From NCBI GenBank assembly GCA_021825865.1, contig JAKAFU010000019.1, positions 1-35,094 on the forward strand: a DNA stretch of 35,094 bases, in the 5' to 3' direction. The DNA comes from a bacterium (GTDB lineage Bacteria > SZUA-79 > Acidulodesulfobacterales > Acidulodesulfobacteraceae). Shown here piece by piece: positions 1 to 35,094 of this stretch (positions are counted from its first letter, which is position 1; every line of letters begins with the position of its first letter). The notes under the pieces were generated by a model. The model did not search any database. It was not told the origin of the DNA and saw nothing but the letters and a program-made list of their open reading frames with translations. Position numbers and translations under genes: made by a program.

Positions 1-13
1 AGTAACTAAAACT

Positions 14-1579
14 ATGAAAAAATTCCCCGGGTTGAAAGGTCTCGTTTTTAACGAAGATTTATTAATTAATCAAAGTTCAAAAGGACTAAGCGGCATAAGT
101 ATGCCTTCGAATAATTTAAGCGGGGCTCATATCGGTAAAACTGCTAAAGATTATATTGACGCAAAATTTTTAAGAAATGAAAAAAGTTCTCCATTACTGC
201 TCCCTGAAGTGTCTGAATCCACGGCGGTAAGACATTTTACGCGTCTTTCAAGCTGGAATATCTGCGTAGATACGGCTTTTTATCCGTTAGGCTCATGTAC
301 AATGAAATATAATCCGAAAATTAACGAAACGATAGCCTCTTTGAGTAATATAAAAAATTTACATCCGCTCCTGCCGTCAGGCTATATTCAGCCTATTTTG
401 AAAATAATTTATGAATTTAACAGTTTATTGTGCGGGTTAACAGGTTTGGATGAATTTACGTTTAATCCGCAGGCAGGCGCAGCCGGTGAATTTACAGGCA
501 TGAAGATTATTAAAAAATATTTTGAGGTTAAAAATGAGAAAAGAAGTATTGTTTTAATTCCCGACGGTTCTCATGGAACTAATCCTGCAAGCAGCTACAT
601 AGCCGGCTTTACGCCTGTTGAAATTAAAACATTCTTCGCAGATAAACATGCCGATATAAACAATAAGTCTAAAGGGTATATCGATATAAACGAACTTAAG
701 AAATATATTAATAAAGATGTTGCAGCAATAATGATAACAAATCCGAATACATTCGGATTATTTGAAAAAAATATTAGAGAAGTGGCTGAATTAATCCATA
801 AAAACGGTTCATTGCTTTACATGGACGGCGCTAATTTTAATGCTTTCATAGGCAATTGCAGAGTTTCAGATTTTGGCGTGGACATACTGCATTTGAATTT
901 GCATAAAACATTTTCTACACCGCATGGAGGAGGAGGTCCCGGAAGCGGACCCGTCGGAGTCAAAGATTTTTTGAAAGAGTTTTTACCTGTTCCGTATATC
1001 AGCGCTAACAGACAGCCGATAAACAATAAACAGGCGGCAAATGACGAACAGAGTTATTATTACGAATTAAAAAATGAAAGAGAATATTCAATCGGCAGGA
1101 TTTCTTCGTTTTACGGAAATTTTGCCGTAATTTTAAGAGCATATTCTTACCTGCTGTCTCTTGGGAGACAAAATATATCTAAAATTAGCGAGCTTGCAAT
1201 TTTAAACGCAAATTATATGAAAAAAAAACTTAAAGATACTTTTATTGAAAGCGACCCTTTTCCTGAAGAATTATGCATGCATGAGTGCGTGCTTAATGAT
1301 AATGTTTTTCAATCGGAAGGAATTTCAACTTTAGATTTTGCAAAATCCATTATAGATTATGGTTTTCATCCTCCTACAATATATTTTCCTAAAAATATTC
1401 ACGGTGCGATTATGATAGAGCCTACAGAAACAGAATCGATAAAAACTATGGATAATTTTATTGACGCCATGAAAGAAATAAAGAAAAAAGGTAATAAATA
1501 TAGCTCAAAATCGCCCAAAAACACTAAGACAGGAAGAGTTAACGAAGTTTTAGCAAACAAAAATCCAATTTTTAAATAA
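14..1579 (+). CDS. gcvPB: glycine dehydrogenase (decarboxylating) subunit 2, P-protein beta chain
   Basis: PLP-dependent half of the two-subunit glycine decarboxylase (P-protein). It decarboxylates glycine and passes the aminomethyl group to the lipoyl H-protein in the cytoplasmic glycine cleavage system. Near the N-terminus is the family stretch ending KGLSGISMP (residues ~23-31). The PLP-lysine motif NLHKTFSTPHGGGGPG places the Schiff-base lysine at about K298 and is followed by a Gly-rich loop. At 521 aa it is close to the usual length of split GcvPB. The start is the first in-frame ATG visible, 13 bases into the window, so a slightly longer N-terminus cannot be excluded. gcvPA would be expected just upstream, outside the window. 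Glycine cleavage yields methylene-tetrahydrofolate, the shared substrate of the metF and folD products encoded further on. Confidence 0.95.
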   Translation: MKKFPGLKGLVFNEDLLINQSSKGLSGISMPSNNLSGAHIGKTAKDYIDAKFLRNEKSSPLLLPEVSESTAVRHFTRLSSWNICVDTAFYPLGSCTMKYNPKINETIASLSNIKNLHPLLPSGYIQPILKIIYEFNSLLCGLTGLDEFTFNPQAGAAGEFTGMKIIKKYFEVKNEKRSIVLIPDGSHGTNPASSYIAGFTPVEIKTFFADKHADINNKSKGYIDINELKKYINKDVAAIMITNPNTFGLFEKNIREVAELIHKNGSLLYMDGANFNAFIGNCRVSDFGVDILHLNLHKTFSTPHGGGGPGSGPVGVKDFLKEFLPVPYISANRQPINNKQAANDEQSYYYELKNEREYSIGRISSFYGNFAVILRAYSYLLSLGRQNISKISELAILNANYMKKKLKDTFIESDPFPEELCMHECVLNDNVFQSEGISTLDFAKSIIDYGFHPPTIYFPKNIHGAIMIEPTETESIKTMDNFIDAMKEIKKKGNKYSSKSPKNTKTGRVNEVLANKNPIFK

Positions 1580-1598
1580 TGAGTTAATGCAGTGATAT

Positions 1599-1642
1599 TA
1601 TTTATTTTGTAATACTCTGATATGGAAGCATCAAAATAAATA
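1599..1642. repeat. 11-bp inverted repeat after gcvPB
   Basis: Perfect arms TATTTATTTTG (1599-1609) and CAAAATAAATA (1632-1642) enclose a 22-nt loop, just after the gcvPB stop. The stem is almost all A-T and the loop is large, so it is at best a weak transcription end. No run of T follows. Confidence 0.35.
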
Positions 1643-1661
1643 AAAAATATTGCAGCTTTTG

Positions 1662-1690
1662 TTGAAAAAAACTGCGGTTTGTGATATACT
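1662..1690 (+). promoter_or_regulatory. sigma70-type promoter for the hydrolase-MFS pair
   Basis: TTGAAA (1662-1667) and TATACT (1685-1690) are separated by exactly 17 bp. They stand about 57 bp before the hydrolase ATG, which has its own AAAGGAG site at 1733-1739. The match to the housekeeping consensus is 5/6 for each hexamer. Confidence 0.6.
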
Positions 1691-1746
1691 TAACCGTAAA
1701 TTAATAAACTAACCGGCAAATAACATATTGTAAAAGGAGTATAAAT

Positions 1747-2346
1747 ATGGATTTTAAAGAAATTCAGTTTGAAGCAGCCGACGGCGGGGAAATACACGGT
1801 TCATTATTCGGCACATATCCTGATTCAGTTATATTAGCTCACGGTAAAGTTTTTAATAAAGAAAGTTTTTATGACCTTAGCGAAGTCCTTTTAAAAAATA
1901 AAATTACGTCATTGGCGTTCGACTTCAGAGGCTATGGGTTATCAAAAACCGGCAGCAGCGGTTTATCGGGATTAGGAGAAGATGTTATAGGCGCAATAAA
2001 TTTTATGAAAACTCAGGATTTTGTTAAAAATATAACATTGCTTGGAGCAAGTATGGGCGGCAATGCAGTGTTAAACGCAGCCAAATTATATAAACCGGAA
2101 GAGATAAAATCTGTTATAGCGCTTTCCTCTACATTTGTGGAGGGCGTTAATTTTATAGATATTCCGGTGCATTATCTTGGTTCCGAAGACGAAAAGTTTG
2201 CCGAAGGAATTAAAAATATGTATAACGGCACGAAGTCTAAAAAATCTTTACACCTGTTTAAAGGCGGCACTCACGGTCAAAATATTTTTGCTACGGAATT
2301 AAAGGATGAACTGACTGCGCTGATTATTTCTTATATTAAAGAATAA
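1747..2346 (+). CDS. small alpha/beta-fold hydrolase
   Basis: Cytoplasmic serine hydrolase of the alpha/beta fold, 199 aa. The nucleophile elbow is GASMGG with Ser102. The likely catalytic acid is Asp148 in the GSEDEKF stretch, and the likely catalytic histidine is His176 in GGTHGQ. Near the N-terminus, AHGK (31-34) sits where the oxyanion-hole HG motif is found in this fold. There is no signal peptide or lid insertion. It resembles short dienelactone-hydrolase/esterase-like proteins, but the substrate cannot be read from sequence. A strong AAAGGAG site precedes the ATG, and the MFS gene starts 7 bp after the stop, so the two are probably co-transcribed. The start is the first ATG after that Shine-Dalgarno site. 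Confidence 0.85.
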   Translation: MDFKEIQFEAADGGEIHGSLFGTYPDSVILAHGKVFNKESFYDLSEVLLKNKITSLAFDFRGYGLSKTGSSGLSGLGEDVIGAINFMKTQDFVKNITLLGASMGGNAVLNAAKLYKPEEIKSVIALSSTFVEGVNFIDIPVHYLGSEDEKFAEGIKNMYNGTKSKKSLHLFKGGTHGQNIFATELKDELTALIISYIKE

Positions 2347-2353
2347 TATAAGA

Positions 2354-3577
2354 ATGCCCGCTATATTTTTTGTATTTATAGTAATACTTTTTCAAAGAGC
2401 AAATACTATGATGGTGCAATCCATCAATCCGCTCTTTGTAAAGTATATATTACATACGAATCTTGTCTATGTCGGAATAGCTACCGCCGTTTATGCCGCA
2501 AGTACTCTCTCAGTCCGCTATATCATAAGTATTAGGGTAAAGCCCATCCATATAACAAAATTTATAATTGTCGGAATGATTTTATTTTCTATGACGATGT
2601 TGGGCTATTTTTTTTCCGATTCGCTTATCGAATTTTTACTCTTTGTTGTCATTTCAGGATTTGCTACTGCCATAATAATGCCTTTTCTGCTTTCGTTGGT
2701 TAATTTTGTTTCCGATAAAAAAGATATAGAAAAAAATTTAACCATCTACTCTTTAATGTTAAGCCTTGCCCTTGTAATAGGGCCGATTCTCGGCACGCTT
2801 TTGCTTGCTGTTTTAAATATAAGATATATTTATTTGCTTTTATTTGTATTTGCCGCTGCAGGTGTTTTTTTTGCAATAAAAATTAACAAGACTGCAAAAA
2901 ATAAAATTAAAGAAAAAATAAGTAATGAGTTAAATCAGCAATATAATGCCGCTCATACAAACATAAAGAAAAAAAAGGATAAGTTAATTTTTAGACTCTT
3001 TAAAAATAAAAAATTTCTTGAGGTGATTTTCTATAATACTGTTTTCAGTATATGTTTTGCTTCTATAGTAGCGTTCGGAGGTGTTTACGCACGAAACAAT
3101 TTTAATGCGCCCTATTTTTTAATAACTTTGCTATTCGCAATATTTTTCATATCTTCGCTGCTAACGCGCATTGCTCTTTTATTTCTTACCAAAAAGGGTA
3201 AAATAAAACAAAAAATGAATATAATGAATATTTCAATTTTATTATCTTCGTTATCCTTCGCCGCTATGTTTCTATCGAATAATATTATTTTTTATGCACT
3301 GGCGCTTGTTTTGCTTGGTATCCCTCATGCCTTGATTTTTCCAATCGGAACCATGCGAATTTCCGAAGTTGTTGAAGTAAAACAGATTGTAGCCGCCAAT
3401 ACTATATATCAGTCCAATTTTGATATAGGCGGCATCATAGGTCCGTTTTTTCTTGCTTATATAGGAGAGGCATATTCAATAAAATTAATATTTCTGTCGC
3501 TTGCCGTTTTTTTAATGCTGGCTTTTATATTAGGGCGTATTTTTATGAAATTTATAGATTATGCTCCTAACAATTAA
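2354..3577 (+). CDS. MFS transporter
   Basis: Inner-membrane permease of the major facilitator superfamily, 407 aa. Twelve hydrophobic segments can be counted. They fall into two groups of six, split by a Lys-rich cytoplasmic loop at about residues 175-215. Gly/Pro-rich helix stretches such as GPILGTLLLAV and GGIIGPFFLAYIG are typical of MFS helices 5 and 11. Substrate is unknown; drug or metabolite efflux is common for this type. The gene starts 7 bp after the upstream hydrolase stop without a clear Shine-Dalgarno site, which suggests coupled translation. The Met at residue 19 or 20 could also be the start, but that would cut into the first membrane helix. Confidence 0.85.
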   Translation: MPAIFFVFIVILFQRANTMMVQSINPLFVKYILHTNLVYVGIATAVYAASTLSVRYIISIRVKPIHITKFIIVGMILFSMTMLGYFFSDSLIEFLLFVVISGFATAIIMPFLLSLVNFVSDKKDIEKNLTIYSLMLSLALVIGPILGTLLLAVLNIRYIYLLLFVFAAAGVFFAIKINKTAKNKIKEKISNELNQQYNAAHTNIKKKKDKLIFRLFKNKKFLEVIFYNTVFSICFASIVAFGGVYARNNFNAPYFLITLLFAIFFISSLLTRIALLFLTKKGKIKQKMNIMNISILLSSLSFAAMFLSNNIIFYALALVLLGIPHALIFPIGTMRISEVVEVKQIVAANTIYQSNFDIGGIIGPFFLAYIGEAYSIKLIFLSLAVFLMLAFILGRIFMKFIDYAPNN

Positions 3578-3640
3578 ATTCAACGGTATAAAAATTTTGC
3601 TTTTTAATATAATTTAATGTAAAATATCATAAGTTTAGAT

Positions 3641-3670
3641 TTGTTTTTCTTCTGCTTATTTTAATATAAT
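3641..3670 (+). promoter_or_regulatory. possible promoter before pheA
   Basis: TTGTTT (3641-3646) and TATAAT (3665-3670) are 18 bp apart. If used, the transcript would carry the hexanucleotide repeat at 3711-3758 in its leader before pheA. In such an AT-rich region this match could be chance. Confidence 0.3.
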
Positions 3671-3709
3671 TTTATTGCTGCTTTAAATAAAGGAATAAAA
3701 GCGTATTAT

Positions 3710-3759
<50 letters not shown>

Positions 3760-3820
3760 ACATATAAATATAACTATTCCTTATTTCACTGTTTCGGCAT
3801 TATAAATTTTAAATTAAATT

Positions 3821-4894
3821 ATGAAAGAACTTGACAATTTAAGAAATCAAATAGACGAAATAGACAGAGATATAGTCAATATTCTTAATAAGCGCGGAGA
3901 AATAGCCGTTAAAATCGGAGAAATAAAATCAATACACAATAAGACCTACTATAATCCATCCAGAGAAAACGAAGTATATGAACATGCCAGATTGTTAAAT
4001 AAAGGACCGTTGAAAAACGAACATATCGTAAATATTTTCAGAGAAATAATGTCGGCATGCATATCTATAGAAGCGAGCATCAAGATAAGCTATTTCGGAC
4101 CGGAAGGTACATTTACCCATCTTGCGGCTATTAAACGTTTTGGACAGTCAAGAACGCTCATTCCCGTCAAAACAATCGGAAATGTATTTGATAACGTCGT
4201 TAAGGGATTATCGGAATACGGGGTTGTACCGGTTGAAAATACGACGGAAGGAATGGTCAATGCGACCCTTGATATGTTTGTTAATTCTAATGTGACTATA
4301 ATAGGAGAAGAACTGATTCCGGTCAGCCATTTTCTGTATTCTAAAGAAACGGACAAAGAAAAAATTAAAAAAATATACTCACATCCGCAAGCGTTAGCTC
4401 AATGCAGAAATTTTCTTGAAGAAAATTTTAAAAATGCTGAATTAATAGATTCATTTTCAACAGCTGATGCCTGTAAAATAGCCGTAAATGAAACCGATAC
4501 CGCAGCCATAGCCTCAGAAGCTGCAGGACGTATATTCGGTCTTAATGCGCTTTTTTCCCACATTGAAGATTTTACCAACAATTACACAAGGTTTTTGATA
4601 ATATCTAAGGGAGAAAGAACAGCCAAAACAAATAACGACAAAACTTCCATATTATTTTCCATAAAAAATTCGGTTGGAGCTTTATATAAGATATTAAAAC
4701 CTTTCTACGACAACGAAATTAATATTACAAAAATAATTTCCAGACCCTCAAAAAGAACGAACTGGGATTATTTATTTTTTATAGATGTCGATTGTCATGA
4801 ATCTGAAGAAAGTTTAAAAAAAGCAATTGAAAATATTAAGGAATACACTATTTTTGTAAAAATACTCGGCTCTTACGAATACGCAGCTATATAA
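3821..4894 (+). CDS. pheA: bifunctional chorismate mutase / prephenate dehydratase (P-protein)
   Basis: Converts chorismate to prephenate and then to phenylpyruvate in Phe synthesis. It has three domains in 357 aa. Residues ~1-85 are an AroQ-type chorismate mutase (starting LRNQIDEIDRDIVNILNKR). Residues ~88-265 are the prephenate dehydratase, with GPEGTFTH (93-100) and the catalytic TRF (256-258). Residues ~275-350 are an ACT domain. The ACT region keeps GALYKIL (286-292) and SRPSKR (308-313), which match the GAL and ESRP Phe-binding motifs, so feedback inhibition by Phe is likely. No clear Shine-Dalgarno site precedes the ATG, which follows an AT-rich leader with the hexanucleotide repeat. 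metF starts 28 bp after the stop, so the two are probably in one transcript. Confidence 0.96.
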   Translation: MKELDNLRNQIDEIDRDIVNILNKRGEIAVKIGEIKSIHNKTYYNPSRENEVYEHARLLNKGPLKNEHIVNIFREIMSACISIEASIKISYFGPEGTFTHLAAIKRFGQSRTLIPVKTIGNVFDNVVKGLSEYGVVPVENTTEGMVNATLDMFVNSNVTIIGEELIPVSHFLYSKETDKEKIKKIYSHPQALAQCRNFLEENFKNAELIDSFSTADACKIAVNETDTAAIASEAAGRIFGLNALFSHIEDFTNNYTRFLIISKGERTAKTNNDKTSILFSIKNSVGALYKILKPFYDNEINITKIISRPSKRTNWDYLFFIDVDCHESEESLKKAIENIKEYTIFVKILGSYEYAAI

Positions 4895-4922
4895 CTATAA
4901 ATAAAACATAACTAAAAATAAT

Positions 4923-5801
4923 ATGTCTAACAATATATTTAGAGATAAGCTGGAAAATAACGATTTTGTTTATACATCCGAAGTTTCTCCTGAAAGAGGT
5001 ACTGATTTATCCAAGATTAAAATTATTCTGAAGTCTTTAGAAGCTAAAATAACGGCGTTTAATGTTACGGATAATCAGGGAGCTAATATGAAAATGTCGT
5101 CTTTAGCCGCTTCTGTTTTCATTAAAAGTATCGGCGGAGAGCCTATTTTTCAGCAGACATGCAGAGACAGAAACAGAATGGCTCTTGAATCCGACCTTTT
5201 AGGTGCTTCGGCGCTTGGAATAAACAATGTTCTCACGCTGACCGGGGATTATATAACTTTTGGTGACCATAAACATGCAAAACCTGTTTACGATATAGAC
5301 TCTGTCAATCTAATAGAAATTATTAAAGGACTTAACTGCGGATACGATATGAACGGCAATCCTTTAAACGGCAAAACCGATTTTTATATCGGGGCAGCCG
5401 TTAATCCGGAATCAAACCCTTTAGAGCCGCAGCTTATGAAGTTTGAAAAGAAAATAAAGGCAGGATGTAATTTTTTTCAGACGCAGGCTGTTTTTTCCGT
5501 TGAAAATTTTGAGAAATTTTATGATTATTATAAAAATTATAACGATATAAAAATTATAGCAGGCATATTTATATTAAAGTCTGCAAAAGTGGCAAGATTT
5601 ATGAATAAAAATATTCCCGGAATATATATACCTCAATCGATTATTGACGAACTAGAAAATTCAAGCAATCCTTTGAAAACCGGCATTGAAATATCTGCAA
5701 GAATTGCAAAAGGTTTAAAAAATAGAGTAAACGGATTACACATAATGGCATTTGGAGTAGAAGATTTTATACCTGATTTTTTAAAAAGTTTTGAAGAATA
5801 A
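4923..5801 (+). CDS. metF: 5,10-methylenetetrahydrofolate reductase, MetF-type
   Basis: FAD-dependent TIM-barrel enzyme reducing methylene-THF to methyl-THF, 292 aa. The N-terminal TSEVSPERG stretch places the likely catalytic glutamate at E20. QTCRDRN (78-84) and SDLLGASALGINNVLTLTGD (90-109) are the family's conserved folate/FAD motifs. It ends without the regulatory C-terminal domain of eukaryotic enzymes. A cysteine-rich MetV homologue lies about 4.3 kb downstream in the same gene block. This points to the MetF/MetV reductase known from acetogens such as Moorella, where electrons need not come from NADH. The product supplies methyl groups for methionine or for a Wood-Ljungdahl methyl branch; which one cannot be told here. 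Confidence 0.92.
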   Translation: MSNNIFRDKLENNDFVYTSEVSPERGTDLSKIKIILKSLEAKITAFNVTDNQGANMKMSSLAASVFIKSIGGEPIFQQTCRDRNRMALESDLLGASALGINNVLTLTGDYITFGDHKHAKPVYDIDSVNLIEIIKGLNCGYDMNGNPLNGKTDFYIGAAVNPESNPLEPQLMKFEKKIKAGCNFFQTQAVFSVENFEKFYDYYKNYNDIKIIAGIFILKSAKVARFMNKNIPGIYIPQSIIDELENSSNPLKTGIEISARIAKGLKNRVNGLHIMAFGVEDFIPDFLKSFEE

Positions 5802-5871
5802 TGTTTTAAAAATTTGATTAAAATTAATTTATAAAAAAAATAATTTCTGCTGAATAATTTATATATTGGCA

Positions 5872-5900
5872 TTGACATTGGATTTTAAATAGGTTATAAT
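5872..5900 (+). promoter_or_regulatory. full-consensus sigma70 promoter of the por operon
   Basis: TTGACA (5872-5877) and TATAAT (5895-5900) are perfect hexamers with the ideal 17-bp spacer. The expected start is near 5907, leaving a leader of about 58 nt before porG. It is the best promoter match seen in the window and implies strong transcription of porGDAB-folD. Confidence 0.8.
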
Positions 5901-5909
5901 TTTTATAAC
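5893..5909. promoter_or_regulatory. palindrome overlapping the por -10 box
   Basis: GTTATAA (5893-5899) and TTATAAC (5903-5909) form a perfect 7-bp inverted repeat with a 3-bp centre. It covers the -10 hexamer and the expected start site. That is where a repressor operator would sit, but part of the symmetry comes from the TATAAT box itself. Confidence 0.4.
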
Positions 5910-5964
5910 GATGATGTAAAAATAGAATAAAATAATTATAAATTATAAAATAAGGATATAAATT

Positions 5965-6537
5965 ATGAAAGAAGTCAGAATACACGGAAGAGGCGGGCAA
6001 GGTTCTGTAACTATGGCATCTATCCTTGCATTAAGTTTTTTTGATGACGGAAAGTATTGTCAGGCTTTTCCGTCCTTCGGCTCAGAAAGAACCGGCGCGC
6101 CGGTTCAAGCTTTTGCAAGAGTGTCTGATAGTCCGATTAGGACAAGGCATCAAATTTACGACCCTGACTATGTTGTAGTTCAGGATGTTACTCTGATAAC
6201 CTCCGTTCCCGTCGCTAAAGGACTTAAGGACAGCGGAAAATTGATAATAAATACTGAAACAGATTTAAAAGAAATTATTAAAAATTTTGGCGATAATAAA
6301 ATAAACGAGTCAAGTGTTATATTGTTTCCGGCTTTAAAAATAGCAATGAAAATATTGGGCAAACCGATAGTCAATACCACTCTTCTCGGTGCTTTTTCAG
6401 CTATTACCGGTGAAGTTTCTATTGATTCTGTCAAAAAAGAAATAGAAGCAAGATTTGGTTCAAAGTTAGGGAAAATTAACGCCGATGCTGCTCAGGCTGC
6501 GTACGATTATATTAAAGGAGAGAAAATTGGATTTTAA
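5965..6537 (+). CDS. porG: 2-oxoacid:ferredoxin oxidoreductase, gamma subunit
   Basis: Gamma subunit of a four-subunit pyruvate/2-oxoacid:ferredoxin oxidoreductase, which interconverts a 2-oxoacid plus CoA with an acyl-CoA, CO2 and reduced ferredoxin. The 190 aa begin with the family's RIHGRGGQGSVTMASILA Gly-rich motif (5-22). These are followed by the SFGSERTGAPVQAFARVSD stretch typical of POR gamma domains. An AAGGA site stands before the ATG. It is the first gene after a consensus promoter and overlaps porD by 11 bases, so the two are translationally linked. Pyruvate is the likeliest substrate because folate C1 genes lie alongside, but 2-oxoisovalerate or another 2-oxoacid cannot be excluded from sequence. 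Confidence 0.92.
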   Translation: MKEVRIHGRGGQGSVTMASILALSFFDDGKYCQAFPSFGSERTGAPVQAFARVSDSPIRTRHQIYDPDYVVVQDVTLITSVPVAKGLKDSGKLIINTETDLKEIIKNFGDNKINESSVILFPALKIAMKILGKPIVNTTLLGAFSAITGEVSIDSVKKEIEARFGSKLGKINADAAQAAYDYIKGEKIGF

Positions 6538-6790
6538 ATTAGGCATTATAGCCAGACCGGGGTCTGCACTTTCAAATAAAACAGGGTCGTTCAGGAGTGA
6601 AATTCCTGTTTTTAAACATGAAAAATGTACAGGATGCGATCTATGCATATATTATTGTCCTGAGGGTGTAGTTTTTGGCGATAAAAAGACAAAAACATAT
6701 AATTTTGATGATGATTATTGCAAAGGATGCGGAATTTGTGCTGAAGAATGCCCTGTTGACGATATTGAGATGTTTCTTGTAGAAAAATAA
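6527..6790 (+). CDS. porD: 2-oxoacid:ferredoxin oxidoreductase, delta subunit (2[4Fe-4S] ferredoxin-like)
   Basis: Electron-transfer subunit of the oxidoreductase, 87 aa. Two classical 4Fe-4S motifs are complete: Cys34, 37, 40, 44 (CTGCDLCIYYC) and Cys65, 68, 71, 75 (CKGCGICAEEC). I start it at TTG 6527, inside the end of porG. A good AAAGGAG site lies at 6514-6520, 6 nt ahead, and the resulting N-terminus LDFKLGIIARPGS fits PorD length. A longer in-frame start at 6485 has no such site and would add residues unlike the family. The 11-base overlap with porG suggests coupled translation and equal dosing of subunits. Confidence 0.9.
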   Translation: MDFKLGIIARPGSALSNKTGSFRSEIPVFKHEKCTGCDLCIYYCPEGVVFGDKKTKTYNFDDDYCKGCGICAEECPVDDIEMFLVEK

Positions 6791-6850
6791 TTATTTACTT
6801 ATCATAATAAAAACTGGATATTGTTTCTTGCTCATTATAAACTAATTAAT

Positions 6851-6920
6851 CGGTTAATTACTTATTTGTATATGCAGTTAGTTAATTAGCTAACCGACTA
6901 ACTAAATTGTTAATTAACCG
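6851..6920. repeat. nested inverted repeats between porD and porA
   Basis: The outer arms CGGTTAATTA (6851-6860) and TAATTAACCG (6911-6920) are perfect 10-bp complements. Inside them lie AGTTAGT (6876-6882) with ACTAACT (6897-6903), and the 8-bp palindrome TTAGCTAA (6886-6893). The set fills most of the 175-bp gap within the operon. It could fold in RNA or bind a regulator. Confidence 0.55.
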
Positions 6921-6965
6921 TTACTATATTATTATTATTTAAAATTTAAAAATGGTGAAATAATT

Positions 6966-8150
6966 ATGAAAAAAGTTCTGGAAGGTTCGATGGCAATTTC
7001 AGATAGCATTAGAATGACCGAACCAAAAGTAATTTCTGCCTATCCGATTACTCCGCAAACCCATATAGTAGAGCATCTTTCTCAAATGGTTGCAGACGGA
7101 GATTTAAAAGCTGAGTATGTTATGGTAGAGAGCGAACATTCGGCTGCTTCCGTTGTTTTAGGTGCCAGCGCATGCGGCGTAAGAACTTATACTGCCACGG
7201 CAGCGCAAGGTTTGCTATATATGGAAGAGGTTATTTACAACATTGCAGGTATGCGTCTGCCTGTTGTTTTAACTGTTGCTAATAGAGCCGTATCAGCTCC
7301 TATCAGTATATGGAACGATATGCAGGATTCCATGGCATTACGAGATTCAGGAGCAATTCAGTTAGTTGCGGAAAACAATCAAGAAGCCTATGACATGCAT
7401 ATTCAGGCGTATAAAATTGCGGAAAATCCAGAGGTCATGCTTCCCGTTATGGTTTGCGTTGACGGTTTTGTATTGACTCATACTTTTGAAGTTGTTGAAA
7501 CTATTGACCATATTGAAAAAGTCAGGGAGTATTTACCGCCGTTAAATATGAAATACACGCTTGATATAAATAATCCATTTTCTTTCGGCACTGTCGGAGA
7601 GCCTTCGGTATATCTTGAAACACGATTCAGGCTTTCAAACGCTATAAATAATTCTAAAAGCATTATAGTTGATGCTGCAAACGATTATAAAGAAATGTTT
7701 GGAAAATATGAAGGCGCGCTTATCGATACTTATAAAATGGATGATGCCGATACGGTTATCGTTGCAATGGGTTCAGTTCTCGGTACTATAAAAGATGTCG
7801 TGGATGAATTAAGAGAGGCCGGCAAAAAAATAGGTGTTCTTAAAATAAGAGCGTTCAGACCTTTTCCTGCAGATGAAATTGTCAATGCATTAAAAAATAT
7901 TAAAAATGCTATTGTTATCGAAAAAGCGGTATCCCTTGGAAAAGGCGGAATATTGTCCTGCGAAATTAGGGACGCTTTATATCAGCGCAGAATTAATTCA
8001 GTTAATGTGAATGGTTACGTAATGGGACTTGGAGGAAGGGATATAACGCCGAAAAACATATATGACCTTATAATTAAGGCTGAAAAAGAAGAAGATGTAG
8101 ACGGCGAGTTTTTCGGTTTAAATAATGAATTGCTAAACAAAGTTTTTTGA
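6966..8150 (+). CDS. porA: 2-oxoacid:ferredoxin oxidoreductase, alpha subunit
   Basis: Alpha subunit carrying the pyrimidine-binding side of the thiamine-diphosphate site and the substrate pocket, 394 aa. The N-terminal domain has the family signatures SAYPITPQTHIVE and YVMVESEHSAASVVLGASACGVRTYTATAAQGL. The transketolase C-like domain begins near the VIVAMGSVLGTIKDVVDELR stretch. Length is normal for the four-subunit enzyme. A GGTGA-like site stands before the ATG. It follows porD after a 175-bp gap holding inverted repeats, which might tune the amounts of the large and small subunits. Confidence 0.94.
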   Translation: MKKVLEGSMAISDSIRMTEPKVISAYPITPQTHIVEHLSQMVADGDLKAEYVMVESEHSAASVVLGASACGVRTYTATAAQGLLYMEEVIYNIAGMRLPVVLTVANRAVSAPISIWNDMQDSMALRDSGAIQLVAENNQEAYDMHIQAYKIAENPEVMLPVMVCVDGFVLTHTFEVVETIDHIEKVREYLPPLNMKYTLDINNPFSFGTVGEPSVYLETRFRLSNAINNSKSIIVDAANDYKEMFGKYEGALIDTYKMDDADTVIVAMGSVLGTIKDVVDELREAGKKIGVLKIRAFRPFPADEIVNALKNIKNAIVIEKAVSLGKGGILSCEIRDALYQRRINSVNVNGYVMGLGGRDITPKNIYDLIIKAEKEEDVDGEFFGLNNELLNKVF

Positions 8151-8238
8151 AATTTAAAAATTAATAAAAAGTTGTTAAGAATGTGTTTTTGTATTGGAAC
8201 TTTGCAGAAATTAAAATTAATAATGAGGTATATAAATT

Positions 8239-9147
8239 ATGCTAACAAATATTCTAACAAAAGAAGATACTCATAAACAGCTCTTTACAATGGGTCATAC
8301 GGGATGTTCCGGATGCGCACAGTCCATGGCCGTAAAGCTTATTATGCAGGTCCTTGGAAAAAATACCATTGCAACATCTGCCACAGGGTGTCTGGAAGTT
8401 TTTTCTACAAAATTTCCCGAATCGTCGTGGAATATTCCATGGATTCACTCTTTATTCGAAAATTCAGCCGCTATAGCTTCAGGAATTGAAGCTGCATTAC
8501 AGATTACCGGTAAAAAAGATGGTACTACCGTATTGTCGCAAGCCGGCGACGGAGGTACTGCAGATATTGGTCTTCAAGCTTTAAGCGGAATGTTTGAAAG
8601 AGGGCATGATGTACTTTATATTTGTTATGATAATGGAGCATATATGAATACCGGGTATCAGAGAAGCGGTTTAACCCCCTACGACTCCTTTACTACAACA
8701 AGTCCTTCAGGCAAAATATCTTTCGGCAATAACAGACCTAAAAAATATATGCCGGAAATAGCTATGGCTCATAAAATACCGTATACCGCTGTTGCTTCGG
8801 CCGGATATCCTATAGATTTACAAAAGAAAGTAAAAAAAACTTTGTCCATAAAAGGTCCTAAGTATTTACAGGTAGATGTTCCTTGTGTCCCGGGATGGAA
8901 ATATGAACCCAGATATTCGGTTAAAATAGCTCAGCTTGCAGTTCAAAGCGGTCTTTATCCGTTATTTGAAGCTGAATACGGCAAAATTACTTCTGTAAAA
9001 AAAATCAGCAAGAGAGTTCCTGTTGAAGAATATCTTAAGCTTCAGGGAAGGTTTAAACATTTATTTAAAAATGAAGCAGGCAAGGCTGAAATTGAAAAAA
9101 TCCAAAAAATTGCCGATGAAAATATTGAACAGTACGGTTTGCTTTGA
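8239..9147 (+). CDS. porB: 2-oxoacid:ferredoxin oxidoreductase, beta subunit
   Basis: Beta subunit that binds the thiamine-diphosphate cofactor through GDGGT (103-107) and DNGAYMNTG (131-139). It holds the proximal [4Fe-4S] cluster through Cys23 and Cys26 (GCSGC), Cys51 (ATGC) and Cys216 (DVPC). All four ligands are present in 302 aa, so the enzyme should be active. The stop codon TGA shares its last base with the folD ATG (TGATG), so folD is translated by ribosomes ending porB. The order G-D-A-B is the usual one for this enzyme type. Confidence 0.95.
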   Translation: MLTNILTKEDTHKQLFTMGHTGCSGCAQSMAVKLIMQVLGKNTIATSATGCLEVFSTKFPESSWNIPWIHSLFENSAAIASGIEAALQITGKKDGTTVLSQAGDGGTADIGLQALSGMFERGHDVLYICYDNGAYMNTGYQRSGLTPYDSFTTTSPSGKISFGNNRPKKYMPEIAMAHKIPYTAVASAGYPIDLQKKVKKTLSIKGPKYLQVDVPCVPGWKYEPRYSVKIAQLAVQSGLYPLFEAEYGKITSVKKISKRVPVEEYLKLQGRFKHLFKNEAGKAEIEKIQKIADENIEQYGLL

Positions 9148-10031
9148 TGCCAGATAAAGCTCACGGTATTGCAAATTTTGAAGATAAAATTATTGACGGT
9201 AGAAAAATTGCTGCCTATATAGAGTCGTCTTTAAAAGAAAAAGTCGATTATTTAAAAAATAGCGGGATTATTCCATGTATATACGTTATACTTATAGGGA
9301 ATGACCCCGCTTCTGTTATTTATGTCAAGAATAAAGAAAACGCTGCAAATAGATGCGGCATAATGTCGAAAAAGATTATCATTCCCGTTAATATTTCAGA
9401 AAGCGAATTATTAAATAAAATAAATGAATTAAACAACGATTCGCTGGTTCATGGAATACTTGTCCAACTTCCTATCCCTTTACACATAGACGAAAATAAA
9501 ATAATGGAAGCAATTTCTCCGGATAAAGATGTTGACGGATTTCATCCGTTTAACGAGGGGAAAATATTTACCGGAAATTCAAGTTTTTACCCATGCACGC
9601 CTTTCGGTATTATAAAAATGCTTGATTATTCAAATATAGAATTAAAAGGCAAAAATGTTGTAATAATAGGTCAAAGTATTATTGTCGGGAAACCGCTGTC
9701 TATTATGCTTATGAATAGAAATGCGACAGTCAGCGTTCTTAATATTCATACAAAAAATATAAAATGCTGGACTAAAATGGCAGATGTTTTAATTTCCGCT
9801 ACCGGTAAGGCGCATCTTATAGACGAAAGTTTTGTAAAAGACGGCTGCGTTGTTATTGATGTCGGCATCGCAAAGCTTAACGGCAAAATATGCGGCGATG
9901 TAAATTTTGACAGCGTTATTCAAAAGGTATCAAAAATAACACCGGTTCCAGGCGGAGTGGGACCAGTAACAGTTGCCGTACTTATGGAAAATACCGTTAA
10001 TGCCGCTTTACAATTTTTAACAAATAGTTAA
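9147..10031 (+). CDS. folD: bifunctional methylenetetrahydrofolate dehydrogenase / methenyltetrahydrofolate cyclohydrolase
   Basis: Interconverts methylene-, methenyl- and formyl-THF with NAD(P), 294 aa. The catalytic YVxxK motif is present (Y59, K63), as are QLPIP (107-111), DKDVDGFHP (126-134), PCTPFG and the C-terminal TPVPGGVGPVT (265-275). The dinucleotide loop reads GQSIIVGKP (175-183), where many homologues have GRS; this may affect NADP versus NAD choice, but I cannot tell. I use the ATG at 9147, which overlaps the porB stop by one base. A TTG directly before it would add one residue and has no ribosome site. With metF and metV it completes reversible steps between formyl- and methyl-THF. 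Confidence 0.94.
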   Translation: MPDKAHGIANFEDKIIDGRKIAAYIESSLKEKVDYLKNSGIIPCIYVILIGNDPASVIYVKNKENAANRCGIMSKKIIIPVNISESELLNKINELNNDSLVHGILVQLPIPLHIDENKIMEAISPDKDVDGFHPFNEGKIFTGNSSFYPCTPFGIIKMLDYSNIELKGKNVVIIGQSIIVGKPLSIMLMNRNATVSVLNIHTKNIKCWTKMADVLISATGKAHLIDESFVKDGCVVIDVGIAKLNGKICGDVNFDSVIQKVSKITPVPGGVGPVTVAVLMENTVNAALQFLTNS

Positions 10032-10134
10032 TACTAAATAGTTAATATTAAATCTTAGAAAATAATTAAATAAAAAAATAATTCAGCGCCGTCAAGCAAA
10101 ACTGTTTTATATTTAATCACAGAGCCAATTACAT

Positions 10135-10797
10135 ATGATAGTAACAAAACAGAAAACATTAGAAGATATTATTAAAAAAATTAAAGGCTCTACTTTTATA
10201 TTCGGCTGCGGAATATGTTCCGATACGTCAAGAACGGGCGGACCTAAAGAAGTTGAAGCTATGAGAAAAATTTTAGAAAATAATAATATTAAAGTCAATG
10301 GGACTTATATTATTGACGCAATGTGCCATCTGCAAAAAGTTAAAAAAGCGGTAAGGAACAATGAAGAAAGCATAAAATTGTCGGAATCGGTTTTAGTTCT
10401 GTCGTGCGGCAGCGGGGTTCAGTCAGCAGTAGTTTCGCTTAATGCAGTAGATAGTACTAAGAAAATTATTTCAGGCGTTGATACTATGTTTATCGGAAAT
10501 ATAGAGTCATTATCGTCATTGAAAGAGATGTGTTCTTTATGCGGAGAATGCGTTTTAAATGAAACAGCAGGAATTTGCCCTGTCACACTCTGTCCCAAAG
10601 GACTTTTGAACGGTCCTTGCGGAGGGATGAAAAATTACAAGTGTGAAGTTGATGAAAATTTGGATTGTGCATGGGTTAAAATTTACGAAAGGTCAAAAGT
10701 TCAAAATTCTTTAGATGATATTAAAAAAATTGCTTCTCCAAAGGACTATTCCGTGAAACAGCCGGTAGGGGCGGTTAAGTTTAAAGGTTCGCATTAA
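10135..10797 (+). CDS. metV: MetV-like zinc/iron-sulfur protein (MTHFR C-terminal family)
   Basis: 220-aa protein of the family often named methylene-tetrahydrofolate reductase C-terminal domain. Twelve cysteines are seen: C25 and C28 (FGCGICSD), C64, C91, C133, C136 and C139 (CSLCGEC), C148, C153, C162 (NGPCGG), C170 and C178. The run CPVTLCPKGLLNGPCGG (148-164) is the hallmark of this family. In Moorella the MetV partner binds MetF and feeds it electrons. By analogy this protein should give the metF product access to ferredoxin-linked or other low-potential electrons. It follows folD after 103 bp with no strong Shine-Dalgarno site. The metal content cannot be decided from sequence. Confidence 0.85.
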   Translation: MIVTKQKTLEDIIKKIKGSTFIFGCGICSDTSRTGGPKEVEAMRKILENNNIKVNGTYIIDAMCHLQKVKKAVRNNEESIKLSESVLVLSCGSGVQSAVVSLNAVDSTKKIISGVDTMFIGNIESLSSLKEMCSLCGECVLNETAGICPVTLCPKGLLNGPCGGMKNYKCEVDENLDCAWVKIYERSKVQNSLDDIKKIASPKDYSVKQPVGAVKFKGSH

Positions 10798-10871
10798 TTT
10801 ATTAATCCTCTGAATTTTATTATATTTTATTATTATAAATAATTTTCATTTTAAAAAGGATAGCTATCTAT

Positions 10872-11969
10872 ATGCCTTTTGACATTAAAGCACCGGATTA
10901 TATATATAAAATTGAGCCTTATATTCCCGGAAAGCCGATAGAAGAAGTAGAACGGGAAAGAGGCATTAAAGATATTGTGAAACTTGCGTCTAATGAAAAT
11001 CCGCTTGGACCTTCTCCGTTTGCCGTCAAAGCAATTATGTCCCATTTAAAAAATTTAAACAGATATCCTGACGGTTCCGGATTTTATTTAAAAACAGCCC
11101 TGAGCGAATATTTTAAATTGGAACAGGATAATTTTATACTCGGAAACGGTTCAAACGAGCTTATAGATATCGCAGTAAGAACATTTTGCTTTAAAGACGA
11201 AAATGTCGTTGCGCCTTTTCCGTCATTTGTCGCTTATTATCTCGCGGCGGAGCAGCTCGGCATAAAATTAAAAATTTCAAAGTTATCAGCTGAATATAAA
11301 CTTGATTTAGATTCAATGTTGACACTGGTTGACGATAAAACAAAAATAATTTTTGTATCAAATCCTAATAATCCTACCGGTACATTTTATAAAGCAAAAG
11401 AAATATTGAAATTTATTAATAATATAAAAAAGAACATATTGGTTATTATCGACGAGGCTTATATAGAGTATATCGCCGGCGAATCTATATTAGATTTGAT
11501 TTCTCTTAAAGAATACAGCAATATTCTTGTGTTAAGAACATTTTCAAAGGCATACGGTCTTGCAGGATTAAGAATAGGCTACGGTATTGCATGTAATGAA
11601 CTGCTGTCGCTTATGGATAGAGTCAGAGAGCCTTTTAACGTGAATTCTTTAGGATTGGAAGCCGGACGTGCAGCCTTAAAAGATAAAGAATTTATTAAAA
11701 AAGTTATAGAAACTAATGAAACTGAAAAAAAATATCTTTATAATGCTTTTAAAAAACTAAATATAAATTATGTTGAAACCGGCGCTAATTTTATTCTTGT
11801 TGATTTAAAAGATAAAAAAGCCGTTGATATTAATGAAAAGTTATTAAATAAAGGCGTAATCGTCAGACCGATGAACAGATTCGGCTACGAAAATATGCTT
11901 AGAATAACGGTAGGCAAACATAACGAAAACTTGAAATTAATAAGAGCGCTGAAAGAGGTTATCTGTTGA
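10872..11969 (+). CDS. hisC: histidinol-phosphate / aromatic aminotransferase
   Basis: PLP fold-type I aminotransferase, 365 aa. Seen are ASNENPLGPS (39-48), RYPDGSG (64-70), SNPNNPTG (163-170), DEAYIEY (194-200) and the PLP lysine K226 in RTFSKAYGLAGLRIGYG. These define the HisC subfamily. Its neighbours are not his genes but pheA, aroF, tyrA and aroA. In Bacillus subtilis a HisC beside tyrA and the EPSP synthase gene serves both histidine and Phe/Tyr transamination. A dual role is therefore likely here, but that is inference from context. AAGGA lies 12 bases before the ATG and overlaps the palindrome GATAGCTATC (10859-10868). Confidence 0.88.
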   Translation: MPFDIKAPDYIYKIEPYIPGKPIEEVERERGIKDIVKLASNENPLGPSPFAVKAIMSHLKNLNRYPDGSGFYLKTALSEYFKLEQDNFILGNGSNELIDIAVRTFCFKDENVVAPFPSFVAYYLAAEQLGIKLKISKLSAEYKLDLDSMLTLVDDKTKIIFVSNPNNPTGTFYKAKEILKFINNIKKNILVIIDEAYIEYIAGESILDLISLKEYSNILVLRTFSKAYGLAGLRIGYGIACNELLSLMDRVREPFNVNSLGLEAGRAALKDKEFIKKVIETNETEKKYLYNAFKKLNINYVETGANFILVDLKDKKAVDINEKLLNKGVIVRPMNRFGYENMLRITVGKHNENLKLIRALKEVIC

Positions 11970-12026
11970 AAGCAGCATTACAGACAAGAAATATACATAT
12001 AAAACAAAATAATTTATTGAAGTTTA

Positions 12027-12055
12027 TTGCGATATGTAATATTATATAGTATAAT
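12027..12055 (+). promoter_or_regulatory. sigma70-type promoter of aroF
   Basis: TTGCGA (12027-12032) and TATAAT (12050-12055) are separated by 17 bp, in the 169-bp gap after hisC. The leader to the GTG start of aroF would be about 77 nt and is very AT-rich. Confidence 0.55.
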
Positions 12056-12138
12056 TCTTTTCTAAATGTTAATACTAAATTTTTTTAAATATTTTTTATA
12101 AATATTAAATAAAATCTTAAATATATTAAGGAGATAAC

Positions 12139-13161
12139 GTGATTTTAGTGCTTAAAAAAAATACAACGGAAAATGAATTTAATTATATATTAAAAAAGAT
12201 TGAATCAGCAGGGTTAAAACCGCACATTTCAAAGGGGGAAGAGGTTACTATAATAGGCTGCATCGGTGTCGAAGATGCCGTTAAAGATTTTTTTAGTGAG
12301 GCAAAAGCCTTACCCGGTGTTGACAAAGCTATACGAATTACAAAACCTTATAAATTAGCTTCTAAAGAAATAGGCAAAGAAAAAACAGTTATTAAAGTAG
12401 GCAATAATGTAGCTTTCGGTTCTGAAAAAATAGTTCTTATAGCAGGTCCTTGCGCTATTGAATCGCTTGAAGGTCTTATAGGCATAGCCGAGCATGTAAA
12501 AGAAGCCGGCGCTACAGTTTTAAGAGGAGGCGCTTTTAAACCGAGGACCAGCCCTTACAGCTTCCAGGGATTAGGCGAAGAAGGACTTAAATATATGAAG
12601 AAAGCTAAAGAAAAGACGGGCATGCTGATTGCAACCGAAGTTATGGACCCTAGAGACTTGGACCTTATATGCTCTTACGCTGATATATTGCAGATAGGCG
12701 CAAGAAATATGCAAAATTTCAGACTTCTTCAAGAAGTAGGAAAAGTCAAAAAGCCGGTTATATTAAAACGGGGGCTGTGTTCCACTATTCAGGAATTTCT
12801 AATGTCTGCGGAATATATTATGTCTAACGGGAATGAAGAGGTTATACTCTGCGAAAGAGGCATAAGAACTTATGAAACCGCAACAAGAAATACTTTAGAT
12901 TTAAGCGCTATTCCGGTATTGAAACAGCTTTCGCATTTACCGGTTATAGTTGACCCGTCGCATGCCGCAGGCACGTGGCAGTATGTTGGACCTCTTGCTT
13001 TAGCGGCAATTGCCGTAGGCGCCGACGGTCTCATGATTGAAGTACATCCTGTTCCTGAGGAAGCTTTTTCCGACGGAGCTCAATCTTTAAAATATGACAC
13101 TTTTCAGGATATTATAACTAAGGGCAGAAAAGTCGCTGCAGCTGTCGGAAGGAGCATATAA
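12139..13161 (+). CDS. aroF: 3-deoxy-D-arabino-heptulosonate-7-phosphate (DAHP) synthase, type I-beta with N-terminal regulatory domain
   Basis: First step of the shikimate pathway: PEP plus erythrose-4-phosphate gives DAHP. Residues ~1-70 form the ferredoxin-like domain that lets Thermotoga-type enzymes be inhibited by Tyr or Phe. Residues ~85-340 are the catalytic barrel. Expected metal ligands are all present: Cys105 (AGPC), His275 (DPSHAAG), Glu301 (EVHP) and Asp312 (SDGAQSL). KPRTSPYSFQG (134-144) is the substrate motif. The start is GTG at 12139, set by an AAGGAG site at 12128-12133. It heads the aroF-tyrA-aroA run and has its own promoter. Confidence 0.95.
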   Translation: MILVLKKNTTENEFNYILKKIESAGLKPHISKGEEVTIIGCIGVEDAVKDFFSEAKALPGVDKAIRITKPYKLASKEIGKEKTVIKVGNNVAFGSEKIVLIAGPCAIESLEGLIGIAEHVKEAGATVLRGGAFKPRTSPYSFQGLGEEGLKYMKKAKEKTGMLIATEVMDPRDLDLICSYADILQIGARNMQNFRLLQEVGKVKKPVILKRGLCSTIQEFLMSAEYIMSNGNEEVILCERGIRTYETATRNTLDLSAIPVLKQLSHLPVIVDPSHAAGTWQYVGPLALAAIAVGADGLMIEVHPVPEEAFSDGAQSLKYDTFQDIITKGRKVAAAVGRSI

Positions 13162-13189
13162 TACTAATGCTTAGCTGCATAATAAAATA

Positions 13190-13240
13190 ATATGCAATAG
13201 TTCGCACACTATCGCGCAAGTCATGCAGTTCAATGCATAT
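13190..13240. repeat. cluster of small competing hairpins between aroF and tyrA
   Basis: ATAGT (13197-13201) pairs with ACTAT (13208-13212), and ATGCA (13223-13227) pairs with TGCAT (13234-13238). The outer ATATGCA (13190-13196) can instead pair with TGCATAT (13234-13240). The patch is richer in GC than its surroundings. No T-run follows, so it is not a standard terminator. Confidence 0.4.
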
Positions 13241-13302
13241 ACCTTATTATAATATAATAACTAATATATAAAATAATATTATACAATAACTAACATATAA
13301 AT

Positions 13303-13374
13303 ATGCAGGCAGTGATTCATGTCGGCGGTATTGTTCGAGAAGTTAAAGCGGCTAAACTAATCATTAATCATTAA
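13303..13374 (+). CDS. possible 23-codon upstream ORF coupled to tyrA
   Basis: ATG at 13303 opens a 23-residue frame (MQAVIHVGGIVREVKAAKL and four more residues). It stops at TAA 13372-13374, sharing one base with the tyrA ATG (TAATG). tyrA itself has no ribosome site, so a coupled leader ORF would explain its translation. The small ORF also lacks a clear Shine-Dalgarno site and I recognise no family, so it may be chance. Confidence 0.25.
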   Translation: MQAVIHVGGIVREVKAAKLIINH

Positions 13375-14435
13375 TGTTTAAAGAAATTACTATAATCGGT
13401 TTGGGGTTTATGGGCGCTTCATTAGCAGGCGCTTTAAAATCTCTGAAAGCCGATATCGTCGTTAACGGTCTTGACGTAGAGCAAAAAAATATTGATTTTT
13501 GCTTAAAGAATAACTTTGTTGATAGAGCGGTATTGTTAAACCAGGGAATTAATAATATACATTCCGCATATAACCCGAAACAGTCAGATATTGCAGTTTT
13601 ATGTATTCCGCCTAAAATAATTTTAAAATTTTTGTCCGTTCATAAAAATTTCCTTTCCAAATTTCAATTAATTACAGATATAGGAAGTATAAAAAAAGAA
13701 ATTGTTTCCACCGCGAAAAAAACGGGGTTAAATAATTTTATAGGTTCGCATCCTATGTGCGGTTCAGATAAAACCGGAGCGGAAAATGCGGATATAAATA
13801 TGTTTCTCGGCAAAATCTGCATTGTTATCAAAGAAGCGGGCGCAAACGGCACATATAATGTTCCGGCTAAAAATGGCGACATTGCCGGCGACGCATCCGG
13901 TGCCGATAAATTTTATAACTTAAATACGGTTAACACTGATAATACCGGCATAAATTCAGCGGACGGCAGCTTTAATAATAAAACTTGCGCCGATATCTAT
14001 AATGCTGAGGGCGGCGGCAGTTTTTTTTTACAAAATTTATTTGAAAAAACGGCTTGTTTCTGGAAAACTTTAGGAATGGAAATTGTATGCGCAGATGCAG
14101 GTTTTCATGACTATATGGTCGGATATTCAAGCCATTTGCCGCATGTTGTTTCTTTTTGTCTCAGTAAAACGGTACTTGATGCAGCAGATGCTAACCAATC
14201 TTTAAATTCTTTAAAATATATAGCTTCCGGTTTTAAAGATACGACAAGAATTGCCGCATCCTCAGAAAATATTTGGACTGATATTTTTTTATTAAATAGG
14301 GATAATCTGATTTCATCATTAGATAATTACATTGATAATCTTTATAAATTTAAAGTTTTTCTGGAAAATAACGACGAAGATGCTCTTAACACGCTAATTG
14401 CCAAAATATCTAAGCAAAGAAAAACCCTGAGCTGA
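13374..14435 (+). CDS. tyrA: prephenate dehydrogenase with an internal low-complexity insertion
   Basis: Oxidatively decarboxylates prephenate to 4-hydroxyphenylpyruvate with NAD(P), for Tyr synthesis; 353 aa. The Rossmann motif is GLGFMG (9-14). Catalytic-site motifs are SHPMCGSDKTGAENAD (125-140) and HDYMVGYSSHLPH (245-257). Between them, residues ~156-214 form an Asn/Gly/Asp/Ser/Thr-rich stretch of about 59 aa where most homologues have a short loop. The reading frame stays open through it and the conserved blocks on both sides are intact, so the enzyme is probably functional. No ACT or chorismate mutase domain is fused. The start is supported by the Rossmann strand at the very N-terminus. 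aroA starts 20 bp after the stop. Confidence 0.93.
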   Translation: MFKEITIIGLGFMGASLAGALKSLKADIVVNGLDVEQKNIDFCLKNNFVDRAVLLNQGINNIHSAYNPKQSDIAVLCIPPKIILKFLSVHKNFLSKFQLITDIGSIKKEIVSTAKKTGLNNFIGSHPMCGSDKTGAENADINMFLGKICIVIKEAGANGTYNVPAKNGDIAGDASGADKFYNLNTVNTDNTGINSADGSFNNKTCADIYNAEGGGSFFLQNLFEKTACFWKTLGMEIVCADAGFHDYMVGYSSHLPHVVSFCLSKTVLDAADANQSLNSLKYIASGFKDTTRIAASSENIWTDIFLLNRDNLISSLDNYIDNLYKFKVFLENNDEDALNTLIAKISKQRKTLS

Positions 14436-14455
14436 TTATTTAAAATGGAGGAAAT

Positions 14456-15889
14456 TTGATTAAATTATCTATTGATACAAATAGTGTATTAGTTAAAGGA
14501 TTAGATAAACCGCTAAAATCGGAAATAACTGTTCCTGCCGATAAATCAATTTCGCATAGAGCTATAATGCTTGGTTCGATTGCAAACGGAAATTCAATTA
14601 TCGGCAAGCTCTCAGTATCGCGTGACAACCTTGCTACCGTTGCAGCATTTAGGAAACTCGGCATCAGAATAGAAAAAATGACGGGAGAAAATAAAATAAA
14701 AGTTCACGGCAACGGTCTGTATGGATTAAAAGAGCCGCAAAGCGTAATAAATACATATAATTCAGGTACGCTGACAAGGCTTATCGCAGGTATTTTAGCG
14801 GGAAACGATTTTTTTTCGGTGCTGTCCGGCGATAAATATTTGAATTCTCGTCCTATGGCAAGAATAATTGCCCCTTTGGCGCTTATGGGCGCTAAAATTT
14901 TCGGCAGAAAAAATAATTATCCGCCTTTATCTATAATAGGTTCGAAATTAAATTCTATTTACTATGATGTGCAGATTCCCAGCGCACAGGTTAAATCATG
15001 TTTAATTTTTGCAGGATTATATGCAGACGGAAATACCGTCATTTATGAAAAAAATAAAACAAGAGACCATACCGAAAGGTTTTTATCGCTTCAGGATTAT
15101 CCGTTTACGGAAGAAGATACGGCTGACGGCGGAAATATAATAAACATAAAAGGCGGCGGGGAGCTAAAGCCTTTTAATATTGAAATCCCGGGAGATTTTA
15201 GCAGCGCAGCTTTTTTTATTGCTCTCGGACTTCTTTTGAAAGATTCTGAAATAACCATAAAAAATGTACTTTTAAACGATAGAAGAATCGGGCTTATCAG
15301 TATTCTGAAAAGAATGCATGCAAATGTTGAAATAATTGATTACAGTGAAGAATTTGAGAAAGTAGGAACGATTAAAGCATCATATTCTAAGCTGTCGGCA
15401 ATAAATATAGCCGAGAAAGACGTTCCCGATATGATTGACGAATTTCCTATATTTGCCGTAATAGCGTCTTTTGCCGAAGGAGTAACAGTTGTTCGCGGCG
15501 CTAAAGAATTGCGCGTAAAAGAAACGGACAGAATAAAAGCTATTGTAACGAATTTAAATAAATTCTGCATTAAATCCAAAGAATATAGCGACGGATTTGA
15601 AATAGAAGGCAATCCGGATTATTCAGGACAATTATATAAGTACAATAATTCCGAGCAAAAGCTTGCACATATAAATAAGTCAAATAATTTTGACGTGTTA
15701 AACGATTCAACCGAAAAAAAAGACGCCGGCAGATTTCAGATTAAATCTTACGGAGACCATAGAATAGCTATGTCTATGCTCATTCTGGCTCTTTTATTAA
15801 AAAATAAAGAAACGGAAGTTAAGGATGTTAGATGTATAAATACGTCATTCCCTAATTTTTTTAATATATTAAACAGTATTATTGATTAA
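14456..15889 (+). CDS. aroA: 3-phosphoshikimate 1-carboxyvinyltransferase (EPSP synthase)
   Basis: Joins PEP and shikimate-3-phosphate to EPSP. Motifs seen are VPADKSISHRA (26-36, K30), NSGTLTRL (102-109), SAQVKS (176-181), RDHTERFL (203-210), DMIDEFP (325-331), KETDRIKA (355-362) and GDHRIAM (433-439). The NSGT-x-x-RL loop is nearer to Bacillus/class II-type enzymes than to the NAGTAMR loop of class I. At 477 aa it is about 40 longer than usual, because residues ~390-425 hold an Asn/Lys-rich insertion just before the QIKSYGDHR block. The start is TTG 14456, with GGAGG at 14447-14451 only 4 nt away and no better ATG. ispH begins 9 bp after the stop. Confidence 0.95.
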   Translation: MIKLSIDTNSVLVKGLDKPLKSEITVPADKSISHRAIMLGSIANGNSIIGKLSVSRDNLATVAAFRKLGIRIEKMTGENKIKVHGNGLYGLKEPQSVINTYNSGTLTRLIAGILAGNDFFSVLSGDKYLNSRPMARIIAPLALMGAKIFGRKNNYPPLSIIGSKLNSIYYDVQIPSAQVKSCLIFAGLYADGNTVIYEKNKTRDHTERFLSLQDYPFTEEDTADGGNIINIKGGGELKPFNIEIPGDFSSAAFFIALGLLLKDSEITIKNVLLNDRRIGLISILKRMHANVEIIDYSEEFEKVGTIKASYSKLSAINIAEKDVPDMIDEFPIFAVIASFAEGVTVVRGAKELRVKETDRIKAIVTNLNKFCIKSKEYSDGFEIEGNPDYSGQLYKYNNSEQKLAHINKSNNFDVLNDSTEKKDAGRFQIKSYGDHRIAMSMLILALLLKNKETEVKDVRCINTSFPNFFNILNSIID

Positions 15890-15898
15890 TTTTTAATA

Positions 15899-16747
15899 AT
15901 GAAGATAACGGTAGCTCCAAGCGCAGGTTTTTGTTTTGGCGTTAAAAGAGCAATAAATCTTGCAATAGACAGCGCATCAAAATTTGATTCTGAATTGAAT
16001 ACCTTAGGACCTATCATACATAATCCTCAAGTCGTCAGCCAGTTAAAAGACAAAAAAATATTTCCGGTAGATACCGTGGATGAAATTAAATCAGATAAAG
16101 TTATAATAAGGTCTCACGGCATTAAATCTGACGTTGAAAATAAAATTTTACAAAAAAATATTACTATAATCGACGCAACATGCCCTTTTGTAAAAAGGTC
16201 GCAGGAATATATAAAAAAAGCCTTCAGGGAAGGTTATTTTATAATAATGGTAGGAGACGACAAGCATCCGGAGGTTCAAAGCGTTATAAGTTTTGCAGAT
16301 TCTGCAAGGTATAAAGTCGTAAACAGAATGGAAGAGCTTGAGCAGCTCAAATTTAATGAAAAGATAGCGCTTATTTCACAAACAACGCAGGATATTAATT
16401 TTTATCTGTCTATAATTTGCGAAGTATTTAAAAAAACAACTAAAGAGATTATAGTTTTTAATACTATTTGCGATGCTACAAAGCTTAAACAGGAAGAAGC
16501 CGCCCTGCTTTCTTCGGAATCCGATATAATGCTCGTAGTAGGGGGATATAATAGCGCTAATACGAATAAACTTAAAAATATCTGCAAGAAAATTCAAAAT
16601 AATACATATCATATCGAAACAGAAGCGGAGCTTGAATACAAATGGTTTAAGAACGCTGAAAATATCGGAATTACAGCGGGAGCTTCCACTCCGGATTGGA
16701 TTATAGAAAAGGTTGTTGAAAAAATACGAAGCTTTGATGTATTATAA
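15899..16747 (+). CDS. ispH: 4-hydroxy-3-methylbut-2-enyl diphosphate reductase
   Basis: Last enzyme of the MEP isoprenoid pathway, a [4Fe-4S] protein making IPP and DMAPP; 282 aa. The three cluster cysteines are C12 (GFCFGV), C95 (DATCPFV) and C191 (NTICDAT). Substrate-binding His41, His73 and His123, catalytic Glu125 (HPEV) and the GGYNSANTNKL block (215-225) are also in place. It sits between aroA and rpsA, a common bacterial arrangement in which cmk (CMP kinase) often lies between aroA and ispH. No cmk is present here. No strong Shine-Dalgarno site is visible in the short gap after aroA, so coupling to aroA is likely. Confidence 0.95.
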   Translation: MKITVAPSAGFCFGVKRAINLAIDSASKFDSELNTLGPIIHNPQVVSQLKDKKIFPVDTVDEIKSDKVIIRSHGIKSDVENKILQKNITIIDATCPFVKRSQEYIKKAFREGYFIIMVGDDKHPEVQSVISFADSARYKVVNRMEELEQLKFNEKIALISQTTQDINFYLSIICEVFKKTTKEIIVFNTICDATKLKQEEAALLSSESDIMLVVGGYNSANTNKLKNICKKIQNNTYHIETEAELEYKWFKNAENIGITAGASTPDWIIEKVVEKIRSFDVL

Positions 16748-16765
16748 TTATTAAAAATAAAATAT

Positions 16766-16794
16766 TTGCTAAATTATTAAAGGTGTGATAGATT
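16766..16794 (+). promoter_or_regulatory. possible rpsA promoter
   Basis: TTGCTA (16766-16771) and TAGATT (16789-16794) are 17 bp apart in the 81-bp gap before rpsA. Both hexamers are partial matches. Confidence 0.3.
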
Positions 16795-16828
16795 AGATTT
16801 ATTAATTTTAGGAGGTTATAACTACTAT

Positions 16829-18433
16829 ATGGCTCAAAAAAATTTTAAAGAGAGAATTAATGCAGGCGGTGAACTTTCAGAGTTTGAACTTTTATTAGAA
16901 TCTTATGATAATTTATCTAATCCCGGATTAATCAGAAAAGGGCAGATTATCAATATTGACGACAAGTATATATATGTCAATGTAGGCGATAAATCAGACG
17001 GAATTATTTCTATAGAAGAGTTTGTTTCTGAAGAAGGTCAATCAGATATTGCAGTCACCGTCGGTGAAACAATTGATGTGTTTGTAGGTCAATATGACGA
17101 TAAAATAGGCTACTTGAGATTATCTAAAGAAAAAGCGAAAAGTTTATCCATTCTCGATGATATAGAGGAAATATATACCGCAGGCAGCGTTATTAAGGGA
17201 ACTATCGTATCAAAAACTAAAGGCGGATTAATAGTTGACCTTAACGGGGTTACCGCTTTTTTGCCGGGTTCTCAAATTGATATTAAGCTTACAAAAGATT
17301 TCGATAGCTATTTAGGCAAAACGCTTGATTTTGTAATAATAAATTTTAATAAGAAAACATGTAACATTATTCTTTCCAGACGTAAAATTATTGAAGACGA
17401 TCTTAAAAAAATAAGAGAGAATGTCGTTACGGAAGTAAATGAAGGCGATATAATAGAAGGCATAGTCAAAAATATAACCGACTACGGAGTTTTTGTCGAT
17501 CTTGGCGGTATGGACGGTTTAATTTATATAACAGATGTTTCATGGAAAAGAATTTCGCATCCGTCTGAAATTCTTTATTTGGGTGAAAAGATAAAAGTCA
17601 AGGTAATTAAATACGATAAAGAGAAAAATAGAGTATCGCTTGGTTATAAACAACTTTTCCCCGACCCGTGGGAAAATGTCACCGAAAGACATAAAGTAGG
17701 CGATACGGTAAACGGAGTAATAATAAATATTACCGATTACGGTGCTTTTGTAGAATTAGAAGACGATGTTGAAGGTTTAATCCACATTTCCGAAATGGCT
17801 TGGGATAAGAAGCAATCTGACCCTAAACTATTTGTTACTAAAGGAGAAAAAATTAAAGTCGCTATTATCAGCATTGAACCTGAAAACAGAAAAATGTCTC
17901 TGAGCATGAAACAGTTAACGGAAAATCCATGGGATAGCATTAAAAACAAATATCCTGTTGGAACAATCGTAGATACAAAAGTTAAAAATATATTTGAATT
18001 CGGCGTATCTGTCGAGTTAGAAGATAACTTTGACGGATTTATCAAACAGAGCGATATCTCATGGACTAAAAGACCTAAACATCCGCAGGAAATATATAAA
18101 AAAAATGATGCCGTTAAAGCTGTTATTATCAGCATTGACGATGAGCGCCAGAGGATATATCTGGGTATTAAGCAGTTAACGGAAAATCCGTGGAAAACTG
18201 TCAATGAGCGGTATTCTATCGGCTCAAAAGTTGAAGGAAAAATTTCTAATATTACAGAATTCGGTGTTTTTGTGTGTCTTGAGGAAGGCATAGAAGGATT
18301 AATACATAATTCAAAAATTCCAGAAAATTTTATTAAAGATAATAATATTGAAATTGGTTCCAGTATAGTTTCTGAAGTAATTTCGATAGAACCTGATGAG
18401 CAGAAAATTGGGCTTTCGCTTGTTAATGGTTAA
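16829..18433 (+). CDS. rpsA: 30S ribosomal protein S1
   Basis: Six consecutive S1/OB-fold repeats in 534 aa, close to the E. coli length, binding mRNA on the small ribosomal subunit. Domains 3-6 are most alike, each with a GVFVxL- or GAFVEL-type strand, a GLI or GFI strand, and a KQLxxNPW linker (first copy QLFPDPW). Domains 1-2 are more divergent, as expected for the ribosome-binding part. The DNA encoding QLTENPW is almost identical at two places (near 17914 and 18174), a sign of domain duplication. A full AGGAGG site lies 13 nt before the ATG, which is unusually far. S1 mRNAs are often autoregulated through the leader, but nothing specific is visible here. Confidence 0.95.
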   Translation: MAQKNFKERINAGGELSEFELLLESYDNLSNPGLIRKGQIINIDDKYIYVNVGDKSDGIISIEEFVSEEGQSDIAVTVGETIDVFVGQYDDKIGYLRLSKEKAKSLSILDDIEEIYTAGSVIKGTIVSKTKGGLIVDLNGVTAFLPGSQIDIKLTKDFDSYLGKTLDFVIINFNKKTCNIILSRRKIIEDDLKKIRENVVTEVNEGDIIEGIVKNITDYGVFVDLGGMDGLIYITDVSWKRISHPSEILYLGEKIKVKVIKYDKEKNRVSLGYKQLFPDPWENVTERHKVGDTVNGVIINITDYGAFVELEDDVEGLIHISEMAWDKKQSDPKLFVTKGEKIKVAIISIEPENRKMSLSMKQLTENPWDSIKNKYPVGTIVDTKVKNIFEFGVSVELEDNFDGFIKQSDISWTKRPKHPQEIYKKNDAVKAVIISIDDERQRIYLGIKQLTENPWKTVNERYSIGSKVEGKISNITEFGVFVCLEEGIEGLIHNSKIPENFIKDNNIEIGSSIVSEVISIEPDEQKIGLSLVNG

Positions 18434-18760
18434 TGCCGGCAGGGCAGATTAGTTTATTCTAAATTTTTTATTATTAAATTCTTTTTAGAATTGTACGGCT
18501 AATCAATTAGTTAAATAGCTTGTTTAACTTAATATATTATTACGTTATTATCAATATCGTTAATAAAAATATAAAATTATTATATTTAACTAGTTCGATT
18601 AAATTAATATTTTATTACGGTTATCACGGGAAGAGTAATATTATTATTTAGAATGTAAATATAATGGAATATATTGTATATGTAATATCTAATATAAAAA
18701 AATTGTTATACAATGTTATTGTAAAATATATTCCATTTTTAATATGCAGGTGTTCATAAT
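18434..18760. other. 327-bp AT-rich intergenic region between rpsA and sppA
   Basis: No gene is seen here. It holds three inverted repeats. ATTCTAAA (18456-18463) with TTTAGAAT (18484-18491) could be a weak transcription end after rpsA. TAGTTAAATA (18508-18517) pairs with TATTTAACTA (18583-18592). The strongest, ending 23 bp before sppA, is listed separately. Confidence 0.6.
18663..18737. repeat. 13-bp perfect inverted repeat with nested hairpins upstream of sppA
   Basis: AATGGAATATATT (18663-18675) is the exact complement of AATATATTCCATT (18725-18737). Inside the 49-nt loop, ATTGT (18702-18706) and ATTGT (18718-18722) can each pair with the single ACAAT at 18710-18714. ATTGTATA (18673-18680) can pair with TATACAAT (18707-18714). 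The outer arm ends 23 bp before the sppA ATG. It may be a structured leader or an operator pair. Confidence 0.6.
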
Positions 18761-19684
18761 ATGAGTAATTCGAAGCATCCGTTTATTACAGGGTTTGTTT
18801 TTTTGATTGTTTTTGTTGCCGTCTTCGGTTTAGGAATATATTTTATTTTGTTTAATTTTCAATCTAAGCCGGCAGGCTATAATGTGGTACGCGGCACTTC
18901 GGCTTATGCTATAGGCGTGATAAATTTAGACGGTCCTATAACATCTTCTTCTAATTTCATATCGCTGTTAAATCATTATAAACATGATTCATACGTTAAA
19001 GCAATTGTTATAAAAGTCGATTCTCCCGGAGGAGAAGTCGCTCCGTCGCAGGCTATGTACGAACAGCTTACGAAGTTCAAAAAATATAAGAAAGTGGTCG
19101 TATCTATGGGTTCGGTGGCTGCATCGGGAGCATATTATATATCATCTGCCGCAAATAAAATTGTTGCAGAACCGGGAACCTTGACCGGCTCAATAGGTGT
19201 AATTATGGAAATGCCTAATGTTTATAAACTGTTTAAAAAGGTAGGCATTTCTTATAACTATATTGTCAGCGGACCTTATAAAGATATAGGCACTCCGTTT
19301 AAAAAAATGACGCCGGCTCAAAGAAAAAAGATGCAGGGAGTCGTTATGAACGTTTACGGTCAGTTTGTTCACGCCGTTGCGAAAGCAAGGCATTTAAAAG
19401 TTTCTTATGTTAAAAAGTATGCCAACGGCATGGTTTATTCCGGAGAGCAGGCTTTAAAGCTGCATCTTATAGATAAACTCGGAGATTTTCAAGATGCTGT
19501 TAAATTGGCTGCAAAATTATCCAATATTAAAGGTAAACCGACGGTTATTTATCCGATTAAGAAACAATCGCCTATTTTTCAATCATTTATTAAAAAAGCT
19601 ATTGAAACCTTTATTCATAAAATCGGAACGGAAAGCAGCTTTCAGGGATTAGATGCTATAACCTCTTTGAGGTTAAATTTGTAG
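18761..19684 (+). CDS. sppA: signal peptide peptidase SppA, short 36K type
   Basis: Membrane-anchored serine protease that clears cleaved signal peptides, 307 aa. One N-terminal membrane segment (about 8-32) anchors it, and the protease domain faces the outer side of the membrane. The Ser/Lys dyad is S122 (AASGAYY) and K174 (SGPYKDIG). The 52-residue spacing equals that of Bacillus subtilis SppA (S147/K199). It is the single-domain form, not the 67-kDa E. coli form. AGGTG at 18748-18752 serves as ribosome site. The leader has a strong inverted repeat. The HIT and LapA-like genes follow closely. Confidence 0.93.
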   Translation: MSNSKHPFITGFVFLIVFVAVFGLGIYFILFNFQSKPAGYNVVRGTSAYAIGVINLDGPITSSSNFISLLNHYKHDSYVKAIVIKVDSPGGEVAPSQAMYEQLTKFKKYKKVVVSMGSVAASGAYYISSAANKIVAEPGTLTGSIGVIMEMPNVYKLFKKVGISYNYIVSGPYKDIGTPFKKMTPAQRKKMQGVVMNVYGQFVHAVAKARHLKVSYVKKYANGMVYSGEQALKLHLIDKLGDFQDAVKLAAKLSNIKGKPTVIYPIKKQSPIFQSFIKKAIETFIHKIGTESSFQGLDAITSLRLNL

Positions 19685-19723
19685 CATAATTTTATAATTT
19701 GGCAAAAATTAAATAATTAGATT

Positions 19724-20212
19724 ATGAAAACAATATATGCCCCATGGCGCATGGATTATCTTATGCAGGATAAATCTAAAATAAATGAATGCGTGTTTTG
19801 TGTTGACGATGAGTCATTTGACAATAAATATATGCTGTACAGAGGTAAATATTCTTTCGTCAAGTTAAATATGTTTCCGTATAATTGCGGACATTTGCTT
19901 GTCATACCGTATGTTCACAGTAAAGAAATGAGCAAGTTAACGTATGAAGCAGGCGCTGAAGTTATGCAGCTCATATCTAAATCATGCGATATATTAACAA
20001 AAGCGTATAAATGCGACGGTATCAATGTCGGACTAAATATCGGCAAGGCTGCCGGCGCAGGCATTGAAAAGCACTTGCATTTTCATATTATTCCAAGATG
20101 GGAAGGGGATGTCAGTTTTTATTCCGCATGCTCCGATTTAAGAGTCGTCTCTGAACTCCTCGATGATACGTACGCAAAATTAATCGGCTATTTTAAGAAG
20201 TTGGAAATTTAA
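19724..20212 (+). CDS. HIT-family nucleotide hydrolase/phosphorylase
   Basis: Histidine-triad protein of 162 aa. HLHFHIIP (117-124) is the catalytic triad, and the YAPWRMDYL start (5-13) together with C23xxC26 is typical of the Ap4A-phosphorylase-like branch. HIT enzymes act on nucleoside phosphates such as diadenosine polyphosphates or AMP conjugates; the exact substrate is unknown. It is cytoplasmic, with no signal peptide. It lies 39 bp after sppA and 5 bp before the LapA-like gene. This suggests one transcript without proving a shared function. Confidence 0.9.
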   Translation: MKTIYAPWRMDYLMQDKSKINECVFCVDDESFDNKYMLYRGKYSFVKLNMFPYNCGHLLVIPYVHSKEMSKLTYEAGAEVMQLISKSCDILTKAYKCDGINVGLNIGKAAGAGIEKHLHFHIIPRWEGDVSFYSACSDLRVVSELLDDTYAKLIGYFKKLEI

Positions 20213-20217
20213 TTTAT

Positions 20218-20475
20218 ATGATAAAAATTATTAATTTTATATTATTAGTTATATTTGTAATATTTGTTCTTGTTTTTACTATATATAATCATGCTCTTGT
20301 CAGGGTCACGCTATTTAATTATGAATCTATTAAGATGCCGCTATCGGTTGTTGTATTTGCTTCGATTATACTCGGAATAGCTATAGCCTTGGTTTACCAT
20401 TTCTTTATTTTATTTAAAATAAAGAAAGAAAATAAAAAAGAGGCTGTTAAAAATAAAAGTCAAAAAATAGATTAA
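20218..20475 (+). CDS. lapA: LapA-domain (DUF1049) inner-membrane protein
   Basis: 85-aa protein with two hydrophobic segments (about 5-24 and 40-67), the RVTLFNYESIKMPLSVVVFAS core and a Lys-rich cytoplasmic tail. This is the pattern of LapA/YciS (DUF1049) proteins, which in Enterobacteria work with LapB in control of lipopolysaccharide synthesis. No lapB lies beside it, so that role is not established here. The ATG is 5 bp after the HIT stop with no ribosome site, consistent with coupled translation. Confidence 0.75.
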   Translation: MIKIINFILLVIFVIFVLVFTIYNHALVRVTLFNYESIKMPLSVVVFASIILGIAIALVYHFFILFKIKKENKKEAVKNKSQKID

Positions 20476-20517
20476 TAGATTAATTAACAGAACAATATGT
20501 ATAGGACATAATTTGCT

Positions 20518-23286
20518 TTGCTAACTTCCTCTATTGTCAAATCTAAGATTTCATCCGAATTCAAATTTTTAAAACAAGACCTGCTCAATTTATCGTCATT
20601 CGATATTGCCGCAAAAATTTCCGCAGTTATAGATAATATAATAATAGATGCGTTTAATGAAAATATTTTTTCAGACGATGTCTGTATAATTGCTGCCGGA
20701 AGCTATTCAAACAACGAACTATGCCCTTTTTCCGATATAGATTTAATGATTCTTACAGAAAATGAGGCTGACCATGAAATTCTGACAAAAAAATTAAAAA
20801 ATTTTTTCTATCTCTTCTGGGACGCTGCGGTGGATCTTTCTCAAAGCGTGAGGATGGTAAAAGAAGCTATTGATCTAATGGAGAAAGATTTAAATACTTA
20901 TACTTCTTTCATAAATGCCAGATACATAACCGGCAATATTAAACTATATAATGACTTTAAATTTAAATTTAAAAAAATTAACGCAAAAAATATTTTTTTA
21001 ACTGAAATAATGAAGAGTCTCCGAAAAAAAAGACTCATTAACGTGTTGGTAGATAACGATATTTTTCTTTTAGAACCTGACGTAAAAGACGGCATAGGCG
21101 GTCTGAGGGACTATTCATGGTGCGAATGGATTTATTACATTTTAGGCAAACCTGTCGAATCATTAAAATTCTTGCATTATCATAATATTTATAACAATAT
21201 TCTGGAAAATGAAAATTTGTACGGCGACGCAGATTTAAACCTTAGCGATATAAAATATTTTATAAAATCCAAGGAATTTATTTTAAAAACCAGAATAATG
21301 ATGCACTTATTATCAGGCAAAAAAATTGACAGATTAACTTTTGATATACAGGAAAAAGTTGCGTCTGCTTTTTTTTACAGGGACATTAAATTTTTAAATA
21401 AGATAGAATTATTTATGCATGATTATTATTTAAATTCTAAAAATTTGCATATAAATTCAAAAATTATTTTAAATGAATTGATAAAAAAACCATTGTTATT
21501 AAATTACAGATTAGATATTAATGATAAAAACAGCAGCAGTAAGAATATAATAATAAAAAAAATAAATGACGAATTCGGCATTATTAACGCCCAAGATAAT
21601 ATAATAATAGAAAAGGGATATATATATATCAAAAATAAGGAAAAGTTTTTATCTGCTCCGGAAAATTCTTTTCTGCTGCTTGAAATCTTTTTAAAAACCG
21701 GACGCAGACTTGATATGGAATCCGTTAATCTCTTAAAACGAGCTTATTTTTTACATAAAAATAATATCGTCAATAATAAAACTGCAATAGTTTTTTTTAC
21801 TGAATTATTAAAAAGCAAAAAAAGAGTGTACGAAACTCTTTTGCTGATGCACGAAACTAATTTGCTAAGTGCATTATTGCCCGAATTTGAAAAGATTAAT
21901 TCCCTCTCAACCAATGATGTATATCATATTTACACTGTCGATGCCCATTCCCTTAACGGCATTCATATTCTGGAAGAATTTGTAAATTTTAAGATGCATA
22001 AAGATTTAAAAAATATAGTATCCGATGTTAATGAAGAAGACATGCTGATATTAAATTTATCTATGCTATTGCATGATATAGGTAAAGGATACGCTCCGCA
22101 TCATGAAAAGATAGGAGCCAAAATTGCGGTAAAAATCTCAAAAAGACTCGGTATTGGAGAAAAATCTTATGAAATGATATATTTTCTTATCCTGAATCAT
22201 TTTTTAATGCCTCTTACTTCCGAAAGGAGAGATCTGCATGACCCGATAACTATTAAAATGCTCGCAAATGTTTGCAAAGATATAAAGCATTTAAAATTTT
22301 TATTTGTTATAAGTCTGTGCGATTCAACGGCGGTAGCACCGGGGAGGTTTAATTCATGGAGGAAAATGCTTCTTGTAGAATTGTACAATAAAACATATTC
22401 TTATATTGAAGACAGTATGAATTATTATAATCACAATCAGGATTTTTCATTTTACGTAGATGAAATTTATAACAACATGGTTTCAGAGATGAACAAAAAT
22501 CAAGCGGTTAATTTCGATATTAAATCATTAAACGGCGAAAATAATTTTAATTCTGAAAAAGTAAAGGAATATATAAAGAATTATTTAAATTCTTTTTATT
22601 ATCCGGTAAAATATATTCAAAGAAATTCTTCGAAAAAAATTGTATCGCATATTAAACTATTGTCCGGAATTAATGACAAACATATATTTGATTATTCGGT
22701 ATCGCCTAACAAAGAAGCGAATTATTTTGAATTTACCGTCTGCGGCAGGGAACGGAAAAATATTTTTTCCGATATAACCGGAACATTATCGTATTATGAT
22801 TTTAATATTATGAGCGCAGATATCAATACAAGAAAAGACGGCAATTTTATAGATACATTTTTTATTAACCATATATATAAAGATATTAATTCTGATATAG
22901 AGTGGAACAAAATAATAAACGTTATCGGTCAAATTTTTAACGGCACTCTAACGTCTATGTCTATATCGGATATGTTTAATAAAAAGATGGAGAGTTGTAA
23001 AATTTATAAAAAATCCACGCCGCATGTTTCTTCGGCATGCGATTTTTACAATAATTTAAGCGAAGAGTTTACTGTTATTGAGATTACGGCATTAGACAGA
23101 AAAGGTTTGCTCTATGATATTTCAAAAGTTTTTAATGATTTCAGGATTGATATATTTGAATCAAAGATAACGACCATGGGTAATAAAGCGTCAGACACTT
23201 TTTATGTAAAAGATGAAAAAGGCAGAAAGATTAAAAATATTTTAAAAATTAAAAAAATAAAATCTACGTTCATTAATGTATTATAA
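20518..23286 (+). CDS. glnD: GlnD-type bifunctional uridylyltransferase / uridylyl-removing enzyme
   Basis: Nitrogen sensor that modifies PII proteins according to glutamine level, 922 aa. The N-terminal nucleotidyltransferase domain has the metal pair D73xD75 in SDIDLMIL. The HD domain has H519-D520 (LLHDIGKG). Two C-terminal ACT domains lie at roughly 735-790 and 855-910. The usual GGYGRGEL loop of the transferase reads GSYSNNEL (61-68): the GS and DxD core remains, but two glycines and the arginine are lost, so UTase activity may differ. The start is probably TTG 20518, with AGGA 11 nt before. An in-frame ATG at 20497 is stopped after four codons. No glnB or amtB lies in the window. Confidence 0.88.
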   Translation: MLTSSIVKSKISSEFKFLKQDLLNLSSFDIAAKISAVIDNIIIDAFNENIFSDDVCIIAAGSYSNNELCPFSDIDLMILTENEADHEILTKKLKNFFYLFWDAAVDLSQSVRMVKEAIDLMEKDLNTYTSFINARYITGNIKLYNDFKFKFKKINAKNIFLTEIMKSLRKKRLINVLVDNDIFLLEPDVKDGIGGLRDYSWCEWIYYILGKPVESLKFLHYHNIYNNILENENLYGDADLNLSDIKYFIKSKEFILKTRIMMHLLSGKKIDRLTFDIQEKVASAFFYRDIKFLNKIELFMHDYYLNSKNLHINSKIILNELIKKPLLLNYRLDINDKNSSSKNIIIKKINDEFGIINAQDNIIIEKGYIYIKNKEKFLSAPENSFLLLEIFLKTGRRLDMESVNLLKRAYFLHKNNIVNNKTAIVFFTELLKSKKRVYETLLLMHETNLLSALLPEFEKINSLSTNDVYHIYTVDAHSLNGIHILEEFVNFKMHKDLKNIVSDVNEEDMLILNLSMLLHDIGKGYAPHHEKIGAKIAVKISKRLGIGEKSYEMIYFLILNHFLMPLTSERRDLHDPITIKMLANVCKDIKHLKFLFVISLCDSTAVAPGRFNSWRKMLLVELYNKTYSYIEDSMNYYNHNQDFSFYVDEIYNNMVSEMNKNQAVNFDIKSLNGENNFNSEKVKEYIKNYLNSFYYPVKYIQRNSSKKIVSHIKLLSGINDKHIFDYSVSPNKEANYFEFTVCGRERKNIFSDITGTLSYYDFNIMSADINTRKDGNFIDTFFINHIYKDINSDIEWNKIINVIGQIFNGTLTSMSISDMFNKKMESCKIYKKSTPHVSSACDFYNNLSEEFTVIEITALDRKGLLYDISKVFNDFRIDIFESKITTMGNKASDTFYVKDEKGRKIKNILKIKKIKSTFINVL

Positions 23287-23350
23287 TATATATTAATATA
23301 ATATATATATAATATAATTACATTATAATAATAAGTTTTATCGCATCCAC

Positions 23351-24346
23351 ATGGCTGAAAATACAGACGTAATGCAGCAGGGAGCATTACCATTACAAAA
23401 AGAGGCTTTACGCAAAAGAACAATGCAGAAGGAAGAAGCGTTAATTGACAAATATATAACATATTTGAAGATTGAAAAAGGTTATAGCCAGAATACTTTT
23501 TCGGCATATTACAAAGATTTAAATTTTTTTCTTAATTATCTGCAGAAAGGGAATGAAGATTTTTTATCCGTAGCACCTTTATCCGTGCAGAATTTCCTTT
23601 CTTCTTTATCCGCTTTAAATCTATCCGCTAAAACAAGAGCAAGATTTTACTCGTCTATAAAAGGTTTTTATAAATTTTTATACAGAAATTCAGAAATAAA
23701 TGAATTTCCTTTCAAAGACGTTGAATATCCTTTTGTTAGAAGGAAATTGCCGGAATTTCTCACTAAAGACGAAATCAATAAAATGCTGGAGGTTAAATTT
23801 CAAAATAATTTTGAGGGATTAAGAAATAAAGCTTTTATAGAGCTTTTATATGCCAGCGGGCTGCGTATATCGGAAATTGCTTCCGTAAAACTTGAAAATT
23901 TTAACTTTGAAATGAATTTTGTTAAAGTGGTAGGAAAAGGCTCAAAGGAAAGAATTATTCCGTTTAATATTTCGGCGGCTAAATATATTAAAGACTATCT
24001 TAAAGAACGGGGTAAAATAGAAAGAGGTGCGGGTAATTATCTTTTTGTCACGAAAAAAAGCAAACCGCTCACAAGGCAAGGTCTATGGAAAATAGTAAAA
24101 AAAATGGCGCTCAAATCCGGTATCGACAAAAATATAACCCCGCATACTATAAGACATACTTTTGCCACGCATCTTCTTGAAGGCGGGGCAGATTTACGCT
24201 CTATACAACAAATGTTAGGTCATTCTAATATTTCAACTACCGAAATTTATACCCACACCGACATAACACATTTGAAAGAGCAGCATCAAAAATATCATCC
24301 GAGGAATACGGATGCAGATGCGGCGGAAGAAAATATAAAAAAGTAA
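23351..24346 (+). CDS. xerD: tyrosine recombinase XerD-like
   Basis: Site-specific recombinase, probably for chromosome-dimer resolution at a dif site, 331 aa. The core-binding domain spans ~28-115 and the catalytic domain ~135-315. The full active site is present: R172 (ASGLRISEI), K196 (GKGSKER), H265 and R268 (HTIRHTFATHLLEGGADLR), H291 (LGHSNISTT) and Y300 (EIYTH). The C-terminal LKEQHQKYHPR matches XerD better than XerC. The first ~24 residues precede the usual start, so Met25 (23423) is a possible alternative; neither has a clear ribosome site. There are no flanking mobile-element signs, so a housekeeping role is most likely. Confidence 0.88.
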   Translation: MAENTDVMQQGALPLQKEALRKRTMQKEEALIDKYITYLKIEKGYSQNTFSAYYKDLNFFLNYLQKGNEDFLSVAPLSVQNFLSSLSALNLSAKTRARFYSSIKGFYKFLYRNSEINEFPFKDVEYPFVRRKLPEFLTKDEINKMLEVKFQNNFEGLRNKAFIELLYASGLRISEIASVKLENFNFEMNFVKVVGKGSKERIIPFNISAAKYIKDYLKERGKIERGAGNYLFVTKKSKPLTRQGLWKIVKKMALKSGIDKNITPHTIRHTFATHLLEGGADLRSIQQMLGHSNISTTEIYTHTDITHLKEQHQKYHPRNTDADAAEENIKK

Positions 24347-24382
24347 GATGAACCGCAAACAACGAGTAATACGCAGTCTGGC

Positions 24383-24477
24383 AAGCAATCAATCAATATA
24401 ATAATATTATTATAGAAAAAGAACAGTTTGAATATGTTATCGAACCTGACATAAGCAATCAATCAATCAATATAATA
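24383..24477. repeat. duplicated AATC-repeat motif and 18-bp palindrome after xerD
   Basis: AAGCAATCAATCAAT followed by ATAATA occurs at 24383-24403. It recurs at 24453-24477 with one extra 4-bp AATC unit. Between them, 24397-24414 is a perfect 18-bp A/T palindrome that could act as a weak terminator for xerD. No gene is seen in this 156-bp gap. Confidence 0.6.
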
Positions 24478-24502
24478 CATATATTATGCTCGTATATAAC
24501 AA

Positions 24503-26062
24503 ATGTTAAACGCAAATTTAAATTTTAATATAAATATAACAGACGATATACATTTAAGCAGCCGTACAGCTATGCACTTATATGCAGCTTTCGGTAAAAT
24601 TGCGAAAGAGCACGGGTTTAAAATTTATATTGTAGGCGGTTTCGTTCGCGATTTACTAATTTATAAAATTTATAACAGTTATGAGATTTACGATAAATTA
24701 GAAAAACCGGTTGACATTGATATATGCGTGGAAGGAGATGCGATTAATTTTGCGGAAATATTAAGTAAGGAGTTATATAAATCCGAAAACGATATTTATA
24801 TTTATAATATCAAAAAACATGAACGATTTAAAACGGTAAGCATGGTTTTTTCCGGCATTCATGAAAATATTATTAATGTAGATTTTGCTTCAGCCCGCAA
24901 AGAGTTTTATGTTAAATCCGGAGCGCTTCCTTCGGTAAAATTTTCAGACTTGGAACATGATTTAATAAGGAGAGATTTTTCTATAAATGCTTTAGCGCTT
25001 AATTTAGGACCGGATAATTTTTTTAAAATCATAGATGAACATAATGGCGTGAGAGATATTTTAAGTAAAAAAATCAGGGTGCTGCACGATTTAAGTTTTA
25101 TAGACGACCCTACTAGAATCTTCAGAGCTGTGAGATTTGAAAAAAGATTAGGATTCAGGATTGAAAAAAACACTAAAAAATTATTAATAGACGCCCTGTC
25201 AAAAGGGGTAATTGATAATATCTCAGGAAAGAGAGTAAGCAATGAATTTAATTTAATTTTTCAAGAAAGCCGTCCTGAAATTTATTTTTTAAGGCTTGAA
25301 AGGCTTGGCGTACTGAAAAGCATTGATAAAGACTTAAAATTTACATCCGGCAATAAAAGAAATTTTGAAAAGATACGCAATTTTTATCAGTCAAATAAAG
25401 AAAAAATTAATACAATTAAAATAAATGATACGAAGATTAAAAATTTGAACACAATAAAAATAAATATAGAATTATTGTATTTAATGGAATTCTTGAGCAG
25501 ATTAAAAGATGAAAAAATACTTTCTATTCTTGAAAGATTAAACTTTGGCGAAAATATAAAAAAATTATTTTTATTAATAAAAGCGGAAATCAAATCTGTT
25601 AAAAAGGTTATCCGCATTATTGACAATATAGAAATAAATAATATACCCGATATAAATAAAATAGATACAAGTAATATAAATAATATAAATATAAGTAAGA
25701 CAGATATAAATAATGCGAATATCAATATTCATGCAGAAAGCAGTGCAAATTTTAAAAGCAGACTATATTTAGCTCTGAAACCTTTCAGTTTATATTCGAT
25801 TATTTTTTTTATAATGAGATATAATAATAAGGGTGATAGCGATATTAATAGAATTGCTCAATATTTAAAGATTTATCTTTTTGAAATTATTAATGTTAAG
25901 CTAGATATTTCAGGAGAAGACTTAAAAAAGCTGGGTTTTAAAGAAGGACAGGAGATCGGCAAAATTTTAAACAGGTTAAAGCTTTTAAAAATTGACGGCA
26001 TAATCAAAAGCAGGGAAGAAGAAATTGAATATATAAAAACTGAATATAATATTAAAATATAA
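24503..26062 (+). CDS. cca: CCA-adding-enzyme/poly(A) polymerase family tRNA nucleotidyltransferase
   Basis: Class II nucleotidyltransferase, 519 aa, adding CCA or part of it to tRNA 3' ends, or A tails to RNA. Head-domain motifs are GGFVRD (45-50), the metal pair DID (71-73), RRDFSINA (156-163) and DDPTRIFRAVRFEKRLGF (201-218), followed by the helical body. No HD domain is seen. Residues ~374-412 form an Asn/Ile/Asp-rich repeat-like stretch (NINNINISKT, DINNANINIH) inside the C-terminal half, where homologues have no conserved block. Whether it is a full CCA-, CC- or A-adding enzyme cannot be told. No ribosome site is clear before the ATG. pgi follows after a 247-bp gap holding a repeated RNA-like element. 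Confidence 0.85.
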   Translation: MLNANLNFNINITDDIHLSSRTAMHLYAAFGKIAKEHGFKIYIVGGFVRDLLIYKIYNSYEIYDKLEKPVDIDICVEGDAINFAEILSKELYKSENDIYIYNIKKHERFKTVSMVFSGIHENIINVDFASARKEFYVKSGALPSVKFSDLEHDLIRRDFSINALALNLGPDNFFKIIDEHNGVRDILSKKIRVLHDLSFIDDPTRIFRAVRFEKRLGFRIEKNTKKLLIDALSKGVIDNISGKRVSNEFNLIFQESRPEIYFLRLERLGVLKSIDKDLKFTSGNKRNFEKIRNFYQSNKEKINTIKINDTKIKNLNTIKINIELLYLMEFLSRLKDEKILSILERLNFGENIKKLFLLIKAEIKSVKKVIRIIDNIEINNIPDINKIDTSNINNINISKTDINNANINIHAESSANFKSRLYLALKPFSLYSIIFFIMRYNNKGDSDINRIAQYLKIYLFEIINVKLDISGEDLKKLGFKEGQEIGKILNRLKLLKIDGIIKSREEEIEYIKTEYNIKI

Positions 26063-26100
26063 TTAAATTAAATGTACTAGTTAACCATATTTACGAGTAT

Positions 26101-26124
26101 TAAGAGAAGGAATACTTTCTCTTA
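26101..26124. repeat. hairpin preceding repeat copy 1
   Basis: TAAGAGAA (26101-26108) and TTCTCTTA (26117-26124) form a perfect 8-bp stem with an 8-nt loop, 39 bp after the cca stop. No T-run follows. It stands 18 bp before the structured repeat. Confidence 0.5.
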
Positions 26125-26142
26125 TGGCAGGCAAAGTCAGAC

Positions 26143-26223
26143 GGATATTGTCCGCATCTGCCGACGATACCGGAAACGAAGTACGGCGAATTTCATCCCC
26201 TGTCTTTAGGCATGGGGAATATG
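26143..26223 (+). repeat. structured repeat element, copy 1
   Basis: This 81-nt patch is clearly richer in GC than its surroundings and is nearly repeated at 29804-29882. It can fold as three hairpins. P1 is GGAT-ATT-GTCC (26143-26153). P2 has CGACG (26162-26166), a bulged A, TAC, CG-GAAA-CG, a two-base AA bulge and GTACGGCG (26181-26188). P3 has CCCCTG (26197-26202) pairing with CA and GGGG (26211-26217) around one bulged T. In the first 48 nt only three bases differ from copy 2. Copy 1 lies 86 bp before pgi, on the same strand. The strand given is that of the described fold; transcription is not shown. Confidence 0.7.
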
Positions 26224-26309
26224 TCAAATAAGCGTGATATCGGCTAGTTCATAAAAAAAAGAAATTAACTGAATCTAATTAATAACTTTATTTACGGGAG
26301 GAGGTTTGC

Positions 26310-27668
26310 ATGGTAGAATTTAATTTCAAGTTTGCTTTGACGCCTGCGATTGGAGAGGGAGGTATTTCATATGGCGATATTAAATTATTAAAAGGCAAAT
26401 TGACCGATGCTAAAGGAAATTTAGAAAAATTAAGAAAAGACGGGGTTATCGGTCTATATGATGTTCCTGAAGACAGGCAGGTGGTTAAAGACATTAAAAA
26501 TATGGCGGAGAAATTTTTTTCAGACGGTATAAAAACATTATTTGTGTTCGGAATGGGCGGCTCTTCCCTTGGGGCTATTTTTCTTCAGAACGCTTTGAAG
26601 CAGACAATAGATAAGACCGTAAATAAAAAAATGAAGGTATTATTTTCTGAAAATATTGACCCTGCCTATTTAAGTAATAATATTGAAAAATTAAACCTTG
26701 ATGAAACTTTATTCTGTTTTGTTTCAAAGTCCGGCAGTACTATAGAAGTAGTATCCCAATTTTTTATTATAAAAGAAAAGTTGGAAAATAAATTTAAAGA
26801 CGGTTATAAAGAGCATATGATTTTTATAACCGATAAAAAAAGCGGTTTTTTAAGAAATTTTGCCGATGAAAATAATATTTCAGTTCTGGATATTGCTGCG
26901 AATGTTGGCGGCAGATATTCGATAATTACCGCAGGGAGCTTATTTCCGGCTTACTGTATGGGTTTAGACATCGATGAATTTTTAAACGGCGTAATTTCCG
27001 CCAGAAACAATATACTGGCTAAAGAACCTTTAGATGCTAATCCGGTTTATACCGCTGCATCTATAATATATCTTTACTATACTCAAAGAAAACGTAATAT
27101 GTTTCTTATTGATACGTATGGCGATTATCTGAATGAATTTGGAAGATGGTTTAGACAATTATTCGCGGAAAGTCTCGGTAAGGATTTAAAGTCGCCCACG
27201 CCTGTAAAAGCGACGGGAGCAACAGACCAGCACTCGCAATTGCAGCTTTATATGGACGGACCGCAAGACAAACTGTCATGTTTTATATGTCTTAAAGATT
27301 ATGGATTTGATTATAATATTAATTCTAAAGGTTTTGAAAAGTATGCTTATCTAAACGGTAAAAAACTTTCGGAATTACTATTGAATGAACTGAGCGGCGT
27401 TGAGCTGGCGCTTGCGATGAAGGGCAGACCGTCCTTCAGGATTACGGTAGACAAAATCAATGAATTTACAATGGGCGAACTCTCTTTTATCTGCATGGAA
27501 ATGGTACCTGTGCTCGGAAATTTGCTTGAAATTAATCCTTTTGACCAGCCGGGCGTCGAAAAAGGCAAAAAATTTGCCTATCTTCTTATGGGCAGAACCG
27601 ACAGTTCTTTTGCATCGGAAATGGAAGAACTTAAAAGATTGCAAAAAATTGAAGATGTTGCATTTTAA
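26310..27668 (+). CDS. pgi: glucose-6-phosphate isomerase
   Basis: Interconverts glucose-6-phosphate and fructose-6-phosphate in the cytoplasm; 452 aa, the shorter Bacillus/Thermotoga-like form. Motifs seen are FGMGGSSLGA (80-89), SKSGSTIEV (139-147), the signature GGRYSIITAGSLFP (200-213), catalytic Glu287 (FAESLGKD), His308 (TDQHSQLQ) and the C-terminal Lys418 (GVEKGK). The ATG is set by a very strong GGGAGGAGG site at 26296-26304. It lies downstream of the structured repeat copy 1, and no clear promoter hexamers were found in that gap. miaA follows after 27 bp. Confidence 0.95.
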   Translation: MVEFNFKFALTPAIGEGGISYGDIKLLKGKLTDAKGNLEKLRKDGVIGLYDVPEDRQVVKDIKNMAEKFFSDGIKTLFVFGMGGSSLGAIFLQNALKQTIDKTVNKKMKVLFSENIDPAYLSNNIEKLNLDETLFCFVSKSGSTIEVVSQFFIIKEKLENKFKDGYKEHMIFITDKKSGFLRNFADENNISVLDIAANVGGRYSIITAGSLFPAYCMGLDIDEFLNGVISARNNILAKEPLDANPVYTAASIIYLYYTQRKRNMFLIDTYGDYLNEFGRWFRQLFAESLGKDLKSPTPVKATGATDQHSQLQLYMDGPQDKLSCFICLKDYGFDYNINSKGFEKYAYLNGKKLSELLLNELSGVELALAMKGRPSFRITVDKINEFTMGELSFICMEMVPVLGNLLEINPFDQPGVEKGKKFAYLLMGRTDSSFASEMEELKRLQKIEDVAF

Positions 27669-27695
27669 ATATTAAGAATTCGAATTAATTTTTTA

Positions 27696-28640
27696 ATGGA
27701 TAACAGCAAAAAACAAAAAATAGTTATTTTAGGAGGTCCGACGTGCTCCGGTAAGACAGGTTCTTCTATGAGTTTAGCGCAAATTTATCCTTTGGAGGTT
27801 GTAAATTATGATTCGCTGTGTTTTTATAAATATTTTGACATAGGCAGCGCTAAACCTGAGAAGTCAAATACTTTAACGGTAAAGCACCATCTTATCGATA
27901 TAAAATTTCCAGATGAAAGTTATAATGCTTTTGATTTTTCTAACGACGCTTCGTCGGCGATTTTAAACATTATAAATAACGGCGGCCTGCCGTTATTTGC
28001 AGGTGGAACAGGGTTATATACAAGAGCTTTAATTTATGGATTATCGCCTATCCCTGCGTTCTCCGGCGGCGAAATCAGAAAAAAGCTATCCGAGTCAATT
28101 AAAAAAGAAGGCACGCAGAAACTTTATGAAAAATTAAGAGAAGTTGACCCTGAATATGCCATGAAAATTTCTTCTAACGATAAGAGCAGAATAATTAGGG
28201 CGATGGAAGTTTTTTACCATACCGGTAAACCGCTGTCGTATTTTATTAATTTAAATCCTTTTAAAGAACCGGCTTATGATTTTATAAATATTATTTTTAT
28301 ACCGAACAGAGAAATTTTAAGAAAAAGAATTGAAGAGCGGACAAAAAATATAATACATCACGGTTTAATAGAGGAAACGGAAAAAATTCTTAATATGGGC
28401 TACAGTTCTGATTTAAAACCGTTTAATTCTATAGGATATAAAGAAACGCTGATGTATTTAAACGGCGTTATACCGTCTAAAAACGAACTTTATTCTGAAA
28501 TAGTTAAAGCAACAATGCAATATGCAAAAAGACAGATAACGTGGTTTAAAAAATCAATGAATGCTGTTTTTATTGAAACTGTAAATGAAGGTGAAAGATT
28601 AAGTATTATTAAGAAAAATATAGATATTTTTTTGGCATGA
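27696..28640 (+). CDS. miaA: tRNA dimethylallyltransferase
   Basis: Transfers a dimethylallyl group from DMAPP to A37 of tRNAs reading UNN codons, 314 aa. The P-loop is GPTCSGKT (14-21). NYDSLCFYKYFDIGSAKP (37-54) is the family's DSxQxY...IGTAKP block, with the catalytic Asp39 kept but the usual Gln replaced by Cys42. HHLIDI (64-69) and GGTGLYTRALIYGL follow. DMAPP would come from the MEP pathway that ends with IspH, also in this window. hflX follows after 46 bp; miaA-hflX adjacency is common in bacteria. Confidence 0.94.
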   Translation: MDNSKKQKIVILGGPTCSGKTGSSMSLAQIYPLEVVNYDSLCFYKYFDIGSAKPEKSNTLTVKHHLIDIKFPDESYNAFDFSNDASSAILNIINNGGLPLFAGGTGLYTRALIYGLSPIPAFSGGEIRKKLSESIKKEGTQKLYEKLREVDPEYAMKISSNDKSRIIRAMEVFYHTGKPLSYFINLNPFKEPAYDFINIIFIPNREILRKRIEERTKNIIHHGLIEETEKILNMGYSSDLKPFNSIGYKETLMYLNGVIPSKNELYSEIVKATMQYAKRQITWFKKSMNAVFIETVNEGERLSIIKKNIDIFLA

Positions 28641-28686
28641 CTTAATATAACCGTATATAACTTAACTTTTTAGTCAGAATTATTAT

Positions 28687-29769
28687 ATGGAAAAAGCGTT
28701 TTTGGTCGGAATTAACACGGGGAAAAAAGAATTAAGTTTAGATTCGCTGGAAGAGCTCGGTATGCTTTCAAAAACTGCCGGGGCAGTAAATATAGGGCAG
28801 GTTTTAAAAAATGTTAAAACGATTAATCCTGCTTATTACATAACAAAAGGTATGGCTGACGAATTGAAAGAGATAATACAGTCTAACGATGCAGACATAG
28901 TTTTATTTGATGCCGATCTTTCGCCTGCTCAAGAAAGAAATTTATCCGATTTTTTTGAAGTAAATGTTTTAGACAGAACGAGGATTATTCTTGATATATT
29001 TGCAACCCGCGCCAAAACGGCTGAAGGCAAATTGCAGGTTGAGCTGGCTTTGTTGCAATATATTTTGCCCAGACTTAAAGGAAGCGCCGATATGCTTTCA
29101 AGAACAGGGGCGGGTATAGGAACGCGGGGTCCGGGAGAAACTAAATTAGAAACAGATAGAAGAAAAATCAGACTTAAAATAAAACATATTAAAGATAAAC
29201 TTGAGCTTGCCAAAAAAACTCGTTCTTTGCAGAGACTTAAGAGAGGAAAACAAAGGTTGGACACCGTTACGCTTGCGGGTTATACTAACTCTGGAAAAAC
29301 TACGCTTTTGCAAGCGCTGACACATTCTAAAGCACATGGCGAAGATAAACTCTTTGCCACTCTCGGCACAAAGATGGAGGCGATGCATGATAAAAACGGG
29401 AACAAAAAAGTTATTATATCCGATACTGTAGGTTTTATACAAAATTTACCGCTATTGTTAATAGAATCGTTCAAATCTACTTTGGAAGAAGCGGTATTCT
29501 CTTCGCTTTTAGTTCATGTCGTTGACCCCTCACAAAATGGAGCAATTGCAAAAGCCGAGGAGGTTATTAAGATTTTAGAAAAAATAGGTGCCGGAGAAAA
29601 TAAAATCATAACCGCATTAAATAAAGTAGACCTTATACCGCGAGAACAGGCAGATTATCTAAAAAATAAATTTGAACAAATCACAGGTGGTATAGTTGTA
29701 CCGGTATCGGCTAAAAAAGGTATTAATTTGAATTTGCTTAAGGATTCAATTTTTCAGGCTCTGAGATAA
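28687..29769 (+). CDS. hflX: ribosome-associated GTPase HflX
   Basis: GTPase that binds the large ribosomal subunit and rescues or splits stalled ribosomes, notably in heat stress; 360 aa. The N-terminal HflX domain (1-~180) ends in the family block GTRGPGETKLETDRRKIR (145-162) and a coiled-coil helix. The G domain has G1 GYTNSGKT (198-205, where many have GKS), G3 DTVG (246-249), G4 NKVD (312-315) and G5 SAKKG. It lacks the extra C-terminal domain of the E. coli protein. It is the last gene of the + strand run before a convergent gene. A perfect 10-bp inverted repeat stands 13 bp after its stop. Confidence 0.95.
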   Translation: MEKAFLVGINTGKKELSLDSLEELGMLSKTAGAVNIGQVLKNVKTINPAYYITKGMADELKEIIQSNDADIVLFDADLSPAQERNLSDFFEVNVLDRTRIILDIFATRAKTAEGKLQVELALLQYILPRLKGSADMLSRTGAGIGTRGPGETKLETDRRKIRLKIKHIKDKLELAKKTRSLQRLKRGKQRLDTVTLAGYTNSGKTTLLQALTHSKAHGEDKLFATLGTKMEAMHDKNGNKKVIISDTVGFIQNLPLLLIESFKSTLEEAVFSSLLVHVVDPSQNGAIAKAEEVIKILEKIGAGENKIITALNKVDLIPREQADYLKNKFEQITGGIVVPVSAKKGINLNLLKDSIFQALR

Positions 29770-29782
29770 AACTTAGATAATG

Positions 29783-29804
29783 CATGTAATATTTATATTA
29801 CATG
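29783..29804. repeat. perfect 10-bp inverted repeat after hflX
   Basis: CATGTAATAT (29783-29792) and ATATTACATG (29795-29804) form a stem with only TT between. It could mark the 3' end of the hflX transcript although no T-run follows. Its last base is the first base of structured repeat copy 2. Confidence 0.6.
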
Positions 29805-29882
29805 GACATTGTCCGCATTTGCCGCCGATACCGGAAACGAAGTACGGCGAAGCCCATCCTTGCTTTAGCAATGGGGAGTATG
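29804..29882 (+). repeat. structured repeat element, copy 2
   Basis: 79-nt counterpart of the element at 26143-26223. P1 is GGAC-ATT-GTCC (29804-29814). P2 has CGCCG (29823-29827), bulged A, TAC, CG-GAAA-CG, AA bulge and GTACGGCG (29842-29849), with every stem position paired. P3 pairs CCCA (29853-29856) and TTGC (29860-29863) with GCAA and TGGG (29868-29875) around a TTTA loop. It lies between two convergent genes, where a cis-acting leader for a following gene is not expected. Confidence 0.7.
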
Positions 29883-29960
29883 CAACAGCTATGACTGAAT
29901 TGAGCATTAAGCAAACTGCTATCAATCCAATTTATCCATAATTTATTCTAATTTATTAAT

Positions 29961-30767
29961 TTAAGGTTTAATGTTTTGCCGTTTTTTAATGTTAATATAA
30001 ATAATATTATTTTTGTCTATATATTCTTTATATTTAAGAAATGTAGAGAGTTTTAATTTTATATTTCTTAAAAGATTTAAAATGCCGCCTGCATACTTAA
30101 TTTTTATGCCTACATAATCATTGGAAAATGAAGATACATATATATTTTTTAAATCCGGTGAAGATTTTATCATCATCTGCATAAATTTGTCGGCATATGC
30201 ATATTTAAAGCGGCCCGTAAATCTTAATCTGTAAGTATTGTATATAATTTTATTTTTATTATTAATTTTTTGTAATTTAAAACCTAATTTTGCGAGTTCT
30301 TTTTTTAAATAATTTATATTGATATTACATACAAGATTTATATAAAAAAGATTCAAATAAATTTTTGATTTTACAATCTTAAAAGAATAAATAAATTTAT
30401 TAGATCTGGAATATATAGCTTTGCTCAGAATTATTTTATTTTTTTTGTTATCTGATATATTTTTGCCTATAAGCAGAGCGACGGTTTTTTTAAGCGCAAT
30501 AGCCAAATCTTTTTTTATGCCTATAGTTTGTATAAGCTGATAATTTTTTTTTGGAACGACGACAAACGTATTGGCTTTAACACTGAATGCATAAATATTT
30601 TCTATAAACAGTCCGGATAAAAATAAAAAAGTAAATAAAAAAATAACCGTAAAAATTAAATTTCGGAGAATATTGTTTCGGAGAACGTTAATGTTATATA
30701 TATTAAAAAATTCACGATTGAAGCGGGATATAAAATATGAAAACCTGTTAACATTTCTACTCTGCAT
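29961..30767 (-). CDS. hypothetical envelope protein with FlgT-like N-terminal domain
   Basis: 268-aa Lys/Asn/Ile-rich protein, the only minus-strand gene in the window. Residues ~35-57 are hydrophobic and followed by NIYA (57-60), so it is exported by a late signal peptide or held by one membrane anchor. Residues ~85-165 (ALKKTVALLIGK, KAIYSRSNKFIYSFKIV, INYLKKELAKLGF) follow the pattern of FlgT-type periplasmic domains, with a helix, an S-R-S/T-x-x-hIhShKI segment and a closing L-x-x-L-x-x-LG. The C-terminal part (~180-235) has another alpha/beta pattern ending in KYAGGILNLLRNI. The similarity is by eye only, and no flagellar gene is nearby. AAGGA and CAGG precede the ATG. Its role is unknown. 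Confidence 0.65.
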   Translation of the reverse strand: MQSRNVNRFSYFISRFNREFFNIYNINVLRNNILRNLIFTVIFLFTFLFLSGLFIENIYAFSVKANTFVVVPKKNYQLIQTIGIKKDLAIALKKTVALLIGKNISDNKKNKIILSKAIYSRSNKFIYSFKIVKSKIYLNLFYINLVCNININYLKKELAKLGFKLQKINNKNKIIYNTYRLRFTGRFKYAYADKFMQMMIKSSPDLKNIYVSSFSNDYVGIKIKYAGGILNLLRNIKLKLSTFLKYKEYIDKNNIIYINIKKRQNIKP

Positions 30768-30798
30768 TATAGACCTGTCCTTTTAATATTTGTATTTG

Positions 30799-30890
30799 TA
30801 TATATTTTGCAACAATTGAAACAGATTTAAATCAATTATGCTATTTTTAATCTTTTTATATATTTTATAATAATTGAAAAAAATTTAAAT
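30799..30890. repeat. imperfect 34-nt direct repeat in the divergent promoter region
   Basis: The stretches 30799-30832 and 30857-30890 match at 29 of 34 positions and are offset by 58 bp. Both begin TATATATTTT, share AATTGAAA in the middle and end ATTTAAAT. A/T richness makes chance similarity easier. Confidence 0.5.
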
Positions 30891-31007
30891 ATGTCCTGAT
30901 ATTTTAATACTTTTAGAATACTTCAGCCAATTTTTATATTTATTTTTTTAATTTTTTTCTAATTTTAAAATATTATACCACAATCATTAAAATTTAAAGA
31001 TAAAAAT

Positions 31008-31036
31008 TTGGTTTTTCAGCTTTTATTTGTTATAAT
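31008..31036 (+). promoter_or_regulatory. sigma70-type promoter of hsp20
   Basis: TTGGTT (31008-31013) and TATAAT (31031-31036) are 17 bp apart, about 60 bp before the hsp20 ATG. It looks like a housekeeping promoter; no heat-shock sigma or CIRCE signature is seen. Confidence 0.55.
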
Positions 31037-31096
31037 AAAATATATTAAACGAGCGGGCATTACATGTAAATCATTTGAATTAAGAGGTGTTTGAAA

Positions 31097-31501
31097 ATGA
31101 ACTTCGAAAAACAAAACAATAGCGATTTAAGATTTATTATCAATGACAAAAATAAAAAATACGATGATGATTCATATTGTTTTAAACCGTTTGCCGATAT
31201 GTACGAGTCTGCAAAAACAATAGTTATTCAGGTAGAATTATCAGGCGTAAAAAAAGAGAATCTCAATATAGAATTGGGCGACGGTTTCATTCAAATTAAC
31301 GGAATAAGAACTAAATGCAGAACTCAGGAAGAAGAAAATTATCAAAGAATGGAGCGTTCGTACGGTTTTTTTAAGCGGGCATTTTATTTACCTAAAAATA
31401 TAAAGGCGGAGAGTATAGCTGCATCGTTTAAAGATGGGGTGCTGGAGATAGTTATTCCAAAAAATATTGATATCAATTCCAAAAGAATAAAAATTTATTA
31501 A
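31097..31501 (+). CDS. small heat-shock protein, Hsp20 family
   Basis: ATP-independent holding chaperone of 134 aa. The alpha-crystallin domain covers roughly residues 28-120: the PFADMYESAKTIVIQVELSGVKKENL strands, the GFFKRAFYLP block and the signature GVLEIVIPK. The C-terminus ends RIKIY, giving an I-x-I motif for oligomer contacts. I use ATG 31097, with GAGG at 31084-31087 nine bases before it; a TTG six bases upstream is less likely. The last part of the gene is tandemly duplicated just after the stop. It is the first gene of a run with two Clp ATPases, so hold-and-refold cooperation is likely. Confidence 0.93.
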   Translation: MNFEKQNNSDLRFIINDKNKKYDDDSYCFKPFADMYESAKTIVIQVELSGVKKENLNIELGDGFIQINGIRTKCRTQEEENYQRMERSYGFFKRAFYLPKNIKAESIAASFKDGVLEIVIPKNIDINSKRIKIY

Positions 31502-31567
31502 TATAATTTATGCCGAAAAATATTGATATTAATTACAAAAAGAATAAAAATTTATTAATATAATTTT
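31455..31567 (+). repeat. tandem duplication of the hsp20 3' end
   Basis: Unit A (31455-31510, the last ~15 codons and stop of hsp20 plus 9 nt) is repeated as unit B (31511-31567). Differences are a handful of substitutions and one added A. Unit B can read as MPKNIDINYKKNKNLLI from ATG 31510. The added A shifts the frame away from the hsp20 RIKIY ending, so it is a non-coding remnant or a 17-codon ORF. Confidence 0.85.
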
Positions 31568-31748
31568 ATACCGGAAGACAGGCAATATAAATTATGAAAA
31601 TTAAACCGTATAAAATAAACTAAACCATGCAGCTTAACTTATGTAAATTAAATTATCTAAATTAAAAAATTTAATGAATTGATATCTTTTATTAAAATAT
31701 TAAAATTTAATACAAACTACTAAAATTTTAAAATAGGCGGTACATATT

Positions 31749-34103
31749 ATGTTTAACATAGACAATTACGAAGACAAACTCTCTGAAAGCGGATTCAGAG
31801 TTCTTACTATATCTATAGAAGAATCAAAAAAAAGAAAGCATTACTATCTTGGTTTAGAACATATATTTTATGCTCTTACAATAGTTGACGAAGATTTGAT
31901 GAACGATATATTTGAAGACCTTAAGATAGATAAAAAAAAGCTTTTGAAATTATTAAACGATTATATGATGTCTCAGGAGCAGTATATAGGAGAAGGTCTT
32001 AAAATACCGCTTCAGACCAGAAATATTTTCAAAAGCGCTTACGATTACGCTCAGAGCTCGGGAAGAAATATGATAGACTCTACCGATTTTCTTATGGTAA
32101 TGTTTCAGGAATCGAATTCGGTAATTGCGAAAGTTTTTAGCAGCATAGGCATTGATTCGGTTGTTATAGCCGATAAAGTATTTCAAAAAATCAGGGAAAG
32201 AAAAAATAGAAGCGATGAAAATAGAAGGAAATATGACCTTCCTTACACTTTAAGACAGCATGCTACCAATTTAAGCAAACTGGCTGTCATGGATAAACTG
32301 CCGTTAGTTTTTGACAGGGATGCTGAAATTACCAAAGTTATGGAGATATTATGCCATATAGACAGGTCTAATTCAGTTATGATAGTAGGCGAACCCGGTG
32401 TCGGTAAAACGGCTATAGTAGAGGGATTAGCCAGAAAGATTGAGCTTGAGCCTTATAACGTTCCGCCTAGACTCAGGAATAAAGTTATTGTTAACCTTCA
32501 GATGAATTCTCTTATAGCCGGCACTGTTTTTAGAGGTATGTTTGAAGACAGGATGGAAAAAATAATAAATGAGATAAAATCAAGAAAAAATATTATTCTT
32601 TTTGTAGACGAGGTTCATTCAATTATAGGAGCCGGTTCTGCAATAGGCGTTCCCAGCGATGCAGCTAATATTTTAAAGTCTTCGCTTGCCCGCGGCGATG
32701 TTCAGATGATAGGAGCAACGACTTTATCCGAATATAAAGAAGTTATTGCCGAAGACGAAGCTCTTGCGAGGAGATTCAGATTAGTCCACGTTAAAGAACC
32801 GTCGCTCGAAAGCGCCAAAAGAATTATGTACGGATTAAAAAGAAGATTTGAAGATACCTATAACGTTGAAATATCAAAAGAAGCAATTGACGAATCGCTT
32901 AATCTTTCTTCAAGATACAGCAGGTCGTTGAGACTTCCGGATAAGGTAATCGGCTGGTTAGATACCGGATGTGTCAAAGCTGAAATATATTCCGAAGATA
33001 AAATAGTAAGAAAAGAAAATATTTATCAGGTTGTGTCGCAAGAGACGAATATACCGGTTGATTTAATTAAACGCGACGTTCTTGAAAGATTTCAGGATAT
33101 GGAAGATTTTTTCTCTAAAAGAGTAATCGGACAAACCGAAGGGATTAAATCTCTTGCCAAACATATAAGGCTGAATAAAGGACCTCTGAAGAGCAATTAT
33201 GATAAACCCGATGCGGTGCTGCTTTTTTTAGGCCCGACCGGCGTGGGCAAGACTGAAACCGCAAAAGCTCTTGCAGAATATATGTTCGGTTCTCCAAAAA
33301 ATTTAATAAGGATTGATATGTCCGAATATAAAGACGGTTCGCTGGCGGTAGATAAGCTGATAGGTATGCCGAGAGGAATAGTGGGTTCTACAAGAGGAGG
33401 CATTCTTTCAAATCAGGTAAAGGATAATCCTTTTTCCGTAATTTTGCTGGATGAAATAGAAAAAGCAAGCGATATGGTTTTTAATCTATTTTTGCAGGTT
33501 TTTGACGAAGGATTTTTAACAGACGGCAGAGGAAAAAGAGTATATTTTTCAGATTCTATAATTATAATGACTTCAAATCTCGGTTCGCATGAATTTTCAA
33601 AATTTACAAAACCGCTAGGTTTTATTGAATCCACCGATGTTATTAAGTCTATAAAATCTACAATCAATAAAGAAGTGGAAAACAATTTTTCTCCTGAGTT
33701 TATTAACAGAATAGACGATATTGTAATTTTCTCTCCGCTCACAAAAGATGAGGTTAAGAAAATTGCATTGCTGCATTTAGAAAGCATTAATAAAAGTATG
33801 GCAGGTTACGGCAAATCATTAATTGTAGAAGAGGATGCTCTTGACAAACTTGTCGAACTCGGTTTCAGCGCCAAATACGGAGCAAGATTTTTGAAAAGAA
33901 AGATAGATGACGTAATAAAAGTTCCAATTACATTAAAATGGAACGACGGAGAGAGATTTATCGCCGAATTAAAAGACGGCGAGGTTAGCGTTGAAGCCGA
34001 TAAAAATTATAAAAACGGAAAATCTGATAAGAATAATAATAAAAATAATAAAAAAAATGAGATAATCAAAGAAGCACTTGAAGGGGAGCCTGATTATGTT
34101 TGA
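31749..34103 (+). CDS. ClpA/ClpC-like double AAA+ ATPase with altered pore loops
   Basis: Hexameric unfoldase of 784 aa. It has an N-terminal Clp repeat domain (~5-145). AAA-1 has Walker A GEPGVGKT (214-221), Walker B ILFVDE (283-288) and RR at 341-342. AAA-2 has Walker A GPTGVGKT (495-502) and Walker B VILLDE (564-569). There is no long coiled-coil middle domain, so it is ClpA-like, not ClpB. LGF (623-625) sits where ClpA has its ClpP-binding IGL/IGF loop, so pairing with ClpP is possible. The substrate-gripping loops are unusual: AAA-1 has VFRG (260-263) instead of KYRG, and AAA-2 has GIVG (543-546) instead of GYVG. The tail 749-773 is Lys/Asn-rich. Its last 8 bases overlap the DUF1844 gene. 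Confidence 0.85.
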   Translation: MFNIDNYEDKLSESGFRVLTISIEESKKRKHYYLGLEHIFYALTIVDEDLMNDIFEDLKIDKKKLLKLLNDYMMSQEQYIGEGLKIPLQTRNIFKSAYDYAQSSGRNMIDSTDFLMVMFQESNSVIAKVFSSIGIDSVVIADKVFQKIRERKNRSDENRRKYDLPYTLRQHATNLSKLAVMDKLPLVFDRDAEITKVMEILCHIDRSNSVMIVGEPGVGKTAIVEGLARKIELEPYNVPPRLRNKVIVNLQMNSLIAGTVFRGMFEDRMEKIINEIKSRKNIILFVDEVHSIIGAGSAIGVPSDAANILKSSLARGDVQMIGATTLSEYKEVIAEDEALARRFRLVHVKEPSLESAKRIMYGLKRRFEDTYNVEISKEAIDESLNLSSRYSRSLRLPDKVIGWLDTGCVKAEIYSEDKIVRKENIYQVVSQETNIPVDLIKRDVLERFQDMEDFFSKRVIGQTEGIKSLAKHIRLNKGPLKSNYDKPDAVLLFLGPTGVGKTETAKALAEYMFGSPKNLIRIDMSEYKDGSLAVDKLIGMPRGIVGSTRGGILSNQVKDNPFSVILLDEIEKASDMVFNLFLQVFDEGFLTDGRGKRVYFSDSIIIMTSNLGSHEFSKFTKPLGFIESTDVIKSIKSTINKEVENNFSPEFINRIDDIVIFSPLTKDEVKKIALLHLESINKSMAGYGKSLIVEEDALDKLVELGFSAKYGARFLKRKIDDVIKVPITLKWNDGERFIAELKDGEVSVEADKNYKNGKSDKNNNKNNKKNEIIKEALEGEPDYV

Positions 34104-34737
34104 AAATAATGCAGATGATAATAATAAAAATAATGTTAAAGACATCGGTAAAAATGAGGATTTTAATTCTGAAGAAAAAAGTTTTAAAGTCGTGGATAAA
34201 AGGTTATTTTCAAAAGACGGTATGACAGGCGGCGGCAGCAAACAGAAAACTGAATCTGCAGAATCTGTTAAATCAACCGAATCTGCCAAAGAGTCAAATA
34301 AAACATCGGAATCTGCCGCCAATGGCGGAGCGCGTGAAGGAAAAAAAACTGCAGGTTCTGAAATAAAGACAGAATTGCATGATAATACGCAAAATTTTTC
34401 GCATACAAGTACATTCGAAGAAAACGAAATAATAGGCGGCAAAGAAAAGGGTTCAGTCAACGCCGGCGCCGCTCAAAATGACAGCAATATTGAAGAACTT
34501 ACGGCTGATTTTTCGACTTTCGTTTATTCCCTTAACGCTCAGGCTTTATTTTACCTTGGAAAGATGCCTAATCCTATGACCGGAAAATATGAAAAAGATT
34601 TAAAAACAGCAAGATATTTAATTGATACGCTTGACATGCTTTTTAACAAAACAAAAGGCAACCTTGATGAAAACGAATCAAAACTAATGCTCAATATACT
34701 GTACGACTTAAAAATGTTTTATGTTAATGAAAAATAA
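34096..34737 (+). CDS. DUF1844 protein with long disordered N-terminus
   Basis: 213 aa. The C-terminal ~80 residues match DUF1844: DFSTFVYSLNAQALFYLGKMPNPMTGKY, then TARYLIDTLDMLFNKTKGNL and LMLNILYDLKMFYV. This small helical domain of unknown function is common in Desulfobacterota and their relatives. The first ~130 residues are low-complexity and charged, with repeated ESAESVKSTESAKES-like segments, whereas most family members are nearly only the domain. I start it at ATG 34096, with AAGGGGAG at 34081-34088 seven bases ahead. It overlaps the Clp gene by 8 bases, so both are made together. An adaptor or partner role for the Clp ATPase is possible but only inferred from position. Confidence 0.82.
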   Translation: MFENNADDNNKNNVKDIGKNEDFNSEEKSFKVVDKRLFSKDGMTGGGSKQKTESAESVKSTESAKESNKTSESAANGGAREGKKTAGSEIKTELHDNTQNFSHTSTFEENEIIGGKEKGSVNAGAAQNDSNIEELTADFSTFVYSLNAQALFYLGKMPNPMTGKYEKDLKTARYLIDTLDMLFNKTKGNLDENESKLMLNILYDLKMFYVNEK

Positions 34738-34801
34738 AAACGAGAAATAAATAAAATATCAGATACTATATTGCAATGATATATTACAGGGAGTACCATA
34801 A

Positions 34802-35094
34802 ATGAGATTAGATAATTTTACTATAAAATCGCAAGAAGTTATTGAATTAACGATAAATAAGGCAAAAGAAGCAAAAAATCCGGAAGTTACCGACCTGCAT
34901 CTGCTGTTTGCTATTCTGACTTATGACGATAGCATGGCGGTTTCTTTATTTAAAAAAGTCGGCGCGGATACAAATAACATACTAAACGAAGTTGAAAGCG
35001 CGCTGTCGTCGCTTGCCTCTGTTCAAGGAAGCGCGTTAGAGCCGGGTTTTTCTTCATCAATGCGGCTGATATTAGATTTTGCAGATAAAAATAA
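34802..35094 (+). CDS. clpB: ClpB-type disaggregase, N-terminal part (cut by window end)
   Basis: The first 97 codons of an open frame run off the window. MRLDNFTIKSQEVIELTINKAKEAKNPEVTDLHLLFAIL is the characteristic start of ClpB, and the sequence continues through the double Clp N-repeat domain. ClpB rescues aggregated proteins with DnaK. The ATG has AGGGAG at 34788-34793, 8 nt ahead. It follows the DUF1844 gene by 64 bp. The AAA+ domains lie outside, so ClpB rather than another Clp is judged from the N-domain and context only. Confidence 0.8.
   Translation, partial: MRLDNFTIKSQEVIELTINKAKEAKNPEVTDLHLLFAILTYDDSMAVSLFKKVGADTNNILNEVESALSSLASVQGSALEPGFSSSMRLILDFADKN

Follow-up and report, generated by a model that had tools for sequence, protein, structure and literature searches.

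A repeated hairpin element in an Acidulodesulfobacteraceae genome as a gene-less IS608-type insertion with a nested 20-nt repeat

Two patches on the forward strand of a bacterial contig, both intergenic, are alike in sequence and can each be drawn as three hairpins. Are they copies of a structured RNA, or of a sequence that was inserted? A first-pass annotation of the window, i.e., the whole stretch of 35,094 nt analyzed here, had placed one copy at 26143–26223 with hairpins P1, P2 and P3 and had suggested a structured small RNA, a riboswitch-like element or a REP/MITE-like dispersed repeat. We find that both patches are copies of an IS200/IS605-family (IS608-type) mini-transposon that carries no genes.

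The repeat pair and its insertion sites

In a self-comparison of the window, 26143–26198 aligned with 29804–29859 at 89% identity over 56 nt. The first 48 bases of the two patches have 45 in common and differ at 3; the two-copy repeat is hence genuine. Single-sequence folding energies of the two copies were unremarkable (z −1.8 and −1.6). Moreover, Rfam covariance models, riboswitches included, gave no match to the element. A poly(A)-polymerase-like gene and a phosphoglucose isomerase gene flank copy 1, which is upstream of the latter; copy 2 follows an HflX-type GTPase gene, between convergent ORFs. The gene order at 24503–29769 is poly(A)-polymerase-like, phosphoglucose isomerase, MiaA-type IPP transferase and HflX-type GTPase, with the two copies at its first junction and after its last gene. 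A perfect 20-nt palindrome (ATGTAATATTTATATTACAT-like hairpin, 29782–29803) adjoins copy 2 on the left.

At the copy 1 locus the element was absent from the orthologous interval in five genus relatives, and in a sixth the sequence stops at a contig end. Copy 2 was absent from its locus in six relatives. Excision of 26095–26227 scored joint best of 3,250 intervals against the empty orthologue of relative G005, tied with one other interval (204 versus 99 unexcised). The junctions of copy 1, marked ^, read ..ATATTTAC^GAGTATTA...TATGTCAA^ATAAG.., i.e., compared with the empty G005 site the insertion lies directly 3′ of TTAC and is without target duplication. The right-end hairpin is followed by TCAA in copy 1 and in nearly all relatives. 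The interval annotated before is a part of copy 1: it starts to the right of the true left end, 26095, and stops four bases short of 26227 (Table 1).

Table 1. Features of the two element copies in the window
Feature	Position	Strand	Evidence
TTAC, target tetranucleotide left of copy 1	26091..26094	+	sequence; joint-best excision against the empty G005 orthologue starts directly after it
Copy 1, 133 bp, IS608-type element without ORF (tnpB tail and right end)	26095..26227	+	empty orthologous sites, excision test, homology to the L164 tnpB tail
Hairpin A (AAGAGAAG../..CTTTCTCTT), left hairpin of the tnpB tail	26102..26123	+	92.2% of cells paired, 17 copies
tnpB reading-frame remnant, REGILSLMAGKVRRILSASADDTG	26103..26177	+	BLASTP to the L164 TnpB tail
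Hairpin B with apical hairpin 26142–26154 (P1)	26130..26162	+	covariation
20-nt insert ACGAAGTACGGCGAATTTCA nested between GGAA and TCC, which gave rise to the false P2	26176..26195	+	lacking in the intact tnpB tail and in most relatives
Hairpin C, right-end hairpin (P3)	26197..26217	+	90.7% of cells paired, covariation
TCAA, right cleavage site of copy 1	26224..26227	+	sequence; identical to IS608 CR (PMC5934647)
TTAC left of copy 2	29798..29801	+	sequence; exact end not fixed by alignment
Copy 2, shorter, decayed, without hairpin A, ending in GCAA not TCAA	29802..29885	+	sequence; locus empty in six relatives
Apical hairpin of B in copy 2 (GGACATTGTCC)	29804..29814	+	sequence, 17-copy structure comparison
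Nested 20-nt insert in copy 2, ACGAAGTACGGCGAAGCCCA	29837..29856	+	sequence, comparison with relatives
Right-end hairpin C in copy 2	29858..29876	+	sequence, 17-copy structure comparison

The tnpB tail and its hairpins

In one relative (locus L164, G013:C38:11000-16500) a tnpB gene has the element sequence as its 3′ end. The encoded protein piece has Cas12f1-like TNB and OrfB_IS605 domains. The gene contains one in-frame stop further upstream; it ends in ..REGTSSLGVGRVRPAMRASAVDTRILLL, its stop codon lies within the right-end hairpin, and the DNA continues to ..AGTATGTCAA. In the same frame copy 1 still reads REGILSLMAGKVRRILSASADDT, which is 57% identical over 23 aa to the L164 TnpB tail (BLASTP, E 4e-6). 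A coding match across the element, which the first-pass annotation had named as evidence against its own proposal, is thus present: the tnpB tail spans most of it. L164 also holds all four IS608 tetranucleotides, i.e., TTAC, AAAG, GAAT and TCAA, with a left end ATTAC^TGACAATTGCCGTAAAG-CCCCTTGC.. and a right end CCAGAAT-CC..hairpin..TATGTCAA.

Of 30 family genomes, 12 hold the tnpB tail, in most cases with no tnpB and at up to 12 matches per genome. Among the family genomes searched, a full TnpB with a tail of the copy 1 type was found only in G013; the only TnpB of the window's genome (G000) belongs to another lineage and has another right end. A Y1 transposase was not found in G000, a genome 90.5% complete, and is present in the genus relatives G001, G002, G003 and G006; a non-autonomous copy would not need one in cis. 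Left boundaries vary between copies. Three minimal copies (L299, L306, L315) start directly after TTAC, a tetranucleotide with a frequency of 0.0032 per position there, and L287 (~170 bp) combines both ends with the tail and contains no ORF. Two other copies carry different palindromic inserts (L312:1501-1623 and L290:1418-1575, both reverse strand), at the apical-hairpin loop and near the GAATCC site.

Further copies in related genomes and covariation in their alignment, both named beforehand as tests, were found. The alignment of 17 copies comprises three hairpins with the stems AGAGAAG/CTTCTCT (A), GGCA../..TGCC (B) and the right end (C). P1 (GGAYATTGTCC) is the tip of B and P3 (CCCC..TTTA..GGGG) is C, and these two parts of the three-hairpin drawing covary, while P2 is not kept. 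Pairing in A, B and C together amounted to 92.0% of cells, compared with 82.0% in shuffled alignments and 43–49% with slid partners; covariation was 0.306 versus 0.143 and was reached in 0 of 500 shuffles. One pair of A is altered on both sides among the 17 copies, and four of the five apical pairs in the tip of B are so altered in some copies. RNAalifold independently recovered B, its tip and C, and did not predict A.

Could the element then be a cis-regulatory RNA or an independent small RNA with three hairpins, as its covarying stems and the place of copy 1 upstream of a gene might suggest? Its orthologous loci are empty, which refutes a conserved regulatory locus, most of it matches a coding sequence, P2 is not conserved, Rfam holds no match and no common downstream gene exists. 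We consider this reading extremely improbable. Riboswitch and small RNA were rejected on the empty loci, the coding match and the lack of an Rfam match, and the structured-RNA suggestion survives solely as a tnpB tail that encodes guide RNA. The suggestion of a REP/MITE-like dispersed repeat was right, since the element derives from IS200/IS605, contains no ORF and is present many times over in the genus.

TnpB guide RNA is known to consist of the tnpB tail, the right end and ~16 nt of flank, with the insertion target as TAM (PMC8612924). The hairpin covariation fits this origin, and by analogy the retained tnpB 3′ tail would encode the scaffold of a TnpB guide RNA. Solo copies might hence be kept as a guide RNA supply for a TnpB acting in trans, which would cut the donor joint left empty (TTAC joined to the right flank) and so restore the element after excision, and that scaffold hairpins covary in copies without tnpB speaks for this. 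However, a matching TnpB is lacking in the window's genome, a nested insert sits within the scaffold, and the hairpins may persist only as DNA for TnpA or by inheritance; the covariation may stem from tnpB-bearing ancestors and not from solo copies. We regard a guide supply in trans as unlikely.

A 20-nt block within the element and elsewhere in bacteria

P2 can be drawn in both window copies, yet it behaved like its shuffled controls. In the 10 copies that hold the sequence, pairing was 78.0% versus 77.5% and covariation 0.182 versus 0.168, and the minimum-energy fold of copy 1 does not adopt P2. One of its sides is a 20-nt block, ACGAAGTACRGCGAAGCTCA in most copies, that interrupts GAA^TCC; L164 and about ten other copies lack it and read ..CCAGAATCC.. 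or near it. P2 is the tnpB tail paired with this nested insert, and pair counts together with the lack of one side in most relatives rule it out as a real stem. As the block splits the right-end guide GAAT, we conclude that the window copies are probably immobile now.

The block might instead be original to the element and deleted in relatives, with P2 a true stem lost elsewhere. A similar stretch (CTCGAAGAGCAGCGAAGCTC) does occur in right ends of another IS605-like family group (L010, L017, L025). In contrast, the intact tnpB tail lacks the block, the same block precedes TCC in REP-like repeats and in tRNA-Ser, which reads as a normal tRNA once the block is removed, and unrelated lineages carry it beside empty copies of a host repeat. 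An original block is therefore very unlikely, and we treat it as an insert. The right ends of the group mentioned (reverse strand, near 1497–1550) carry the related double-minihairpin stretch as CTCGAAGAGCAGCGAAGC. A tnpB with a zinc-ribbon domain was not found in G004.

The ORF-less element is of a known kind and well explained; the nested 20-nt dispersed repeat is the more surprising part. It has the form of two tandem GNA-triloop minihairpins, [RAC-GNA-GTY]C[AGC-GNA-GCT]NA, and occurs in 19 of 30 family genomes, with no match of the reversed-pattern control. When one genome per species was searched for exact matches, Hymenobacter, Candidatus Parabeggiatoa, Flavobacterium and Sphingobium also proved to carry it. 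The 20-mer nearly always precedes (A)TCC; the exact search pattern itself fixed the ATCC, and its matches mostly follow AA. Loci outside the family (L167-L242, e.g., L199, L171, L168, L204) are usually inside other dispersed repeats, and in Parabeggiatoa the 20-mer lies beside empty copies of a host repeat.

Within the family, the 20-mer sits in REP-like repeats (..GCGGGAA^TCCAG), loops of other IS605-like right ends, tRNA-Ser(GCT), tRNA-Ser(CGA), there in both the variable region and the T-loop, and apparent 3′ tRNA fragments. When it is left out of tRNA-Ser(CGA) in silico, a normal tRNA is restored. The tRNA-Ser(CGA) genes of L119 and L120 (reverse strand, ~1450–1525) have two inserts each, and near the L119 gene is a further copy from which the stretch between the two inserts was lost. 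The tRNA-like 3′ fragments of L103, L110, L113, L126, L146 and L149 have the 20-mer in the T-loop. Some such fragments are followed by a common AAAACCGCAG..AAATAAGCC motif and are perhaps attachment sites of an integrative element. We do not propose that the 20-mer is a spliced tRNA intron, since its removal gives a whole tRNA only for the tRNA-Ser of L023, L119 and L120 and the others look like 3′ fragments.

The loop base of the minihairpins varies and their stems change on both sides (AAC/GTT, GAC/GTC, AAT/ATT, ACC/GGT), a support that comes from the wider set, whose search patterns predetermine some of the bases; among the ten transposon copies, minihairpin covariation did not exceed that of shuffles. 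Hairpins of the type d(GCGNAGC) are unusually stable. Folded as DNA with standard parameters, which may give no bonus to GNA loops, the 20-mer had weak energies and was no stabler than its shuffles. The 20-mer was not found in viral contigs, and a literature search for its sequence returned no relevant description. The carriers G000, G019, G099 and G102 gave no Y1_Tnp match, and mobilization by a Y1/RAYT enzyme is unsupported because several carriers lack a Y1 gene. We tentatively suggest, as a possibility that falls short of an even chance, that the 20-mer is an independent, tiny mobile unit that prefers AA^TCC sites, enters tRNA genes, REPs and transposon ends across several unrelated bacterial lineages and perhaps moves as ssDNA via its minihairpins.

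Proposed origin and likeness to known systems

The element is very probably a non-autonomous IS608-type insertion of the IS200/IS605 family (PATE/MITE) that consists of a tnpB 3′ tail and right end only. It is short, ORF-less and multi-copy, and its ends are common with an autonomous element. Against this origin speak the lack of an AAAG beside the left hairpin of copy 1, the variation in left boundaries, the negative search of G000 for a Y1 transposase, its TnpB of another lineage, the tied excision interval and the in-frame stop in the L164 tnpB. Most likely a Y1 transposase acting in trans moved the element as single-stranded DNA. It would have been joined 3′ of TTAC, leaving TCAA at the right end and no target duplication, and the second dispersed repeat with its two GNA minihairpins would then have entered at GAA^TCC. 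A TnpB could still make use of the retained scaffold, guided by the right flank.

An apparent orphan RNA hence becomes an insertion with a known mechanism. The natural set of tnpB-less copies with a covarying guide-RNA scaffold is useful for asking whether non-autonomous IS605 elements borrow TnpB. If the proposal for the nested 20-mer is true, it matters more: a tiny sequence that recurs at one and the same target, in tRNA genes as well as repeats and across several unrelated lineages, would need a mobilizing activity, and the 20-mer would be among the smallest mobile units known.

For the 20-mer, the nearest likeness is to the small dispersed repeats (SDR) of Nostoc, reportedly described by Elhai et al. 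(2008). Like these, the 20-mer is very small and dispersed, and its insertions lie within RNA genes and repeats of other kinds; in contrast, it has another sequence and architecture, i.e., a double GNA minihairpin before ATCC, and occurs in several phyla.

The element itself compares with IS608 of Helicobacter pylori, which inserts precisely 3′ of TTAC, has TCAA as right cleavage site and carries the guides AAAG and GAAT before its end hairpins (PMC5934647). TTAC insertion and a TCAA right end are common to both, and AAAG and GAAT precede the end hairpins of the full-length relative L164. Unlike IS608, the window copies have no ORFs, copy 1 misses the left AAAG guide before its hairpin, and the GAAT is split. 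The PATE-like IS605 element of Halanaerobium hydrogeniformans carries a left and a right end together with the final 58 nt of tnpB (PMC7290912), and is likewise ends-only with the last part of tnpB and a whole right end. However, that PATE has a canonical left-end hairpin, whereas the left hairpin of copy 1 comes from the tnpB tail, and the element described here is present in many copies and with a nested repeat. Like the reRNA/omegaRNA of the ISDra2 TnpB (PMC8612924), the element's predicted scaffold stems from the tnpB 3′ end and right end and is structured, and the downstream flank would be the guide; unlike it, the element has no adjoining tnpB, and its target is TTAC compared with TTGAT.
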